Source: a virus. From it: a DNA stretch of 64,000 nucleotides. The position numbers and the translations under genes are program-made. Under the pieces are notes generated by a model, which was not told where the DNA came from, did not search any database, and was given only the letters and a program-made list of their open reading frames with translations. The stretch spans positions 1 through 64,000 of IMG/VR virus record IMGVR_UViG_3300045974_000549, one strand, 5' to 3'. Below, piece after piece: positions 1 through 64,000 of this stretch (its first letter is position 1; every line of letters begins with the position of its first letter).

Positions 1-1
1 C

Positions 2-115
2 CGTGGTTTATTATGTCACCCATGTAACAGAGCACTTGGTCATTTTAAAGATAATCTTAGTATAATAAGAAATGCTACTATATATTTGACAAAGTACCTC
101 GATGGTAAGGGATAA
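2..115 (+). CDS. Recombination endonuclease VII-like protein, C-terminal end (partial)
   Basis: Only the last 37 codons lie in the window; the gene starts before base 1. The visible reading begins RGLLCHPCNRALGHFKDN, which matches the conserved core of the phage T4 endonuclease VII (gp49) family, where the RGLLCxxCNxxLG stretch contains the second zinc-binding CxxC pair. These enzymes resolve branched DNA before packaging. The stop codon TAA at 113-115 shares its last base with the ATG of the next gene (TAATG), so the two genes are translationally coupled. The family match is strong although only a fragment is seen. Confidence 0.8.
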   Translation, partial: RGLLCHPCNRALGHFKDNLSIIRNATIYLTKYLDGKG

Positions 116-2376
116 TGGGAAAAAAACAACGAACCGATAAAAAGAAAACAAAAAAGGCTTTGACCGAAGCTAGGAAAGCAATGAAGCGTGGGAGACTACC
201 CGCTTCAAATGTTGACCCTTTGGACAAAACTTATCGGACAATGGGCAACAAAAAACAAGTTGAACCCAAGCCCAACACTAAAGTAACGTCAAATATTAAA
301 TCTACAATGTCCGATGTAATCAGTGAACTTGAAAAAGCAGGTGTTGGAGCTGATGTAACTGTAAATATTACTCAAGAAGGAGATACTACTCAGGTATTTA
401 CCAACCAACAATCAGGACCAAATCCTAATTGGACTTATGGAAACCAAAATGAACAACAATCGTCTTCTGATACTAAATCAGAATCCAAAACCGAAGATAA
501 AAAAGAAGACGATTTACTAAAACGACCAAATGTGTTCATGAGAGGTATTAGAAGTTTACTTAATAAAGCTTCCGGTGCACGTGAATCTATGTTTGGATCA
601 AAAGTAGCTACCGAGGATCAAAAAGAAATTAGAAAACAATTCCAAAAGGTAGCTCAACAAGCAGTTATTCTTCAGAACATAATTCAAGATAATTCTAGTT
701 TACTAGCTGAGAAAGCTAAACAGGATAAAGATGTAGCTGCTTTGCTTAAAGAAGTAAAAGAAAACAAAGAATTAGTAAATATTTTAGAAAAAGTGTCAAA
801 TGGTCAAGAACTTTATGGTGGAGAGCTAATGTCTGCTGCAGAATTTATGCAGAGAATTACCAAAACACTTGACAAAACAGGTATATCTCTTGAAATGGGA
901 TTACACGATGCTATTGAAGCTTTGACCAAATTCACTAATAACACAGAACTTGATGTAGGGGCAAGAAGGCAGTCTTTTGAAGATATGCAAAAACTCCTTG
1001 GCAAGATGAAAATAAAAACGGATTCAGTGGAAAAACTTCTTGCCATTGACTCTAAAAGACTTAATTTTACCGAACAAGAAAATGCTGATATTGCATCTAC
1101 TTTGAAAGGTATTCGCAATGAAATGGAAGAAGGTAAAATTCAAGATATTAAAATGACTGGTACTGTAAGAGAACTTAATAATACATTAGGTTCAGTGGTT
1201 CTTACAAATTCAGAACTTAAAGCCTTTATGGAAGAAAAAGATGCTAAAGGCGATTCTATGCTTGAAAAACTTAAAGGTGGACTCGGTGCTCAAGGTAAAG
1301 GCATAAAAGGTGGACTAATTGGTACACTTGGTGCTGCTATGGGGGTACCAGGACTTGATATGCTTTTGGGTGATGCAAGTGAATTAATAGGCTTAGGACA
1401 AGATGCATGGAAAGGCGGCAAAGGTCTTCTTAAAGGCGGTAAAGCTTTAATAGGCAAAGGTGCGGGTCTCTTTGGTAAAGGTGCAGGCTTACTTGGTAAA
1501 GGTGCAGATCTTGCTGAAGGTGTGTCCGGTGTTGCTGGTCGTGGTATTTTTGGAATGGGTCAAAAAGCCATGGGTGCCGGAGCAGGAATGCTTGGCAAAA
1601 TGGGTGGAATGGGCGGACTTCTCAAGGGTGGTGGTAAACTACTCGGTAAAGCTGCTCTTCCGTTAGCACTTGCTATGGCCGCATTTGATTTCCATGGTGG
1701 ATACAAGGATGCTGCTAATATTTCCGGTAAAGATGAAAAAGATGTAACGACTGGAGATAAAATTCAAGCAGGTGTCTCTGGGATGCTTGAAGGCTTGAGT
1801 TTTGGACTTGTTGATGCAAAAAGCATTTTTAAAGGTATTGACGATGGTATTGAATTTTTTATCGGACCAGATGGTATTCTTACTCAAATGTGGGAAGGAC
1901 TTAAAGGAATTGGTAAAAAAATTGGAAGTTTGTTTGATCTTGATGCTATAACTAAAAGTTTGATGGATGGATTCGACGCGGTTTTTGGTGAAAAAGGATT
2001 CTTTGGTGGGGCTAAAGGTATTATTGACAAAATCGTAGGATTTATGGAAATGACTCCGATTGGAATGCTCATTAAAGGAGCAATGAAGATTGGTGACTGG
2101 TTAGTTGGAAGTGGTAAAGGGGACCAAATCCCTGTAGCTGCTGGAGGCGCATCTTCTCTTCCTATGAATTTAGACACTAGGTCCTTTGGTATGATGTCTT
2201 CTCAAGAAAAAGAAGATAGAAACATGCAAAGAGGAATTTTTGAAAACAGCGGCAAATCCAACACTGTAGTAGTACAATCTCCTCAGTCGAACAACCAACA
2301 AAAAGGTGCATCTAGAGCAAGTAGAATTGATGATCTTGGACTGGCAGTTATAAACTCTAGTATGATGGATAGGTAA
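115..2376 (+). CDS. Probable tail tape-measure or tail-core structural protein
   Basis: A 753-residue protein with a very basic N-terminus, a charged and probably coiled-coil region (about residues 130-420), then a long Gly/Ala/Leu-rich hydrophobic stretch (about 430-540) and further amphipathic helices. Long helical regions joined to hydrophobic glycine-rich segments are typical of tape-measure proteins, and the place just before the baseplate genes fits. No enzymatic motif is seen. The start is an ATG preceded by AAGGG and overlaps the upstream stop codon. The assignment rests on composition and position, so another inner-tail or baseplate-core protein is possible. Confidence 0.55.
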   Translation: MGKKQRTDKKKTKKALTEARKAMKRGRLPASNVDPLDKTYRTMGNKKQVEPKPNTKVTSNIKSTMSDVISELEKAGVGADVTVNITQEGDTTQVFTNQQSGPNPNWTYGNQNEQQSSSDTKSESKTEDKKEDDLLKRPNVFMRGIRSLLNKASGARESMFGSKVATEDQKEIRKQFQKVAQQAVILQNIIQDNSSLLAEKAKQDKDVAALLKEVKENKELVNILEKVSNGQELYGGELMSAAEFMQRITKTLDKTGISLEMGLHDAIEALTKFTNNTELDVGARRQSFEDMQKLLGKMKIKTDSVEKLLAIDSKRLNFTEQENADIASTLKGIRNEMEEGKIQDIKMTGTVRELNNTLGSVVLTNSELKAFMEEKDAKGDSMLEKLKGGLGAQGKGIKGGLIGTLGAAMGVPGLDMLLGDASELIGLGQDAWKGGKGLLKGGKALIGKGAGLFGKGAGLLGKGADLAEGVSGVAGRGIFGMGQKAMGAGAGMLGKMGGMGGLLKGGGKLLGKAALPLALAMAAFDFHGGYKDAANISGKDEKDVTTGDKIQAGVSGMLEGLSFGLVDAKSIFKGIDDGIEFFIGPDGILTQMWEGLKGIGKKIGSLFDLDAITKSLMDGFDAVFGEKGFFGGAKGIIDKIVGFMEMTPIGMLIKGAMKIGDWLVGSGKGDQIPVAAGGASSLPMNLDTRSFGMMSSQEKEDRNMQRGIFENSGKSNTVVVQSPQSNNQQKGASRASRIDDLGLAVINSSMMDR

Positions 2377-2378
2377 GC

Positions 2379-3035
2379 ATGGCTACAACTCCTAAAATAG
2401 TAAGCATACAAAAACTTGCCAACAATCCAGCATCAATAGTGGTGGTAAGTATACCTGGTGCTGGAAATTCGGTTAATGGGTTTATTATTGATGCAATTTC
2501 AGTTGATGGAAATGCTTCATATAATACCCCACTTTATTCTGGTGCTCAAGAAGGACTTAATGATAATTTAAATCGACTTAAAGCTGTACCTGGTTTAAGT
2601 AGTGTTATCCCAAATATTTCCCCTATCGAAGCCTCACAAACTATTGCTGCATGGACTGGTACATCAAAACCAGTATTCAATGTAAGAATGATTTTTGTAG
2701 CTCTGGATGATAATACTGATGTGAGAACACCCACACTTAAACTTTATAGAACAGTGTATCCAGTTGGGGAAAAAATTGTAAAAGGTCAGTTCTTCCGTCC
2801 ACCTCTTGATTATGCAGTGAACACCGATGGTACTGGTAAAAATACAATTACAGTGCAAATTGGACGCTGGTTTCGTGGCGGTGGTATGATTATGAAAGAT
2901 GTGAATTTCACTTTTTCTAAACAAACCATTAAAAATGGAACTCCTCTTTATGCAGAAGGATCAATTCAATTTGAGCCTTATAGACTTATTACTTATGGTG
3001 AATTTGCTGGTTACTTTATAGGGTCTGGGGGGTAA
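2379..3035 (+). CDS. Tail-tube/baseplate junction-like structural protein
   Basis: A 218-residue, beta-rich protein with no signal peptide. The C-terminal stretch FEPYRLITYGEFAGYF and the location between the tape-measure-like gene and the gp53-like gene suggest a tube-baseplate junction protein comparable to T4 gp48/gp54. That comparison is by position and general character, not by a diagnostic motif. It starts two bases after the preceding stop and ends three bases before the next start, so it belongs to the same transcript. Confidence 0.45.
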   Translation: MATTPKIVSIQKLANNPASIVVVSIPGAGNSVNGFIIDAISVDGNASYNTPLYSGAQEGLNDNLNRLKAVPGLSSVIPNISPIEASQTIAAWTGTSKPVFNVRMIFVALDDNTDVRTPTLKLYRTVYPVGEKIVKGQFFRPPLDYAVNTDGTGKNTITVQIGRWFRGGGMIMKDVNFTFSKQTIKNGTPLYAEGSIQFEPYRLITYGEFAGYFIGSGG

Positions 3036-3038
3036 GAT

Positions 3039-3389
3039 ATGAGCCAATTTTTCATTAACGTTGATCTTACTACCGAAAAACGATTCGCAATGGGAAAGTT
3101 TTTCCAGTTTACTGATAGTTATGATCCACTCAGTTCTTTTTTTATGAATGAAGTAGTTAAACTACCACAAAGCGGATATTACAACATCCAAGGGGAAGAA
3201 GGAAGACCTGATTATTTATCATACAAAATCTATGGTGATACACAATACTGGTGGATTCTTCTTCTTTATAATAACAAACTAGAATTTGATGATTTTTCTA
3301 TCGGTGATATTGTAAGATTTCCTTCCACTGAAAGTATTGAGGATTTGTTTTTTAGTTTGAAGGCTCGCGAAAACGCAACGAATGGGTAA
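3039..3389 (+). CDS. Baseplate wedge protein, gp53-like
   Basis: A 116-residue protein. The segment DYLSYKIYGDTQYWWILLLY followed by a GDIVRFPS stretch is the typical core of the T4 gp53 baseplate wedge family, where a Lys-Tyr-Gly-[ST]-x-Tyr-Trp-Trp pattern precedes a LysM-like fold. The family forms part of the baseplate wedge that joins around the central hub. Neighbours on both sides are baseplate genes. Confidence 0.75.
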   Translation: MSQFFINVDLTTEKRFAMGKFFQFTDSYDPLSSFFMNEVVKLPQSGYYNIQGEEGRPDYLSYKIYGDTQYWWILLLYNNKLEFDDFSIGDIVRFPSTESIEDLFFSLKARENATNG

Positions 3390-3395
3390 TATAAA

Positions 3396-4529
3396 ATGGC
3401 AATTGGTGTAACAGGACAATTCCTATTCCAGTTTTCGATAGGCGGGAAAAAGGATTTCATAGATGAACATGATTTCATCGATTTTACTTTAGTTGAAGAG
3501 GCAGGGAACGCACTTCCCACCTTTCACCTAGCGTTTAATACACAAGATGACTCAGTAATTCCACTTCTTAATGAGGGGAACACGCTGCAGGTATCTTTTG
3601 GTAAAGATTTTAATTCAATTATTTCTGTGCCTCTTGCTGTCACTGGTATGGATGTACATAGAGAAGGACATAATAAAAACTTAATTTCAGTTACTGGAGT
3701 TTATGGAGCAATACCATATCTATCCAATAATAAAGTATTGATAACCACTGCAAAGTCGGGTGTTGAAGTATTAAAAGATACTACCAAAAAATATTTCACT
3801 TGGATGGGTAACATTGACAAATCAGCAGACTCGCAGCAGTGGGCACAATACAACATTTCAGATAGAGCCTTCGTAAACAATGTGTGGATGCATTCGGATA
3901 TTTCAAATTCATTCATAGCAGTGGGTATATCTTCTGACGGAAATTTTATCTGCAAGGATATTAAAAAAGACCTAGGCAATCCGTACACTTGGAGATTTGG
4001 TAGAATTGTTGAAGATGATAAAAGAGATATTATCATCGATGGGGACCCAGCAGTAAATATAAAAACTGGTCTTATGAATGCTTGGATGGGATATGGTAGA
4101 GAGAGATTGGTCTACAATATGGAGACTTCTCTAAATACTATGGTACTTGAACAGCAATCAGCGGTTACTGCAATCACCGCATCATTGGCTAAATCCAAGG
4201 ACGTACAAGCAAGGTTTGCATCAGTAGGTATACAGAACGATAATGTACACCCAAATTACTGGAGAGCATATCAACGAAACCTCACTAATTTATCTGCATT
4301 TCTTAATGTGGCAGTAACAGTAAGTTTTCAAAATAAGTTCGTACCGGTACGAGTTCTTGATCAGGCAATGTACAAGGCGAGTAGCCCTACTACTATGAAC
4401 CAATCATCTGAGTATTTATCCGGTATCTACTACGTGACTAAGGTAGTCAGATCGGTTAACAATTCACAGATGGTAACATCAGTGCAGCTTAATAGGGAAA
4501 GTTTGAATCAAGTGAGAGTCGGAATGTAG
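3396..4529 (+). CDS. Baseplate hub protein, gp27/late-control D-like
   Basis: A 377-residue protein. The order of features, an N-terminal beta-rich half, then RAFVNNVWMH, a GISSDGNFICKD stretch and a C-terminal region with YYVTKVVRSV, resembles hub proteins of the gp27/P2 gpD type that form the ring on which the spike sits. It lies directly before the spike gene, as expected for a hub. The gene ends in two successive hairpins (4527-4570), so part of the transcript may end there. Confidence 0.65.
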   Translation: MAIGVTGQFLFQFSIGGKKDFIDEHDFIDFTLVEEAGNALPTFHLAFNTQDDSVIPLLNEGNTLQVSFGKDFNSIISVPLAVTGMDVHREGHNKNLISVTGVYGAIPYLSNNKVLITTAKSGVEVLKDTTKKYFTWMGNIDKSADSQQWAQYNISDRAFVNNVWMHSDISNSFIAVGISSDGNFICKDIKKDLGNPYTWRFGRIVEDDKRDIIIDGDPAVNIKTGLMNAWMGYGRERLVYNMETSLNTMVLEQQSAVTAITASLAKSKDVQARFASVGIQNDNVHPNYWRAYQRNLTNLSAFLNVAVTVSFQNKFVPVRVLDQAMYKASSPTTMNQSSEYLSGIYYVTKVVRSVNNSQMVTSVQLNRESLNQVRVGM

Positions 4530-4570
4530 CCAAAGATGCGTTTCTCTTGGCTACCGTCAAGAGTTTGACG
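4527..4570 (+). terminator. Two tandem hairpins between hub and spike genes
   Basis: TAGCCAA (4527-4533, including the stop codon) pairs with TTGGCTA (4547-4553), and CGTCAA (4555-4560) pairs with TTGACG (4565-4570) around a four-base loop. A T-rich but interrupted stretch follows. This could attenuate transcription or stabilise the upstream message. No clean U-run is present, so strong termination is doubtful. Confidence 0.45.
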
Positions 4571-4619
4571 TATATATCGCTATTTTGACATTGTAAAATA
4601 AGAAAAAGGAAAGAAAACA

Positions 4620-5924
4620 GTGCTTGTACTATCAGATTTTATGAAACCAGTTAACACTTTGGGTGTCCCTTATAAGGGCAAAGTTGTTGATAACGCTGAC
4701 CCAAAGCGTCTAGGGAGAGTAAAAGTGTTAGTAGAAGGACTGCTTGAAGACCCTACACCTGCTAATCTACCATGGGTGTATCAAAAATCACCAAGCGGGA
4801 TGGGTGGTAGAACAGACTTATCGTCGTTCTCAGCACCAGAAATTGGAAGTGAACTTATAGTAGAATTTCCTTACGGAGATATCTATGCGGGATTTTATTC
4901 CGGATATTGGCAGTCAGAAGAAACTCACCAAGGATATTTGGATGAAGACTATCCACATTCATACGGGTTTCGTGACATCCAAAACACTTTTTTAAAGATT
5001 AATAAGGCAAAAAAGATACTTGAGTTTCAACACGCGTCCGGTGCCCGAATGTACATAGATTCGGACTCAGCAATCGAACTCATGTCCGACAAAAAGATAT
5101 CTTTCGTGTCAAAAGATGGAAAAACTGAATTTGCGTTCAATATGGACACAGGTTCGCTATCACTCAACCCCAAACAGTCTCTTGATGTTGGTGGAAACTT
5201 ACTCAACTTAAAATCTAAAGAAATCGTAGTAGACACTGGAAACTTGACTGAAACGATAGCTGGTGGACAAGATACTCAAGTGGTTGGTGGTAGAAAATCA
5301 GTTATTGGTGGTGGAGACAGTAGATCGGTACTCGCCGATTCTGCTGAATCTGTTGGTGGTGACGAATCAAGACTTGTAGCAGGTAAACAAAGTGAAGTAA
5401 TTGGGATGGGGACCGAAGTCACAATAGTGACTGTTGGTGAGAAAAAGACCATCATGCTTGGTAATTCTGAACTTGATATGATTCTTGGTAATTACAAAGT
5501 AAACACACTTGCTGGAGCACTTGAACTTTCTAATTTACTTGGTAAAGTGGTGGTTAGTGCAACAGGCGGTATTGAAGCCTCAAATTTGATGGGTAAAGTA
5601 TCAATCAGTGCAACAGGAGCCGTGGAAGTTAGCAATAACTTAGGTTCTATGAAGATCGACGCTACTGGTGGGATTACAATGGATGCAGCAATGGCGATGA
5701 AATTCGCGTCCATGATGACTGCAGAATTTTCAGGATTAATGCAAACAAAAATAGGATCTATGTCGGGAATGACTGAAATTGACGGAATGCTCGTTTCAGT
5801 TGGTGGTCCAGGTGGTTCACCTGCTGCATACTTGGGTGGTATGTGCATCGGAATTGGAAACCTTGGGGCACCAGTAATTTGTACAATCGCGCTTGGATCA
5901 ACTTCAGTATTGGTGAAACCTTAA
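4620..5924 (+). CDS. Baseplate central spike protein, gp5/VgrG-like OB-fold
   Basis: A 434-residue protein. Residues about 18-110 form an OB-fold recognisable from KVVDNADPKRLGRVKV, the usual opening of the gp5 N-terminal domain, and from PEIGSELIVEFPYGD. Residues about 185-400 consist of short glycine- and valine-spaced repeats (VVGG, SVIGGGD, KVVVSATGG, KVSISATGA), the pattern of a triple-stranded beta-helix needle. No lysozyme domain is inserted, unlike T4 gp5. The end has a GGPGGSPAAYLGG stretch. The start is GTG with AAGGA about ten bases upstream; an ATG at 4641 is a weaker alternative. Confidence 0.8.
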   Translation: MLVLSDFMKPVNTLGVPYKGKVVDNADPKRLGRVKVLVEGLLEDPTPANLPWVYQKSPSGMGGRTDLSSFSAPEIGSELIVEFPYGDIYAGFYSGYWQSEETHQGYLDEDYPHSYGFRDIQNTFLKINKAKKILEFQHASGARMYIDSDSAIELMSDKKISFVSKDGKTEFAFNMDTGSLSLNPKQSLDVGGNLLNLKSKEIVVDTGNLTETIAGGQDTQVVGGRKSVIGGGDSRSVLADSAESVGGDESRLVAGKQSEVIGMGTEVTIVTVGEKKTIMLGNSELDMILGNYKVNTLAGALELSNLLGKVVVSATGGIEASNLMGKVSISATGAVEVSNNLGSMKIDATGGITMDAAMAMKFASMMTAEFSGLMQTKIGSMSGMTEIDGMLVSVGGPGGSPAAYLGGMCIGIGNLGAPVICTIALGSTSVLVKP

Positions 5925-5925
5925 T

Positions 5926-7413
5926 ATGGCAATAGTTTTTGGTGATACAGAACTTAGAACAGCATCGTCGGAATTAGTTGGTTTACCAGCTAAACTGGCT
6001 AATATGGGAAACCAACAAGCCCAAGTGGATTCTGGTAAAGTAGATGCTTATAATAAAGACTTAACAAACAAAGTATTCTACGACGATATTAAAGGTATCA
6101 TTGCTAGTTATTTCGCAGAACTTCAGAATCTTGATGGTACAATAAAAACTGTATATAATGATACTGACATGGATGAAGCTGCACAACAGCACCCAGGGGC
6201 ACATTTTCCAAACACACCTATTTGGAAAAACTTAGTACCAAAATTACTTGATGCAAACAATGGAAATCCAACCACTTCTACCCCGAATAATGAGTACGCT
6301 TCATTAGCGGCAGTGGCTACAGCTATTGACGTTCTTAAAAATGGGTTCAATGATGGGTCACTTAGCACCACACTAGCTACTGCTTACACGGCAGGCAGTG
6401 GTATAATTGATATTTATAGTGGATCTTTATCACCAGGCCAACGAGTAGTGATAGATTCAGGTGGTCACTCACTTATAGCATTAGTGGGTGCTTCAGGTGG
6501 TGATTGTTCAAACCCACTTTACACTGATGAGGCCGCATGCCTACTTCATGGTGGAACATGGACACCAACCACTAGTATTACAATTCTTTCTGCTGACAGA
6601 AGTTTTGGCAGTGGTGCTAGGGTAAGAACTTGGCATCCAGGTTTTACCAATAATGAACGAGAAGGAGTGGATACTCCTTACGCTCCGGAAGTTAGAGACT
6701 ATTTTGGTAGCCTACTTGATACTAATGTTGCTCTTTGGAAGTCTTATCTACAAGCAGAATTATCAGCACTTAATGCTAACGATGCGAGATCTCCGGACAA
6801 AGCAGAAATTAACCAAACCAAAATAGATGTACAAGTACCGCTTACTAATATAGCCAACTACCAAGCAGCTCCAGCATTGGGAGCTGGGGTGGGTAGACTC
6901 GGTAATAGCATTATCAACGTAATGTCACCCAATATTTCAACAAGAACTACCCAAATACCCGCTCGTGTTACTCAAATTAACACCAGACTGGGGTCGGTGT
7001 CACAAGCATCAGACGGTACGTTTTCCGGTACGGGGCAGTTTTATACCTTCTTCAAGTGGGTTGACGCAAGGTGTGATAAAGCTGGTGGTACACTCAACGC
7101 TTATTATGGATATGACCTTACCAAAAAAGCAGTGGATAAAACCAAGGACTTGGGTCAAAACAAGCAAGATCAGTACACTCAAGTTCTTTTAGCAGTTAAA
7201 CTTACTCAAGATGCTAACGGCACTGACACTGTGGTGATCTCTGATGCCTCAGGGTTTTCAGTTACTGATGTGGTATATTTACATGATGATAACACCGCGT
7301 TGGCTACTGTATCTACTACTATTTTAGCAATAAGCGGTAATAACATACAACTCGCTACTACAATTTCGGGATTTACTACTAATAAAACTGCTAGAATCGT
7401 TAAATATTTATGA
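5926..7413 (+). CDS. Unknown structural protein in the baseplate operon
   Basis: A 495-residue protein that I do not recognise. It has a helical N-terminal third, a middle part with a two-cysteine loop (CSNPLY...AACLLHGGTW, about residues 190-212), a WHPGFTNNEREG stretch and a beta-rich C-terminal end. The paired cysteines before GGTW could form a disulfide in an exposed virion protein. The stop overlaps the next ATG (ATGA), so it is coupled to the downstream gene. A baseplate-associated role is inferred only from position. Confidence 0.5.
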   Translation: MAIVFGDTELRTASSELVGLPAKLANMGNQQAQVDSGKVDAYNKDLTNKVFYDDIKGIIASYFAELQNLDGTIKTVYNDTDMDEAAQQHPGAHFPNTPIWKNLVPKLLDANNGNPTTSTPNNEYASLAAVATAIDVLKNGFNDGSLSTTLATAYTAGSGIIDIYSGSLSPGQRVVIDSGGHSLIALVGASGGDCSNPLYTDEAACLLHGGTWTPTTSITILSADRSFGSGARVRTWHPGFTNNEREGVDTPYAPEVRDYFGSLLDTNVALWKSYLQAELSALNANDARSPDKAEINQTKIDVQVPLTNIANYQAAPALGAGVGRLGNSIINVMSPNISTRTTQIPARVTQINTRLGSVSQASDGTFSGTGQFYTFFKWVDARCDKAGGTLNAYYGYDLTKKAVDKTKDLGQNKQDQYTQVLLAVKLTQDANGTDTVVISDASGFSVTDVVYLHDDNTALATVSTTILAISGNNIQLATTISGFTTNKTARIVKYL

Positions 7414-7655
7414 GTGATTCTAAGTGGGTAACTCCAAAATGGAGTGGGTTAACTGAAAAACTTGATGTAATTAAAGATATCACATCAAATATGATTGAAA
7501 CTGAAATTAAACGTTCGAATGAACAACTTGGGAAAATAAAGAATGTCTTGGAACAATACGGGAATTGGAAAGCCAGTGCCGCAAGAATTGGGAAACCTGC
7601 TGAACTCAGCGGGGGGAACAATAGCGACACTACAACCGATCCTGCAAACAATTAA
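7410..7655 (+). CDS. Small structural protein of unknown function
   Basis: An 81-residue protein with a helical, charged first half and a polar end. It starts in an ATGA overlap with the previous gene. Its last third overlaps the next gene by 113 bases in another frame, and both frames run through the run of six G at 7611-7616. A +1 shift at that run would join the first 67 or so residues to the following protein. It may therefore be the first part of one longer protein, or a separate short gene. Confidence 0.5.
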   Translation: MSDSKWVTPKWSGLTEKLDVIKDITSNMIETEIKRSNEQLGKIKNVLEQYGNWKASAARIGKPAELSGGNNSDTTTDPANN

Positions 7656-8475
7656 ATCATTACTTCAGGTAGCTGAAGCTTTTTACCATGGGTCACTTGA
7701 CCCTTTATCAACAGTGGTACAAGCACTTCTTACTGAAGTAGAAAACCTAGTGAATGATTTTTTCGCTACTGGTGTTTATACTTTAGTTGTAGACCCTATT
7801 AATAGACCAGGCATTGTTAAATATGACTCTCTTGGAATTCCACTAATGACTCCAGGGCAAGCAATTTTCACTGCGTTGGATTCACTTGATGATAAAGGGG
7901 ACCCCGCTCGTCCACAGTTTTCGGACGATGCACAAGTATCAGGGATTGGACTTTTGGCTTCAGCTCCTACTGTAGATCAATTTCTTACTCTGATTACTCA
8001 ACTGAGTGGAATTTTTACAATCCCTCAATGGGAATTGGTGTTTAAGATTGCAAAAAGACATACAAGGACACCAGCGGTACCAACCCCACCTGATTGGCAA
8101 AGTTTGAGACTGAATTCAATTGCTGAAATGAAAGAACTACAAGACGTGCTGCTTGCTTTAACTCAAATGCTTAGAGGATACGCGGTAGTACCAAACACTA
8201 ATATTCAAGATTTGATAAATATTATTAACACAAAAATATCAAAGCTTCAGGATATTCTTAATACTATGAACTCTTTAATATCAGGACTGCAAAATACTAC
8301 TGGTATTTTTGTCATGAACATGCCAATAGACGTTGGTGGTAATAACAGAATAAAAACTTACTTGAGAGATTGCCCTATGGAAAGATCAACAAACCAATAT
8401 TCAATTATGGCTTTGTTCATTGGTGGTGGAGCATCCCTTCAACCAGTTGATAAAATGCGAAGGATGATGGTATAA
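7543..8475 (+). CDS. Unknown baseplate-operon protein
   Basis: A 310-residue, mostly helical protein without a family I can name. The segment LLQVAEAFYHGSLDPLSTVV and the later LINIINTKISKLQDILNTMN are long helices. The ATG at 7543 is only weakly preceded by GGGA, which makes the start uncertain. The true N-terminus may come from 7410-7655 by frameshift, or from a later start. It lies just upstream of the gp25-like gene. Confidence 0.5.
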   Translation: MSWNNTGIGKPVPQELGNLLNSAGGTIATLQPILQTIKSLLQVAEAFYHGSLDPLSTVVQALLTEVENLVNDFFATGVYTLVVDPINRPGIVKYDSLGIPLMTPGQAIFTALDSLDDKGDPARPQFSDDAQVSGIGLLASAPTVDQFLTLITQLSGIFTIPQWELVFKIAKRHTRTPAVPTPPDWQSLRLNSIAEMKELQDVLLALTQMLRGYAVVPNTNIQDLINIINTKISKLQDILNTMNSLISGLQNTTGIFVMNMPIDVGGNNRIKTYLRDCPMERSTNQYSIMALFIGGGASLQPVDKMRRMMV

Positions 8476-8476
8476 A

Positions 8477-8845
8477 ATGAGCATTTATTCAGATGTAAAC
8501 TCAATATCACCTACTACGCAGCAATTACTTGTTGATGTAGAAGATGTTTATCAGAGTTTATTTAATTTATTTAATACTCGCCCAGGGGAAAGGCTATTTG
8601 AGCCTGAATTTGGGTTACAGTTAGAAGAAGAATTGTTTGAAATCATTGACGATATTACCTCTGTGGATGTGTTTCGTATTGTAAACGAAGCTATTTCCCA
8701 GTGGGAAACTCGTGTAATAGTGGATTCATCAAGAACAGTAGTTACTCCAATGCCCGAAGATAACAAATACGATATAGTGCTTTACTTCAGCATCCAAGGT
8801 ATTAGTGGACAAACATTCACTTACCAAGGAAGCATAACACAATAG
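8477..8845 (+). CDS. Baseplate wedge protein, gp25-like
   Basis: A 122-residue protein. The core NTRPGERLFEPEFGLQLEE with the later EAISQWETRV is the recognised gp25/gpW-family pattern: the RPGER...P..G motif, then a helix and a strand pair. In T4 and P2 the family is part of the baseplate inner wedge and is related to the first layer of the sheath. The length is usual. It is followed closely by the gp6/J-like gene, the order found in many myoviruses. Confidence 0.85.
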   Translation: MSIYSDVNSISPTTQQLLVDVEDVYQSLFNLFNTRPGERLFEPEFGLQLEEELFEIIDDITSVDVFRIVNEAISQWETRVIVDSSRTVVTPMPEDNKYDIVLYFSIQGISGQTFTYQGSITQ

Positions 8846-8852
8846 GTAGAAT

Positions 8853-10952
8853 ATGGCAACAACGAACTTTATTATTAATCCGTCAAGTGTAAGCATGGAA
8901 GAGATTAGAACAGACATCAAGACTTATCTTGATTCTGCCCCTGATTCTCTAAAATGGAAAGACTACTTTGCTACGGGTTCAGGCAAAACTTTAATTGACC
9001 TTATTGCTGGTCTTGGTGCGTTCTTATCTTATAATATCATTACTGGTAGAAGAGAAAACTACTTACCATATGTACAAAATAGGTCATCAGCTCTTGGTAT
9101 TTCCGAGGCTCTTGGTTATTCTGCATTCCGTGGGAGAAACGCCACTCTTACTGTAACTGTTCTACCAACAATAACTACTATTATCACCAAATTTTCATCA
9201 ATAGGTACTGTAAAAGATCAAGATTTGCTTGTTTTAGAAGATACCCCACTTGTTGCTGGTGTAGCTGTGTCTATTCCAGTGGTAATTGGTACTGTTTACT
9301 CAGAATCACAAACAGTAACCACTACCGGACCTGCAGTGTTTAGATTTACAAAAACTGGAGTGTCACAAGACGTTCGAGTATTTTTAAATAGCACTGAAAT
9401 TGGTATATCAGAACACGTACTTGATTTAATGAACGAAAAATTCACTATTTTATCTAATGTGTATGGATCAGCTAACGTATCTTACTTAAACCTTGATTCT
9501 TTTGCTGTAAAATACAACATTGGTGATGTAGTTACTCTTTATTGGGTTGGACTTGTAGATACTCAGTTTTCTTCTACCGATCTTAAATTTGATTATGGTA
9601 CATTAACATCTTTTGTGATAAATGAGAATTTTAAGGCAGTAGAAACTACAAGTTCTATCCAAGTTAACGCTCCACTTTTTAATGAAACACAATTCATTAT
9701 TCGTGGACGAGATGACTATATGAAAACATTTAGATTGCTAAATGTTGGTATAGTGGATACTTCGTACACAGATATTTCAGCTGCGTTAGTAGATTTGAGT
9801 TATGTGCAACAAGGCGGATGCCTATTTGCAAATTCAGAACTTAATCAATTCGTAAGTCAACTTGCTCTTTTTAGACCAATGGGACTTAAACCACCAACAA
9901 TTTCTCATCCAAACATTTCTTTTTTGAATTTGAATGTTGGAGTAAAAGTAAGTAGTTCTTCTGGAAACCCATCTACAGATGTGGGAACAGTAATCGCTGC
10001 AAAAGAAAATTTACTCGGTGCTCAAGTAGTAATAGATGACCTTGAGAATGCAATCGAAAGATACTCATATATTAAAATTGCAAGGGTTAGCATTGCTGGT
10101 GATACTTGGCAAGCAAGCCATTCTTATCGATATGGTAGACATGTCAAGTCGTCTCCTGATAATGGGCTTGTGTACAAGATGATTGGTTATACTCACGATA
10201 GTGGGACAATTGAACCTACTTGGCCATCAGCTTTACCTTTTTCACAAACAGTTGATGATAATAAGCTTCAATGGTGCATGGTGAACTTAGATATTATTTG
10301 TCCACCAATTACCCCATCTGTTTGGCAAGCTAGCCATGGATACAAAATGGGTGACATCATAATACCAACCAGTGGAGCAGTAGTAATCACTGGTATTAAC
10401 GTTGGTTTCCAAGTATGTGGTATTGTTAATAAGTCAAAATCAGACACACCTGCAGTAGCATCTACATTCACTTATACTGGTGCCACAGTAGCTCATGCTA
10501 CTTATGACGGGCACTTATTTGTTGCTTGCTTTGCGGGGTCTGCTGGTAACTTAATTTCATTAGTATTTGACGGAGTAATGACTGTTCAACAGGTAGTAGA
10601 CGTTTGGAATACAGCAAATCCTACTAACTGTGTGAAGTTTTATCCATTATCCGCAGCTACCCATGTATGCCCAGCAGGTTCGGTTACACTTACTGATGGT
10701 AATAACTCAAGTTCTATCGGATTTACCGCGCAAACTGCAGGTTCTAACGGTAACAACATCAACCTAACTTTTGACGGATTTACTACTGCAGCGGACGCAG
10801 CTACAGCTTATAACGCATCACACCCAACAAATCAAGTTATGGCAGTAAGCACTAAGATACTTCCTATATCAACATCGATACAGCTTGAGGGTGGAGCAGT
10901 AATCATTTCTGGAGAACCTGCATGGCCAGGGTCTATTAATCCACCATGCTAA
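8853..10952 (+). CDS. Baseplate wedge protein, gp6/J-like, with C-terminal surface modules
   Basis: A 699-residue protein. The first 400 residues resemble the baseplate J/gp6 family (helical start with FATGSGKTLIDLIAGL, then beta-rich part). After residue 410 it carries modules that look like accessory surface domains: a WQASHSYRYG...EPTWP module, a second WQASHGYKMGD half-module, and two copies of a short module with GNLISLVFDG or GNNINLTFDG. It stops at GEPAWPGSINPPC, in the middle of what should be another W-module whose second half opens the next gene. The gene seems to have been split there. Confidence 0.7.
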   Translation: MATTNFIINPSSVSMEEIRTDIKTYLDSAPDSLKWKDYFATGSGKTLIDLIAGLGAFLSYNIITGRRENYLPYVQNRSSALGISEALGYSAFRGRNATLTVTVLPTITTIITKFSSIGTVKDQDLLVLEDTPLVAGVAVSIPVVIGTVYSESQTVTTTGPAVFRFTKTGVSQDVRVFLNSTEIGISEHVLDLMNEKFTILSNVYGSANVSYLNLDSFAVKYNIGDVVTLYWVGLVDTQFSSTDLKFDYGTLTSFVINENFKAVETTSSIQVNAPLFNETQFIIRGRDDYMKTFRLLNVGIVDTSYTDISAALVDLSYVQQGGCLFANSELNQFVSQLALFRPMGLKPPTISHPNISFLNLNVGVKVSSSSGNPSTDVGTVIAAKENLLGAQVVIDDLENAIERYSYIKIARVSIAGDTWQASHSYRYGRHVKSSPDNGLVYKMIGYTHDSGTIEPTWPSALPFSQTVDDNKLQWCMVNLDIICPPITPSVWQASHGYKMGDIIIPTSGAVVITGINVGFQVCGIVNKSKSDTPAVASTFTYTGATVAHATYDGHLFVACFAGSAGNLISLVFDGVMTVQQVVDVWNTANPTNCVKFYPLSAATHVCPAGSVTLTDGNNSSSIGFTAQTAGSNGNNINLTFDGFTTAADAATAYNASHPTNQVMAVSTKILPISTSIQLEGGAVIISGEPAWPGSINPPC

Positions 10953-10962
10953 GGAGTAAGTA

Positions 10963-11295
10963 ATGGCTAATACATACGTAGAAGACGGAGATATCCTTTG
11001 GCTAGCTATCAACAAGGTGGGAAATCCACCCGTTTGGCAGCAAGGCACTATATACAACATTGGTGACGTGGTAGTACCAGTGAACCCCGATTCTGGACAA
11101 ACAAACCTCGCGTTCCAATGCGTCGGGTTTCTTGGAAAGAGTGCAGCAGTCCAGCCCGTTTTCCCTACTGTTGGTGGAAACACTATAGTGGATGGGGGAG
11201 TTATATGGAAGGCTGTAGACCCTATTGCTAATCCGGATAAGCTTGCGTACAACGAATATTATGTAATTGAACAAAGTGTGACAATAAACCCATGA
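10963..11295 (+). CDS. Small W-module protein, probable split-off C-terminus of the gp6/J-like gene
   Basis: A 110-residue protein beginning YVEDGDILWLAI, the second half of the W-module interrupted at the end of the upstream gene, followed by a complete WQQGTIYNIGDVV...DGGVIWKAV module. The two genes are in different frames, yet this one has a good site (AAGGAG) and ATG, so it is probably translated separately. Such modules often lie on phage surface proteins and may bind carbohydrate, but this is only an inference. Confidence 0.6.
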   Translation: MANTYVEDGDILWLAINKVGNPPVWQQGTIYNIGDVVVPVNPDSGQTNLAFQCVGFLGKSAAVQPVFPTVGGNTIVDGGVIWKAVDPIANPDKLAYNEYYVIEQSVTINP

Positions 11296-11909
11296 GTTTG
11301 AATTTTAACAAATCTACCTTTACCAGCATCGACGCTATTCCTGAGAATCTCAGGAGCCTAGAACTTTATCCAAAAGTTACTGGTATGATTGATCATATAG
11401 TAAAAAACTATGCTAAAGAATGGGAAGATGTAAAATACAAATACAGAGGTCCAGATATCGTCCGTGATGAAGTGGTTAAAAATATTATCACAGAACTTGG
11501 TTTCAGTTATATATCAGATGTAATGGATACATTAACTAATATTGAATTTAATACTTTACTTCAATTTATTTCTCTAGTTAGTTTACTTAAGGGTTCTAGG
11601 TCAGGGTTAGAGTTAATCTTAAAACTCCTTCGGTTTGAATATGTAATTAAAGAGTGGTGGGAGCAAGTACCGGAAAGTGACGTTTACACATTTGAAATTG
11701 TCATTATTATGGATTCTAACATCGTTCCGGACGTGCAAAAGACTTTGGACAAAGTGAAGATATTTGCAAGGGCATACGTGTTTCCAGTTATGCAAAACGT
11801 AGATTTCCAATTCAGCTTAGCTGTTGGATCAAGAAATATTACTACCGCTGGATTTTTCAAACCAATGTACTCAACAGACTCCGTAATTCAAATTATGGGT
11901 AGAATTTAG
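11292..11909 (+). CDS. Tail protein I-like baseplate protein
   Basis: A 205-residue protein. The opening with IPENLRSLELYPKVTGMIDH, followed by KGSRSGLELILKLL and the WWEQVP stretch, agrees with the phage tail protein I family (P2 gpI), which links the baseplate to the tail fibre and is encoded right between J and the fibre gene H in P2-type phages. The same order is seen here (gp6/J-like, this gene, fibre). The start overlaps the stop of the preceding gene (ATGA). Confidence 0.65.
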   Translation: MSLNFNKSTFTSIDAIPENLRSLELYPKVTGMIDHIVKNYAKEWEDVKYKYRGPDIVRDEVVKNIITELGFSYISDVMDTLTNIEFNTLLQFISLVSLLKGSRSGLELILKLLRFEYVIKEWWEQVPESDVYTFEIVIIMDSNIVPDVQKTLDKVKIFARAYVFPVMQNVDFQFSLAVGSRNITTAGFFKPMYSTDSVIQIMGRI

Positions 11910-11923
11910 CAAGGAAAAATATT

Positions 11924-14900
11924 GTGGCTATTTCAGGCGTATTTACCAATATAGGCGTTGCTAAGGCTCAAGAGGCTCAAAGCAATCAAGGATTCAAAAT
12001 CTACCCGACCGATTTTTCAGTGTCGGATGTTGCAGGTACATTAGACCCTGCTCGTACAACTCCCAATGTGGAATGGTTTTCTGCACCAATTTCATCAAGA
12101 GTAGTGATAGATTCAAACACAATTAAGTTTATCTGTACAATACCACCAGGGGCAATGGGTGTATCTCGTACTGTGAGAGAGATTTACATTAAAGGTGTAG
12201 ACTCTTTGTCAGTGCCTTTCATCTTCGTCATTGGACAACCGTCGTCTCCTATTGAGTACAATCCATCGGGTTCACTTACATTAGAACTCCAAATCGCACT
12301 TACAAATGCTGATTTATCTTCTATTATTAACTTTCAATTCACACAAGCCACAGAAATTGCTGAACATAATACCAGTCCAAACGCACACTCAGAAATTGTG
12401 GCCGCAATTAATAAAGCAGGTATTTACTATAACCAAGGTGCTGGACCTGAACCATTCAAATACAGAGGTCAATCATTTGACGAAAAAGCTGAATGGGACG
12501 GAGTAAAAGCTACTGCTGCTTATAGTGGAGTTACTTGGACTGCTGATCACCAAGGAACAGATGGTAATGCAATTGTACTTTTATTTGATGGAGTTAAAAC
12601 TACCGACCAAGTAAGAGCTGCATGGAATAACACAAATCCATTCAACTCAGTTTCTCATAATGGTACTGGTAGCGAAATTCATGCATCAAATTCATTATCA
12701 CTTTCCGGTGGTACTTTACTGGTTTCTAATAAAGATGCAGTATATAAAGATGTAGATGGTATTTACAAAAGAGCAATAGCTGATGGAACAATCCGTTCTA
12801 AAGTTATAGGTTTTGCTGATTTTGATACACCAATCAAAAGAATTGTAAGAACTTCAGGTTTTATTACTAAAACCACTACTGGATTTGTAGCGGGGGACAA
12901 CATATTCTTGTCATCCACTACACCAGGTGCTATTACTGGTGTATCTACTTCTGTTCAAATGGGATTTGTAGTTTCTACTGACTTAGTTCTTATCGGTACT
13001 GGTGGTGGAAGTAGTGGAGCTGCAGCAGATTTTGATGCTATTGTGTCTAATTCTCTTGGGTTCAAAAGATACTCAACTACTCAATTAGCAATTACTGCTG
13101 CACCTGATGGTGGTCGTATCCTAGTTGATAAGCTTGAGTCTATCCAAACTATGATTGACACTCAGAATAAAAGACTTGATATCTATTTTAATGGACCTGA
13201 AGCCGGATGGACCAAATATTTAGGTACAGCAGAAAAACAACATATTTCATTTTCTTCAGTACCCACATCTGGTACTTGGAGAATCGAATGGAACAGTCAA
13301 CAAACTACTGATCTTGCTTGGAATGCATCGACAACTGCGATTGCAAATGCTATTAATTTGCTTTCCGGACCAGGGCTTCCAGTAACAGTTACAGGATCTT
13401 ATGCAGCAGGATTTGATATTGAGTGGTCAAGTCTTCTTGATGTTCCTCAAATTACATTTAATCATGCTGGTACTAACCAAATTGAACGAGTTGCATTTTC
13501 AGACACACCTGATAACGGTACTGCAAGATTTTCATATAATGGAAATGAAACACACAACTTAGCATGGAATGATGATGCAGCACTTTTTAGTGTTTATTTA
13601 AATGAAACTACTGGTATTAACAATGTTGGGGTATCAGGTTCTTTTGGACTTAAGTATTTTGATATCGAGTGGTCAGGAATAGATGGTAAATCACCAAGAT
13701 CGACTCTTGCTAACGTAGCAGACACACTTACTAAAGGCGTAACACCAGTTACTGTTGGAATTACTGTCACTCAACAAGGGGTTTACCCAGCGTCTAATCT
13801 TAAGGCATCAGCTACTCCAATTGCTATTACCGTACAAACGCTTGTTGGTGGTAGCGTAGTTGGACCTGGTACTTGTATTCAAGTAACTAAAGATTACACA
13901 AGATTTGTAGGACTTGGATTGATGCAAAACTTCGACACTGGTATTGACTTAAATGGTCATATTGGTGTAGATGTCGAGATGGAATTCAATAATACGGTAC
14001 TCCCTATTAGCAACACTGGCCTTATCCCAGGCAGAGACTACCATACAGAAAAATCATTTGGTATTACTCAACAAAAATTGCACACAGTGGGAACATGGGG
14101 AGACCATGCTACGCTTTGGGATGCAGTAGCAGCAGCGGATGTTGGGGATAAAATTGTAGTGATGTCTGATCAGACATTAACTACTAATCAAACGATCAAC
14201 AAAGAACTTGAAATCATATTTACTCACGGAGCACAGATTAACTGTCCGGTGCATTTGTCCGGAGCCTTAATCACTCTTGGTACTCGTGTTCGTACTAGAT
14301 ATATGAAACTAGTAGTTACTGGTACCGGATCATTTGATACTGGTTTCTTACTTACTGGTTCTCGTGGATATCATGAAGATCTTACATTAGAACTCTCTCA
14401 TGTGGCCACTATAATGACCAATTGTTTTGAGTTAGGGTCTGGAGCTATGGCAATTTATTGTCATGGTATGATGGCTTGGGGATCGGCTACATTTACAAAT
14501 GGAATTCTTAACACTTCAAATTATGCATCTCATGATATTGTAATTAGAGATGTAGACAGTGGTAGAATTTATTCTGCAGTAGGCACTTATTCCCCTAAAC
14601 TTGAACAAGCTTCGGGGGTAGTTGATGGTGTTAACGCAGTTTTCACCACTACTGCAATTCCAGTAGATGCTATGTCTACTCTGGTTATGGTAGACTCTTT
14701 ACCTAGATTTCCAGGTATTCATTACAATTTCGTTGGTAATGTAATAACATTTACTGCTGGTAATGAACCACCCCCAGGGGAAGACGTTTGGGTTTGGTAC
14801 CTGATTAATGGGGTATCGTTCATAACTAACCCTAAACATTTTGAAGTACAAGATCATGGGGTAACAGTAACTTATAACACCAGATACTTAAATTTTGGTG

Positions 14901-15169
14901 CCGGATTCTCGGTAACACAAGATTCTTCGGAAAAAGTTACTATGAACATTGTTGGGGATGTGTCAGAAACTCCAACAGGGTCTATCAATGGGGTAAACAC
15001 TCAGTTTACACTAGCCCATACACCAATTTCTAAAGTAGCTACTAAAGTATCAGTTAATGGATTATATATTAAAAACTCTACGTGGACACTTAGTGGAAGC
15101 GTAATTACTCTGGGTTTTGCACCAGCGGCAGGATCAGATATAGAAGTGAATTATGCGTATAGTTCATAA
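11924..15169 (+). CDS. Long tail fibre protein with N-terminal tail-collar fibre domain
   Basis: A 1081-residue protein. Residues about 5-145 match the tail-collar fibre N-terminal domain that attaches P2-type fibres to the baseplate (VREIYIKGVDSL, then EYNPSGSLTLELQIALTNAD). Further on are one copy of the GNAIVLLFDG module shared with the gp6-like protein, two tandem beta domains with LAWN...FDIEWS (about 445-565), a beta-helix-like middle, and two C-terminal Ig-like units with VDGVNAVFT and INGVNTQFTL. The start is GTG preceded by AAGGAAAAA. It likely contributes to host contact. Confidence 0.75.
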   Translation: MAISGVFTNIGVAKAQEAQSNQGFKIYPTDFSVSDVAGTLDPARTTPNVEWFSAPISSRVVIDSNTIKFICTIPPGAMGVSRTVREIYIKGVDSLSVPFIFVIGQPSSPIEYNPSGSLTLELQIALTNADLSSIINFQFTQATEIAEHNTSPNAHSEIVAAINKAGIYYNQGAGPEPFKYRGQSFDEKAEWDGVKATAAYSGVTWTADHQGTDGNAIVLLFDGVKTTDQVRAAWNNTNPFNSVSHNGTGSEIHASNSLSLSGGTLLVSNKDAVYKDVDGIYKRAIADGTIRSKVIGFADFDTPIKRIVRTSGFITKTTTGFVAGDNIFLSSTTPGAITGVSTSVQMGFVVSTDLVLIGTGGGSSGAAADFDAIVSNSLGFKRYSTTQLAITAAPDGGRILVDKLESIQTMIDTQNKRLDIYFNGPEAGWTKYLGTAEKQHISFSSVPTSGTWRIEWNSQQTTDLAWNASTTAIANAINLLSGPGLPVTVTGSYAAGFDIEWSSLLDVPQITFNHAGTNQIERVAFSDTPDNGTARFSYNGNETHNLAWNDDAALFSVYLNETTGINNVGVSGSFGLKYFDIEWSGIDGKSPRSTLANVADTLTKGVTPVTVGITVTQQGVYPASNLKASATPIAITVQTLVGGSVVGPGTCIQVTKDYTRFVGLGLMQNFDTGIDLNGHIGVDVEMEFNNTVLPISNTGLIPGRDYHTEKSFGITQQKLHTVGTWGDHATLWDAVAAADVGDKIVVMSDQTLTTNQTINKELEIIFTHGAQINCPVHLSGALITLGTRVRTRYMKLVVTGTGSFDTGFLLTGSRGYHEDLTLELSHVATIMTNCFELGSGAMAIYCHGMMAWGSATFTNGILNTSNYASHDIVIRDVDSGRIYSAVGTYSPKLEQASGVVDGVNAVFTTTAIPVDAMSTLVMVDSLPRFPGIHYNFVGNVITFTAGNEPPPGEDVWVWYLINGVSFITNPKHFEVQDHGVTVTYNTRYLNFGAGFSVTQDSSEKVTMNIVGDVSETPTGSINGVNTQFTLAHTPISKVATKVSVNGLYIKNSTWTLSGSVITLGFAPAAGSDIEVNYAYSS

Positions 15170-15274
15170 TACAAATGCCTTACTGCGTTTTCCAAGTAAC
15201 GGCGTTTTAATACTATCCTACCAGACCAAAGTCCAGTGCCAAACATGCAATCAAAGCAGTTTTAGGAGATTACA
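15170..15274 (+). other. Short gap between fibre genes
   Basis: A 105-base gap in an otherwise closely packed operon. I see no promoter of consensus quality, no tRNA and no strong hairpin. It ends with TTAGGAG, the binding site of the next gene. Confidence 0.4.
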
Positions 15275-16084
15275 ATGAGCCAAGGAAGAATTCAAGATGC
15301 CGATATTAAAACCTCAGCTGAAGCTGGTGGTGATAGTAGAGTACCACATGATACAAAAGTTTATGTTACTAGTGAGTCTAAACTTTTATCCGATGCTCTA
15401 GCTGATGGTACAGTAGCTAAAGGTACTATTCCATTTGTTTTGACTACTCAAAGTTCAACACCTGCTGCTCCAGCTGCAGGCAAAGTAAAAGTGTATGCAA
15501 AAACTGATGGTAGAGTGTACGTACTTAATTCTTCTGGAGTAGAAACCGAACTCGGATTGGAAGAAGGATTTACACCAGAGAACATTGCTAATAAAACCAC
15601 TGATGGGACTTTTGCTGCAAACAGTGATACTTTATACCCAAGCGAAAAAGCAGCAAAAACATACTCAGACACCAAAGTACCACTTAATTATTTAGATACT
15701 GACACCGCACTTACTGCAAATTCAGATTCAAAACTTGCTACCCAAAAGGCAGCAAAAACTTATGTAGACGTTAGATCTACTCCGACTGAATACAACGCTG
15801 GTAACAGTAACACTGCACTTGCTATTAACTGGAATAACGGAGCGGTACAACATGTATCAATGACTGGAAATTGTACATTCTCTTTTAGTAACCCAGTGGT
15901 TGGATCAGTTTATGTGATGAGACTAGTACAAGACGCTATTGGTGCTCGTACTTATGCATGGCCTGGTAACGTTAAATGGCCTGCAGGTGTTGGTCCTACT
16001 GGGTCTGCAGCTAACAAAATTGATTTAGTTAACTTTTATTACGATGGCACCTATTATTATGGGTGTTACACAACAAATTATTAA
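15275..16084 (+). CDS. Tail fibre protein with shared C-terminal module
   Basis: A 269-residue fibre-like protein. The first half has repeats of the ENIANKTTDGTFAANSDTLYPS type followed by KAAKTY, a repeat typical of phage fibre shafts. The last 105 residues (from STPTEYNAGN) are paralogous to the end of the 16474-18606 protein: MTGNCTF, NPVVGSVY, LVQDAIGARTY and a final aromatic stretch. Two different shafts share one tip module, a sign of module exchange. AGGAGATTACA precedes the ATG. Confidence 0.7.
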   Translation: MSQGRIQDADIKTSAEAGGDSRVPHDTKVYVTSESKLLSDALADGTVAKGTIPFVLTTQSSTPAAPAAGKVKVYAKTDGRVYVLNSSGVETELGLEEGFTPENIANKTTDGTFAANSDTLYPSEKAAKTYSDTKVPLNYLDTDTALTANSDSKLATQKAAKTYVDVRSTPTEYNAGNSNTALAINWNNGAVQHVSMTGNCTFSFSNPVVGSVYVMRLVQDAIGARTYAWPGNVKWPAGVGPTGSAANKIDLVNFYYDGTYYYGCYTTNY

Positions 16085-16097
16085 TCGGGGAGAATAA

Positions 16098-16472
16098 ATG
16101 GCTATTTTATCCTTTACTCAAAGTCTATCCAAAAATGCGGTAGCAGGAGTTCCACAGGCAATGTCCTTGGACACTGTTGCTCTTCTTGCGTTGGCAGCAT
16201 TTAGTGGCGACGGTTACTTTAGTAATCTTAGCAACGTGAACACCATTGAATTTAGCTGGCAACACCAAACTGTGGATGCTGGAAAAACTGCGCTTTTCAT
16301 GAATAATGGAAGCAATGTTTTTTATGTAAGGGATTTCCTTAAATTTCACGCAAAATCGCATGAAGGCTCTTGGTTGTTAAAAGCTATTATTCTTCACGAT
16401 TATGACGGTGTAGCCAAGGTGATTAAGGGTTCACAACTTCCAAACGATCTTGACATAACTTTAGGAGCATAA
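16098..16472 (+). CDS. Small virion protein, paralogue of 22491-22925
   Basis: A 124-residue protein of unknown fold. Its second half, with TALFMNNGSNVF, SHEGSWLLKAIILHDYDG and the ending LPNDLDITLGA, is clearly related to the protein at 22491-22925 (TAMFENDGSNNF, SHTGDWALQSIILTDWDG). Each copy lies within the fibre cluster, so a fibre-associated or adhesin-associated role is likely. Confidence 0.55.
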   Translation: MAILSFTQSLSKNAVAGVPQAMSLDTVALLALAAFSGDGYFSNLSNVNTIEFSWQHQTVDAGKTALFMNNGSNVFYVRDFLKFHAKSHEGSWLLKAIILHDYDGVAKVIKGSQLPNDLDITLGA

Positions 16473-16473
16473 A

Positions 16474-18606
16474 ATGAAAGTATTCGGAGAATTAGAAAAA
16501 GCACAGTTAGAAAATGTAACAAGCGACGGATCTAATGACCCTAAAGGGATGATTAAATTTCGTTCGGATCTTAACAAAGCCAAAGTTTCCAACGGGTCTA
16601 CTTATAAAAAACTTGCTGATGAAGATGATTTGGCAACAAAACAAAATTCTCTTGGTTATACCGCTGAAAACGCGGCAAACAAATCAGTCTCAGCGGCTAT
16701 TACAACTGACATTGCGTCCGATACTAAATATCCGACAGTAAAGGGTATGGCTGATTGGGCACAACAAAAACTAGGATTTACAGCAGAAAACACTGCAAAT
16801 AAAGACAATGACACTGCCCTTTCTGCAGATTCTACTACCCGTTATCCAACACAACACGCGGTAAAAGCGTATGCAGATACAAAACAACCAGCGTTGGGAT
16901 TTACTGCAGAAAACGCAGCAAATAAAGGTGCAGCTAACGGCTACGCTCCTTTGGATTCAAACCAAAAAATTCCAATTGCTAACATCCCAGAAGGAGCATT
17001 GGAAAGACTTATTATTGTTGCCGACCAAGCAGCTAGATATGCATTGACTACAGCTACTGTTCACGAAGGTGATACAATTAAGCAGGTAGATACAGGTGTT
17101 CTTTATTACATCGTTGACCAAACCAAACTTAATCAAGCAGCAGGTTACGAAGTATACGCAGCTGGTACGGCAGCTGCAGTAGCATTTACTGGTATTACTG
17201 GTAAACCTACTACGTTGTCCGGTTATGGAATTACTGATGCCGAAGCTACAGTAAATAAATCAACTAATGTTGCTACTGATGCAGCTTCAGATACCAAATA
17301 TCCTTCTGTAAAAGCAGTGAAAACTTACGCAGACACCAAACAAGCAGCTTTGGGGTATACCGCTGAAAACGCGGCAAACAAATCAACCGATGGAACATTA
17401 GCTTCAAATAGCGATGTTTATTTCCCAACACAAAAAGCAGTCAAAACTTATGTGGACACAGGTTTAGGGGCAAAACAGGCTACTATAGCCTATACCACTG
17501 AGAATGTAGCTAATAAAGATACTGATAATACACTTGCCGCAAATTCCGATACCAAATATCCATCGCAAAAAGCTATTAAATCCTATGTAGACACTGGATT
17601 GGGAACAAAACAAGCGTCTCTTGGATTTACTGCAGAAAATAGTGCAAATAAAGGCGCGGCTAATGGGTATGCAGGTCTTGATTCAAACTCAAAAATTCCA
17701 ATTGCAAATATTCCAGCTGGTGCTCTTGAACGGCTGGTAGTGGTAGCTAACCAAACGGCTAGATACGCACTTACTACTGCTACAGTACATAATGGTGACA
17801 CTGTAAAACAAACAGACACCGGAATTCTTTATTACATTGTGGACGAAACTCAATTGAGTGTGGCCGCTGGTTATGAGGTATACGCCGCTGGTACAGCTGC
17901 TGCTGTTGCATGGAGTGGCATTACTAGTAAACCCACCACTCTTAGTGGTTTCGGTATTACTGATGCCGAAGCTGTAGCGAACAAATCAACATCTACAAGC
18001 TTGGGCACATCAGACACTCTTTACCCGACACAAAATGCGGTTAAATCTTATGTAGATACGGGGCTTGGTACTAAGCAAGCTACAATAGCTTATACTACCG
18101 AGAACGTAGCTAATAAATCAACTGACGGTACGTTGGCATCCAACTCTACCACTTTGTATCCTTCACAATCAGCAGTGAAAACTTATGCAGACACTAAATT
18201 ACCGTCTTCATATTTGAGCACTGACACTACGTTGGCATCAAACAGTGACGTTTTAATTCCTTCTCAAAAGGCAGTTAAAGCTTACATTGATGCAAGATCT
18301 ACTCCGGCAGAATTTAGTGCGGGTAGTAGTTCTACTGCAATTACTGTTAACTTTACAAACGGATCAGTACAAAAAGTTACCATGACTGGAAACTGTACAT
18401 TTACATTAAGCAATCCAGTAGTGGGTTCAATGTACATTCTGAAATTGGTGCAAGATGCTACTGGTTCACGAACTTATACATGGCCTGCAGCAGTTAAATG
18501 GTCAGGTGGTACTGCACCTACTGGCTCTGGTGCTAATAAAACTGATCTTATCAGCTTGTACTGGGATGGTACTAACTACTTCGGATCAGCTACACTTAAC
18601 TTCTAG
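16474..18606 (+). CDS. Repetitive tail fibre protein with an internal duplication
   Basis: A 710-residue fibre. The shaft consists of many copies of the AENAANK...SDTKYPS...KAVKTYADTK repeat. Within it a 118-codon unit (LGFTAEN to DAEA) occurs twice, encoded at 16894-17247 and 17620-17973 and carrying YYIVDxTxL and GYEVYAAGTAAAVA. The C-terminal 105 residues match the tip of the 15275-16084 fibre. It probably forms an elongated trimeric fibre. The duplication is expected to recombine, so shaft length may vary between relatives. Confidence 0.75.
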   Translation: MKVFGELEKAQLENVTSDGSNDPKGMIKFRSDLNKAKVSNGSTYKKLADEDDLATKQNSLGYTAENAANKSVSAAITTDIASDTKYPTVKGMADWAQQKLGFTAENTANKDNDTALSADSTTRYPTQHAVKAYADTKQPALGFTAENAANKGAANGYAPLDSNQKIPIANIPEGALERLIIVADQAARYALTTATVHEGDTIKQVDTGVLYYIVDQTKLNQAAGYEVYAAGTAAAVAFTGITGKPTTLSGYGITDAEATVNKSTNVATDAASDTKYPSVKAVKTYADTKQAALGYTAENAANKSTDGTLASNSDVYFPTQKAVKTYVDTGLGAKQATIAYTTENVANKDTDNTLAANSDTKYPSQKAIKSYVDTGLGTKQASLGFTAENSANKGAANGYAGLDSNSKIPIANIPAGALERLVVVANQTARYALTTATVHNGDTVKQTDTGILYYIVDETQLSVAAGYEVYAAGTAAAVAWSGITSKPTTLSGFGITDAEAVANKSTSTSLGTSDTLYPTQNAVKSYVDTGLGTKQATIAYTTENVANKSTDGTLASNSTTLYPSQSAVKTYADTKLPSSYLSTDTTLASNSDVLIPSQKAVKAYIDARSTPAEFSAGSSSTAITVNFTNGSVQKVTMTGNCTFTLSNPVVGSMYILKLVQDATGSRTYTWPAAVKWSGGTAPTGSGANKTDLISLYWDGTNYFGSATLNF
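16894..17247 (+). repeat. Fibre unit, copy 1
   Basis: A 354-base coding unit inside the fibre gene, from LGFTAENAANKGAANG to GITDAEA. Copy 2 is at 17620-17973 and has the same length. The proteins are close to identical while many third codon positions differ, which points to an old duplication under protein-level selection. Confidence 0.75.
17620..17973 (+). repeat. Fibre unit, copy 2
   Basis: Second copy of the 118-codon unit of the fibre gene. It begins LGFTAENSANKGAANG and ends GITDAEA. Equal length without gaps supports duplication of a complete structural unit. Confidence 0.75.
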
Positions 18607-18618
18607 TAGGAGACTTAA

Positions 18619-19509
18619 ATGGCTAATTTATTTAATCACATGGCTCTTAGAAACTGGGTACCCGCCAAGGGAGGCCCAGTCATATGGCCATTCGGACTAG
18701 CTGGTAGTTTAACAATTACCAACGGGCAGACGGTAACGCTTTCTGCCAATCAAGTAGTTGATTATCAAAACTTGACTATTAATGCTGGTGGAGTTCTCAA
18801 TATCACTGGTGGTTGGGGTATTATTGGTGTTGCCGGAAATTTAATTAATAACGGAACAATCCAAAATATCAACAACAATTATTACGGTCAAACCCTTACT
18901 GCCACTACACCTCTTGGACTTGGTTTATCATATACAATTGGATCACCTGCTGGTGGTTCGGGTGGTATAGCCGGACATAACTATGGTACTGCACCTACTG
19001 GCCAATCTGCAGGGAATGGCGGTTGGGGTGGTCAATCATGGAACTACTATAGTTCTACTCTACCCATGTATGGTGCCGCTCCAGGTGGTGCTCGTGGACT
19101 TACTGGTGGTGGTATTTATATAAGATGTAAAGGGACAATTTCAGGAAATGGTCACTTCTACGCTTATGGTAATGGTGGAGCTGGCGGTACTGTAGGACAA
19201 TATGGAGACTCATACGATTATGTAACTACTACATACAACTCATGTTCAGACCCAACTCAACATCACTCCACAAGGAGTAATGATGGTTCTGGATCAGGCG
19301 GAGGTGGTGCTGGTGGTCCTGGTGGATATGTTTATATCCAAGTGGCCACTGGTGGTATGGCTTCATGGACAGGCACTACAATAGTAACTGGTGGTGGTGG
19401 TGGAGCTGGTGGAGCTGCTAGTGGAGCATGGTTTGGTGGTTATTCTGGTGCTGCAGGAGCCAACGGTGGTGGTGGAGCTGGCGGTACATATACACTTTCT
19501 TACTTTTAA
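18619..19509 (+). CDS. Polyglycine-rich tail-tip adhesin
   Basis: A 296-residue protein with a beta-helix-like start (repeated GxLxINGGxLNI pattern, about residues 35-90) and then many glycine blocks such as GGSGGIAG, GGGGAGGPGG and GGGGGAGGAASG. Glycine blocks separated by aromatic-containing loops are the hallmark of gp38-type adhesins of T-even and S16-like phages, where stacked polyglycine helices hold variable receptor-binding loops. The protein is therefore a good candidate for the receptor-binding tip. The comparison is by architecture, since no unique sequence motif exists. It follows the long fibre gene, as gp38 follows gp37. Confidence 0.65.
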   Translation: MANLFNHMALRNWVPAKGGPVIWPFGLAGSLTITNGQTVTLSANQVVDYQNLTINAGGVLNITGGWGIIGVAGNLINNGTIQNINNNYYGQTLTATTPLGLGLSYTIGSPAGGSGGIAGHNYGTAPTGQSAGNGGWGGQSWNYYSSTLPMYGAAPGGARGLTGGGIYIRCKGTISGNGHFYAYGNGGAGGTVGQYGDSYDYVTTTYNSCSDPTQHHSTRSNDGSGSGGGGAGGPGGYVYIQVATGGMASWTGTTIVTGGGGGAGGAASGAWFGGYSGAAGANGGGGAGGTYTLSYF

Positions 19510-19525
19510 TTTTTAGGGGATAAAT

Positions 19526-20389
19526 ATGAGCAAACTGTTAATAATGAATAATAAAGTGGTAACTACTGTAAAAGAAGACAAAACTAAACAGTTTTCTTAT
19601 ACTGGGTATTTATCTGAATATGATGTACAAACAGGAGTATTTACTGATAAATTAGCTCTTACCGATAGAGTAGCGTTTGGTGCGTGTTTTACTGGTGGTA
19701 AGCTTTATATAGGTAAAAACCAAGGAATAGAAGTTTACAACAGTTCTTATTCCTTGGTTGAGTCATTAGTCATACCACCAGAAATTCAAGCAAGAAATTT
19801 GCATCAAATGGTTGAACATAATGGTAAAATCTATATTACAAATACCCCTTATGACTCAATTATAATTCTTGATTTAGCTACTAAAACTTTTACCGAGTTT
19901 AAAGTAACAAATTCAGGTTCTAATACCAAAAATGTAAACTCTATCTATTTTAAAGATGATTTAATGTATATAATGTGCCACAATAAGGGTCCTTCTGAAA
20001 TAAGGGTTTATAACTCTTCCATGCAATTACAAAATACAATTGCAAATACTGGTGTGATGTCACACAATATTTGGGAGATGAATGGTGATATGTGGTATTG
20101 TAATTCAATGGAACAAAAAATTCAATCGGTTGGTGGGTTATATAAGGTAATAGACATGCCAACTCTAATCCGTGGACAATCAATTGCAGATGGAAAACTA
20201 ATCCTTGGTAATACTACACTAAGGAATAACATACTTTTTCCGTTTAAATTTAGTACACAAGATGGATATGTAGAATTTGTTGGTCTTAGTATTCTTGATG
20301 CAAGCACATTAGAGGTAATTTCTTCTATGCCTATTGCTGATAGAACTGGAGTTACCGAAATTGTTAATATACCAAGTGGTTGGAATTAA
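19526..20389 (+). CDS. Probable beta-propeller protein, paralogue 1
   Basis: A 287-residue protein made of repeated short beta units, each with a pattern like GKLYIGKNQGIEVYNSS or GKIYITNTPYDSIIILDL, as in beta-propellers. Recognisable stretches are HQMVEHNGKIYITNT, IYFKDDLMYIMCHNKGPS and MSHNIWEMNGDMWYCNS. It has no signal peptide. It is about 50 percent alike by eye to the following gene. No catalytic motif is seen. Its position within the fibre cluster suggests either a virion part that binds sugar or an enzyme modifying a cell-surface or virion component. Confidence 0.55.
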   Translation: MSKLLIMNNKVVTTVKEDKTKQFSYTGYLSEYDVQTGVFTDKLALTDRVAFGACFTGGKLYIGKNQGIEVYNSSYSLVESLVIPPEIQARNLHQMVEHNGKIYITNTPYDSIIILDLATKTFTEFKVTNSGSNTKNVNSIYFKDDLMYIMCHNKGPSEIRVYNSSMQLQNTIANTGVMSHNIWEMNGDMWYCNSMEQKIQSVGGLYKVIDMPTLIRGQSIADGKLILGNTTLRNNILFPFKFSTQDGYVEFVGLSILDASTLEVISSMPIADRTGVTEIVNIPSGWN

Positions 20390-21249
20390 TGAATAGAGTC
20401 CTGATATCTAATAATACTCATGGTGTTGGTAAAGACAGTGGTAAACTTAATGGGTTTCTTACTGAATTTAATTTAGACACTATGACTTTAACTGATAAGT
20501 TAAATATTCCACACCCAAATGTGGCTTTTGGTATTTGTTTTTATAAAGATTTATTATATGTTGGTGTATACAAAGGATTAAACATATACAATAATAAATA
20601 TGAACTTGTACGCAGTGTTACTACTGAAGATTTTGTAATTGATGGTGTTCATCAAATGGTTGAACACCAAGACAAAATCTATATGGCTAATACAGCTAAA
20701 GATTCAATAGCTATATTTGATATAAAAACCGAATCATTCAGCGAATTCAAAATAACCGAAGAAAGTAAAGATACTAAACATGTTAATTCCATATATTTTG
20801 AAGACGACTTAATGTATGTAATGTGTCATAACAAGGCACCATCAGATATTTTTGTCTATAAAAACTTCAAATTTGAAAAAGCTTTTCACAGAACTGGTGT
20901 CATGTCGCATAATATATGGAAAATGAATGGTGACTTATGGTATAATAATTCTGTTGAACAAAAAATTCAATCAGTATCAGGAAAACGTATTGATTTTAAT
21001 ATTGATAATGGATACGTTTCATTTTTGAGGGGACAAACGATTATTAACAACAAACTATTAATAGGATTATCATTTCATAGATATAACCCTTTAGTTATAC
21101 CACGTAATAGATTTAGCACAATGGCCGATGAATTGGAAAAATCTATTGGTGGAGTTTGTGTAATGGACTTAGACTCTTTGAAAATAGAAAATGTTGTACA
21201 TGGTAGAAATACCGCTGAAATTATAAACATACCAGATAATTGGTCATAA
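20380..21249 (+). CDS. Probable beta-propeller protein, paralogue 2
   Basis: A 289-residue paralogue of the preceding gene with the same repeated units (HQMVEHQDKIYMANT, IYFEDDLMYVMCHNKAPS, MSHNIWKMNGDLWYNNS). The ten-base overlap of the start with the upstream stop, and retention of the same landmarks, indicate tandem duplication followed by divergence. The codon at 20380 lacks a strong binding site, so a start a few codons downstream (ATG at 20389) is possible. The function is unknown. Confidence 0.55.
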   Translation: MELMNRVLISNNTHGVGKDSGKLNGFLTEFNLDTMTLTDKLNIPHPNVAFGICFYKDLLYVGVYKGLNIYNNKYELVRSVTTEDFVIDGVHQMVEHQDKIYMANTAKDSIAIFDIKTESFSEFKITEESKDTKHVNSIYFEDDLMYVMCHNKAPSDIFVYKNFKFEKAFHRTGVMSHNIWKMNGDLWYNNSVEQKIQSVSGKRIDFNIDNGYVSFLRGQTIINNKLLIGLSFHRYNPLVIPRNRFSTMADELEKSIGGVCVMDLDSLKIENVVHGRNTAEIINIPDNWS

Positions 21250-21262
21250 GGAGAATATTAAC

Positions 21263-21667
21263 ATGAAAGTAGCATTATTTATTGGAAGATGGCAACCTCT
21301 TCACAAAGGTCACGAATGGTTGTTTGAACAAAAATTGTCAAAAGGAATCCCAATCATGATCATGATTAGGGACGTACAGCCTGACGAGAACAACCCATTA
21401 ACGGTAAACCAAGTGTACACATTAATTAAAAAAAGATACGCAAATACTCCAAACGTTAGTGTATGTGTGTTTTTTGATATTGAATCTGTTAACTATGGTC
21501 GCGGAGTTGGATACGAAGTGAATGAGTTTGTACCTCCTTCTGATGTAGCTAACATTTCAGCTACACAAATTAGAACGGCAATTGCTGCTGGTGATCAATC
21601 ATGGAAAAATAGCGTAGATCCTTCTATTCAAGAAGATCTTGCTAAATTGTTGGTACCCACTCCATGA
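21263..21667 (+). CDS. Nucleotidyltransferase of the HxGH family (NMN adenylyltransferase/cytidylyltransferase-like)
   Basis: A 134-residue protein with GRWQPLHKGH at residues 8-17, containing the HxGH nucleotide-binding signature, and ISATQIRTAI near the end, the ISxTxxR motif of the superfamily. The family transfers AMP or CMP from ATP or CTP to a phosphate-bearing acceptor. The protein is shorter than archaeal-type NadM (about 170 residues), mainly in the centre. The stop overlaps the next gene (TGATAA region, ATG at 21664), so both are coupled. It may serve NAD synthesis or the activation of a small molecule used to decorate fibres. The acceptor cannot be read from the sequence. Confidence 0.7.
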   Translation: MKVALFIGRWQPLHKGHEWLFEQKLSKGIPIMIMIRDVQPDENNPLTVNQVYTLIKKRYANTPNVSVCVFFDIESVNYGRGVGYEVNEFVPPSDVANISATQIRTAIAAGDQSWKNSVDPSIQEDLAKLLVPTP

Positions 21668-22098
21668 TAATTTGGTTAACCGGACAACCAGGTAGTGGTA
21701 AATCCACAATTGCGAATTTGATGAGTCTTGAGGACAGTAATGTGTTCTGTATAGACGGAGACGAACTTCGCAAAGTGCTTGGAAATCCTGGTTACGGGGA
21801 AGATGGAAGAAGACAAAACATTAAGAATGCGCAAAATATAGCTCTTTTTGCGCAGTCTAAGGGTTTCTTGGTAGTTGTATCCTTGATTGCCCCTTATAGG
21901 GATTTAAGGGAAGAGTTTAAAAAAAGAGCTGAAGTATGTGAAGTATATTTGCATACCGAAGATGTGCGCGGTAGGGAAAATTTCTTTGTAAAAGAGTACG
22001 AACCGCCACTTGAAGATTTTCTTGACTTAGATACTGGTAAAATGTCCATCACAGAATGTGTGGACAAAATTAAAACTTTTGCAAACAAAGGGGATTAA
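21664..22098 (+). CDS. Adenylylsulfate (APS) kinase-like P-loop kinase
   Basis: A 144-residue protein. GQPGSGKST (residues 7-15) is the Walker A loop, IDGDELRKVLG matches the DGDxxR substrate motif of CysC, and YEPPLEDFLDLDTG corresponds to the YExPxxPxLxIDT motif near the CysC C-terminus. CysC phosphorylates APS to PAPS. It is short for the family (about 170-200 residues). Related kinases act on other nucleotide-linked substrates, for example in the phosphoramidate capsule pathway of Campylobacter, where a CysC-like kinase works with a nucleotidyltransferase. The same pairing here makes that alternative worth considering. Confidence 0.75.
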   Translation: MIIWLTGQPGSGKSTIANLMSLEDSNVFCIDGDELRKVLGNPGYGEDGRRQNIKNAQNIALFAQSKGFLVVVSLIAPYRDLREEFKKRAEVCEVYLHTEDVRGRENFFVKEYEPPLEDFLDLDTGKMSITECVDKIKTFANKGD

Positions 22099-22100
22099 TA

Positions 22101-22478
22101 ATGGCATCTACTACAACATCATATGGATATAAAATACCATCAAACTTAGACACTGGGGTTACTGTTTTCCCAGACTTAACATTTAATATTAACAGACAAA
22201 ACTCACATAAACATGATGGGGCAGATTCTGCACCTCTTGATCCTTCAGCATTAGTACCTGTTACCCAATCAATATCTAATTCTAACTGGGTAGCTAGTGG
22301 ATCAGGTTATACTCAAAACGTAGTTATGCCTTCTGGTATTACTTTTGACAACTGCATGAAAGAGTTTCATTTACCTGACGGAAGTATATTCTACCCATCA
22401 ATCGTTAAAACTGGTGCTGCAGCTTATGACATCTTCATTAACGATAGTACACTTACTGTAACCGCATTTTACAAATAA
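22101..22478 (+). CDS. Small fibre-cluster protein of unknown function
   Basis: A 125-residue protein with no motif I recognise. The segment NSHKHDGADSAPLDPSAL resembles the short His-containing stretch often found near the end of phage fibre and collar proteins. The remainder is beta-rich. It is probably a virion protein, as judged from position. Confidence 0.5.
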   Translation: MASTTTSYGYKIPSNLDTGVTVFPDLTFNINRQNSHKHDGADSAPLDPSALVPVTQSISNSNWVASGSGYTQNVVMPSGITFDNCMKEFHLPDGSIFYPSIVKTGAAAYDIFINDSTLTVTAFYK

Positions 22479-22490
22479 TTAGGGGGTCAC

Positions 22491-22925
22491 ATGTCAATTA
22501 CATGGGGAGACCCCGCTTTTGTGTGGGGTGATTCAAACTTTGAGTGGTCACTAGCCGAATTGGTTACTGTAGCCAATATTTTGCCAAGATCAGACGGTAC
22601 ACAAACTGTTGGAATGACTTGCAATATTGACCTAAGTATGCTTATTCCGGCAGTGGTAAACACCTATTTTGGTGATAAATCAAACATCCAAAGAGCAGCT
22701 TACACTTACAAACATGCGTTTTCTGATGCTACTAGAACCGCAATGTTTGAAAACGATGGTAGTAACAACTTCATTCAAAAGAATGAAGTTACGTTTTACC
22801 TAACTTCTCATACTGGGGATTGGGCTTTACAAAGCATAATTCTTACAGACTGGGATGGACAAGATAGACTTCTTACTGGAGTTGATCTTCCAGCGGGAGT
22901 AGCCGCATTGGTGTTATACGCGTGA
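22491..22925 (+). CDS. Small virion protein, paralogue of 16098-16472
   Basis: A 144-residue protein. Its second half is related to the 16098-16472 protein (see TAMFENDGSNNF and SHTGDWALQSIILTDWDG). The N-terminus, WGDPAFVWGDSNFEWS, is tryptophan-rich and unique. The stop overlaps the GTG start of the following gene (GTGA). A fibre-associated role is likely. Confidence 0.5.
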   Translation: MSITWGDPAFVWGDSNFEWSLAELVTVANILPRSDGTQTVGMTCNIDLSMLIPAVVNTYFGDKSNIQRAAYTYKHAFSDATRTAMFENDGSNNFIQKNEVTFYLTSHTGDWALQSIILTDWDGQDRLLTGVDLPAGVAALVLYA

Positions 22926-23497
22926 ATCTTGTTACTGAATTTTTCAAAGAATTTTCTTCATGGATTGCTGCAGGAGCCACAGGTTTATGCCTGTGGTTCA
23001 TTATTAGATTTATTGACAAAAATGATAAATTTGAAGAAAAACAAGAAACATTCAAAACTACTGTTAAAAAAGATATAGACGACGTATCAAAATCTTTTAA
23101 AGATTCACTAGAAATAGTGGAAAGACTAGCAAAGTCGATTAAAGATGATTCTGCATCAATTAAACTAACTAATCTAGACTTTCAGTCAAAAATTGCAAAT
23201 GAACTTCTTAATATTAAAAGAGAAATGTTAGTTATAAACAGCAGCATGGACACTACTACTGCTAAGGCTAACCATATAAGTGAACAATTCTCTAAAACCG
23301 CTGCGAACGTAGAACAGTTACATATACACTTAGGGAAATTGCAAGAGATATTGTCTGCTCATCACAAGTCACTTTCTGCTGGTGCTCAAGCTTTTCAGCA
23401 CACCAGGCAAGAAATTGACCACATTAAATCTACAGTGACGAGGCTTAATGATAATATGATTCTTATTCACAGTGAAAAAGAGAAAAAGAAACAATAA
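22922..23497 (+). CDS. Membrane-anchored coiled-coil protein at the start of the lysis cassette
   Basis: A 191-residue protein. One membrane segment is at about residues 12-30 (SWIAAGATGLCLWFIIRFI), followed by a long charged coiled coil. No cleavable signal is seen. One membrane helix with a long coiled coil resembles some spanin or lysis-accessory proteins, but no specific motif supports this. The start is GTG, overlapping the preceding stop. Confidence 0.5.
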   Translation: MNLVTEFFKEFSSWIAAGATGLCLWFIIRFIDKNDKFEEKQETFKTTVKKDIDDVSKSFKDSLEIVERLAKSIKDDSASIKLTNLDFQSKIANELLNIKREMLVINSSMDTTTAKANHISEQFSKTAANVEQLHIHLGKLQEILSAHHKSLSAGAQAFQHTRQEIDHIKSTVTRLNDNMILIHSEKEKKKQ

Positions 23498-23530
23498 CCG
23501 TGACTGTGAAAACAGCACAAAGGAGAAAAT

Positions 23531-23983
23531 ATGAAGAAACTATTTATCGTGTTCATTATGGCGGCAGCAATGCCAATGCTAGCAATGAGCCAAACCCCAG
23601 CAGCACCCGTAGCACCTGCGGCAGTAGCATCCGCTCCAGTGGCGGTAGTATCTCCTGCACCAGTAGTCCCTGCAGCTCCAGTGATTGCAGCACCACCAGC
23701 TGAAAAATCATCTTATGTACAATTTGTGGTGGACCAATTGGAAAAAATTCCTGCTGCTGGAAAAATATTATCTATCATTTTCCAAATTTTATCTATTCTA
23801 GCTGTTGGTCTTACTGCACTTGCCGCTTGTATGACTGCTGTTGGTGCCGGACTTGCACAAATTGGAAAAAGCATTCCAATATTTGCTGTAGCTTCCGGAT
23901 GGATTAACGGGCTTTTGCCATGGGTAAAATATTTGTCCATGTACAACGTTCAAAAGCAAGACGTTCCTCCAAAACAAGCTTAA
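23531..23983 (+). CDS. Secreted Ala/Pro-rich protein with two membrane helices, holin candidate
   Basis: A 150-residue protein. It begins with a typical signal peptide (basic MKK, hydrophobic core, AMS before Q), followed by an Ala/Pro/Val-rich linker (residues about 22-55) and two hydrophobic segments (about 76-110 and 117-140). The place between a membrane-anchored coiled-coil protein and the lipoprotein and endolysin genes makes a holin or other lysis-membrane protein plausible. AAAGGAG precedes the ATG. The role is not proved by any motif. Confidence 0.5.
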   Translation: MKKLFIVFIMAAAMPMLAMSQTPAAPVAPAAVASAPVAVVSPAPVVPAAPVIAAPPAEKSSYVQFVVDQLEKIPAAGKILSIIFQILSILAVGLTALAACMTAVGAGLAQIGKSIPIFAVASGWINGLLPWVKYLSMYNVQKQDVPPKQA

Positions 23984-23998
23984 ATTCTAAGGTGGGCT

Positions 23999-24943
23999 AT
24001 GAAAGCATTCCTATTAGTATCTTTGATTTTATTTCAAATAGGATGCGCGTCCAAATTACGCCCAGATGTGGTACCTTATGCGGTCCCGTCTGGGTATGAT
24101 TCAATCGAAATTTTGGGTTGTAATCAGTATTCTTATGGTACATCTATTTGCAATGTATCTCCTCTGGTACCTTTAAGTTCTCTTGATCTTAAAATAAAAA
24201 GTTACTACAATGGCAAAATAGTAGTAAACGGGTGTGGGATATCAGAAAACAGAAACTACATACAATCCGAAATGGTGCCTATAGCACTATCAGGTAATGT
24301 AAATGGTGATTGTGTACTTACTGTAACTATGTCACCAAGTCTTCCAAATCAAGAAAAAACCCCAATACTAGTGGGAAGCCTTCGTGGACATGTGTTTATC
24401 CACGTCCAAGACCCCGAATTTGAAAACGTAGTACAATTTAACCAAGTGCCGATGGGTATTAACAGCGGTATTAGATTTGATGTACCTGTTGGTGGGGAGT
24501 TATCTGGTATTCTGAAGATAATTGGGAGAGGCGACGGATGTTTAGTTAATGCCGAAATGAACATCACTGCTACTAACGGCTTTATATCAATACCACTAGA
24601 TACCATTCATTCAAGCACCAAACAAACCACTTGTGTATTCGAAGGTGTTCTTGATACTCCAAGCGATAAGTACATACTATTTTGGGTAATCAACTATTAC
24701 TCCAAAGACTTTATCGAACTTGCCAATCCATCAATCGAATGGAAATCCAAAGACAAATTATGTGTAATTGCTGATACTAGTGCATCTATAATTAGTGTGG
24801 ACGATAATTACAAAATATCTAACAACGCTTGTTTCAAAGTAGATAAAACCAAAGACTTTATCCTAAGAACTCTAACGGTCGGTGGAAGAACTAATATTGG
24901 TATCTGGGATGGTGGTTTTGGTATTTTCAGGTGGTATAAATGA
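23999..24943 (+). CDS. Lipoprotein of the lysis region
   Basis: A 314-residue protein with a short hydrophobic leader and Cys16 in the context FQIGCASK, fitting lipoprotein signal cleavage. The mature part is beta-rich with several cysteines (CNQYSYGTSIC, CGIS, GDC, CLVN) that may form disulfides. An outer-membrane lipoprotein in a lysis cassette could serve as an o-spanin-like partner, although it is far larger than usual spanins. The stop overlaps the next ATG (ATGA). Confidence 0.55.
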   Translation: MKAFLLVSLILFQIGCASKLRPDVVPYAVPSGYDSIEILGCNQYSYGTSICNVSPLVPLSSLDLKIKSYYNGKIVVNGCGISENRNYIQSEMVPIALSGNVNGDCVLTVTMSPSLPNQEKTPILVGSLRGHVFIHVQDPEFENVVQFNQVPMGINSGIRFDVPVGGELSGILKIIGRGDGCLVNAEMNITATNGFISIPLDTIHSSTKQTTCVFEGVLDTPSDKYILFWVINYYSKDFIELANPSIEWKSKDKLCVIADTSASIISVDDNYKISNNACFKVDKTKDFILRTLTVGGRTNIGIWDGGFGIFRWYK

Positions 24944-25695
24944 ATCAAGAGGACTTCGCAAAATTCATAGATGGTATTTTGACTGGTGACGTAAAATCTT
25001 CAGTGGTTAAAGTGGCAATCGTTATTATAGGGTCGTTGTCTTGGATTTTTTTTAAAAGGTGGCTCGGAAACCAAGATTCTAAAGATGCCAAAGCAAAATC
25101 TGAAGCTGATCAAATAAAAGATCAAGCACAAAACAAACAAGATGCAAGCACTATTCAGGGACAACTTGATTCGGTCAAACCTGAATTAGATAAAGCAAAG
25201 GAGACACATTCTATGGACTCCAAAATACCCAAACACGATAACTCAGGGGATTGCAAGCGATGTGATCTCATTTTTGATACCTTTCCGAGTTTTTACTTGC
25301 CACTACGGACGTGGTTTAAGCGTTTTCAAAGGTCAACGCCAGAAGTACATATCTCGTGCGCGGGAAGAGGCGAAAAAGCGCAAGAAGATGCGTTTGTCAA
25401 GAAATTATCAAGAGCACATTGGAAAGAGTCTGATCATAACTACAATGCAGCAGTAGACACTTTTGTAAACCGTCCAGGTGATATGAACCCATGTGAATGT
25501 GGTTGTAAGAAACTTAAACATGAGTGTATCTATCCTAAAGACTGGTACGAACATGTACTTGGACCTGAAATGACTAGAAACCCACAACTTGATTGGTTAG
25601 GAAGACCCCATTCACCTTTCCCAGAATTGCCACACGTAGGCACAACTGGATGGAAAGAGTTGGTAAAATCTGGAGAACTCAAGCTGGTTGAGTAA
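24940..25695 (+). CDS. Membrane-anchored M15-type peptidoglycan peptidase (endolysin)
   Basis: A 251-residue protein. A membrane segment is at residues 22-42 (VVKVAIVIIGSLSWIFF), then a polar linker, then an M15/VanY-like catalytic region. His166 and Asp173 in SDHNYNAAVDTF and His232 in LPHVGTTGW fit the zinc ligands of the SxHxxxxAxD...H pattern. The enzyme would cleave peptide bonds of peptidoglycan. Unusual are four cysteines inserted near the active site (residues 185-196, CECGCKKLKHEC) and another pair at 105-108 (CKRC), which might bind metal or form disulfides controlling activity. The N-terminal anchor resembles signal-arrest-release endolysins. Confidence 0.7.
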   Translation: MNQEDFAKFIDGILTGDVKSSVVKVAIVIIGSLSWIFFKRWLGNQDSKDAKAKSEADQIKDQAQNKQDASTIQGQLDSVKPELDKAKETHSMDSKIPKHDNSGDCKRCDLIFDTFPSFYLPLRTWFKRFQRSTPEVHISCAGRGEKAQEDAFVKKLSRAHWKESDHNYNAAVDTFVNRPGDMNPCECGCKKLKHECIYPKDWYEHVLGPEMTRNPQLDWLGRPHSPFPELPHVGTTGWKELVKSGELKLVE

Positions 25696-25858
25696 AATAT
25701 GCCCACTTTGTACGGCTTATATGGTAACTCACCCAAACTTAGTAGGTTGGGTGAAATGTTCATGTGGTTATGCAAAATTGGAAAACAAGATTCTTACTCA
25801 CGAAGAAATTCAAGAATTAAGGAAAAAACACCTTATCAAAAAAAGTGATGGGGAGTGA
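25688..25858 (+). CDS. Small zinc-ribbon protein with a TTG start
   Basis: A 56-residue frame overlooked because of its length. Translation from TTG at 25688 gives CPLCTAYM near the start and CSCGYAKL about 20 residues later, so two cysteine pairs form a convincing zinc ribbon, followed by a charged helix (HEEIQELRKKHL). GGAG lies 12 bases upstream. The start overlaps the stop of the endolysin gene. A shorter version from ATG 25721 would lose the first cysteine pair. The role is unknown. Confidence 0.55.
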   Translation: MSKICPLCTAYMVTHPNLVGWVKCSCGYAKLENKILTHEEIQELRKKHLIKKSDGE

Positions 25859-25946
25859 TCAACTCCTTTAGGCTACCATCATCGCCTACCCTACCGTAAT
25901 CACCGCAAAAAATAAACCCCAAAATCGTAAGCAGTGTCAATATTAA

Positions 25947-25984
25947 ACCAAGCCTTGTATGAGTTTTTATACTTGGGGCTTGGT
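25947..25984 (-). terminator. Terminator hairpin between convergent blocks
   Basis: ACCAAGCC (25947-25954) pairs perfectly with GGCTTGGT (25977-25984), with an inner GTAT/ATAC stem. Read on the minus strand it follows the reductase stop by seven bases and is succeeded by TTTAATATT, which fits termination of the minus-strand operon. It may also stop plus-strand late transcripts. Confidence 0.65.
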
Positions 25985-25991
25985 ATGGTTA

Positions 25992-28001
25992 TTAAATTGC
26001 GCGAATCTCGCAAACTCCCCCGCTACAAGCTATCTCTTGCGCTACAGTGGTGTTGTCTACATTTTCTTTAACTTCAGTCAAATCAATGTCAGTAATATAC
26101 TTTGACAATTCTAAATACTTCTCTTCGGAAACAGACTCAAATGGTGCTTGTTGGTAAGTACCACCGTCTTTGGGTAGAAGAGATAGTCCGTTATAAACAT
26201 TTCTATTCTCCCACATCCAAGCACCAACTTGGTCCCATTCTTCAGGACCCACATATACAGTAGCCGATACGTTATGAGTGTTTGGTCCACTTATGTGTCC
26301 GGTTTTCACCCAATCCACAGACACTCTCTTCACTCTCTCCAAAAATTCAAATGCAGTTTCCTTATCAGAAGTAACTGATCCATCTGGAGCCTTCATTGGA
26401 ATACACAAGTACGACGAATTTTTAGGATCAAAAATAGAATCTTCAAGAAGTTCTGGTACTTTGGACATCAAGTATCCAAAAAGAGGTTCTATCTTGTTGA
26501 TTTTTAAACGACGGACATAGTAACGATCAAACCAGGCATGAATACCTGAAGAAGTACCCATTACTAATGAAGTAGTACCCGATGGTTTTACACAGGTAGT
26601 ACGAGCAGCAGGTTTAATCCCCATGATTTTAGCTATACGTTTGTTTTCTTCTTTAACCGCATTTGCAGCAGCTACTAAATCAAACTGTGAGTTGGAAATT
26701 GATGCAAGTCCAGTAAGTGAAACACCAAGAAGGGCTTCAGATTCTGTATTTTCTTTCCAAATATCGCGTAAATAATGAAAATCCGTGTATCCAGCTTGTA
26801 TAGTGCCTAGAAGAGCTGCAGCTTTAACCCTATCTTCAAGTTCTTCTTGTGTTTTTACTGTTGAAATATTAACTTCGGTAAGATTACAAAATTGGTTTGG
26901 CTTCAAACTGATTTCCACACATGGATTAGTACCAAGTTCTGGGTCATTAGTGAAGTAAATCCCAGGTTCTCCTGCCCCAGAATCCCGCATCTGTTTATAG
27001 AGACCACGGAAATTGAGTTCAGTGTGGTGATCCCTAACGAACACAGCAGAATTATTAGAGCGTCCACGTTGAGGTTCGAAGAAAAACCATGGGAGTTTTT
27101 GCTCATTAACCAACATTTCATAGTGTTTTTTATCAAGAAACACTGTATGTTGTTTTGCTGGCATCCATCCATTTACTTCAACTACTACTTGGTGAACATC
27201 GCTATTAGATTCGGTTTCATCAATCAATTTAGCGTTAAAATTTGATTTACAACGTATCATTTCTTGGTCTTCCATTGAAAACAGCGCGATCATTGCTGCT
27301 TCACGAATACCACCAGAGAGAACTGCATCGGCAATAAAACAATTGATATCATGCACTTCGATAGGTGTTAATTTTGATCCATTATCTTTAGAATCAAAAA
27401 TTGCTTGCATAGAAGTTAACGTTTTTTTCAAAGGTTCAGGACCAGGAGCCTTACCACCCGAAGTTTTAAGTGGTGTACCTTTTTTCCTAAGAGATCGGTA
27501 ATCAAAAATTGGTAATGCCCCACCGTCGAGATAAGCTTTTGTAAGAACTTCAACTGCGTTTGCCCATCCAATCATATCGTCTGCAATCAAATATTTCTTA
27601 GATCTAGTAGGTTTTCTGATTGACGGTAATTTGTTTACGTGTTTGTATTGAACTGAATACCCAACACCAGTACCACCAATTAAAAGAAACATCACCTCTC
27701 TAAAGGTTTTCCAATGATCCATTGGCATATAAGCACAATTGAACAAGCGAGACTCCATAAGTTCAATTGGCAAACCAGAAAATTGCATAGATCTCATTGC
27801 TGGTACTACTTTTTTTGGTATGATGAATTTATCAAATACTTCAATCAGTTGTTCTCTCAGAAACGGATATTTTCTGATGTGCATATCTCGTGTTCGGTGA
27901 CAATTTTCTTCCCAACTTTCCCTTCGTTTTTCAGACTCTAAATACTTTGCGTACTTTAGGTAATGTGTCACTTTGCTCATTAATTCCAGACTACTATCCA
28001 T
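25992..28001 (-). CDS. nrdJ: Class II (B12-dependent) ribonucleoside-triphosphate reductase
   Basis: A 669-residue protein of the monomeric class II type. NCAYMPMDHWKTFRE holds the first redox cysteine, GTNPCVEISLKPNQFC carries the radical-site cysteine and its partner, and the C-terminal CSGGVC supplies the cysteine pair that re-reduces the active site. The enzyme makes deoxyribonucleotides using adenosylcobalamin and needs no oxygen. The length is close to Lactobacillus RTPR. AGAGGGGGGAAACGCT precedes the ATG. It is the last gene of the minus-strand operon. The host must supply or import cobalamin. Confidence 0.85.
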   Translation of the reverse strand: MDSSLELMSKVTHYLKYAKYLESEKRRESWEENCHRTRDMHIRKYPFLREQLIEVFDKFIIPKKVVPAMRSMQFSGLPIELMESRLFNCAYMPMDHWKTFREVMFLLIGGTGVGYSVQYKHVNKLPSIRKPTRSKKYLIADDMIGWANAVEVLTKAYLDGGALPIFDYRSLRKKGTPLKTSGGKAPGPEPLKKTLTSMQAIFDSKDNGSKLTPIEVHDINCFIADAVLSGGIREAAMIALFSMEDQEMIRCKSNFNAKLIDETESNSDVHQVVVEVNGWMPAKQHTVFLDKKHYEMLVNEQKLPWFFFEPQRGRSNNSAVFVRDHHTELNFRGLYKQMRDSGAGEPGIYFTNDPELGTNPCVEISLKPNQFCNLTEVNISTVKTQEELEDRVKAAALLGTIQAGYTDFHYLRDIWKENTESEALLGVSLTGLASISNSQFDLVAAANAVKEENKRIAKIMGIKPAARTTCVKPSGTTSLVMGTSSGIHAWFDRYYVRRLKINKIEPLFGYLMSKVPELLEDSIFDPKNSSYLCIPMKAPDGSVTSDKETAFEFLERVKRVSVDWVKTGHISGPNTHNVSATVYVGPEEWDQVGAWMWENRNVYNGLSLLPKDGGTYQQAPFESVSEEKYLELSKYITDIDLTEVKENVDNTTVAQEIACSGGVCEIRAI

Positions 28002-28039
28002 AGCGTTTCCCCCCTCTTCAGTCGTTCAATTGTCTTATG

Positions 28040-28357
28040 TTATACAGTTTCCGTATGTGGAACTGTTAATAAATTTGATAGAAATTCGTTGTTGTGGTAC
28101 CTAGTGACGTATACAAAGTAATTGTATTCAGGTACTTCTAGCTTAAGAACTATTTCAAGTTTTGGTATTAACTTCACCATATTAAAATCATCAACGGAAG
28201 TAATAACCAGATTAGATAATCCAAAGAAAATATCAGATGTTTCAATTGCTTTAATATATTTTTTAAAAGTCTCTAACTTATCACCTTCAAGTTTGTATAG
28301 GTCCTGTATTTCAAGTGACACAACTTCGTTGATTTCGGTGATAAGATTTCTAAGCAT
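28040..28357 (-). CDS. Unknown small protein in the nucleotide-metabolism operon
   Basis: A 105-residue acidic protein of alternating strands and helices. I do not recognise it. The start overlaps the stop of the upstream gene by eight bases, so it is translationally coupled. Confidence 0.5.
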   Translation of the reverse strand: MLRNLITEINEVVSLEIQDLYKLEGDKLETFKKYIKAIETSDIFFGLSNLVITSVDDFNMVKLIPKLEIVLKLEVPEYNYFVYVTRYHNNEFLSNLLTVPHTETV

Positions 28358-29201
28358 GTAGAGTCCTAATTTTAAGTTTTTTGCTTAACAATTCCCAACG
28401 ATCAGCGTATATGATAACATTATCTATTAACTCGGTAGGCATCCCTTTTGTTATCAATGCGTCAATGTTGAAAGATGTCGGTTTAACATCGGATAAAAAT
28501 TGAATAGCTTCAGACATCCCAATACCAATAATACCAGAAACATACCAAAACTGTGGTAAACTTAACCCTTCATCAAGTAGTTCTTCAAGTTTAGTTTCTA
28601 GTTTGTAGTATTTTTCACATTCAAGCGTACCATAAGTGTTAGTAAGTACATTATGACGGAAGTATGTAGATTTTTTACCAATTTGGGTAAAAAGAGGGAT
28701 AAAAGAAATCAAATTGTCGGCACCAAGTTTAGTACCGTAATTGTTTGGAAATGCGTTTGCCCATTCAGATATTTCTTCTGTGCTCATATTAGTGCAAAGT
28801 TCAATTAATCTATAAAGTGGAGTAGTAACTTTCCACTCACACATGGGATTTGAACATTTGAGACCAAAATGCTCTTGGTCCCCTATCTTTTTGCTTGATC
28901 TTACATAGTTACTACCACAAGCAAGACAGTCATATGGGAATGAAACGTCTTCCTTTGTACTATTAGTGATTTTAAGTTTTGATTCATCGTTAATAGACAA
29001 AGTAACTATAGAACCAATGCCAACTGGATGGTGTTCATAAATATCGGTTAGTCCCATTGGGAAAGAATTTAATTTTTCCCCACGAATTGTTACTTCATCA
29101 AACAATAGGTCACTAACCAAGAATCCGTGTGGGTCTAAGTACCAGTTTATATTGTCAACTTTTATCGTAGCTGTTGTGTTATTTTCCTGCTGTGTTTCCA
29201 T
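28350..29201 (-). CDS. LigA C-terminal-like protein (OB, zinc finger, HhH)
   Basis: A 283-residue protein. In the middle CLACGS (about residues 93-98) and CSNPMC (about 115-120) form a four-cysteine zinc finger, in the context FPYDCLACGS...LKCSNPMCEWK. This agrees with the finger of NAD-dependent DNA ligase, where CPxCG...CxNxxCPA precedes helix-hairpin-helix motifs. The later WYVSGIIGIGMSEAIQFL resembles an HhH unit (LxxLGIxxVGxxxAxxL). No nucleotidyltransferase domain with KxDG is present, so this would be the DNA-binding half only, either a split ligase subunit or a clamp-like protein. The identification is moderate. Confidence 0.45.
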   Translation of the reverse strand: METQQENNTTATIKVDNINWYLDPHGFLVSDLLFDEVTIRGEKLNSFPMGLTDIYEHHPVGIGSIVTLSINDESKLKITNSTKEDVSFPYDCLACGSNYVRSSKKIGDQEHFGLKCSNPMCEWKVTTPLYRLIELCTNMSTEEISEWANAFPNNYGTKLGADNLISFIPLFTQIGKKSTYFRHNVLTNTYGTLECEKYYKLETKLEELLDEGLSLPQFWYVSGIIGIGMSEAIQFLSDVKPTSFNIDALITKGMPTELIDNVIIYADRWELLSKKLKIRTLHA

Positions 29202-29802
29202 TTACAAAATTTTCAATCTCCATAGCTATTTGATCGATAGTTTTACCACCGACCTGAATTTGTGTTACTACTTCGTTTTCACTAAACGCGCACCTTTTTT
29301 TGTTGACAAGTGACCTGTAAATTTCCGTGTACTCAACCGATAATTCTGCCCAGTTAATTTGGCTTTCAAAAACATCATTATCAGCGATATCAAGTCTGTT
29401 ATCTGCATTCAAAAAGATAATTTTAACATCATATTTATGAGTGATGTTGGCCTTATACACACTGGAAAGAATGTTTTCAAGTAATGCCATTTCATATGGT
29501 TCAATTCCGGTCCGTTTACCATAAACTAGACCAGAAATATAACTTCTATCCATTACTAAACTGCGTTCCCCATCAAATAAGGTAAAAGCATCAACAGTGT
29601 GGGATATCCCGATCAAAAGTTGACGCTCTAGTGCCGAATATATTGGGTTCATTTTAGCTTCGTTGCGGATAAAACTTACTAGATTATCCTTAGAAGGCTG
29701 AATAATTAGTTCTGCCTCTAATTTATTGGCTAATAGTTTTGACTGGGTAGATTTACCCGTTCCGTCGCTACCTTCAATTATGACAAGTTTCTGTTTTTTC
29801 AT
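29179..29802 (-). CDS. tmk: Thymidylate kinase
   Basis: A 207-residue protein. EGSDGTGKST (residues 9-18) is the P-loop, and MDRSYISGLVYG matches the DR[YF] motif of dTMP kinases. It phosphorylates dTMP to dTDP. It lies between the PurZ-type gene and the LigA-like gene, and with ThyX and dUTPase it completes the thymidylate branch. Length and motifs are normal. Confidence 0.85.
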   Translation of the reverse strand: MKKQKLVIIEGSDGTGKSTQSKLLANKLEAELIIQPSKDNLVSFIRNEAKMNPIYSALERQLLIGISHTVDAFTLFDGERSLVMDRSYISGLVYGKRTGIEPYEMALLENILSSVYKANITHKYDVKIIFLNADNRLDIADNDVFESQINWAELSVEYTEIYRSLVNKKRCAFSENEVVTQIQVGGKTIDQIAMEIENFVNGNTAGK

Positions 29803-29836
29803 TTATTATTCCTACCGGAAAACGTGGTTGTATGTT

Positions 29837-31036
29837 CTAGCGTATAATAGTGTCTTCTGTGCATGCCCCAGTGCCTAAGAAACGCACATCTACACCTTTT
29901 AGGTACTCATCCATCCACGCTTGGAATTTCGGAGTTATCTTTTCGGTGCTTCCTTCCATTTCAGCGTCAACATAATTACAGAAGTTAAGTGAAATGTGGG
30001 TATCGGTACCTGCCTCATTATACATCACACTTTCATCTAAATTCATTCTTGAGAATGTAGCTACGCGTCGTGGCAGTTTGGTCACTGATGTAATCTCAAA
30101 AATTGGGTCTTTGGCTCCGGAAATCTTAGTCAAAGTTTCCCAATCAAGTTCTTTTTGATCAGGGTACCATTTACCAGAATTTCCTTCGTAAATAGTGTGC
30201 GGAGCACCATTTTGTACTTCTGCCCATGTAAGATGTCTTCCATCTTCGGTAGAAATGTACTTATTTGAGTTGATTCTAATTGGATATGTTCTAAAGTTGA
30301 TGATTGTATCCCCTGCATATTTGATTGGCAGGAACATATCAGAAAATCCTTGAGCTACGTTCACATTTCTATAAGTAACATATGGCCAGTGATAAGAATG
30401 TTGGTTGGAAAGTTGAAATCCCTGTGCAATTTCAAGGAGACCTGCTTGCCCTTTATTTAACCTGCTCATGATTTCCACTGGTACATCACACACCATGTCT
30501 TTGATTTGTTCACAGTCTCTAGCAATTTTCACTGATGGCCTTCTTAAAATACGACGAGCAGCACATGAACCAACACCATGATTAGTAGATCCAAATTTTG
30601 ATGTTCCTTCGTGTCTTTTTTCAATAAGTTGTCCATCAAACCCTAAAGTGCCACGTTCAAAGCCTTGATCAAGTTCTACATCCAGAATAGGCACCACTGG
30701 GGAAATTCCTATTTTACTTCTTGGAATTCCGTTTTCTTCCATTTCTCGTAACAACGCTGGAAGTTCGATCATAGCACCAGGTCCAAGGTAAATCTTCTCG
30801 AACTTCTCGTGGTTGTAAGCACAAGAATTGAGTGTTTGATAAAACCATTGTCTTCCATCATGAAGTCTTACCCAATGACCAGCTTGTGGGGCAAAAGTGT
30901 TACAAGCAAACTGCCAATTATCAGCATTTGCAGTAATAAACGAACCAATTTTTCCTTTACCAGAACTTCCGGCTCCACCGTCAAGAAGAGTTGTTAATTT
31001 GCCTGGTTTAAATACGAAGTTTGTGTTAGTGGGCAT
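29837..31036 (-). CDS. purZ: PurZ-type adenylosuccinate synthetase (2-amino-deoxyadenylosuccinate synthase candidate)
   Basis: A 399-residue adenylosuccinate synthetase homologue. The glycine-rich loop reads GGAGSSGKGK (residues 20-29), where PurA has GDEGKGK, so the catalytic Asp is Ser24. The general-acid His is retained as His54 in QAGHW. Loss of this Asp is the reported hallmark of PurZ, which joins aspartate to dGMP on the way to base Z. GSTNHGVGSCAARRI keeps the middle PurA region. I chose ATG 31036 because AAAGGA stands eight bases before it; an ATG at 31057 lies inside the sigma gene. A usual PurA role is possible but less likely given the Ser. Confidence 0.8.
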   Translation of the reverse strand: MPTNTNFVFKPGKLTTLLDGGAGSSGKGKIGSFITANADNWQFACNTFAPQAGHWVRLHDGRQWFYQTLNSCAYNHEKFEKIYLGPGAMIELPALLREMEENGIPRSKIGISPVVPILDVELDQGFERGTLGFDGQLIEKRHEGTSKFGSTNHGVGSCAARRILRRPSVKIARDCEQIKDMVCDVPVEIMSRLNKGQAGLLEIAQGFQLSNQHSYHWPYVTYRNVNVAQGFSDMFLPIKYAGDTIINFRTYPIRINSNKYISTEDGRHLTWAEVQNGAPHTIYEGNSGKWYPDQKELDWETLTKISGAKDPIFEITSVTKLPRRVATFSRMNLDESVMYNEAGTDTHISLNFCNYVDAEMEGSTEKITPKFQAWMDEYLKGVDVRFLGTGACTEDTIIR

Positions 31037-31637
31037 ATTTTTTTCCTTTGTAGCCATAGCAGCTAAAATGATGTTTAAGTTCGTCCATTGCTTTTTTGAC
31101 AGTCACAGGCGGTATGCCCAGAAACTTGCCAAGGGTGTTTGGTGGAATACTATCGAATTGTTGATACATTCGAACCTCTTCCTTCAAAACTTCCCATTTT
31201 TCTAACGTAGCATCTGATGGATTAAATAATTCCCTGAAAAAATGTTGGATTCTTGGGTTCACAGTTTCGTAGTAAGCCTCAAGAATTCTTACAATGTCTT
31301 TATGTTCAAGGTTATTGTAGGAATTTAAAAATTTGTTTCCTGCTTTGTGCATCATTGAGTCTGCAAAGTCGTTGAAACTGATTTCACCAATTTCTACCAT
31401 GCAGTTAATGTTTTCTCTCGTTTTATTTTTTCTAAATATGTCGTTCACATGATTTTTCAGAACGACGAAAGCGAGAGCGCAAACTTCGTCCTCCGAGACC
31501 GCCTCAAGTGTAGGCATCACTTCAGTGACTTTTAACCAAAGTTCTTGGTGTAGATCATCTTTATCGATTTTGTTTTGGTATCTAAAATGTTTGATTACAT
31601 TTTCTATCGTTGTGACATAGTGACAGTAGTGCTTCAT
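31026..31637 (-). CDS. Sigma-70-like RNA polymerase sigma factor
   Basis: A 203-residue protein. Residues about 20-72 resemble sigma region 2 (DKDDLHQELWLKV followed by VLKNHVNDIFRKNK, the pattern that binds core polymerase and the -10 element). The C-terminal TLGKFLGIPPVTVKKAMDEL is a helix-turn-helix like region 4. It probably switches the host polymerase to late phage promoters. GGAGGGGGAAC precedes the ATG. A near-consensus promoter is just upstream. Its stop overlaps purZ by eleven bases. Confidence 0.65.
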   Translation of the reverse strand: MKHYCHYVTTIENVIKHFRYQNKIDKDDLHQELWLKVTEVMPTLEAVSEDEVCALAFVVLKNHVNDIFRKNKTRENINCMVEIGEISFNDFADSMMHKAGNKFLNSYNNLEHKDIVRILEAYYETVNPRIQHFFRELFNPSDATLEKWEVLKEEVRMYQQFDSIPPNTLGKFLGIPPVTVKKAMDELKHHFSCYGYKGKKYAH

Positions 31638-31700
31638 TGACTGTTCCCCCTCCAGTTTCCGTTATGACAATTCTAATTTTTCAGTTTGCTGTTAGGCAAG

Positions 31701-31730
31701 ATACTAACACTGGCCGGAAGGGTTTGTCAA
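31701..31730 (-). promoter_or_regulatory. Sigma-70-type promoter before the sigma/purZ operon
   Basis: On the minus strand TTGACA (31730-31725) and TAGTAT (31706-31701) are separated by 18 bases. The -35 box begins one base after the polymerase stop codon. The transcript would have a leader of about 57 bases before the sigma gene and would continue into purZ, tmk and nrdJ. Confidence 0.65.
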
Positions 31731-34724
31731 TTACTGAGTGAATGAACATCGAACTTGCCACTCCACATTATCTTTAAAAAAGACATCTTCTTTATAAGAA
31801 GTTGGGTCAATAGGTTTCTCTCCAAGAATGTCATAACTCACCTTGTAAGCGGGTGATGCCTGTGCCACAGTTTTAACAAAGTCCTTTTTTGTTGCTGTAG
31901 TCGTAAATACTAGTTTGTCAGATGAAAGTTCTTCTATGTGGCAAGACATTGCTCCACCCCACGAAGTACCAAACTCCACATCAAGATGAAGTGGGCAAGT
32001 AACCCAAGGATATTTCTCTGGAATTACATCTTCTCCATACTTCTTTAAAAGTTGAATTGCCTGAAATAATTCCCCTGGGTAAACATCGTATTCCATGGAG
32101 TCATGCACTGTAGCAAGCAAAATTGAATTAAGAGATCTCCCCTTCATGTCGTTCCATATTTCAACAATTTGGTTTCGCACTAATTCACTTGCTGGAGACT
32201 GAACGCGATAGTTAACCGCAAGTCGTTTAGTTTCAGCAATGTCCGATTCTCTTTTTGAAAATGCGTTTGGCAAGTTAATTCTTCTACCAAGTACAGTTTC
32301 AACAAATCCGGTTTTAAGTGTGATATCCTCTTGTTCTTTTTTCCATTTAATAAGACGAGGCACTTTTGCATAAAAAGTATTCATCAAACGTTTAGCCTCT
32401 TCTACTGGAATTCCAAGGTCAGACGCTAAATTATATTCAGTTTTACCGTATAAAATCGCAAAGTTAACTGTTTTACCAACAGAACGTTGTTGCTTTGTAA
32501 TTTTTTCAGGTGGGACACCATAAAGAATTGATGCAGTTGACGTATGGGCATCGATCCCGTTTTTGAAATTTTCAATCATTGATTTTTCATTAGAAAGTGC
32601 GGCTACAATACGAAGTTCAAGCTGCGAAAAATCGGCAGCAAGTATCAATCCTCCATTTTTGTGCCAACGGGATGCTACAAGCCTTTTAATATCACATCCA
32701 TTTGGCATTGAGTGAAACGGAGACGACATCCTTCCGGTAATAGTACCGTTGATGTTAAACTTCGTGTAATACATGTCGTCTTTCATGCTATCAGGAAAAC
32801 TTTGTATATAATCTTTAAGAAGTTTTGATACCCGCTTGTAATCATGAATTTTTTGTACGTAAACTTTTGCCTCTTCCCAAAGTGGTACTTTTTCTTTGAA
32901 TCCATCGTCTGCTTTATATTTGTCCATCATGTGGCCAACTAAAACTTCGTTCAGAAGATACGATCTTGCGTCTTTACTAAGAGAGTCCGCACCTTTATCA
33001 GTGTGAAAATCTGGGTTAGATGGTAGTCCGTAATATTTTTTACCATAAGCAACTTCTGACAATTTTTCAGCATTGTTAAAGTTAAATGCTTTTTCTTTTA
33101 ATTTTTCCCTAGATAGTGGTGTTTTCTTTTTATTATTTATTTCTTCTAAGGGGGCAAGTTCTTTTGCCATGAACTTTTTTACTGTATTTAAGTCTTCTAT
33201 TTGTCCTCTTTTTTCTTTTAGATAATTTGTATAGTTAGTCTCAAGGAAATTGTAAGTGGACGGTAAAAAATAAATGCCTTTAAGTTCAGGTTCAATAATA
33301 GGTACTACTGCTTTGGTTACTTGTCTTGCCGCCTCTAGTGTGTCTTTTGGACAAACATTTTCATCTTCGAATTTTTCTTCAAGTTTTTGATTGTACCAAA
33401 CGTCCAAACAAGCGTATTTGCCTAAAAGACCTGTTGGGATTTGGCCATAATGTCTGTCTTTGGTTAATCTAAACAGTTTAAGATAGTGGTCGATTTCTAT
33501 ATCCCAATCGTCATTAACGTTAAAGTGTTTGCGTGATAACCCTTTAAGAGAGTTATCAATACCACCACCAGTACCTTGTAATTGTACAGACACGTTTTGG
33601 GTGTCCATTTGTATTTTCACTTTTGACAAATCACAATAACTTTTGTACGCGCACCATAAAAGATCGTATTTAAGATTATGGCCGGAAATAGGAATTGTGT
33701 TTAAAACTTCGGATATAAGAATTTTTAATTTGGCTCTATCTTGGTCGGTTACATCCCATGGGATTTCAACTAAATCAGAAAGCAAATTAGGAACACTCAT
33801 CAAATCACAATAAACACCACCAGGCTTACAGTCTTTTTGAAATGGCAGTTTAGAGTTGGATTTTTTGGCTTTAGCAGCATTAAGTGGAAATTTTAGTTTG
33901 TAATCTTCAAATTCTTCGGGGTTCAAGTCTTTCCAGTGGTGAATTTCGTTAGTCACATAAAATGGTATTGCTCTTGCTTTATCCATTCTTTTGTGTGTTA
34001 TTGACACCATTACAATTTCACCACCTTGTATAGGTTCAAGTGAAATTGAATTCTCGATATCGAATATAATATGGTCAATTTTGTTATGTTTGTACTGGGA
34101 AAGTAAAGTAGTTAAAAATTTAGTAGCACTTTTTGGGTCAAGGATTTCGTATTTATCTTCAGTATTTTCGGAAGGGGCATCAATAGAAGTGAAAGCTTTA
34201 GTTATATAAGTGTCAATATCCCTTAAATGTTGCGGGTGACGATCAGCAAGTGATGGGTCAAGATTAGGAATTACTTTAACAGTTAAGTCTTTGAATTTGA
34301 CATCTCTTGCAGTACCATACTCTCTAGTTATTTTTACGTCATGATCACCAGACAGATTTTTATATACAAAACCACCAAAAGTCATCACTGTAGCTGTTGG
34401 GTGTTCAGCAAGTTCGTCTCTCAAGTGTTTCAAACAATGAGCAATAGCATCTCTAGGAGGCTCTTTAAATCCAGAACGAGATACATTGTTTTCAAAAGTA
34501 GGGCATTTCATTAAATAAGTAAGTTTGTATCTACCTTCAAAACGAGAAAGAAGAGGCTTTATAGTAGCAGCTTTTACACCACCAAAAAATTTGCCTTCAT
34601 CGTCTGCTTTTTCTGGATAAGGGAATACCATGATTACTTCTGGTGATTCTGCCCCTTGTGGTTTTACTTTACCGCGTACACAATGCCTATAATGACCACA
34701 CTCAGCACAAATAAGTTCATTCAT
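31731..34724 (-). CDS. Family A DNA polymerase fused to a uracil-DNA-glycosylase-like domain
   Basis: A 997-residue protein. Residues 1-170 resemble Fe-S uracil-DNA glycosylases: Cys6 and Cys9 (CAEC), Cys74 (LMKCPTFENN) and Cys97 fit the four cluster ligands. The usual GExPG motif is replaced by VFPYPEK, so glycosylase activity is doubtful. FDIEN (residues 221-225) starts the 3'-5' exonuclease. Polymerase motif A is ADFSQLELRI, motif B is SVGKTVNFAILYG and motif C is TVHDSMEY, with Ser where many PolA enzymes have Glu. A comparable glycosylase-like extension is known from phage SPO1 polymerase. The gene lies next to the sigma/purZ operon and is a DpoZ candidate. Confidence 0.85.
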   Translation of the reverse strand: MNELICAECGHYRHCVRGKVKPQGAESPEVIMVFPYPEKADDEGKFFGGVKAATIKPLLSRFEGRYKLTYLMKCPTFENNVSRSGFKEPPRDAIAHCLKHLRDELAEHPTATVMTFGGFVYKNLSGDHDVKITREYGTARDVKFKDLTVKVIPNLDPSLADRHPQHLRDIDTYITKAFTSIDAPSENTEDKYEILDPKSATKFLTTLLSQYKHNKIDHIIFDIENSISLEPIQGGEIVMVSITHKRMDKARAIPFYVTNEIHHWKDLNPEEFEDYKLKFPLNAAKAKKSNSKLPFQKDCKPGGVYCDLMSVPNLLSDLVEIPWDVTDQDRAKLKILISEVLNTIPISGHNLKYDLLWCAYKSYCDLSKVKIQMDTQNVSVQLQGTGGGIDNSLKGLSRKHFNVNDDWDIEIDHYLKLFRLTKDRHYGQIPTGLLGKYACLDVWYNQKLEEKFEDENVCPKDTLEAARQVTKAVVPIIEPELKGIYFLPSTYNFLETNYTNYLKEKRGQIEDLNTVKKFMAKELAPLEEINNKKKTPLSREKLKEKAFNFNNAEKLSEVAYGKKYYGLPSNPDFHTDKGADSLSKDARSYLLNEVLVGHMMDKYKADDGFKEKVPLWEEAKVYVQKIHDYKRVSKLLKDYIQSFPDSMKDDMYYTKFNINGTITGRMSSPFHSMPNGCDIKRLVASRWHKNGGLILAADFSQLELRIVAALSNEKSMIENFKNGIDAHTSTASILYGVPPEKITKQQRSVGKTVNFAILYGKTEYNLASDLGIPVEEAKRLMNTFYAKVPRLIKWKKEQEDITLKTGFVETVLGRRINLPNAFSKRESDIAETKRLAVNYRVQSPASELVRNQIVEIWNDMKGRSLNSILLATVHDSMEYDVYPGELFQAIQLLKKYGEDVIPEKYPWVTCPLHLDVEFGTSWGGAMSCHIEELSSDKLVFTTTATKKDFVKTVAQASPAYKVSYDILGEKPIDPTSYKEDVFFKDNVEWQVRCSFTQ

Positions 34725-36029
34725 TTATCTAGCCTCTTTTACCCAACAACGTTCTAACTGTTTATTAATTTTTACTTTAACTTTACTATCACCACGTCTT
34801 GTAATATCTAGATAAAGGATACCATCATTAGATTCTGGACCAAAATTAAGTGATGAAATACTCCAACAACGATGCGCTTTTCTAGCTGAATGGGCAAGTT
34901 TGTCATGGGTAATTAAATTTCCACCAGCGGCCATTTCCCAAGCGTCCCTTTGCGGCTGTGCTGCAGTAAGTACCGGACATTCAAAATAACTGGCAAGTTG
35001 TACTAAATCAGAATAAACGTTACCAGCGTCATTGTACATATCATCTTTAGACTTACCAGTTGTTGGCAAAAGGCAATCATCATAATCTATGATAATCAAA
35101 CTTGGTGTTACACCAGTTTTTGATCTAACTCTTGAAATCCAAGATCTTATGGTAAACGTGTTGATTGAACATTCAGGCCAAAAGTTAATGTAAAGGTTTG
35201 GTTTATACTCGTCGTATCTTTTAAGTTTGTGTTTAAAAGCTTCGGGTGTCATTGATGTAATTTGATCAGTGGACATTCCTGACATATTCATCGCATATTT
35301 CATAGCCACATCTTCTCTTGAAATCTCAAGCGTGATATGAAACACCGCTTTACCTTCTTTAAGATTGGCTACACCAACGTTAACCATTGTAGACGATTTA
35401 CCAACTTTAGGTGGAGCAAGTATCACATGCACTTCACCTGGAGCCATACCACCTTTAAGAGCCGCATCCCATGTCGGAAACCCAGATTTTACCAATTTAT
35501 CCGGATCATACTTTTTAAGATATCTAGATGGCATATCAGCAAGATCGGCGTAGGTTATTTCTTCTGAATTTCCAGCACCAATAGAAACTGCACGATCAAC
35601 CATATGTAACACTTGTTCATAAGCATCGTCGCGTTCTATAATCTCTACAGCTTTAAAAAGAGCGTTTTTAAGTTCTTGTCTCCTTACAAAAGCCACTAAG
35701 TTGTCTATATAAAATTGCTCAGACGGGATATGTGTGTTCATTATTAGTTTAGCCTCTTTTTTGATGACATCAGCTGATTCATCGGCTATACCAAAATTGA
35801 GAGCATGTTTATTAATTTCCACTGATAAAGTGTTCAAGTCCATTTCTTTTTCGTAACCAAACACATACTCTTTAATCAAAGAGCAAAGAGTTTTCAGTGC
35901 ATGGTTTTCAAAATACTCATCAAGAAGTAATGTGCCATAATTGGCAGAAAATTGCACATTAGATGCTAAAATCTTTAAAATGGACCGTTGGAAATTTATA
36001 GTAAATATACTATTTGTCTCTTCGCTCAT
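34725..36029 (-). CDS. Replicative DnaB-type helicase
   Basis: A 434-residue protein with an N-terminal helical domain and a RecA-like core. APPKVGKSS (about residues 205-213) is Walker A, LIIIDYDDCLLP is Walker B, and FHITLEISREDVAMKYAMN and TAAQPQRDAWE match DnaB/gp41 motifs. It would unwind the fork ahead of the polymerase. Primase and polymerase lie in the same operon. The binding site AAGGAAAAACAGCAAG is in the end of the small upstream gene, which overlaps the start by 20 bases. Confidence 0.85.
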   Translation of the reverse strand: MSEETNSIFTINFQRSILKILASNVQFSANYGTLLLDEYFENHALKTLCSLIKEYVFGYEKEMDLNTLSVEINKHALNFGIADESADVIKKEAKLIMNTHIPSEQFYIDNLVAFVRRQELKNALFKAVEIIERDDAYEQVLHMVDRAVSIGAGNSEEITYADLADMPSRYLKKYDPDKLVKSGFPTWDAALKGGMAPGEVHVILAPPKVGKSSTMVNVGVANLKEGKAVFHITLEISREDVAMKYAMNMSGMSTDQITSMTPEAFKHKLKRYDEYKPNLYINFWPECSINTFTIRSWISRVRSKTGVTPSLIIIDYDDCLLPTTGKSKDDMYNDAGNVYSDLVQLASYFECPVLTAAQPQRDAWEMAAGGNLITHDKLAHSARKAHRCWSISSLNFGPESNDGILYLDITRRGDSKVKVKINKQLERCWVKEAR

Positions 36030-36132
36030 CTTGCTGTTTTTCCTTTTTTTCCTTATTAACGTTCATCTCATGGTTAATTAAAACCAAAATTAGCCTTGCG
36101 TATAATAATTCTGCTTCTCTTCGTGTTAACAT
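36010..36132 (-). CDS. Tiny charged protein upstream of the helicase
   Basis: A 40-residue frame beginning MLTRREAELLYARL and ending in a lysine- and glutamate-rich tail. ATAAGGAGTACCT precedes the ATG, an ideal binding site. It overlaps the helicase start. No function is apparent; it is probably helical throughout. Confidence 0.6.
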   Translation of the reverse strand: MLTRREAELLYARLILVLINHEMNVNKEKKEKQQDERRDK

Positions 36133-36141
36133 AGGTACTCC

Positions 36142-36792
36142 TTATAACGTAGTAGAGGCCAAATTAGATAACTTTTCCGACTCAAATAGGGTAGGCATTT
36201 TCTCGTGGAAACCGTCAAGCATACTTTGAGCGAGTTGTCTCATTTGCGGATGAGCTGCTGGTGCCGCACGAAGATTAAACACATGTTTCCATTCTCTGAT
36301 GTTAGCTGTCATAACAATTTCAGTCTTAAGCGAATTAGGTAAAACCGCTCTTGCCTGTTGGGGAGTCCACCCCATTTTAAGCAGAGTGAAATATCCATTC
36401 TCTGTATAAAGCATTTGTGTTGCCCATTCTTCGTATTGTTTGGTACTTTCCTGTCCGGCTAACCATGTGGGTTCTATCACAGTAATTTCCCCACCAAACT
36501 TATCTTTTGAATAATTACAGTAACGAGTAGACTCTTGTGAATAAGAGGCTAAACGATGACGAACTAATTCATGTGTAACTCCGCGATCAGTAATGATTCT
36601 AACTGTAATCGACGCGTGTTCAAGTACCGACGCATGGTTTTTGCTCATAATACTTTTTACAAAAGTGCATGGATTATCACCAGCTTTGTCTTCGCTTTTA
36701 TAACAAGTACGACCTGCAAGTTCAAGCTTTTTTAGAATTTTATTCTCGTCAATTTCATCCTCAAACTGCCATGACTGCTTAATTATTTTCAT
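36142..36792 (-). CDS. thyX: Flavin-dependent thymidylate synthase
   Basis: A 216-residue protein. RHRLASYSQESTR carries the ThyX signature RHRxxSxxxxSxR. EHASITVRIITDRGVTHELV and EWKHVFNLR are further conserved stretches. ThyX makes dTMP from dUMP with FAD and methylenetetrahydrofolate. Its start overlaps the stop of the upstream gene. With dUTPase and Tmk it provides thymidylate. The presence of ThyX indicates thymine-containing DNA. Confidence 0.9.
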   Translation of the reverse strand: MKIIKQSWQFEDEIDENKILKKLELAGRTCYKSEDKAGDNPCTFVKSIMSKNHASVLEHASITVRIITDRGVTHELVRHRLASYSQESTRYCNYSKDKFGGEITVIEPTWLAGQESTKQYEEWATQMLYTENGYFTLLKMGWTPQQARAVLPNSLKTEIVMTANIREWKHVFNLRAAPAAHPQMRQLAQSMLDGFHEKMPTLFESEKLSNLASTTL

Positions 36793-37024
36793 TTTCTACC
36801 TCTTTATATTCTATCATATCTTCGTATACCCAAAGATATTTGGTTTTTTTGTCTATAAAAACAAGATTGCGTTTCTTTTCCCTATCAGCCATTATGTCAT
36901 CTACTTCAAATTCAGCTCCGGAAAGAAGTAAATCAAAAGTGCTATCAGAACAAATACCAATATCTAACAAATCCTGTTTGGTAACTTCCGGTTTAATCCT
37001 GAACTTCTTTCCTAATTTTTCCAA
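36779..37024 (-). CDS. Unknown small acidic protein
   Basis: An 81-residue protein when started at TTG 37024, which has AGGGAGA seven bases upstream. A longer frame with ATG at 37138 lies within the upstream gene and begins with unlikely residues, so I reject that start. The content (DLLDIGICSDSTFDLLLSG, KTKYLWVYEDM) shows no known motif. Confidence 0.5.
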   Translation of the reverse strand: MEKLGKKFRIKPEVTKQDLLDIGICSDSTFDLLLSGAEFEVDDIMADREKKRNLVFIDKKTKYLWVYEDMIEYKEVENENN

Positions 37025-37361
37025 TCCCAATCTCCCTACAAAGTGATTTATATTTTTGCGACCAATACCCAGAATAACAATAAACATAAGCATCTGGGGA
37101 ATACTCATAATGCCTAGCTTTAAGATAACTTTCCGCATCCTCTCTACAAAAGAATGGTCCGATTTGTGATGAATGGAGAGACCTTAACGCTTGGTTGAGG
37201 TTTTCTTCTGCATTGAATTCCCTAGTTATACCGTCGTCGTCGGTATATGATTCTAAACATCTTCTCAACGGACCAGGATCAATCACCATCCAATAAGGTG
37301 ACTCTGTACCCTCATTGTCAGTTTTTTGTAATGTAGTTATTATATCTATCATTGATTTCAT
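36993..37361 (-). CDS. Unknown small protein
   Basis: A 122-residue protein with FFCREDAESYLKARHY and YVYCYSGYWSQKYKSLC. A pattern of edge residues of this kind occurs in several small phage proteins of unknown role. TTTAGGAGCGTT precedes the ATG eight bases after the primase stop. No function can be given. Confidence 0.6.
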   Translation of the reverse strand: MKSMIDIITTLQKTDNEGTESPYWMVIDPGPLRRCLESYTDDDGITREFNAEENLNQALRSLHSSQIGPFFCREDAESYLKARHYEYSPDAYVYCYSGYWSQKYKSLCREIGIGKIRKEVQD

Positions 37362-37368
37362 AACGCTC

Positions 37369-38280
37369 CTAAAGTTTTATTCTAACTTTTTCGTCAAAAC
37401 ATTTTTTAAATTCAACAGGGTCCATATCATCGGGGTCTTTATCTAAAGCTGGTCTAACCTCGTAAACTTCGAATCCGGCTTTTATTAAAAGCCTATTGAG
37501 ACGATTTCTTGATTGTTGGGTAACATCGTCTGTACCATCTAAACACACATATACCTTATGGGCAGACATTCTTAATTTGGCTAACTGGTAATCAGAAATA
37601 GTTTTACCTAGAATGGATACTGATGGTATCCCTGTTGCTCGTTCAGCAGCTATAGCAGACACAATTCCCTCACAAATTAAGCATTCACCCTGGACTTTAT
37701 CTATACCATATACTACTTGGTCTTTGTTGCCCACGGAGTTTTTATAACGAAGGGATGAGCCGTTATAAGATCGACCTACAAGAAACACAACCTTACCATC
37801 TTCAAAAAACGGGAAAATTATCCTTCCTGACCAAGTACGATCAAGGTTTCCAGTCTTTGGGTCTGTATAACTCAGTCCAACATGAATTTGATACTTGTTA
37901 ATTTCGTCATCAGTGAATTTTCGTTTTTTAATATAATCATAGGCTATTGGTGTAGTATCTTTAGTCATTGGTACTGATACCAAGTTAAGATCTATGGTAG
38001 GATTTCTTTTTCTTTTGTCCAGTGATTTTAATTTATCTTTAATGAAATTTAGGTCTGGAGAAGTTTGGTTAACAGAACCTGATCCACCAATATCAAAGTA
38101 TCTTTTAAGGGAAGATACTGCTCCTTTGGTGCCACACCTAAAACACTGGAAGAGACCCTTTTTGAAGTTTGCATATAACTTGTACTTCTCATCAACTTCA
38201 CCAACTTTGGATTCACAAAATGGGCAACAAAAGCGTAGTTCGTCCGGCCTATTGGTCGGTTTAGAATCTTTTAGACTCAT
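37369..38280 (-). CDS. DnaG-type primase
   Basis: A 303-residue protein. A zinc ribbon is at residues 18-50 (CCPFCES...CFRCGTKG). The TOPRIM part has CLICEGIVSAIAAE with the catalytic Glu and VYVCLDGTDD with the acidic triad. It makes primers for lagging-strand synthesis and probably works with the DnaB-type helicase in the same operon. It is shorter than bacterial DnaG since no helicase-binding domain is seen. The start overlaps the upstream stop (ATGA). Confidence 0.8.
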   Translation of the reverse strand: MSLKDSKPTNRPDELRFCCPFCESKVGEVDEKYKLYANFKKGLFQCFRCGTKGAVSSLKRYFDIGGSGSVNQTSPDLNFIKDKLKSLDKRKRNPTIDLNLVSVPMTKDTTPIAYDYIKKRKFTDDEINKYQIHVGLSYTDPKTGNLDRTWSGRIIFPFFEDGKVVFLVGRSYNGSSLRYKNSVGNKDQVVYGIDKVQGECLICEGIVSAIAAERATGIPSVSILGKTISDYQLAKLRMSAHKVYVCLDGTDDVTQQSRNRLNRLLIKAGFEVYEVRPALDKDPDDMDPVEFKKCFDEKVRIKL

Positions 38281-38462
38281 TGTATTTTAATGAAGTGATT
38301 TACATGCTGCTTGTCGTATGTCCAAATTTCTGATTTTGCGTATAATTTGATTACTGCACGAGTTTTCATCATTTTAACCACAACCCCATTACCATACCAA
38401 GTGTCCGTAATTTTCATTCCCCGACGTAACTTCTTAAAAACGGACTTAGTGGTTAATCGCAT
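38277..38462 (-). CDS. Small basic protein, unknown
   Basis: A 61-residue basic protein. The pattern GMKITDTWYGNGVVVKMMKTRAVI resembles a small SH3-like barrel (KOW-like), but this is only a guess. It is coupled to the primase gene through ATGA. Confidence 0.5.
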   Translation of the reverse strand: MRLTTKSVFKKLRRGMKITDTWYGNGVVVKMMKTRAVIKLYAKSEIWTYDKQHVNHFIKIQ

Positions 38463-38466
38463 AATT

Positions 38467-38652
38467 TTACGGCTTAACCACTATAAATTTGGCTTCGCAA
38501 TGTTCACATTCAGTTTCACAAATCTCTTTAGCACCACCATCAGCAGCTACCCCACTCGCGTAGAAATCTCCATCCGATATACCATCAGTGTTAGATTCAT
38601 TACATTTTGGACAGTCAAAATAAAACATTGCGTATGCGTCTACTTCTTCCAT
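38467..38652 (-). CDS. Small zinc-ribbon-like protein
   Basis: A 61-residue protein with CPKC at residues 14-17 and CETECEHC in the second half, so it likely binds zinc. AGGAGACAAT precedes the chosen ATG. A frame extension to TTG 38673 has no binding site. The function is unknown. Confidence 0.55.
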   Translation of the reverse strand: MEEVDAYAMFYFDCPKCNESNTDGISDGDFYASGVAADGGAKEICETECEHCEAKFIVVKP

Positions 38653-38660
38653 ATTGTCTC

Positions 38661-38906
38661 CTAGTATTTCCAATATCCATCTTCTCTCAAAACTTTAGGG
38701 TCCACAAAACACATTCTTCTTTGTTGGTAACAAGACAAAAGTGGTTTTGCTTTTGTCTTATCATATGGGGGTGGTTCGTCTACATGAATGGCTAACTTGT
38801 CAACCACTTTTGCCTCAGAAAAATTCCAACATTCTTTGGCTCCACCAAGTCCATGGTTATAGTCATTATTATAGCATCCACTACACATAGTTTTTTCTTT
38901 TTTCAT
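38661..38906 (-). CDS. Small cysteine-containing protein
   Basis: An 81-residue protein with CSGCYNND near the start, then single cysteines at ECWNF, LLSCYQQ and RMCFVD. Metal binding is possible. The start overlaps the stop of the TauE-like gene (ATGA). I do not recognise the family. Confidence 0.5.
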   Translation of the reverse strand: MKKEKTMCSGCYNNDYNHGLGGAKECWNFSEAKVVDKLAIHVDEPPPYDKTKAKPLLSCYQQRRMCFVDPKVLREDGYWKY

Positions 38907-39733
38907 ATAATATGTAACCCTTTAAGTAAAGTTAAAATACCCATGAAAATCGTTACCACTGCTATGATAATTTTAACTTTTTTCTCATCAAATCTCTTAA
39001 TGAAACCAGTAGCCAAAGGAACACTAGTAAGAGACCCGATAAGCATTGCTACAAGGAGTTTAGTGTCAAGAGTAGAGCCACGAGCGATATAAAGAGCAAT
39101 CCCAAAACCACCAGTGATACCTTTTGCAAAAGCTGTAATAGCTGCGGCATTCTTACCTTCCACTCCACTAATAACTTGCCCAGAAGTAAGAAGGGCACCA
39201 AATCCACCACCAGTAAGACTCTTGTTAAAAGCCGCTACTATAGACAAACCAAGCATTTTTTTGTTGCCATATTCTCTAACTTTGTTAAGCATCCAAAAAA
39301 TGAAAATACCACATAAAATGGTAATTGCTCCGGTAGCAGCTATTAAGTTATCCTTCTGCATTTGCATAGCCGTAGGTACACCAACAAATACACCTAAGAT
39401 ACATCCTATAGTTATCATGGCAGTAGCGGTTTTGTTTCTGCTAGTAAAAAAGTCAATATTCTTGTCTTCTTGGTGAAAATGTGAAGCTGTGAAACCAGTG
39501 ATTAATTCTGAAATAAGAATGTTCTGTACTATCATCACCGGATTAAAATTTAACCATAAAAGCGTGTGGGCAGACAATGTACCAAAACCCATACCAGTAG
39601 CACCATTAACAAATTCGAAACAAAAAGCTATTAGAGTAACAAGTAGAAATTTCCACTCGAACCCATAACCAGAAGTTAAAATCACTGCCACACCTATTGA
39701 CAGTACCATAAAAATATAAACTATTCTATTCAT
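38903..39733 (-). CDS. TauE/SafE-type membrane transporter
   Basis: A 276-residue protein with about eight membrane segments. FEFVNGATGMGFGTL and FNKSLTGGGFGALLTSGQV form the duplicated glycine-rich signature of the TauE/SafE family, thought to export sulfite, sulfoacetate or related anions. It is coupled by ATGA to the deaminase-like gene. A complete polytopic transporter is unusual on a phage. The substrate could be sulfur-related, which would fit the CysC-like kinase, or an organic anion produced by phage metabolism. Family assignment is good; substrate is unknown. Confidence 0.75.
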   Translation of the reverse strand: MNRIVYIFMVLSIGVAVILTSGYGFEWKFLLVTLIAFCFEFVNGATGMGFGTLSAHTLLWLNFNPVMIVQNILISELITGFTASHFHQEDKNIDFFTSRNKTATAMITIGCILGVFVGVPTAMQMQKDNLIAATGAITILCGIFIFWMLNKVREYGNKKMLGLSIVAAFNKSLTGGGFGALLTSGQVISGVEGKNAAAITAFAKGITGGFGIALYIARGSTLDTKLLVAMLIGSLTSVPLATGFIKRFDEKKVKIIIAVVTIFMGILTLLKGLHII

Positions 39734-40698
39734 AAATCACCCACATTAAGACTTCTTATAAAAGAGTCTTTTTCATCCTTCCATTCACCGTTTAAAATTT
39801 CACTTATTTGATATTCTTTTTTGATATTGGTATTAATCAGACTGGTAGAATCAGTGCATGTTGATATAAACAACCCAGCCCTATTCATAGTATTTAATAT
39901 TTTGGACATTTCTTTCCAATTTTTAACTACCCCAGTAGTAATATTACTAGTAGGGCAAACTTCAAAAATAGTTTCAGTGTAAGCCGCTTTACTCATTAAC
40001 ATTGAGTAATTGTGAATTTGTATACCATGTCCTATTCTATTTGGTTTTAAATCGTCAAGTACCCAGTCAAGTTCGTTTTCTACTTTTATATGTTTTTCTT
40101 CACCAGCGTGTACAGTAGTTATTAACCCACGGTCTCTAGCCTCTTTGTACATTTGCACGTATCTTTTACCTATGTCGCCATTCCACCAATTAGTGCTATA
40201 AGGACCAGCAATATCAATACCTTTAATCCCTTTGCCTGCATATTGCATAGCTTTCCTAAAAACTGCTTCATTGGCATCAGGTGTACAGTCCCTACCCATG
40301 CAAAGGATAAGACCACCTTCAATTTTATAAACTGATTTTGCTCTTTCCATCCCAGCTCTAGCTCTAACAATAATAGAATCTAAGTCTATTGCTCCATTTT
40401 GTGATCTTTTAGTTGGATTCATTCTGAGTTCTAAATATGAACACCCAGACATATAAGCAGACACAAATGAATGGTAAACACATTTTTCTATAGCCATTGG
40501 ATAAGACTGTGCTTTATCAATTGAATGAAGCACTTCAAGATACGACTCAAGAGACATCCCAGCTTTATTATTAAGAGTAACTGAATGTTTAAATTCCCAA
40601 TAAGTTTTAGCTGGCATTTTATAGCCAGAATCTACTACTAATTCCCAAAGAACGTTAATTGGGGTGCTTGAACTTAGATGTAAATGAAGATCTTTCAA
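39730..40698 (-). CDS. Adenosine deaminase-family enzyme with altered substrate pocket
   Basis: A 322-residue TIM-barrel metallohydrolase. Zinc ligands are His5 and His7 (HLHL), His197 (TVHAGEE) and Asp283 (CTDST). Catalytic Glu200 and His224 (RIGHG) are also present, as is the CPTSN motif. Two substrate-contacting acidic residues of adenosine deaminases are missing: the Asp after HxHL is Ser9 and the second Asp of TDD is Ser284. It should hydrolyse an amino group from a purine-like substrate but probably not free adenosine in the standard way. The start is TTG with GGAG five bases upstream. It sits with the TauE gene downstream of purB. Confidence 0.75.
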   Translation of the reverse strand: MKDLHLHLSSSTPINVLWELVVDSGYKMPAKTYWEFKHSVTLNNKAGMSLESYLEVLHSIDKAQSYPMAIEKCVYHSFVSAYMSGCSYLELRMNPTKRSQNGAIDLDSIIVRARAGMERAKSVYKIEGGLILCMGRDCTPDANEAVFRKAMQYAGKGIKGIDIAGPYSTNWWNGDIGKRYVQMYKEARDRGLITTVHAGEEKHIKVENELDWVLDDLKPNRIGHGIQIHNYSMLMSKAAYTETIFEVCPTSNITTGVVKNWKEMSKILNTMNRAGLFISTCTDSTSLINTNIKKEYQISEILNGEWKDEKDSFIRSLNVGDL

Positions 40699-40716
40699 AT
40701 TAACTCCATAATAAAG

Positions 40717-40741
40717 ATGACCCCCGAATTATGGGGGTCAT
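40717..40741 (-). terminator. Terminator after the outer-membrane protein gene
   Basis: ATGACCCCC (40717-40725) pairs perfectly with GGGGGTCAT (40733-40741) around a seven-base loop. On the minus strand it follows the outer-membrane gene and precedes CTTTATTAT. The deaminase-like gene downstream would depend on read-through. Confidence 0.75.
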
Positions 40742-40762
40742 AGTGCCTTGTATAAGTTTTAG

Positions 40763-41611
40763 TTAAAACGTTGCTGCGATACGAGCAATCATACCATCAC
40801 TGTTATTCATATGGGAAATAAGTGCTGCGATGTTGATTTGTTTGTTGATTGCATATGTGGGACCAAAATTCAGTGATTCTGTGTGGGTAAGTTTCCATGT
40901 AGCATCACCAGCTAGGTACTGAATATAAACACCAGTTTTATGTTCATCAGTATAACCACCAGTTAGTGCGTAGCTGAAACTTTTATCAGCATCTTTTGGC
41001 ACTTCTTGAGAAAGTTCAATACCAGCAGTATAATTGGCAAATTTACCAAATCCTGATAAATCATAAGTCCAGGTTTTGAATGCAGGGCTATAACGAGCAA
41101 GAACCGCTACATCAGCTTGTGTAAAAGAGTGGGTAAGAAGTAATGAATACGCACTCATGCTATCACCCTTAACTTCATCACTAACTTGAACTGAATAATC
41201 TACATATTGAGAAACACCTGAATAAGACAATATCATATCTCTATTAACTAAGATACTTTGAGCAAAAGTAGGTGTTAACCAGTTTGAGTGTAGTTTTGAT
41301 TCTGCAAACGCTGCATAATGGTCTTGTTGGAAACCAACACTCAAAGAATCACCAGCAACAAAAGCATTTCCTTTAAGATAGGCATTGAACATGCTAGGCG
41401 ATTGTACCAGCTTCGGGTTTTGTACCATATTACCAGCAAGATTGAGTTGCCAATCACCTTCTAATTGTTGACTAAGACCAAGAACTGCGCGGTCTACGCC
41501 AGAATTATCTTGACTAGAACCTGCAAAAAGCTGTCCATAAAACACTGGAGCTGCTGCTTGTGCAAAGGCATTACTGCCTAGCAACATCATAATAACTAAT
41601 AACGACTTCAT
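40763..41611 (-). CDS. Phage-encoded outer-membrane beta-barrel protein
   Basis: A 282-residue protein with a standard signal peptide (MKSLLVIMMLLGSNAFAQA), then alternating amphipathic strands and a C-terminal Phe in MIARIAATF, the signal used for barrel insertion. It is probably placed in the host outer membrane during infection. Possible jobs are exclusion of other phages by masking a receptor, or nutrient passage. TAAGGAGGATAT precedes the ATG. A terminator follows it. It could have been acquired from a host. Confidence 0.7.
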   Translation of the reverse strand: MKSLLVIMMLLGSNAFAQAAAPVFYGQLFAGSSQDNSGVDRAVLGLSQQLEGDWQLNLAGNMVQNPKLVQSPSMFNAYLKGNAFVAGDSLSVGFQQDHYAAFAESKLHSNWLTPTFAQSILVNRDMILSYSGVSQYVDYSVQVSDEVKGDSMSAYSLLLTHSFTQADVAVLARYSPAFKTWTYDLSGFGKFANYTAGIELSQEVPKDADKSFSYALTGGYTDEHKTGVYIQYLAGDATWKLTHTESLNFGPTYAINKQINIAALISHMNNSDGMIARIAATF

Positions 41612-41633
41612 ATATCCTCCTTAGGATAGGTTG

Positions 41634-42779
41634 TTATGGACTTTCATCCATTATTAACTTGTTGAAATGATCTATGATAAATTTTTTGTCATAAACCATT
41701 TTGCCGTGATTGCCCGATTGAATGTTCTTATAGTCGTCCTTGCCTTCAACTTTGGCCGAATTTAAATTACGGCTTGACCAAGCTTCCGGTGGGATTTCTT
41801 CAGAAACAAAACTTAAATTTGTTATAATATCGGTCATTTTGTCAGTTAGATACAAGGACAAATTCCATGTCTCGGACCAACTAAGTCTCTCATTTGATGA
41901 ATGTGCGATATCACGTTCAAGCCACGTAAGTATTGATTCGGTATCATTAAAAGAATTGAACCTTACCTTACGAGCAAGACCCGAAATTTGTTCAAGTGTA
42001 ATTGGGTTCATTTTGTGGGGCATACTACTTGAACCACGTTGTTTGTCACTGAACTGTTCATTATATTGTCCAAGGAAAGCATACAAACGAAGATCATTAG
42101 CTATTTTCTCATAAGTGGTGACCAAAATAGAAATTTCGTTGGTTATTCTGGAAAATACATCTCTAGAGATGATTTGAGTGGTGATTGTGTTGTTTGGTCT
42201 AAATGTCCATTTGCGTTCATCTTCTGGAGTCCAAAATGAATAAGACCCAGTAGGACCCGAAAGTTTTGGACAAAGCTGCATAGTCAACCAGTCCAAGTGT
42301 TCAAGTGATCTTCTAATGTTAGTATAATATCCCATTAAACGCCAACCCCAAGTGATAGGTTCGGCTATTTTTCCATGAGTACGACCATTAACTATACAAT
42401 CTTTATGTTTTTTTGAAGAATCGTTGATTACATCAAGTAGCGTTCTACCATGCTTACTCAAAAGTTTATGAGATTCTTTAAATATTTCTACCAGCGCAGA
42501 ATCCACAACATCAGATGAAGTTACACCAAGGTGCACTTTGTTACAACCAGATTTTACTCGAAGAAGTTCGGTCAACGATGCTATATCATGCTTAAATTCT
42601 TTTTCAAGTTTTAGGTGTTCTTCTCTGTTATACATAGAAGATTGTACATTTTTGAGTTCATTGTCACTAATATATCCTTTGTGATGAGCAAGTCTCATCA
42701 AATTTTTGGATACTTCCCAACACTTAATATATCTATAAGCATCAGTCCATAAATCGGACATTTCAGTTTGGTATCTCAA
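41634..42779 (-). CDS. purB: Adenylosuccinate lyase
   Basis: A 381-residue protein of the fumarase/aspartase superfamily. Motifs are His64 (KHDI), TSSD (87-90), GRTHGKIAEP (132-141, catalytic His135) and the flexible signature loop GSSSMPHKMNP (249-259). The N-terminus RYQTEMSDLWTDAYRY closely resembles bacterial PurB (RYTRPEMSEIW). PurB releases fumarate from succino-purine nucleotides, including the PurZ product. It is somewhat shorter than bacterial PurB (about 430). The start is TTG, overlapping the upstream stop (TTGA). A phage-borne lyase next to the other purine enzymes fits Z synthesis. Confidence 0.85.
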   Translation of the reverse strand: MRYQTEMSDLWTDAYRYIKCWEVSKNLMRLAHHKGYISDNELKNVQSSMYNREEHLKLEKEFKHDIASLTELLRVKSGCNKVHLGVTSSDVVDSALVEIFKESHKLLSKHGRTLLDVINDSSKKHKDCIVNGRTHGKIAEPITWGWRLMGYYTNIRRSLEHLDWLTMQLCPKLSGPTGSYSFWTPEDERKWTFRPNNTITTQIISRDVFSRITNEISILVTTYEKIANDLRLYAFLGQYNEQFSDKQRGSSSMPHKMNPITLEQISGLARKVRFNSFNDTESILTWLERDIAHSSNERLSWSETWNLSLYLTDKMTDIITNLSFVSEEIPPEAWSSRNLNSAKVEGKDDYKNIQSGNHGKMVYDKKFIIDHFNKLIMDESP

Positions 42780-43027
42780 GCTTCACCAAGATCTTCAAAC
42801 TGATCTTCTATAGATAAAGGTAATCCAAACCACACATCATGTCTATTTTGTACCATCCAACCAACTTGAACAAGAGCACCATGAGCAATTTTTCTCTTAC
42901 CTATCATAGCCTTAACTTCAGGACCCAACTCATGATAAAATTTTTCATCAAATTTAATATTAAGTGGTTCCCATTGTGGATGAACTAAAGCCAATTCCCC
43001 ATTGGTTTTATTTACCCACACATTCAT
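42776..43027 (-). CDS. Unknown small protein upstream of purB
   Basis: An 83-residue protein (VWVNKTNGELALVHPQWEP, VGWMVQNRHDVWFGLP). No known motif. The start overlaps the stop of the upstream small gene and its own stop overlaps the purB start, so all three are translationally coupled. Confidence 0.55.
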   Translation of the reverse strand: MNVWVNKTNGELALVHPQWEPLNIKFDEKFYHELGPEVKAMIGKRKIAHGALVQVGWMVQNRHDVWFGLPLSIEDQFEDLGEA

Positions 43028-43185
43028 TTTACATTTTCCTTAACTGCAGACTCTTTGGCTAGCTGTAATTTTTTAAATTCTTTAGACCCTGGAATAGCTT
43101 TAGCAAGTTTTTTATCAAGAGACAAACCACTATATTTTTCTTGTCTCTCTTGGGCTTCCTTCTTTTTTTGATCTTTAGTTTTCAA
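43024..43185 (-). CDS. Tiny lysine-rich protein, TTG start
   Basis: A 53-residue frame beginning MKTKDQKKKEAQERQEKYSG and ending KESAVKENVK. AAGGAGACTAAAG precedes TTG 43185 and the stop overlaps the next start (TGA within AATGAATG), so expression is likely. The composition suggests a charged helix. Confidence 0.55.
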   Translation of the reverse strand: MKTKDQKKKEAQERQEKYSGLSLDKKLAKAIPGSKEFKKLQLAKESAVKENVK

Positions 43186-44821
43186 CTTTAGTCTCCTTAT
43201 TATGTCCTTTTACCATTTTTAAAAAATCACTTTCAGATACTAACGCACAATGGGCATCACTAAATAATTTCCTTCTTACCTTCGAGTGGTTGGCTAAGTA
43301 TACATGAGTGTTATCCATGAAGTCAAGTACGTACACACAATTCTCTCCGGAAGATTTCTTCCTAAGTCCTCGTCCAAGCCGCTGTAGGTTTTTGATGCGG
43401 GATTTCCCACCAGCACATAATATTAGGGCACCAACAGAGGGGAAATCCATACCCTCATCCATCACACTTGACCCAAAAACTACTTGCCATTTTCCGGACA
43501 TCACTTCTTCACGGAATTTTTTGAAGTTAATTTTAAATTCTACCCTTTTACCCTCTTTGTCATAATAAACCCCAACCTTTCCACCAAAAATAGAAACTTG
43601 GGTAAGGTCGGATATCCTCTTCATAAGACTCTCAGCATGTTCAAGCCGTTGTACTAATACTAGAGTTTGAAGACCACTACCAACAAAAGTCCTTATATAA
43701 TTTTCTGCGCATTGATTTCGCTCTTTGTTGTTTACTATATACTTATCATAAATAGTATTAAATCGTTGATTGCTCTTAATTGGAATATTACCAATATTTT
43801 TGTAAAGAACTTTGGCTTGGGCAACAAGACCCACTTTTTGCAAATGATCATATCCAATAGAATAAATAGGACCACCAGTAATACCATAAATGAGCGCATC
43901 ACCATAATCGTGAAGAGGATCGGTAAATAAAAATGGTGATCCAGAAAACCCGAGTAAATATTTTACATTACTAATATTGCTGAAAATAAAATCAAACCAT
44001 GTGTCTGCTCTTAAATGTTGACTTTCATCAATTAGTATAATATCTACTTCTTTCATGAAGTCTATTAACTCGGACTTTTTATTTTCTACTGCATATCCAA
44101 TAGAACCCATAGTAGCAGAAAGAACTCTAGACGAATAGTCTTTGTTATCAGCATTAAGAATTCCGATTTCCTTTTTAGTAAAATTGTATTTGTATCCCCT
44201 GTTGGCAAACTGCTCAGACAAACCAACAGTTGGTGTTAAAATCAAACCCTTCCTAATTAAATTGTTGTCCATCGCGTACCTAAGGATAGACAACATAATT
44301 TCGGTTTTACCACCAGAAGTAGGAATTACACAAAGGCCATGACGGAGAGTTAGTGCTTTATATACTGCTGATTGTTGGAAATCATAAAGTTCAATTCCAG
44401 GTAATATTTTCTTGTCCGGCATAGTTCTTACAATGTCTCGTTTAGGTGAAACCAAACACTCAAACTCAATACCAGTTTTTTCTTGTAGGATTTTAAGTAA
44501 CCCGTAGTAAAAGTGCATACCATCTTGATCATAAGACAGTAATGTTTCTGAAGTCATGCGTTCAAGGCCAAAAATCAGATAGTCATGTTCCGATTGGTCA
44601 TCAAAACGTACTCTAACTTCTTTATCCTCAATATATGTTACTTCACCAATTGAATAAGTCTTTGGTTTGGTACCTGGTTTGATTCTAACCAAATCACCAA
44701 CTACTAAGTCTTTAAGAGAACCTTCCCTTTTATACCAAGTAAGAACTTTTTTAAGTGCTCTTATTTCAGCAGGTGAATGTTCTTCTATATAATACTTAAA
44801 ATTGGTGTATGATATCTTCAC
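43175..44821 (-). CDS. UvsW-like superfamily 2 helicase
   Basis: A 548-residue protein. An N-terminal domain is followed by motif Q-like YDFQQSAV, Walker A IPTSGGKTE, the DEAH-type box LIDESQH, LLGFSGSP (motif III) and a second helicase lobe with MDEGMDFPSV and QRLGRGLRKK. This agrees with T4 UvsW, which remodels branched DNA and R-loops and is needed for recombination-dependent replication. It starts immediately after the 44818-45042 gene (ATGA overlap). Confidence 0.8.
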   Translation of the reverse strand: MKISYTNFKYYIEEHSPAEIRALKKVLTWYKREGSLKDLVVGDLVRIKPGTKPKTYSIGEVTYIEDKEVRVRFDDQSEHDYLIFGLERMTSETLLSYDQDGMHFYYGLLKILQEKTGIEFECLVSPKRDIVRTMPDKKILPGIELYDFQQSAVYKALTLRHGLCVIPTSGGKTEIMLSILRYAMDNNLIRKGLILTPTVGLSEQFANRGYKYNFTKKEIGILNADNKDYSSRVLSATMGSIGYAVENKKSELIDFMKEVDIILIDESQHLRADTWFDFIFSNISNVKYLLGFSGSPFLFTDPLHDYGDALIYGITGGPIYSIGYDHLQKVGLVAQAKVLYKNIGNIPIKSNQRFNTIYDKYIVNNKERNQCAENYIRTFVGSGLQTLVLVQRLEHAESLMKRISDLTQVSIFGGKVGVYYDKEGKRVEFKINFKKFREEVMSGKWQVVFGSSVMDEGMDFPSVGALILCAGGKSRIKNLQRLGRGLRKKSSGENCVYVLDFMDNTHVYLANHSKVRRKLFSDAHCALVSESDFLKMVKGHNKETKVEN

Positions 44822-45042
44822 TCAATAACCCACACAGCTTTTATAGAACAAGGCTCAAAAGTTCCGTCTTTGGCTCTATAATAAGCTTGTCCACCAGGTT
44901 TACCATCAACACCAAGTGCCTGTACATAACATTGGCATCCCCAAGTTTTTACTTCATCCACCACAGCTAAACACCCAGCAAACATTTTATTCTCAGTTTT
45001 TTCCGGATCTAACTGTATAATGTCACCTTTTTCTAATCCCAC
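44818..45042 (-). CDS. Unknown small protein downstream of tmRNA
   Basis: A 74-residue protein when begun at GTG 45042, which has AGGAGATTAT before it. A longer frame with ATG 45111 lies inside the tmRNA gene and is rejected. The content (LEKGDIIQLDPEKTENKMF, TWGCQCYVQALG) suggests a small beta barrel. No family is recognised. Confidence 0.55.
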   Translation of the reverse strand: MGLEKGDIIQLDPEKTENKMFAGCLAVVDEVKTWGCQCYVQALGVDGKPGGQAYYRAKDGTFEPCSIKAVWVIE

Positions 45043-45056
45043 ATAATCTCCTAAAA

Positions 45057-45464
45057 TGGTGGAGGTAGCGGGGTACCGCCCCCCGCGTCCACAAGTCACT
45101 ATGTTATTCATCTACAAGCTTGTTCGCTTTTTACTTCCCGACCGGAAGGGGGGTGACTGGCTTTCGCTAATCACGCCTATCCACCATTCCCATTATTTTT
45201 CAACTACGTTGGGACTTCGCAGGATTTGTGGCGCATTTTTAACCAGTACACTTCCACCAAAACTGGTTTTGCCTATCTTATTTTATAGAGTTCAAGGCGA
45301 CTCCACCTGTGAAACTAAGTTCTCAGGACGCTTTTGCAGCAATTAAGCAGCTTGGCGTTGTTCGAATTGAGTGTCGATTACACTTTGCATCTTGATAAAC
45401 CAGCCGGATGCTCTGGTACTTGCAGAACAACTTCGTCAACCCATGTCGAATCTAAATTACCCCC
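45057..45464 (-). ncRNA. ssrA: tmRNA (transfer-messenger RNA)
   Basis: A 408-base tmRNA. The 5' end GGGGGTA pairs over seven bases with TACCTCC before the encoded ACCA end. The third pair is G-U, the alanine identity element. TAGATTCGAC follows the 5' end as in all tmRNAs. At base 90, the same position as in E. coli, the resume codon GAC follows TAATC and opens a tag frame of ten codons ending GCT GCT TAA (45375-45343), giving ADTQFEQRQAA with the first Ala from the charged RNA. GGACGCGGG near the 3' end equals the E. coli sequence. The T arm is unusual: a six-base stem and a loop GGCGGTA instead of the TTCAA type. It frees stalled ribosomes and tags proteins. Confidence 0.92.
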
Positions 45465-45469
45465 ATAAA

Positions 45470-45976
45470 TTAAAACCAAAAATCTTTAAACTTATTATAT
45501 TTACCATTAGGGCTAACCCTAATATTTGAATAACCTAAAATTTCTTTAATTGGTAACATATACCAGTTATCATCAGTTTTATTATGACAAGCCAAAAAGT
45601 CAAATCCACCAACTCTACCCTTAGAAAATTTAAAATTTCCTTCTTTCGAAGATTTGACTTGCACACGATGCAAACTTTCCCCAGTATCCACAATAACATC
45701 ATACTGACAACTATCGCCGTACGGTAAAGCTATATGATAACCTTTTGCGGAACATTTAGCAGCAAACAACAATTCAGATGGTATGCCGTTACGTCTGGCA
45801 TCTGTACCTAAATTTGGTTGAGATTTAGCTCTATTAGTTATTCTATTGGTTACAGCTTCAGTGTGGGCTTCGGAACATTTTGGACATAAAGTACGTTTGT
45901 ATAAATACTTATATGTACCATCATTTCTTTTGATTTTAGCTGGCCATGAATTACCACAATTACGACAAATTTTCAT
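45470..45976 (-). CDS. PD-(D/E)XK endonuclease with N-terminal zinc finger
   Basis: A 168-residue protein. Cys4/Cys7 and Cys31/Cys34 form a zinc finger. The nuclease part has Glu68 (IPSELLFAAKC), Asp93 (CQYDVIVD) and Gln106-Val-Lys108 (HRVQVKSS), the catalytic set of the family that includes the homing enzyme I-Ssp6803I. The stop is only six bases before the tmRNA 5' end, so the two are transcribed together or the nuclease travels with the tmRNA. It could be a free-standing homing endonuclease. The start overlaps the neighbouring stop. Confidence 0.7.
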   Translation of the reverse strand: MKICRNCGNSWPAKIKRNDGTYKYLYKRTLCPKCSEAHTEAVTNRITNRAKSQPNLGTDARRNGIPSELLFAAKCSAKGYHIALPYGDSCQYDVIVDTGESLHRVQVKSSKEGNFKFSKGRVGGFDFLACHNKTDDNWYMLPIKEILGYSNIRVSPNGKYNKFKDFWF

Positions 45977-46410
45977 TAAAAATTACCTTCAGCACAATGC
46001 AAACACACTAATCCTTGTTCTCTCCACATATCAACTACTTGTTTTCTATCATCTATACAAAATTCCACATCATACAATGGTTTGATTTTATTAAGGTAAA
46101 TTTCTTTTTTAATGATAAAATCAGTCCTAAAATCACCAGATTTTCTCATATAAAGTTCATTGAAATAAATACCATTATCTTGTAACCATTTAACAGTTGT
46201 TTCTTTATGATCATCAGGTCTTCCTGATACCAAAAGTATACAGTGATGTGAAACAAACCTTTGTATTATGTTTTTGCACCATTCATTTGGTTTATCTTCT
46301 GACATTTTACCATAAAAAGATTTCCAGTCCTTTTTCTCCCCAGTCATAAAATGTTGTCTATGACTGGAGTCAGATAAAGTACCGTCAATGTCTACTATTA
46401 TAGCCTTCAC
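45976..46410 (-). CDS. Polynucleotide 3'-phosphatase, PseT C-terminal-like HAD protein
   Basis: A 144-residue HAD phosphatase. DIDGTLSD at residues 8-15 is the catalytic motif, LVSGRPDD is motif II, and RKSGDFRTDFIIKKEIY and FCIDDRKQVVDMWREQG match the 3'-phosphatase domain of T4 polynucleotide kinase closely, down to the final GNF. The kinase half is absent. It would remove 3'-phosphates from nucleic-acid ends. The start is GTG with AAAGGATGCGTTAA upstream. Confidence 0.75.
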   Translation of the reverse strand: MKAIIVDIDGTLSDSSHRQHFMTGEKKDWKSFYGKMSEDKPNEWCKNIIQRFVSHHCILLVSGRPDDHKETTVKWLQDNGIYFNELYMRKSGDFRTDFIIKKEIYLNKIKPLYDVEFCIDDRKQVVDMWREQGLVCLHCAEGNF

Positions 46411-46586
46411 TTTAACGCATCCTTTAAGTTTTGTATGGCGGTAAGCAAACTCATGATAGTTTCGGTCAAGTGTTTTCTAACAGAGTAATGACTAGTAACT
46501 CTCATTATACTTTCGATAACACTATAAGAAGAGTTAAGTTCATTCAGTTGTTTTCTGTACTCTTCCTTCTCCTCTTCAGTTAACAT
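46407..46586 (-). CDS. Small helical protein, unknown
   Basis: A 59-residue frame (starts MLTEEEKEEYRKQL, ends LLTAIQNLKDALK). It overlaps the end of the recombinase gene and the GTG start of the phosphatase, which gives coupling on both sides. AAGGAAAATC precedes the ATG. Probably an all-helical protein; no function known. Confidence 0.6.
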   Translation of the reverse strand: MLTEEEKEEYRKQLNELNSSYSVIESIMRVTSHYSVRKHLTETIMSLLTAIQNLKDALK

Positions 46587-47964
46587 GATTTTCCTTTACC
46601 GCTAGAGGCTTTTTTCCAGACACTACCTTAGCTGGGATAACTGGTTTTTTATCCTCTTTAGTTTCTTCTTTTTCCACAGCAATTTCCATATCAGCGTCTT
46701 TGATAGCTGTTTTGTACATCATATTAGCCGCTTCACGTTCGTCTTGAGCAAGTTTGGTTAGATGTTGTCCATAAAACTTCTCTTCATAAGTCCAAATCTT
46801 CTCAATGTTTTTGATTTTGACAAGTGGTGAATCTGCTATGAAAGTCTTATATGTTAAATAATCCAACCAGTCAACCATATGTGGATGTTTTTCACACAGG
46901 TTTTTGAAACTGGCAGAAGTATTAAACTTTAACTCCATCATATCTAATTTTTCCATCGGTTTAGTAGCATAACTCGATGGAATAGATATTGTGGTCCATC
47001 CACCTGCTGCTGGTGGTACTAACTTACTTCGTTTTAAAAATAACAACCTAGTTTCCAATGTGTCAAGACCAGAATTTAAGTCCACATACATTTGAACTTG
47101 ATATTTGGTGTATCCAGTGATTTTGTTTTTGGCAAAAGAAATTACTGGTTTAGTAGCCTGTAGCACCGCACGACCGCTTTTGTCAATTGGAGCATAATCA
47201 TCAGCAGAATTTCGGTCAATACGAGCACGAACAGATGCATGGTGACGAAGAGCATGCCCACCAGAAGAATCTGTGGTGAACATAAACTTACCTTGAGACT
47301 TAATCGAAATTTGGTTGACTAATACCAATGTAGAATGGGTTTCACCAAGAGGATGAGTAATGTCTCTGAACATCGCCTTAAGTAGTCTTGGTTTTTCCAT
47401 AAGACCACCACGATTGGCTTTTGATTTATCATCGTCATCGTCTGCATCTTCTACCGCTGATCCTTCTTTTTCTTTAAGTGTGGAAACTGCAGCAATAGTA
47501 TCCCAAACAAAGAGCAAATGCATTTTTTTCTTCAAAGCACGTTCAAGCATGGCTTTAATGGTATCTCTACCTTCTTCAAAAATATCAGTCTTTTTGAAAA
47601 TGAACTTTGTGGTAATTGGGCATCCCATAAAAGTAGCCCGAACATCGTCAAAAGCAGATTCAGACTCAATCCAAACCACCCGATATAATTCACCTGATTT
47701 TTCCCAATAGTCACAAAAGATCTTAGAAATATCCAAAGCCCATGTAGACTTACCATGAGATTCTGGTCCGAATACTTCATATATCTTACCAGACACAATC
47801 CCACCACCAAGAGGTATATCAAGAGGCGGACAATTAAATGGATAAACCACTCTATCATCACTATCTTCATCTGAAGACCCAAAAATGAGTCCATCCATAT
47901 CACCAAAAAGTTCTTTATTAAGCTTTTTATCTTCTTCTACTTTAGATTTGAAATTCTTTGACAT
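46576..47964 (-). CDS. RecA/UvsX-type recombinase
   Basis: A 462-residue protein. GPESHGKST (about residues 68-76) is Walker A, HLLFVWDTIAAV is Walker B, and LVLVNQISIKSQG followed by SSGGHALRHHASVRARI corresponds to the L1/L2 DNA-binding region of RecA. It catalyses strand exchange and recombination-dependent replication with the SSB, UvsW-like and SbcCD-like proteins encoded nearby. The C-terminus is Lys/Glu-rich. The start overlaps the upstream stop. Confidence 0.85.
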   Translation of the reverse strand: MSKNFKSKVEEDKKLNKELFGDMDGLIFGSSDEDSDDRVVYPFNCPPLDIPLGGGIVSGKIYEVFGPESHGKSTWALDISKIFCDYWEKSGELYRVVWIESESAFDDVRATFMGCPITTKFIFKKTDIFEEGRDTIKAMLERALKKKMHLLFVWDTIAAVSTLKEKEGSAVEDADDDDDKSKANRGGLMEKPRLLKAMFRDITHPLGETHSTLVLVNQISIKSQGKFMFTTDSSGGHALRHHASVRARIDRNSADDYAPIDKSGRAVLQATKPVISFAKNKITGYTKYQVQMYVDLNSGLDTLETRLLFLKRSKLVPPAAGGWTTISIPSSYATKPMEKLDMMELKFNTSASFKNLCEKHPHMVDWLDYLTYKTFIADSPLVKIKNIEKIWTYEEKFYGQHLTKLAQDEREAANMMYKTAIKDADMEIAVEKEETKEDKKPVIPAKVVSGKKPLAVKENHVN

Positions 47965-48289
47965 GTAATTCTCCTGGTGTGGGTTCAGTTAATCTTCTAA
48001 CAAAAATGTTTGCAGCGTCTTTTACAGATGCTCCTTCTTTATAACAAGCAAGCATAACTTTTAATTCTCTTAAAATGAATTCCAATTCGTATTCATTAAC
48101 ATGCAAAATACCCTGGTTTTGACCTTCTAGTGTATTGACACGTGCGAGTTTGGTGTTTCCATCAACTACTATAACCGTATCGTTGGTAATAAAATTAGTG
48201 AAACATTCACTAAAATTAGGATATGCATTAACCACTGTCTCTATAGAAACGGTAGGCATAATAGCAATAAACTTCGGAAGAGTGTTCAT
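47942..48289 (-). CDS. Unknown small protein
   Basis: A 115-residue protein with a strand-rich first half (DTVIVVDGNTKLARV) and a helical end (ELKVMLACYKEGASVKDAA). I do not recognise it. It overlaps genes on both sides, as is common in this operon. Confidence 0.5.
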   Translation of the reverse strand: MNTLPKFIAIMPTVSIETVVNAYPNFSECFTNFITNDTVIVVDGNTKLARVNTLEGQNQGILHVNEYELEFILRELKVMLACYKEGASVKDAANIFVRRLTEPTPGELHVKEFQI

Positions 48290-48744
48290 TTTTTCCCTGT
48301 ACTCCCAAAACCGTTAGAACCTCGGTCAGAGGGTGGTAATTCAGAAACTTCTTCACATTGGTGACGGACAATAGGACAAAGTACAATTTGCGCAATACGG
48401 TCACCATGGTCAATGTTTATTGGGTATGAATTTTCATTTACAACCTGTGTGAAAATAGGTCCTCTATATCCATTGTCAATAGTTCCTTCAATTACGCGAA
48501 GTCGTAACCTTTTTTCAGTTGAAGACCTATGAACAATTCTAGCCCAGACATTTTCTGGAAGAGCCAGAGCAATACCAGATGCCACTAATTTTCTCTCACC
48601 TGGGTATATAACAAGCCCATGTTTTCTCTCTTCTTCAGGTACAATAACATGAAGATCCATACCTGCATCACCGTTATGTCTATAAAATGGTAATCCAAAT
48701 TTTTTAGCATCTTCATCTAAATATTTAACTTTTACATTTATCAT
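48286..48744 (-). CDS. dut: dUTP pyrophosphatase
   Basis: A 152-residue trimeric-type dUTPase. All five motifs are visible: DAGMDL, HRSSTEKR, EGTIDNGYRG, HGDRIAQ and the C-terminal RGSNGFGSTG. It hydrolyses dUTP to dUMP, keeping uracil out of DNA and feeding ThyX. Confidence 0.92.
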   Translation of the reverse strand: MINVKVKYLDEDAKKFGLPFYRHNGDAGMDLHVIVPEEERKHGLVIYPGERKLVASGIALALPENVWARIVHRSSTEKRLRLRVIEGTIDNGYRGPIFTQVVNENSYPINIDHGDRIAQIVLCPIVRHQCEEVSELPPSDRGSNGFGSTGKK

Positions 48745-48955
48745 ATCTAACTACCCCAATTCTGCCATCGGCAGCTACTAAAAATTCTATAACAGAATGA
48801 ACGGGGTTCCCGAATGTAATATGTATAGTAAATTTGTCTATACTAAAAACACCGGAAACCCCATTCTCATTAAACAAATCCAAGAGGTTATTTATGGTGG
48901 TAAACTCCCTCTTGAACTCGTCTAATTTATATTTACCCTTTTGAACTACTTTCAC
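48725..48955 (-). CDS. Unknown small protein
   Basis: A 76-residue protein using GTG 48955, which has GGGAG seven bases upstream. A longer form from GTG 48973 has no better site. It overlaps the end of the SSB gene. No motif is recognised. Confidence 0.45.
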   Translation of the reverse strand: MKVVQKGKYKLDEFKREFTTINNLLDLFNENGVSGVFSIDKFTIHITFGNPVHSVIEFLVAADGRIGVVRYDKCKS

Positions 48956-49976
48956 ACTGGTACTCCCACTCACAAACTACGCATTTATCAGATTCTGCGT
49001 TGTGTTCACCAGCAACACCAAAACACTCAGGAGATCCTGCAGGTTTTGCATTAGATTTAGGTGAAGCGGCAGCTGCAGGTTTAGTTGTAGCTGCGGTAGT
49101 TTTTGGAGCTGAAACCTGAGTTTGAGGTTTAGCTCCTTGCGGCTTTCCCAAATTAGCACCTGTAGTCTTTGCTGCTTGTTGTTTTTGAACAGCGGCTGGT
49201 GCGGGTTTAGTTTTTTCCATTTTTGGTGGGGCATCGATTTCATCATGATCGTCAACACCACCATTTGGTGTAGCTGTTGACATAATTAGGTTTTCGATAA
49301 TCTCATCTAATTCTTTGGCAGACTTCATAAGCAAGTTGATATCGTCGTCTGTTGGTGCTTTGTACACTTCATCTAAGTTAGTAATACCAGCAAGAACTGA
49401 ATCCACTTGATTTTCATCTCCAATTGGTGATGGGGAGAATGCGGTTCTCATTTCAAATTTTCCATTGAATTTTTCCCGCTTGGCTACTACATCTCGTCCT
49501 TCATAAGGATCAGTAAGTGCATGTTTAGCATCTTCATCAGAAGTAAACAAATCAACGAACCAATCTACTTGACCTTTTGATAAACCAGCTACTTTTGCTT
49601 CAAGAGCGTTAATACCACTTTGAGTAGGGTCCTTTTTTACTAGAATGTTTGCATTTCCAGTAAGACGAGCTGCATAATCATCAGTTTTTTCAGTTTTACC
49701 TTCATATTTAGATAAAACTTCGCATACTGGACATTCCAAATCAAAAGTAGTAGGACACATAGCGGATTTTTTATCTCCAAGTCCTGGGATACCATAATGT
49801 CTCTTCATTACTTTGATCGGGAAATCAGCACCTTGCCAAGCCGGAAGAAGTCTAAATTTTACTTCTTCTGTCCCTTTAGGGAATTTATACCATTTGATGT
49901 TACCACCGGACTCTTTTTGTCCTGCAGATTTGCGGTTGAGCATATTCTTGATTTGCTCTAGTGATGTACTGGACAT
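48933..49976 (-). CDS. Single-stranded DNA-binding protein, gp32-like
   Basis: A 347-residue protein. His60, Cys74, Cys82 and Cys85 reproduce the zinc pattern of T4 gp32 (H-x13-C-x7-C-x2-C against H-x12-C-x9-C-x2-C). The N-terminus with basic LNRKSAG and the core KWYKFPKGTEEVKFRLLP also agree. After residue 240 comes an Ala/Pro/Lys/Gln-rich linker, and the C-terminus is a cysteine-rich ECFGVAGEHNAESDKC type segment, unlike the acidic tail of gp32. It coats single-stranded DNA in replication and recombination. Confidence 0.8.
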   Translation of the reverse strand: MSSTSLEQIKNMLNRKSAGQKESGGNIKWYKFPKGTEEVKFRLLPAWQGADFPIKVMKRHYGIPGLGDKKSAMCPTTFDLECPVCEVLSKYEGKTEKTDDYAARLTGNANILVKKDPTQSGINALEAKVAGLSKGQVDWFVDLFTSDEDAKHALTDPYEGRDVVAKREKFNGKFEMRTAFSPSPIGDENQVDSVLAGITNLDEVYKAPTDDDINLLMKSAKELDEIIENLIMSTATPNGGVDDHDEIDAPPKMEKTKPAPAAVQKQQAAKTTGANLGKPQGAKPQTQVSAPKTTAATTKPAAAASPKSNAKPAGSPECFGVAGEHNAESDKCVVCEWEYQCESSSKG

Positions 49977-50045
49977 ACGTTTCTCCTTTTGCCACTTTAG
50001 GGCTGTTTTTATTTGGTGTCCTACCTTTTACAACGAAAGTATAGG

Positions 50046-50297
50046 TTAATTAGATAATCCATCTTCTTTTTTGATTTCAATACAATAAGTACCAGCTTCA
50101 TTAGGTTCAAAGTAAATTATACCACCTACCACTGTCATTGTAATCGGGGTTTCCATGTCACCTTCAGCGTTAGCTTGAGACACTGCATAGCGTTGACCAT
50201 TGCAAACAGGTCGGTGTCCACGTTTTAATAGAATAATCACAGCGGTAGAAATTACCGCCATCAAAAAAACAACATATTTAATATCACTTTTTTCCAC
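50046..50297 (-). CDS. Small single-span membrane protein
   Basis: An 83-residue protein with a membrane segment at about residues 8-25 (VVFLMAVISTAVIILL) and a short periplasmic or cytoplasmic tail with two cysteines (CNGQRY, YCIEI). Function unknown. It overlaps the end of the HNH gene. Confidence 0.55.
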   Translation of the reverse strand: MEKSDIKYVVFLMAVISTAVIILLKRGHRPVCNGQRYAVSQANAEGDMETPITMTVVGGIIYFEPNEAGTYCIEIKKEDGLSN

Positions 50298-50880
50298 ATT
50301 TTTCCCTTAAAGCAAATACTCTATCAGAAAACTCTTTGGGGTATTCGGCAAGTTTTTGTTTAGTAAATCTTTTTAAACTCTTTTTAAGATCAGCACCAGA
50401 AATTGCTGATGATTCTAACTCAGAAATGAAATCAATATCTATTTTTAGGTGCCTACGTACTCTCTCTTCATTGGTTTTCTTTTGGTGACAATCACCGCAT
50501 AACTTCTGTAGGTTATCTCTTGAAACAAACATTCTTTTAAAATAAGTGTTAAAATCTATAAATCCTTGTTCTGGATCAACTACTGGTATTATATGGTCTA
50601 TTGCTACCTTGTTGCCTTTAGAAGAACGTTTCCATTCCTTACATCCAGTACACAAATGTTCCACCGCATCTACTTTTGCACGAGATCCATCTGAATTGAA
50701 TTTAGGAACATGTCTTTTATTTTCCTTCATCATTTCTATTACAAGAGGGGAACGGGAAAATTCACGTCTAATAGCGTTTCTAGTTGACATTATTGGATTA
50801 TAATTTTGAAGTCTTTTTTGATTTCTAAGATGTTTTTCTTCAAGGGTTAAATCACGACTCTTTTTTCTTTTTTTACTCAT
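50284..50880 (-). CDS. HNH endonuclease
   Basis: A 198-residue protein with an HNH core: CTGCKEW...KVAIDHIIPV (two cysteines, first His) and NLQKLCGDCHQKKTNEE (second cysteine pair, His). The flanks are rich in Lys and Arg. It may be a homing endonuclease or a nuclease acting in DNA metabolism. Operon position does not decide. The start overlaps the stop of the upstream gene. Confidence 0.75.
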   Translation of the reverse strand: MSKKRKKSRDLTLEEKHLRNQKRLQNYNPIMSTRNAIRREFSRSPLVIEMMKENKRHVPKFNSDGSRAKVDAVEHLCTGCKEWKRSSKGNKVAIDHIIPVVDPEQGFIDFNTYFKRMFVSRDNLQKLCGDCHQKKTNEERVRRHLKIDIDFISELESSAISGADLKKSLKRFTKQKLAEYPKEFSDRVFALREKCGKK

Positions 50881-51377
50881 ATCATCTTAGTCCTACAAGT
50901 TGGTGAAGCACCAATCCTTTTCATTACCTGCAAAACTTTGTTCTCGTAAATTATCCTTTTATGGGGAGTTCTAGTGTTATACACAGACCACCAACACTTA
51001 TCATTAGGGTCGGACTCATCCTGTACTAGTTTCAGTATATAGGTACCAGTGCCTATACCACCATTAATAGATAAGAGATCTTCTTTTTTAATACCAAGTC
51101 TTTTGAACCACGACTTATTAACTTGCATTGGACCAAAATCATGTTTTCCTTCAAAATACTTGAATTTGCTTTCTACAAAGATAATAGAAACCACCAAGTT
51201 GGGGTCTAAATTATATATGTCTGAAAACTTGGTTATGGTGTTTGCATACTCAATTGATAGTTTATCAGGAAGTGGTGATAAAGTTATAATTTGTTCATAC
51301 ACCATATGTTCCTTGCTATAAACATATTGGGACGAATGCACCGGAAGTAATAGTATGAAAGCTGTTACCAGTTTCAT
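50877..51377 (-). CDS. Secreted lytic transglycosylase
   Basis: A 166-residue protein. A signal peptide covers about the first 20 residues (MKLVTAFILLLPVHSSQ). VVSIIFVESKF holds the catalytic Glu and DFGPMQVNKSWFKRLGI is the GxMQ motif of SLT-type transglycosylases. It cuts glycan strands of peptidoglycan in the periplasm. Its place in the replication operon rather than the lysis cassette suggests an early job, for example cell-wall remodelling or a barrier against other phages. Confidence 0.7.
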   Translation of the reverse strand: MKLVTAFILLLPVHSSQYVYSKEHMVYEQIITLSPLPDKLSIEYANTITKFSDIYNLDPNLVVSIIFVESKFKYFEGKHDFGPMQVNKSWFKRLGIKKEDLLSINGGIGTGTYILKLVQDESDPNDKCWWSVYNTRTPHKRIIYENKVLQVMKRIGASPTCRTKMI

Positions 51378-51565
51378 TCATTACCTTTCCCGCCTTGAAT
51401 TACTCCAAATTTAGTAATACGAGCGCAATCCATGTAATTTTGACCAAATTTTTCCTCAATTAAGTCAAACATATCTTGCATTTCTTCTTCAGAAGAAAAC
51501 TCTTTATGAATTATCTCCCCGTTTTCTACTTTGAATTCCACTCTTATTTTCGTTGCTGTGTTCAT
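51374..51565 (-). CDS. Unknown small acidic protein
   Basis: A 63-residue protein from ATG 51565 with GGAGGGG six bases upstream. It shows a strand-strand-helix pattern (RVEFKVENGEIIHKEF, EMQDMFDLIEEKF). No family known. Its start lies in the end of the zinc-ribbon gene. Confidence 0.55.
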   Translation of the reverse strand: MNTATKIRVEFKVENGEIIHKEFSSEEEMQDMFDLIEEKFGQNYMDCARITKFGVIQGGKGNE

Positions 51566-51725
51566 TTTGTTCCCCTCCACCTAATTCCTCTTCCCAAAAG
51601 TTATCCCAGTGTGAATTCATGTCTTTCGACAATCCTTTATCAAAACAATCTTCACACCAACGATCATGTTCAAGTTGATAAAAAAGTTTTCCACATTCAG
51701 TACATGTAAAACTAGGACCACTCAT
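51504..51725 (-). CDS. Small zinc-ribbon protein
   Basis: A 73-residue protein with CTECGKLF at residues 8-15 and CEDCFDKG at 24-31, a compact zinc ribbon. The second half is polar. It overlaps both neighbours. Function unknown. Confidence 0.6.
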   Translation of the reverse strand: MSGPSFTCTECGKLFYQLEHDRWCEDCFDKGLSKDMNSHWDNFWEEELGGGEQNEHSNENKSGIQSRKRGDNS

Positions 51726-51934
51726 AACTCACCAATATACTCAAGTTCAGGCATTTGAGCTGAAATTTGTTTGGTTATATCAGCAGGTTCACCCATTATC
51801 ATTTTAATACCATCTTCTCTTTCCAAACAAGGTAACATCAAAAATGTAGCTTTATGAAAAATAAAAACACGATCAGCGATTGGGTGATACCAAACAGTAG
51901 CATTTTTATAATCAGCAAAAAAATCCGTAGTCAT
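51722..51934 (-). CDS. Unknown small protein
   Basis: A 70-residue protein (ATVWYHPIADRVFIFHKATF). Strand-rich start and a short helical end. It is coupled by ATGA overlaps to genes on both sides. No known motif. Confidence 0.5.
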   Translation of the reverse strand: MTTDFFADYKNATVWYHPIADRVFIFHKATFLMLPCLEREDGIKMIMGEPADITKQISAQMPELEYIGEL

Positions 51935-52323
51935 ATTTTATCCTTATCAATGAAATATTGCTTGGCAGGATTTACTTTCCCACGGTATATCCACTCACCG
52001 CATTCTCCACACCAATCTCTGTGCATATCTGTGTTTTCTACCAATCTAATTGACGGGTGCTTACACCATTCAGCATCTATTTGTAGTAAGGTATCTTCTG
52101 CAAGTTTTAGTCGGGCTTGAAGTGAATCCAATTTTTCCATTTTGGCACCGCCACGAAGCATTTCACAATGATGAATTAGTTCATCGCGTTCAGCACAAAC
52201 TTCGTCCCAAGCGGTTTTAACTTCACATAACAAAGAATACATATGATCAGCAGAAACATCACCCTCATATTCACTAATCATCATATCAAAGAGTTCTTTT
52301 TGGGTTGGGTTTTCAAAACTCAT
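51931..52323 (-). CDS. Unknown protein with coiled coil and C-terminal zinc-ribbon-like cysteines
   Basis: A 130-residue protein from ATG 52323, which overlaps the upstream stop (ATGA). The middle is helical (KMEKLDSLQARLKLAEDTLL). Cysteines at CKHPS and WCGECGEW near the end may bind zinc. A GTG start at 52332 is possible. Function unknown. Confidence 0.55.
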   Translation of the reverse strand: MSFENPTQKELFDMMISEYEGDVSADHMYSLLCEVKTAWDEVCAERDELIHHCEMLRGGAKMEKLDSLQARLKLAEDTLLQIDAEWCKHPSIRLVENTDMHRDWCGECGEWIYRGKVNPAKQYFIDKDKI

Positions 52324-52592
52324 ACACACCACCCACAGCTACCAAAAGAGAGTTTTTGTTCTAATTGTTCACAAACTTCATTATACTCGGTAATGTTGAT
52401 TTTGTATTTATCAAGAATTTCTTGTGTAGCTCTATTAGCTGTAAATTTCATATTACCACAGGCATAATCTTCGGCTTCATCAGGTGAATGGTCATATTTT
52501 TCACCGAAATCTTCATATTCAGCTTCAACACCATTGATTGAAAATTCTTTGGTTGAACACAAAGACCCATACACCTCAAGCTTTAATTCCAT
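52320..52592 (-). CDS. Unknown small protein
   Basis: A 90-residue acidic protein, beta-strand start (LKLEVYGSL), helical second half, ending SCGWCV with a cysteine pair. No known family. Confidence 0.5.
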   Translation of the reverse strand: MELKLEVYGSLCSTKEFSINGVEAEYEDFGEKYDHSPDEAEDYACGNMKFTANRATQEILDKYKINITEYNEVCEQLEQKLSFGSCGWCV

Positions 52593-52595
52593 AAA

Positions 52596-52934
52596 TCACC
52601 ACTCTTCTACACAGTCTTCCCATGGTCTATCAAATTCATCCTGTAAATTGCCATCCCAGATACCACCATTGCCGTCGTCTACATAGTCAATTACACCATA
52701 GCTGTAATGAATGAGTCCGTTAGCAATTTGTATTGTGTGACTGGGTTTTTTGCATAAAGCCTGTTTTTCTAGGAGTTCACCTATGATTTTACAGGCTTTT
52801 TCTTTTGATAAATTATGTGGTACCCTTCTACCAAATTCTTTAAGCAGATCTACTTGTTTACGGGTAGCCTTAGGTTTCCCAAGTTTAGCTGCTTTCATTA
52901 GTTTTCTAAAAAGGGCACCATTTTTATCTTGCAT
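52596..52934 (-). CDS. Unknown small protein
   Basis: A 112-residue protein with a basic helical first half (RKLMKAAKLGKPKATRKQVD) and a tryptophan-rich acidic tail. The pattern KPTRKQxDLLKEFGxxVP is seen in small phage proteins without known function. No catalytic motif. Confidence 0.5.
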   Translation of the reverse strand: MQDKNGALFRKLMKAAKLGKPKATRKQVDLLKEFGRRVPHNLSKEKACKIIGELLEKQALCKKPSHTIQIANGLIHYSYGVIDYVDDGNGGIWDGNLQDEFDRPWEDCVEEW

Positions 52935-52939
52935 AACTT

Positions 52940-53275
52940 CTACTCTTTGGTTGTAACCATTATATCCAAACCTTTGAATTCATTTTGGAATTTATTGAAA
53001 TTTACCACCTCAATTTTAACGTTGTCAACGCCATATTGCAAAATGGTAGGGGCTTGGTCTTTAGGGATATATCCTATGTGCTCCACTACACCACCCAAGT
53101 TACCAAACAACACCTTTACTGCATTAGGATCAAAAGCGTTATCCGGTTCAGGAACAAGTCTTAAGTCAAATTTAATTTTATCCGCTGGGGTTTTTTGTAA
53201 ATCCTCCATTACAGAATTGAATGCATCCTTACGAAAATTGACTCCAACTACTCTACCTCTATATAATGTTTTCAT
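52940..53275 (-). CDS. HIRAN-domain protein
   Basis: A 111-residue protein. LVPEPDNAFDPNAVKVLF followed by HIGYIPKDQAP is the HIRAN pattern (xREPxNxxDxxAVxV...hxGYxPxxxA). The domain binds 3' ends of DNA or stalled forks in other proteins and occurs as a single-domain phage protein too. It likely helps replication or repair. AAAGGAGAAAAC precedes the ATG. Confidence 0.65.
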   Translation of the reverse strand: MKTLYRGRVVGVNFRKDAFNSVMEDLQKTPADKIKFDLRLVPEPDNAFDPNAVKVLFGNLGGVVEHIGYIPKDQAPTILQYGVDNVKIEVVNFNKFQNEFKGLDIMVTTKE

Positions 53276-53487
53276 GTTTTCTCCTTTTCATTGAATCTTA
53301 AATTAGATTTTTCTCTTAAAGTGGCTTCGTTATCTTCCAATTCTTTTATATCTTCTAAGTGCCCATGTTTTTTAAAAGCATCTATCATTCCCTTCTTATA
53401 ACCACGGAAAAAGGTTGATTTTAACATAGACGATAAGTCACCTACTAACCTGTCCAGAAGTTCGTGGTTGGGGGGTATATGGTTCAT
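53272..53487 (-). CDS. Unknown small protein
   Basis: A 71-residue helical protein from ATG 53487 with AAGGGATCTCTT upstream. A longer frame with ATG 53520 begins within the preceding gene and has no site. Content GYKKGMIDAFKKHGHLEDIK shows no motif. Confidence 0.45.
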   Translation of the reverse strand: MNHIPPNHELLDRLVGDLSSMLKSTFFRGYKKGMIDAFKKHGHLEDIKELEDNEATLREKSNLRFNEKEKT

Positions 53488-53755
53488 AAGAGATCCCTTC
53501 ATCTGATAGGTAATGTTCACATGAGTTGTGTATTATATGTACTCCAGCGGGTAAAATAACAATAGTATTGGATTTATCCGCATAAACAGGCTCCAACACT
53601 TTAACTTTTTTGGCTATCTTCCTAGTGCTTGGTCTTCTAATATCCAATTTATCATTATTAAGACAAATGGCACATCTTGTATGTCCAAAATAAGCGTCTC
53701 TCTTTATTGGTAACGCTCTTATTTTCTTTGGGTAATAACGAGATGCTTTATACAT
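53438..53755 (-). CDS. Unknown basic protein with Cys/His cluster
   Basis: A 105-residue basic protein. CAICLNND and HIIHNSCEHY suggest a metal site. Its start overlaps the end of the SbcC-like gene. Function unknown. Confidence 0.5.
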   Translation of the reverse strand: MYKASRYYPKKIRALPIKRDAYFGHTRCAICLNNDKLDIRRPSTRKIAKKVKVLEPVYADKSNTIVILPAGVHIIHNSCEHYLSDEGISYEPYTPQPRTSGQVSR

Positions 53756-55409
53756 ATACTACGCTTTTTCCATCAGTTTTTTGTACTTGGATTATAGAGT
53801 CGAATCTACTTTTTAAATCCTGGTTATGGGTAATAACATGAACTGCAGACGAATCAGGAAAAATAACATCTAAAGTATTAACTACAGAATCAATACCTTC
53901 TTGATCTAAGTTTTCAAAAAGTTCATCAAGAACTACCAGGTTAGTTTTATTTCCAGACGCATCCATAAGAAATTTTTGGATAGCCAAAATGATGATAGAA
54001 TCAAGCCTTCGTTTTTCACCACCTGATAACTGCTTATATTCAATATCACAACCATCTTTTTCAACATCTATTTCTATACCAGTAGCTTTATCATTAACAC
54101 GGAGTCCAATTTTAGTATTAGAAAAAATTACTGGTGATATACTAGCTATTGTTTTGGTAACAATATTGATATAATCAACAAGAACTTCGGTCCTAAATTT
54201 TGATGAAGGTTGTAAAGTAGATGACATCCAGTCAAAATGACTTTTTTCTTTTTCTATTGTTTGGATTTCCGACTGAAGCACATTAACTTCTTCATTTAGT
54301 TTATCAAGACTATTTTTAAGTTGTTCCGCGTCTGTAGATAACGAATAACTAGCAAACTCACTGGATAGCTGAGAAAATTGAGTCTTTAATAACTTTAATT
54401 GAGTTTTAGCAGAGTTTATGTCTGAATTTTTCTGTGAATGAGCCTTTTGCGTGGCTTCATATCTTAGGTTAATTGAATGCACTGAACTAGATACTGACAG
54501 CAAAGATTGTTTTATTTCTTCAAATTCTTTTTGTGCTTTATCTTTTTCTTTATATTCCTGCCCACAAGTAGCACAAACTCCAGAAACTAAAGATTCTAGA
54601 CTATCAGACCTACTTTGTAAATTATAAAGTTTTTCCTTTTGTGCACTAAGTTCGTTAAACACTGAGGAAGGAGACGCAATTAATGATAATTCACTAGTCA
54701 ATGAAGTAATGTTAATTTCAACTGAGGCAATTTCTGATTTAAGGATTTTCATTTTAGATTTGATTAAATCAGATTGCCCCTTGTTGGTAGACTCAAGCGT
54801 TTCAATTTTAGCATGAAGGCTTACCATTTCTTTTTCTTTTTCAGCAAACTTGTCTTGTTTCTCAGATAAAACATTATACAATTCTTTTGATTTTTTATCA
54901 ACTTTTGATTTGTAATTATCCCAAATTGAAAAACCAACAACCCCCTCAAAAACAGACTTTCTAAGAGAAGGGGTAAATTGAGTAAAACTTAGTGGCAATC
55001 CTTGTAAAACAACACAAGAAGAAATAAAAAGTTCATACGAAATTCCTATGATAGATTCGACTTGAGCATCAACTTCTGTGGCAATACGAGCAGAAATATC
55101 TGCACCATTACAAAAGAGTTTAACCCCTGATCCACCACGAGTCATTTTAAGTGATCGTTCAACTCTATGTAAAATTCCATCAACTGAAAAATCAACAGCT
55201 ACAAACAAATTACCTTGCCCATGAGTTGATGGGTCATTACCACGAATTGATCTTTTATAAAGACACCAAACAAGAGCCTCAAAAATAGAACTTTTTCCAC
55301 TACCATTTAATCCGGTAATTAGATGTTTACCAGGGTTAATAGGGAAGTACATTTCTTCTATCGTGTGAAAATTTTTAACTTCTACCGAATTAAATTTTAA
55401 GTAAGCCAT
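53748..55409 (-). CDS. SbcC/Rad50-like recombination ATPase (gp46-like)
   Basis: A 553-residue protein. GLNGSGKSS (about residues 34-42) is Walker A, two coiled-coil arms flank the zinc hook CATCGQEY (about 278), and QLSGGEKRRLDS and LVVLDELFENLD are the ABC signature and Walker B with catalytic Glu. It is as short as T4 gp46. With the following-named nuclease partner it processes DNA ends for recombination-dependent replication. TAAGGAATAAAA precedes the ATG. Confidence 0.88.
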   Translation of the reverse strand: MAYLKFNSVEVKNFHTIEEMYFPINPGKHLITGLNGSGKSSIFEALVWCLYKRSIRGNDPSTHGQGNLFVAVDFSVDGILHRVERSLKMTRGGSGVKLFCNGADISARIATEVDAQVESIIGISYELFISSCVVLQGLPLSFTQFTPSLRKSVFEGVVGFSIWDNYKSKVDKKSKELYNVLSEKQDKFAEKEKEMVSLHAKIETLESTNKGQSDLIKSKMKILKSEIASVEINITSLTSELSLIASPSSVFNELSAQKEKLYNLQSRSDSLESLVSGVCATCGQEYKEKDKAQKEFEEIKQSLLSVSSSVHSINLRYEATQKAHSQKNSDINSAKTQLKLLKTQFSQLSSEFASYSLSTDAEQLKNSLDKLNEEVNVLQSEIQTIEKEKSHFDWMSSTLQPSSKFRTEVLVDYINIVTKTIASISPVIFSNTKIGLRVNDKATGIEIDVEKDGCDIEYKQLSGGEKRRLDSIIILAIQKFLMDASGNKTNLVVLDELFENLDQEGIDSVVNTLDVIFPDSSAVHVITHNQDLKSRFDSIIQVQKTDGKSVVYV

Positions 55410-55411
55410 TT

Positions 55412-56434
55412 TTATTCCTTAATTACTGAATCTAGAAATTCAACTGCTTCGGGACGGTTGTTACTTGTGTATTTTCTAAGCATTGAAAACGGAGTACCAA
55501 AATTAAGTCTAGTTGGTGTATTTTCATCCATTCCAGTTTCATTCTTTTTGTGAACTGGTATATAAATAAAATCATAACCTTCAAAAATAGATAAATCATC
55601 AACTTCACACTTTATTTGCAGAATAACATTAAACTTGGGGTCAATTTTTTGTAAATCAATAATATCATCAATTTTTACATAATGATAAGACGCGGTGTTT
55701 GGTAAATGCAAGAATTCATTAGTGGCAGAATCCCACATCAAAACACCACCAACTTTTTCAGTATCATTTCTAGTGAATCTGTTTTGTACCAACGACCCTG
55801 GATAATAAACTGAACCCACTCTTTGTGTAGCATGTAGATCACCACTAACTACTGGAATTGAAAAATTAGCGTCAATTTCGCTTTCTGATTTGAAGCCGTT
55901 TTCGTATTCAGCACTTTTAAAATCTAAATGAGTGACCATGAGATCACACTTTTTTTCCATGATTCTTAAGTCCTTAGTAATTAGATCTTCATCAGAATTA
56001 AACTGTACAACACCAATTTTAGTAATTTTGTTATCATCTTTTAGTTTGTATACTGTGTTTTCTAACAAAATCGTACCATATCCACCAAGAGTGCAAATTG
56101 AGTTTATACCAAGTGGTTCATTTTGTACATCATGATTACCCTTAGTAATTACAAATACAGCTCCAACTTCGGCACAAGCGTTTTTAATTCCGGTTAAAGC
56201 CCTATCGGACGCAGTGATTACTGTAGTTGATAACCCCTCTGGTGTGTGGTACAAATCACCAAGCAACATTACCAGTGATGGTTTATACTCTATAATTTGT
56301 TTGGCTACCCATTCAAACCCTATAAGTATGTTATTAAGTTCTCTAGTAAACCCATTCTCTTCAACTTTATTAAATGGTGGGAAACTACCAAAGTCTTTCA
56401 GGTGAGTGTCCGAGAAAAACATTACCTTCGACAT
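55412..56434 (-). CDS. SbcD/Mre11-like nuclease (gp47-like)
   Basis: A 340-residue metallophosphoesterase. FFSDTHLKD, LLGDLYHTPEG, TKGNHDVQN, VTHLDF and SGDLHATQRV are the five phosphoesterase motifs, with the usual aspartates and histidines. It is the nuclease partner of the SbcC-like protein encoded just downstream. It is the first gene of the long minus-strand operon, behind a promoter with two operators. Confidence 0.88.
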   Translation of the reverse strand: MSKVMFFSDTHLKDFGSFPPFNKVEENGFTRELNNILIGFEWVAKQIIEYKPSLVMLLGDLYHTPEGLSTTVITASDRALTGIKNACAEVGAVFVITKGNHDVQNEPLGINSICTLGGYGTILLENTVYKLKDDNKITKIGVVQFNSDEDLITKDLRIMEKKCDLMVTHLDFKSAEYENGFKSESEIDANFSIPVVSGDLHATQRVGSVYYPGSLVQNRFTRNDTEKVGGVLMWDSATNEFLHLPNTASYHYVKIDDIIDLQKIDPKFNVILQIKCEVDDLSIFEGYDFIYIPVHKKNETGMDENTPTRLNFGTPFSMLRKYTSNNRPEAVEFLDSVIKE

Positions 56435-56502
56435 TTATATACCCCTATATTCCTTCAGTTACAAAAATTACCTAAGTTTAAACGGGAATATATAACAATT
56501 AC

Positions 56503-56532
56503 ATAATATATATCCTGTTACAGGGTCTTCAA
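56503..56532 (-). promoter_or_regulatory. Minus-strand promoter of the replication operon
   Basis: TTGAAG (56532-56527) and TATTAT (56508-56503) are 18 bases apart. An 11-base operator-like palindrome (56514-56524) lies within the spacer. It points toward the gp47-like gene at 56434. Confidence 0.5.
56514..56524. promoter_or_regulatory. Operator-like palindrome O1
   Basis: CCTGTTACAGG is symmetric around its central base. It shares the core TGTTACA with a second site 22 bases away (centre to centre), which puts both on the same face of the helix. It overlaps the minus-strand promoter. Confidence 0.5.
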
Positions 56533-56535
56533 ATA

Positions 56536-56546
56536 TTTGTTACAAA
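56536..56546. promoter_or_regulatory. Operator-like palindrome O2
   Basis: TTTGTTACAAA has the same core and symmetry as O1. It lies between the -35 boxes of the two divergent promoters, so one bound protein pair could affect both. Confidence 0.5.
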
Positions 56547-56554
56547 CTCTTCAC

Positions 56555-56584
56555 TTGACAAGTTTAATTTTGGTGTGATATAAC
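56555..56584 (+). promoter_or_regulatory. Plus-strand early promoter
   Basis: TTGACA (56555-56560) and TATAAC (56579-56584) are separated by 18 bases. The leader of about 20 bases contains AAAGGAG before the start at 56609. Confidence 0.7.
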
Positions 56585-56608
56585 TAGGTAACTTATCACA
56601 AAGGAGAT

Positions 56609-56905
56609 ATGAAAATGAACGCTACACAATGGGTTGCCACAGGTAAAACTACCACTCTTAAAGGTAAAGCCCTTGGCACCAACAAAGAGACTTTGAAAGA
56701 AGTTAAGGGAAAACTTAACAAACTAGCAGAAACAGAAAAAATCAAAGCTGGTGAAACATTCCGTGTATCATTGTTACAAGAAGACAAAGTATGTGGTGCT
56801 TGGACTATGAAAGCTAAGATTAAAAAAGTCAAAATTGCTACAGCTAAAAAAGCTTTGAAAAAAGTGGCTAAAGCTAAGACTGCTACCGTTGCTGCTAAGG
56901 CTTAA
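56609..56905 (+). CDS. Small lysine-rich protein, histone-like in composition
   Basis: A 98-residue very basic protein, with a final stretch of alternating Lys and Ala (KKALKKVAKAKTATVAAKA), like the tails of histone H1-like proteins. No HU fold motif is seen. It is the first plus-strand gene behind a near-consensus promoter, so it is likely abundant early. It may bind DNA or RNA. ATG 56615 is a possible alternative start with better spacing. Confidence 0.6.
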   Translation: MKMNATQWVATGKTTTLKGKALGTNKETLKEVKGKLNKLAETEKIKAGETFRVSLLQEDKVCGAWTMKAKIKKVKIATAKKALKKVAKAKTATVAAKA

Positions 56906-56908
56906 TCT

Positions 56909-57214
56909 ATGTGGGTTCTGTTACTAAACGATATGAGATCACCAAAGATTGAAATGATGGATGCGTTTGCAAGGGCAGAATCCAAAGAAGCCTTAGTAAG
57001 TTTTGTCAACAATGAAAAAACTTCCCCTTATGGGGAAGAAAAATGGCAAAAATTTTTCAAAAAAGGTGGGCCACTTGAATGGTGTAACCCGCCGAGTATT
57101 GATGAAGATTCTTATGTTGATGTTGGTACTTACGAAAAACGCGTAGACATGGAAATTAAAAAATTCACTAAATGGTGGAATGAGAGTGTTTTAGGTCTCA
57201 ATGAGGTCAAATGA
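56909..57214 (+). CDS. Unknown small protein
   Basis: A 101-residue protein (SKEALVSFVNNEKTSPYGEE, KKGGPLEWCNPPS). The pattern of a short helix followed by FFKKGGPLEWCN is familiar from phage proteins of unknown role. It starts three bases after the preceding stop and overlaps the next start (ATGA). Confidence 0.55.
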   Translation: MWVLLLNDMRSPKIEMMDAFARAESKEALVSFVNNEKTSPYGEEKWQKFFKKGGPLEWCNPPSIDEDSYVDVGTYEKRVDMEIKKFTKWWNESVLGLNEVK

Positions 57215-57522
57215 AACCAAGGAAGTGGATTTTAGCTAGAGATCCAGTATTAGGTAGACAGTATGTATTTCCAGAAGGTTACGTATTTTCTGAAGACGAA
57301 CCACCTAGTGAAATTATAGATGTTATTGAGTTTAAAGCTTATAAATATCTTGAAGAAGAGCGTGATGCACTAGTTGTTGCTCACGACACTCAATGTAAAA
57401 TAGCTATAGAATTTCAAAAGTTGTTCAAAGAGATTGAACCTGAAATGACTAGGCTTGATAATGAAAATAAAAAACTCAAGGAAGATCTAAATAGATACAA
57501 GGGGACAGAAGAAACTCTGTAA
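57211..57522 (+). CDS. Unknown protein with C-terminal coiled coil
   Basis: A 103-residue protein; residues 45-103 are helical and heptad-like (EIEPEMTRLDNENKKLKEDL). Coupled to the upstream gene by ATGA. No known family. Confidence 0.5.
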   Translation: MKPRKWILARDPVLGRQYVFPEGYVFSEDEPPSEIIDVIEFKAYKYLEEERDALVVAHDTQCKIAIEFQKLFKEIEPEMTRLDNENKKLKEDLNRYKGTEETL

Positions 57523-57529
57523 TTAGCGC

Positions 57530-57904
57530 ATGTTAAGAGTAGTTGGTGAAGAAAAAATAATAGATGAGCCTCAATCAAAACACGACTTCATTTTTAGGGG
57601 CAAAACTATAAAATTGCTCCTTGAACCTTGTGATTGTGGAGTTAAGGCTCGTTGGGTAATTGAAATGCCTTTTAAGTCTACACTACCCGAATTTTTACAA
57701 AATATAATTCCTGATCAAGAGGGAAAGAAAACAATTTTTCATACCCTTGATGAGTGGCATTTTCATCCGACTTGGTTTCAAAAATATATACTAAGACAAA
57801 AACTTGAAAAAGAACTCAAAAAATGGGTAAATAAAACCAAAAAAAGATTTGAATCTATTACCAGCAGCGAGAAGAACATAAAACAGCTTATGGATTTGAT
57901 ATGA
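57530..57904 (+). CDS. Unknown small protein
   Basis: A 124-residue protein with a beta-rich first half (CDCGVKARWVIEMP) and a basic helical second half. The binding site is weak. The stop overlaps the next start (ATGA). No motif recognised. Confidence 0.5.
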   Translation: MLRVVGEEKIIDEPQSKHDFIFRGKTIKLLLEPCDCGVKARWVIEMPFKSTLPEFLQNIIPDQEGKKTIFHTLDEWHFHPTWFQKYILRQKLEKELKKWVNKTKKRFESITSSEKNIKQLMDLI

Positions 57905-58095
57905 AAAAAATAACTAAATGGTTAAAGGGGTTTTTGTTTGGCAGAGACCCCAATATTTTTGATGAAAATGGGCAGGTTGTACACAAAATTCCAAGACCTG
58001 TGTGGAAAAAATGGGAAGATAGATACAAACAAAACAACTGGCGTGTACACAGTGGAATGAAAAATCACACTCACTCTAATAGCAACAACAAATGA
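57901..58095 (+). CDS. Unknown small basic protein
   Basis: A 64-residue protein rich in Lys, Trp and Asn (MKKITKWLKGFLFGRDPNIF). Coupled to both neighbours by ATGA overlaps. Function unknown. Confidence 0.5.
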   Translation: MKKITKWLKGFLFGRDPNIFDENGQVVHKIPRPVWKKWEDRYKQNNWRVHSGMKNHTHSNSNNK

Positions 58096-58307
58096 GTATA
58101 ACTAAATTTGTAAAACCAGAATTACTGCAAGCATTTAAAACCGAAATGAAATTCGCTCTTTGTATTGGCAGTGGTGCTGAAGCAAAAATTAGAGTTGAAC
58201 AAGTGTTAGACGAGTATTTAATTTTGCCAGAAAAAGAAAAATTCCTCCTTAAGAAAAAACTACTATGTGAGACTCCGGTGAATGAGTTAGTAGGAATGCT
58301 TGAATAA
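58092..58307 (+). CDS. Unknown small helical protein
   Basis: A 71-residue helical protein (KPELLQAFKTEMKFALC, EKFLLKKKLL). Coupled to both neighbours. No family recognised. Confidence 0.5.
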   Translation: MSITKFVKPELLQAFKTEMKFALCIGSGAEAKIRVEQVLDEYLILPEKEKFLLKKKLLCETPVNELVGMLE

Positions 58308-58497
58308 ATACAAACTAAGGAAACCAGACAAACCTTTTGTATACGATCCTTATGTTGAATTCACAATCAAAGTTAGAAAATCCTGGGTTACCAAATTAGA
58401 TGAACAAAGAAAACCGTATAAACTAAATAGAAACCAAATTTGTTTACAAATTTTCAAATGGGCTTTATTTCAAGAAGAACATAACAAGGACGACTAA
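58300..58497 (+). CDS. Possible ribbon-helix-helix regulator
   Basis: A 65-residue protein starting at TTG, with TAGGA four bases upstream. VEFTIKVRKSWVTKLDEQ followed by LNRNQICLQIFKWAL has the strand-helix-helix spacing of Arc/CopG-type DNA-binding proteins. If so, it is a candidate for binding one of the palindromic operators in this region. The evidence is the pattern only. Confidence 0.45.
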   Translation: MNKYKLRKPDKPFVYDPYVEFTIKVRKSWVTKLDEQRKPYKLNRNQICLQIFKWALFQEEHNKDD

Positions 58498-58521
58498 AAT
58501 AACTTTGTAAGAGGGGGAAAC

Positions 58522-58737
58522 ATGCAAAGAAAAAGAGACAGGCTTACTGAAGGTAAAGTAATTGATAAAGTAACCGAACTTCTTGAAATTTTCCCTAAAG
58601 AAAAACAATTGTCCATTCTGTCCTATGTAACTCAAAATTTACGTGAAGAAAAATTAGACATTAGTAAGGTTTCCATCCCTCGGTTTGATAAAACCGGTAG
58701 GATTGTTCCGGACTTTGGAAACGGAAAAACCATCTGA
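58522..58737 (+). CDS. Unknown small protein
   Basis: A 71-residue protein, two helices (VIDKVTELLEIFPKEKQLSI) and a proline-rich tail. GAGGGGGAAAC precedes the ATG. No known family. It is the last gene before the 620-base gap. Confidence 0.55.
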   Translation: MQRKRDRLTEGKVIDKVTELLEIFPKEKQLSILSYVTQNLREEKLDISKVSIPRFDKTGRIVPDFGNGKTI

Positions 58738-59310
58738 TTTTCAATCAATTAAACCCTTCTGGAAGAATTTCTGGAGCATGAGCGGAAGAAAACAAGAGGG
58801 AAAACCTTAGTTTCAAACCGAATTATTAAACCCCTAGTAGGGGGTGAAGGTTATAACCCTTCTGATGTTTTTACAACTCTACCCTTCACTAACCGACCAA
58901 GAGTCTCCAAAGGAACGTTACTTCCTAAAAAGCGAAAAATTCAGTTAGTACATGATGGCTTATAGCCATCTATCGCCAAGTTTGCCCCTACAAGGACCGT
59001 TCAGGAAAATAATAAACCCCTTACACCCAGCACAAGCGTTGGTGAACCGTTTATTAACTTATGTACTTTGTACGAGCAGGTATAGTGATAAAACATATCT
59101 TCATCCATCCCACCAGAAATTGTTCCACTCTTCCTTGGACTCTTCTTCCTAGTGTTCACCTCGTAAGCTTACCCAAGGACACGTGACAAAAGTATTTGTT
59201 CACCCTCGGTTTTTGCCGTTTTAGTTAGTAGTTCACAAAATGTTTTAACGGATGCCCCAGTATATTAAATAATTGGTTAGCTCTTGCGTTGTTAAAAAGG
59301 AGTACGGCAC
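58738..59310 (+). other. Long gap without credible gene; several hairpins, possible structured RNA
   Basis: No frame here has a binding site and convincing content. Visible hairpins are CCCC-TAGTA-GGGG (58831-58843), GATGGC-TTATA-GCCATC (58954-58970), GTAC-TTT-GTAC (59063-59073) and the palindrome GTAAGCTTAC (59163-59172). GTTCACC occurs near 59154 and 59199, and its complement GGTGAAC at 59041, which allows long-range pairing. CCTTGG (near 59133) can pair with CCAAGG (near 59174). A structured noncoding RNA or a replication or packaging site is possible. No tRNA or RNase P signature is present. Confidence 0.4.
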
Positions 59311-59339
59311 TTGACAAGGCATATATGCCATGCTATAAT
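59311..59339 (+). promoter_or_regulatory. Consensus promoter with palindromic operator in the spacer
   Basis: TTGACA (59311-59316) and TATAAT (59334-59339) are both perfect and 17 bases apart. The spacer contains the 12-base palindrome GGCATATATGCC (59318-59329), well placed for repression. It drives the HAD-like gene and the genes after it. Confidence 0.88.
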
Positions 59340-59361
59340 TAAGCTACAGGGGATTTAAGCG

Positions 59362-59661
59362 ATGCTAGGGAAGAAGGATTTTGTCGTAGCTTACGACATA
59401 CAAGGGACATTAGACAGCAAATGGAAAAAAGAATTAACAGACTCAATGAAGATATTTTCTGCTCTTGGATGCAAAATAATGGTTTGGAGCATGGCTGATA
59501 TAGATAGTATTAAAGATTATTGCGAAGCAGCAAAAATTGTTCCGGATATCATGGCAGAAAAACTTGGATGCAAGATAATACCTGATATAGCGTTTGATGA
59601 TTCGATGGAATTTGCTTTTATGTGCAAGCATAAGGGTATTAAAGTAATAACAGTAAAATAA
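59362..59661 (+). CDS. Small HAD-like protein
   Basis: A 99-residue protein. AYDIQGTLDS resembles HAD motif I (DxDGTL) with Gln in place of the second Asp, and KIMVWSMAD resembles motif II. DIAFDDSMEFA looks like motif IV. The general fold is likely but the change in motif I makes ordinary phosphatase activity doubtful. ACAGGGGATTTAAGCG precedes the ATG. Confidence 0.5.
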   Translation: MLGKKDFVVAYDIQGTLDSKWKKELTDSMKIFSALGCKIMVWSMADIDSIKDYCEAAKIVPDIMAEKLGCKIIPDIAFDDSMEFAFMCKHKGIKVITVK

Positions 59662-59676
59662 AAAGGAGACAAGTAT

Positions 59677-59925
59677 ATGCAAATTTTAGAAGTAGAAAGT
59701 TCTAACCTAAAAGGTGTTGGATACGACGAAAAAACTCATACATTAGGGGTTGAATTTAAAAGCGGTAGCAAATACTTTTATGTTGGAGTACCAACATCGG
59801 TTTGGAAGAGATTTGAAGAGGCTCCTTCTAAAGGGCAATTTTTTTCTCAATCAATCAAACCGCACTATGACTTTTTTCAACTAGAAACACCAGTTTTAGA
59901 ACAAATTAATGAAGAGAAAAAATGA
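59677..59925 (+). CDS. KTSC-domain protein
   Basis: An 82-residue protein. VESSNLKGVGYDEKTHTLGV followed by YFYVGVPTSVWKRFEEAPS is the KTSC domain (pattern SSxxxxVGYD...LxVxFxxG...YxYxxVP). Its biochemical role is unclear; it is found alone in phages and joined to RNA-related proteins in bacteria. AAAGGAGACAAGTAT precedes the ATG. Confidence 0.75.
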   Translation: MQILEVESSNLKGVGYDEKTHTLGVEFKSGSKYFYVGVPTSVWKRFEEAPSKGQFFSQSIKPHYDFFQLETPVLEQINEEKK

Positions 59926-60227
59926 GTCATTCAGTTTATAAATACGAAATTGAACAAAAAGATGTAAATATACTAGAACTTCCTATCGGTGCTAGTTTGC
60001 TGAGAATAGATAACAACCAAACCACTCAGAAATGGGTGCTTTGGGCTTTAGTTTCGGTAAATGGAACAATTCTCCAGCAAAAGAAAATTCGAATCTTTGG
60101 TACTGGCCATCAAATAGATTCTGTTAAAAACTTGGTTTATATTAACACTTTTTTCCAACCAAGTCACCATGGAATGCTTGTATGGCATGCTTTTGAGGAA
60201 ACCAATGACAAATCAAATCCTTCATAA
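59922..60227 (+). CDS. Unknown small protein
   Basis: A 101-residue beta-rich protein (SVYKYEIEQKDVNILELP, KIRIFGTGHQI). The opening resembles a family of uncharacterised phage proteins that begin with VYKYxL and contain a central GTG stretch. Coupled by ATGA to the KTSC gene and overlapping the phosphoribosyltransferase start. Confidence 0.55.
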   Translation: MSHSVYKYEIEQKDVNILELPIGASLLRIDNNQTTQKWVLWALVSVNGTILQQKKIRIFGTGHQIDSVKNLVYINTFFQPSHHGMLVWHAFEETNDKSNPS

Positions 60228-60780
60228 TCCAGTAAGTTTTATTAAAGTTGTAAAAGGTTTCCCGTCCACTGATGTCTCGTTCATTGATATGAGTAAGTTT
60301 TATTCAACACCTGGATGGCACCAAATCCTTGAAAAATTTAGAATTGATGACCCAGAGGCAATTTTTCTAGGTGTTGAATCTCGTGGTTTTATAATCGCAT
60401 CGGCACTAGCTACCATTTATGGTATGGGTTTTGGTATGATAAGGAAAGCGGGTAAATTACCCAATCCTTCTGCTCAAATTGCATATTCACTTGAATATGG
60501 TGAAGGTAAACTTGAGTCTCCAGAATCTATGCCAAAGAAGGCTTATATAGTTGACGATGTAACTGCCACTGGCGGTACGTTAATGTGTGCAAGACAACTT
60601 TGTTTACAAACTGGATGTGAAGTTCTTGGTCTTTTGTCTTTGGTAAATATCCCACGCTTAAATTCTAAGATGTTTGCCCATCTCCCCACTCAAAACATTA
60701 TTAACGCTAATTTAAGCGATAGTAAGGATTACACGTTTGAAATTAACAAAACATGGGGAGTATATGAATTCGATGCTTGA
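60205..60780 (+). CDS. apt: Adenine phosphoribosyltransferase
   Basis: A 191-residue protein from ATG 60205, which has GAGGAAACCA upstream. VESRGFIIASALA and GMIRKAGKLPNPS are APRT stretches, and IVDDVTATGGTLMCA is the PRPP-binding motif. APRT joins adenine to PRPP; the family is known to accept 2,6-diaminopurine as well. In this phage it may salvage bases released from degraded DNA, including base Z. A longer frame from 60169 lies inside the upstream gene. Confidence 0.82.
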   Translation: MTNQILHNPVSFIKVVKGFPSTDVSFIDMSKFYSTPGWHQILEKFRIDDPEAIFLGVESRGFIIASALATIYGMGFGMIRKAGKLPNPSAQIAYSLEYGEGKLESPESMPKKAYIVDDVTATGGTLMCARQLCLQTGCEVLGLLSLVNIPRLNSKMFAHLPTQNIINANLSDSKDYTFEINKTWGVYEFDA

Positions 60781-60937
60781 AGCAATGAAAAAGGCCGGAA
60801 TGGTTACTGAAGACCAAGCCAAAAAAGTTGAAGAAGAAAAACGAAGAGTAGAAACAGAACGCAAATATCGGGAGAGGCAACAAGCAAAGGCTGAATTACA
60901 AGCACAAACTTCTCAACAACCAGCTACTGTTGGTTAA
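60764..60937 (+). CDS. Small charged helical protein
   Basis: A 57-residue protein (MNSMLEAMKKAGMVTEDQAK, then Glu/Arg/Gln-rich helix). GGGGAG stands three bases before ATG 60764. It overlaps the end of the apt gene. Function unknown. Confidence 0.5.
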   Translation: MNSMLEAMKKAGMVTEDQAKKVEEEKRRVETERKYRERQQAKAELQAQTSQQPATVG

Positions 60938-60938
60938 A

Positions 60939-61058
60939 ATGGAATATCTAAATTGGTATTCCGAACATTACATTATAGGGACCATACTTGCTTTAATCAT
61001 TGTTCAAGGTGGTGGTACTATAATAATCGAAGTAATAAGAGCACTGGTAAGGAAATAA
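60939..61058 (+). CDS. Tiny membrane protein
   Basis: A 39-residue frame with one hydrophobic segment (YIIGTILALIIVQGGGTIII) and a basic end (RALVRK), a typical single-span membrane peptide. It starts directly after the previous stop. The binding site is weak, so expression would rely on coupling. Confidence 0.45.
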   Translation: MEYLNWYSEHYIIGTILALIIVQGGGTIIIEVIRALVRK

Positions 61059-61067
61059 GGGGTAATT

Positions 61068-61289
61068 ATGGCAGAAAACGAAGAATTTGATTATGCTGAT
61101 GCTGAAAAAAAGATAACTGCAATCATCAATTGGGCAGGACACGAAAAACCTGATTTTGACGATGAGTTTGTGCTTGATATGCAGGAAAAACTTGATAAAT
61201 ATGGTAAACTATTCCCAGGTCAAATAAAAGCTATTAACAACATTGTTGATCGTTTTGAAATTGATGTTGACCAATACTCGGATGTGTGA
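61068..61289 (+). CDS. Small acidic protein
   Basis: A 73-residue acidic helical protein (FDYADAEKKITAIINWAG, YGKLFPGQIKAINNIVDR). AAGGGGTAATT precedes the ATG. The pattern is that of many small phage proteins; no function known. Confidence 0.55.
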   Translation: MAENEEFDYADAEKKITAIINWAGHEKPDFDDEFVLDMQEKLDKYGKLFPGQIKAINNIVDRFEIDVDQYSDV

Positions 61290-61290
61290 G

Positions 61291-61626
61291 ATGGATAAAA
61301 TAAAAGGTTGGATTACTTGGCCAGATCAATACGAACAAAGTTGGTGCCATTGTAGCTTAATACTTGAAAATGGATGGCCTATTTATGGACATCTTTGTTC
61401 TCACCCAGGATATGCACTAGGTGATCTTTGGAGATCAGAAAGAAAAAATGACTGGGAAAAAGCAGGTCTCGAACTGGAGATTGTTGCTCAATGTCCTTAT
61501 TCTGAGTTACCAGCACATGTCACAGAAAATAATAAAACCGATGGGTATGTAGAATTTGCAAATAAATTCTTCCCACAATACCTAAAAGAACCTCAACAAC
61601 CATCGGTTGAAGCGGTTATTGAATGA
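61291..61626 (+). CDS. Unknown small protein
   Basis: A 111-residue protein. GWITWPDQYEQSWCHCSLIL and GHLCSHPGYALGDLWRSE have conserved-looking Trp, His and Cys. I do not recognise the family. The start at 61291 follows the upstream stop by one base. Confidence 0.55.
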   Translation: MDKIKGWITWPDQYEQSWCHCSLILENGWPIYGHLCSHPGYALGDLWRSERKNDWEKAGLELEIVAQCPYSELPAHVTENNKTDGYVEFANKFFPQYLKEPQQPSVEAVIE

Positions 61627-61632
61627 GGATAA

Positions 61633-62436
61633 GTGAATATAGATTTTAGTCAGTATCTAATTGTACTCGGCCTTGACCCTAATCAACAGCATACAGCAGA
61701 AGAAGTAAAAAAGAAATACAGGGAACTTTGCTTCATTCATCACCCAGATAAAGGTGGTGATCCTGAAATGTTTAAAAAGATTAACATGGCCTATGAGATG
61801 ATAACAAACCCATCTTATAGGGACAAATTTCTTAGAAACGAAATCCCTCTTGATATGAGGATTCAAGTACCAATTTCGTTTGAACAGGCTTTTTTCGGAC
61901 ATGTAGTAACAATTACATACAACAAAATTGAATTTGAAGAGTCCCAACCAACAATCAAAATTAAAAAACACCAAGAATTAGAAACCACAGTGTTTAATTA
62001 TCCATCAGGTGTAATGTCTAACTATACTCATAAAATAATTGGTGGTGGTATCAGCTATAAGTCAAATGTTGGTGACGCTTATTTTGACATACTTGTTCGT
62101 CAACACCCAAAGTTTAGAGTAGAATCTAATAATGTAGTTACTAAAGAACATGTAGATTTAGAAGTTTTAATCAAAGGTGGTATCATACAAGTACAGACTA
62201 TGTATGGCATTAAGGAAGTAAAGATCAGACCTGGTACTTCCCCAGGGTCACTTCTTAAAATACCTAACTGCGGAGTGAATTCTTCTCATTACCATGTAAT
62301 AGTGGTGGTGCCATTGTTCCCTTCTGAGGCAGACCTTAAGAACAAAACCAAATTCAAAGGTTTAGATATTAACTGGGATGAATGGGAAGACCCTAAACAA
62401 GAGCCACTTACTATTACTTATTTTATCTCAGGATAA
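61633..62436 (+). CDS. J-domain co-chaperone (DnaJ/CbpA-like)
   Basis: A 267-residue protein. The J domain covers residues 5-70 with the essential HPD (HHPDKGGDPE) and KKINMAYEMI. The Gly/Phe-rich linker and zinc finger are missing; the rest is the DnaJ C-terminal substrate-binding part (MRIQVPISFEQAFFGHVVTI). It would direct host DnaK to phage targets, for instance in replication or assembly. GAGGATAA precedes the GTG start. It precedes a MoxR-type ATPase gene. Confidence 0.8.
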   Translation: MNIDFSQYLIVLGLDPNQQHTAEEVKKKYRELCFIHHPDKGGDPEMFKKINMAYEMITNPSYRDKFLRNEIPLDMRIQVPISFEQAFFGHVVTITYNKIEFEESQPTIKIKKHQELETTVFNYPSGVMSNYTHKIIGGGISYKSNVGDAYFDILVRQHPKFRVESNNVVTKEHVDLEVLIKGGIIQVQTMYGIKEVKIRPGTSPGSLLKIPNCGVNSSHYHVIVVVPLFPSEADLKNKTKFKGLDINWDEWEDPKQEPLTITYFISG

Positions 62437-62457
62437 TACATCTAGTACGAATTATAC

Positions 62458-62487
62458 TTGACACGAAGTACCAGATTATGTTATACT
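62458..62487 (+). promoter_or_regulatory. Sigma-70-type promoter
   Basis: TTGACA (62458-62463) and TATACT (62482-62487) with an 18-base spacer, about 40 bases before the start at 62528. Confidence 0.75.
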
Positions 62488-62527
62488 GATTTTGGTAGTA
62501 ATAACACTACTAAAAAAGGAGTAAGTA

Positions 62528-62710
62528 ATGAGCAAAAAAGCAGAAAAACTGATTAAGTATTTACCTAAGGTACGATCAAATACTACATACGGGGAAGTAG
62601 CCAAAAAACTTCATACCGTCCCTATGGCAGTTGGGCAGATGATAAAATCTATCCACAAAAACCATCCCGAACTTAGAAAATATACAAAACGGGTTAAATC
62701 AGCAGCTTAA
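62528..62710 (+). CDS. Small probable DNA-binding protein
   Basis: A 60-residue basic protein. TYGEVAKKLHTVPMAVGQMI fits a short helix-turn-helix similar to those of small phage regulators; it is reminiscent of the DNA-alkyltransferase-like fold start (TTYGEVAK), but the catalytic part is missing. AAAAAGGAGTAAGTA precedes the ATG. Promoter and terminator make this a one-gene unit, as is usual for a regulator. Confidence 0.55.
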   Translation: MSKKAEKLIKYLPKVRSNTTYGEVAKKLHTVPMAVGQMIKSIHKNHPELRKYTKRVKSAA

Positions 62711-62751
62711 TGAAGGTTTGTGATGTTATTTAAAACCCCAAAAACCTTATA

Positions 62752-62776
62752 GTGGGCTACCTCAACAGTAGCCCAC
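62752..62776 (+). terminator. Strong terminator
   Basis: GTGGGCTAC (62752-62760) pairs perfectly with GTAGCCCAC (62768-62776) around a seven-base loop, followed by AAACGTGTTTTC. It ends the unit of the small regulator-like gene. Confidence 0.75.
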
Positions 62777-62857
62777 AAACGTGTTTTCTCCCCACCCCTT
62801 CCGTTTAATTTGGTAGTATATAATAGCTACTTCAATATTCTCCGTAAGGTCTCTAGG

Positions 62858-62883
62858 TGATACACCAATCTCAAAATGATACA
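62858..62883 (+). repeat. Direct repeat upstream of the MoxR promoter
   Basis: TGATACA occurs at 62858 and again at 62877, each followed by a C-rich and A-rich stretch. The second copy ends 16 bases before the -35 box, so these could be activator or repressor sites. Confidence 0.35.
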
Positions 62884-62899
62884 TCCCAAAAGAGATATC

Positions 62900-62929
62900 T
62901 TGACAGCACTATATTACTTATGGTATAAT
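62900..62929 (+). promoter_or_regulatory. Near-consensus promoter of the MoxR gene
   Basis: TTGACA (62900-62905) and TATAAT (62924-62929) are perfect, with an 18-base spacer, 41 bases before the ATG at 62971. Confidence 0.82.
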
Positions 62930-62970
62930 AGAATTACAGGCTAGATGAATTACTAACTAAGGAGACGAAA

Positions 62971-64000
62971 ATGGCGAAAACAAACAGTTTACAGGCAATA
63001 CGCAAAGAACTTAATTCAAGATTTCTTGAGCGATCAGAATTAATAGACGGGATGCTTACTGCTTTGATTTCCGGTGAACCTTTGATCATGATTGGTGCAC
63101 CTGGTACTGCAAAATCAGCCATTTGTCAGGCTCTTTGCTCTTCTATTCAGGGCAAATTTTTCCCTTGGATGCTTACTCGTTTTACTGTTCCTGAAGAACT
63201 TTTTGGTCCATTTTCTCTTAAAGGTCTTGAAAATGACAAGTACACTAGGGTTACTTCTGGAAAATTGCCTGAGGCTGATGTGGCTTTTATTGATGAAGTG
63301 GGCAAGGCTTCATCTTCTATTTCCAACACACTCCTTACTATTCTTAATGAAAAAGTGTTTTATAATGATGGACAGGCTCAACAAGTCCCACTTAAAGTCC
63401 TTTTTGGTGCATCAAATGAAGTACCACAATCGGAAGAGTTATCAGCATTTTATGATCGGTTTGTTATTAGATTTTTTGTTGAAGCCGTTTCTGAAGATGC
63501 ATCAATTCGTTGTTTGTTTGAAGGTTTCCCAACACAAAACGCAATGCCAACAATTACACCTAAAGAACTTGCAGATCTTAAAAAAGAGGCTCAATCATTG
63601 TCGTTGCCAAAAGATGTAGTAGATATCTTGGTTTCTATCCGTCACGAAGTTAATAACGAAGGCATTTTGGTTTCTGATAGGAAATGGGTTCAAGCGGGTA
63701 GAGTTATTAGGGCTTATTCGCTTTTGCAAGGTAATAGTCAAGTTACACCCGATGATTTGGATGTACTTGTACACCTTCTTTGGTCAACTCCTGATCAAAT
63801 TGGTAAAGTAAAACGCATTGTTAACAAGTACGCAAATCCTCTTGGTGAAAAAATGCTTCAGATTGTTGACGCTGTTCGCGAACTTGACAAAGAACTTAAA
63901 GCTGGTCGTGGCGATGCAGTCGAGACATTTAAAAAGGTTAAGCATGCATCAAAAGAACTTGAAAAACTTGGTGACGGCAGTTCTAATCCTAAGTTATCTC
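62971..64000 (+). CDS. MoxR/RavA-type AAA+ ATPase (partial at window end)
   Basis: At least 343 residues, open at the window edge. GAPGTAKSA (about residues 43-51) is Walker A, VAFIDEVGK is Walker B, and LFGASNEVP and YDRFVIRFFV match sensor 1 and the arginine-finger region of MoxR/RavA proteins. The helical lid region with DRKWVQAGRVIRAYS follows. MoxR ATPases usually work with a von Willebrand factor A protein encoded directly downstream, which would lie outside the window. AAGGAGACGAAA precedes the ATG. It has its own strong promoter. Confidence 0.85.
   Translation, partial: MAKTNSLQAIRKELNSRFLERSELIDGMLTALISGEPLIMIGAPGTAKSAICQALCSSIQGKFFPWMLTRFTVPEELFGPFSLKGLENDKYTRVTSGKLPEADVAFIDEVGKASSSISNTLLTILNEKVFYNDGQAQQVPLKVLFGASNEVPQSEELSAFYDRFVIRFFVEAVSEDASIRCLFEGFPTQNAMPTITPKELADLKKEAQSLSLPKDVVDILVSIRHEVNNEGILVSDRKWVQAGRVIRAYSLLQGNSQVTPDDLDVLVHLLWSTPDQIGKVKRIVNKYANPLGEKMLQIVDAVRELDKELKAGRGDAVETFKKVKHASKELEKLGDGSSNPKLS

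Follow-up and report, generated by a model that had tools for sequence, protein, structure and literature searches.

A phage genome with a third-clade PurZ-type synthetase and candidate genes for making 2-aminoadenine and clearing dA

A diverged phage genome encodes a PurZ-type synthetase whose clade, judged by its sequences, makes up a third branch of the PurZ family that had not been described before. The same genome carries a PurB-like lyase, an adenosine deaminase (ADA)-family protein and a DutZ-like protein, all three of which had been missed in an earlier sequence-only reading of this DNA. On balance it is probable that they belong to one route, in which PurZ of the third lineage and PurB make dZTP, and the Dut-like and ADA-family proteins clear dA. 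More tentative is the wider proposal that a third independent Z-DNA lineage excludes adenine by means of a dedicated dAMP deaminase, with neither DatZ nor a polymerase selective for Z in that role.

The window, the whole stretch of DNA analyzed here, comprises 64,000 bases (1-64000) of an IMG/VR virus record of 67,498 bases, the ends of which may be incomplete. Its left part carries tail and baseplate genes, and a minus-strand block of replication and nucleotide genes occupies 25,992-56,434 (Table 1). The baseplate and tail genes of the structural block, window 1-25695(+), match PHROG families weakly, which marks the phage as diverged and myovirus-like. Contamination by host DNA, or a chimeric join, was considered for 38.7-43 kb and rejected for lack of evidence, the G+C content being even at 35-38%, though the TauE-type gene in that region is without a phage match. 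An ORF of just 283 aa at 28350-29201(-) has weak similarity to part of NAD-dependent DNA ligase. The kinase encoded next to purZ is strongly diverged (its TIGR00041 score is under the cut-off and its PDB matches are weak) and is possibly a dTMP or dZMP kinase. Directly upstream of purZ, and overlapping its start, lies a gene for a Sigma-70/ECF-like factor at 31026-31637(-).

Table 1. Replication and nucleotide-metabolism features of the window, with the evidence for each assignment
Feature	Coordinates	Strand	Evidence or remark
Ribonucleotide reductase	25992..28001	-	phrog_367 1.9e-117; supplies deoxynucleotides
Thymidylate-kinase-like P-loop kinase	29179..29802	-	Pfam Thymidylate_kin 3.4e-7; 34 nt downstream of purZ
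PurZ-type 2-amino-adenylosuccinate synthetase, third clade	29837..31036	-	Ser24 in GSSGKGK
PolA-family polymerase, 997 aa	31731..34724	-	motif B Tyr kept; DpoZ hallmark missing
ThyX thymidylate synthase	36142..36792	-	general nucleotide metabolism
Adenosine-deaminase-family protein, type a (HLHLSSS, TDS)	39730..40698	-	PF00962 4.5e-40
Adenylosuccinate-lyase (PurB) homologue, 381 aa	41634..42779	-	Lyase_1 8.9e-34; PDB PurB 6.8e-45
dUTPase-fold protein, DutZ-like motif 2 (HRSST, not PRSGL)	48286..48744	-	PF00692 2.8e-21

The synthetase ORF, taken from its first ATG, spans 29837-31057(-). An AAGGA ribosome-binding site precedes the ATG at 31036, which is therefore the most likely start, and the coordinates, the length of 399 aa and the numbering of Ser24 given earlier are correct. 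The P-loop motif reads GSSGKGK here, GSTGKG in PurZ and GDEGKG in E. coli PurA, so that Ser24 occupies the position of the PurA catalytic residue Asp13. The P-loop Lys, the His of the NAGH loop and the substrate-site Arg and Gln are retained. The Arg and Gln of the dGMP pocket were dropped as a mark of PurZ, since PurA has both too and they do not discriminate. The protein matches Pfam Adenylsucc_synt at 6.5e-13, PHROG 1211 (2-aminooxy adenylosuccinate synthetase) at 5.6e-30 and the NCBIfam PurZ model NF038379 at 2.6e-37 (128.7 bits, under the curated cut-off of 300), and PurZ models score better than PurA models. The top PDB sequence matches are the PurZ proteins of phiVC8 and S-2L, which are also closest to the predicted fold (model pLDDT 84.4, pTM 0.85), with archaeal PurA behind. 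The synthetase resembles PurZ of S-2L, phiVC8 and SH-Ab 15497 in the Ser, the fold and the SGxxYxDQxE and TKLPRR segments, but is only 29-32% identical to them in alignment and has two clade-specific insertions. The motif, the HMM matches, the search by structure and both trees thus bear out the earlier assignment of the protein to the PurZ type rather than to IMP-type PurA, and the enzyme very probably acts on dGMP.

Relatives of the synthetase are numerous in IMG/VR. An IMG/VR search with the single sequence returned none, and a search with a two-row alignment returned 11. Because the pattern of that alignment contained the P-loop, the search was run again with the P-loop removed; Ser still stands at the Asp position in all clade members (26/26), which argues that the substitution is not due to chance. 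The P-loop takes the forms GSSGKG, GSAGKG, GSSAKG, GSSGKS, GSSGKA, GSESKG and GSEAKG. Two IQ-TREE runs place the window protein, a protein of the Flavobacterium phage MaF61 and 24 proteins from IMG/VR together in a single clade (support 100/99 and 100/98), separate from both PurZ (94/95 and 100/99) and PurZ0 (100/99 in both). This third clade is sister to PurZ and apart from PurZ0 plus PurA (99/95 and 99/96), although long-branch effects call for caution about the joining of PurA and PurZ0. In both trees the synthetase lies outside the PurZ subgroup of S-2L and phiVC8 and outside the PurZ0 subgroup. When the protein is placed in a PurA/PurZ/PurZ0 phylogeny, its grouping with PurZ and separation from PurA thus stand, but it belongs inside neither PurZ nor PurZ0. 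PurZ0 of Ghobes, Wayne and Hiyaa also has Ser for Asp, but forms a separate clade.

The nearest GenBank phage protein, at 34.6%, is ORF141 of MaF61, a cultured phage with a genome of 168 kb; genomes of the clade range up to 341 kb. A search of prokaryote genomes gave four distant matches only, all on MAG contigs. Viral PurZ was divided into two groups, PurZ and PurZ0, in a 2026 study of viruses taken from NCBI in June 2022 (PMC12884076), and no paper naming a third clade was found in the open-access literature.

A divergent PurA that makes adenylosuccinate from IMP, and so boosts adenine nucleotides during infection, would be expected to resemble archaeal PurA in fold and at most positions of the active site, as the synthetase does, and the presence of a PurB-like lyase and other purine genes would fit such a de novo boost. 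This reading is nevertheless very improbable: the catalytic Asp is replaced by Ser throughout the clade, PurZ outranks PurA among the matches, the clade stands apart from PurA and joins PurZ at 99/95-96, and an adenine boost would be undone by the co-resident ADA.

The earlier reading of the polymerase as the PolA type used by Z phages is not supported. Its motif B is NFAILYG, with the Tyr kept, whereas NFSLIFG stands there in the DpoZ proteins of Ghobes, Wayne and Goodman; the Tyr-to-Phe change is the sole mutation common to both DpoZ groups (PMC8599892). In other third-clade records PolA is either absent or short with a weak match, so DpoZ is apparently no part of the third lineage. That DatZ and MazZ were not recognized earlier in the window agrees with profile and reference searches of the 67,498-bp record, which is possibly incomplete: references for DatZ, MazZ, MazZ-2, the DUF550/DUF5664 type and NDT/DmtZ give no match in it, and neither scanning the other early ORFs with Pfam nor a MazG search reveals a DatZ/MazZ-type gene. 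The enzymes considered to clear the nucleotide pool in Z phages are DatZ, DutZ, DmtZ, MazZ, DUF550 and DUF5664 (PMC12884076), and in S-2L it is pool control by DatZ that provides the choice of Z over A (PMC8342488). Since the polymerase of the present phage is without the DpoZ hallmark, its choice of Z over A would probably likewise be made at the nucleotide pool.

The lyase holds the fumarase-superfamily signature GSSSMPHKMNP and shares this signature and active-site motifs with PurB (PDB 2x75 and 1f1o). It differs from PurB in being shorter and encoded by the phage, and in its presumed substrate, dSMP, which makes it a candidate for the conversion of dSMP to dZMP. PurB-like lyases occur in 10 of 29 third-clade records, 2 of 4 PurZ0 records and none of 30 classical PurZ records. 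PurB alone was rejected as a novelty, being already annotated in the PurZ0 phages Ghobes and Hiyaa, and a Microcystis "phage", MaAM05, was set aside since the bacterial genes mtaB and glgX flank its purB. Classical PurZ genomes have neither PurB nor ADA, and the present genome has neither datZ nor mazZ.

The dUTPase-fold protein matches DutZ of Ghobes, Wayne and Hiyaa. Its RSS-type motif 2 is common to four other third-clade records (G007, G008, G017 and G025), whereas PRSG is found in E. coli dUTPase and, among six phage dUTPases of the ordinary kind, in five. In a small, weak tree the canonical dUTPases split off at 90/96. dUTPases are common among phages (1,663 records); a good match is found in five third-clade records, each of which also carries ADA. 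DutZ hydrolyzes dATP and dGTP to monophosphates (PMC12884076), and the present protein is a candidate dATP/dGTP diphosphatase. PurZ0 phages likewise have a DutZ-like protein, and Ghobes and Hiyaa a PurB-like lyase in addition. They also use DmtZ, an NDT-family dAMP hydrolase/transferase, to remove dAMP (PMC12884076). The present genome differs from them in lacking NDT/DmtZ, with ADA in its place, and in its polymerase, which is not DpoZ-like. DmtZ and ADA would do the same job, the removal of dAMP, with unrelated folds. An NDT-family gene lies near purZ in 14 of 29 third-clade records; these PF05014-like proteins (L041:7168-7764 and those of 13 other records) are candidate new relatives of DmtZ, and a further NDT-family match is seen in the 595-kb uncultured phage LR756511.

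The ADA-family protein shares the TIM-barrel fold and the HxH, HxGE, H and TD residues of ADA and ADAL/MAPDA. It retains the Zn ligands and catalytic residues (H5, H7, H197, E200, H224 and D283), and its AF2 model (pLDDT 85.5) matches ADA, MAPDA and Cad1 folds in Foldseek. In nucleoside ADA, the Asp that follows HxHL binds the ribose 5'-OH. The phage protein differs from ADA and ADAL/MAPDA in that this Asp is replaced; type a is also without the second Asp of TDD. In all seven aligned ADA proteins the Zn ligands and the Glu are present, and Gly, Ala or Ser (Ser here) stands for the Asp of nucleoside ADA. Loss of the residue contacting the 5'-OH fits a 5'-phosphorylated substrate, and the protein is a candidate dAMP deaminase that takes out dA.

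The gene occurs in 8 of 29 third-clade records and in none of 34 classical PurZ/PurZ0 records (Fisher p about 0.001), although the p-values for such co-occurrence overstate the association, as the counts are not independent: genomes share ancestry, large genomes hold more genes, and the records include fragments and near-duplicates (G005/G006, G013/G014 and G019/G020). Among 50,697 GenBank phage records there is no credible ADA, the weak matches (seven with the type a query, six with type b) being host-like. Reciprocal ADA searches return mostly their own query contigs, by construction. One outsider among their matches, L155, was rejected: it has a canonical HDHLDG motif and looks cellular. 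An NDT gene is found in none of the genomes with type a ADA (this one, G010, G015 and G020) and in all of those with type b (G007, G008, G017 and G025). In G025, a 256-kb phage, the deaminase frame (G025:181134-182069) has an in-frame TAG near its start (HRHL*LGGS), and stop-codon reassignment is possible.

A Z-related role for the deaminase has a little less than an even chance. It could be a salvage gene, a role made conceivable by its position beside a permease gene and a porin-like gene, both odd in a phage. The permease is a TauE/SafE-type membrane protein (38903-39733(-), PF01925 5.7e-23) set amid replication genes, without a match in 50,697 phage records; the other gene, between deaminase and lyase (40763-41611(-)), encodes a signal peptide and has a porin-like look but no family match. 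More broadly, the deaminase may be unrelated to Z and act on other substrates such as free nucleosides, dATP or nucleotides from degraded host DNA, or else counter a defence signal. The same fold spans ADA, MAPDA, AMP deaminase and the ATP deaminase Cad1, and the presence of two diverged subtypes within the clade suggests that the gene was acquired more than once. Among the phages checked, however, ADA is confined to the PurZ clade, except for one contig that carries a copy of the G008 deaminase and no purZ, and we consider an unrelated role somewhat unlikely. ADAs often also deaminate 2,6-diaminopurine nucleosides; such activity would run counter to Z, unless it is excluded.

Together these proteins suggest the following route, of which we infer the substrates, the flow and the resulting base composition of the phage DNA from gene identities, the Ser substitution, clade membership and co-occurrence. 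The PurZ-type enzyme would join aspartate to dGMP with a nucleoside triphosphate to give dSMP, from which the lyase would free fumarate to leave dZMP. Kinases, either those of the host or the neighbouring TMK-like kinase, would convert dZMP to dZTP. The DutZ-like protein would hydrolyze dATP to dAMP, and dGTP to dGMP, the substrate of PurZ. The deaminase would then turn dAMP into dIMP irreversibly, taking dA out of circulation, in parallel with DmtZ in PurZ0 phages. Phage DNA would then carry 2-aminoadenine in place of some or all of its A, and the presence of some Z in virion DNA is likely.

Replacement might instead be only partial, with PurZ real and dZTP made, but with PurB, ADA and the Dut-like protein serving general purine and dUTP metabolism and forming no Z module. 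The polymerase and the lack of DatZ and MazZ agree with this, as do the RNR, ThyX and TMK-like genes, which point to general nucleotide metabolism, and the purB, ADA and dut-like genes do not cluster with purZ but lie 9-19 kb away. It leaves unaccounted for the enrichment of ADA and PurB in the third clade over classical Z phages, the missing 5'-OH-binding Asp of the ADA and the DutZ-type motif 2, and we regard it as unlikely.

If the proposed route is correct, the range of Z-DNA would widen to include jumbo phages and large myoviruses, and possession of a phage lyase together with a deaminase or NDT gene, instead of the known enzymes, would be another convergent way of excluding adenine. A dAMP deaminase of the ADA family would be a kind of enzyme new to the removal of dA from the nucleotide pool; neither a deaminase nor a lyase is mentioned in the main text of the 2026 survey of Z phages (PMC12884076). 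The description of MaF61 makes no mention of aminoadenine or restriction (PMC13269007), and because this member is cultured, the base composition of the third clade is directly testable. Two further genes of the present record lie on the plus strand: a phosphoribosyltransferase-domain protein (PF00156) at 60169-60780(+), for which purine salvage is possible, and, just past the window at genome position 65576-66445(+), a sensor-histidine-kinase-like protein with a membrane segment, which is unusual in a phage.
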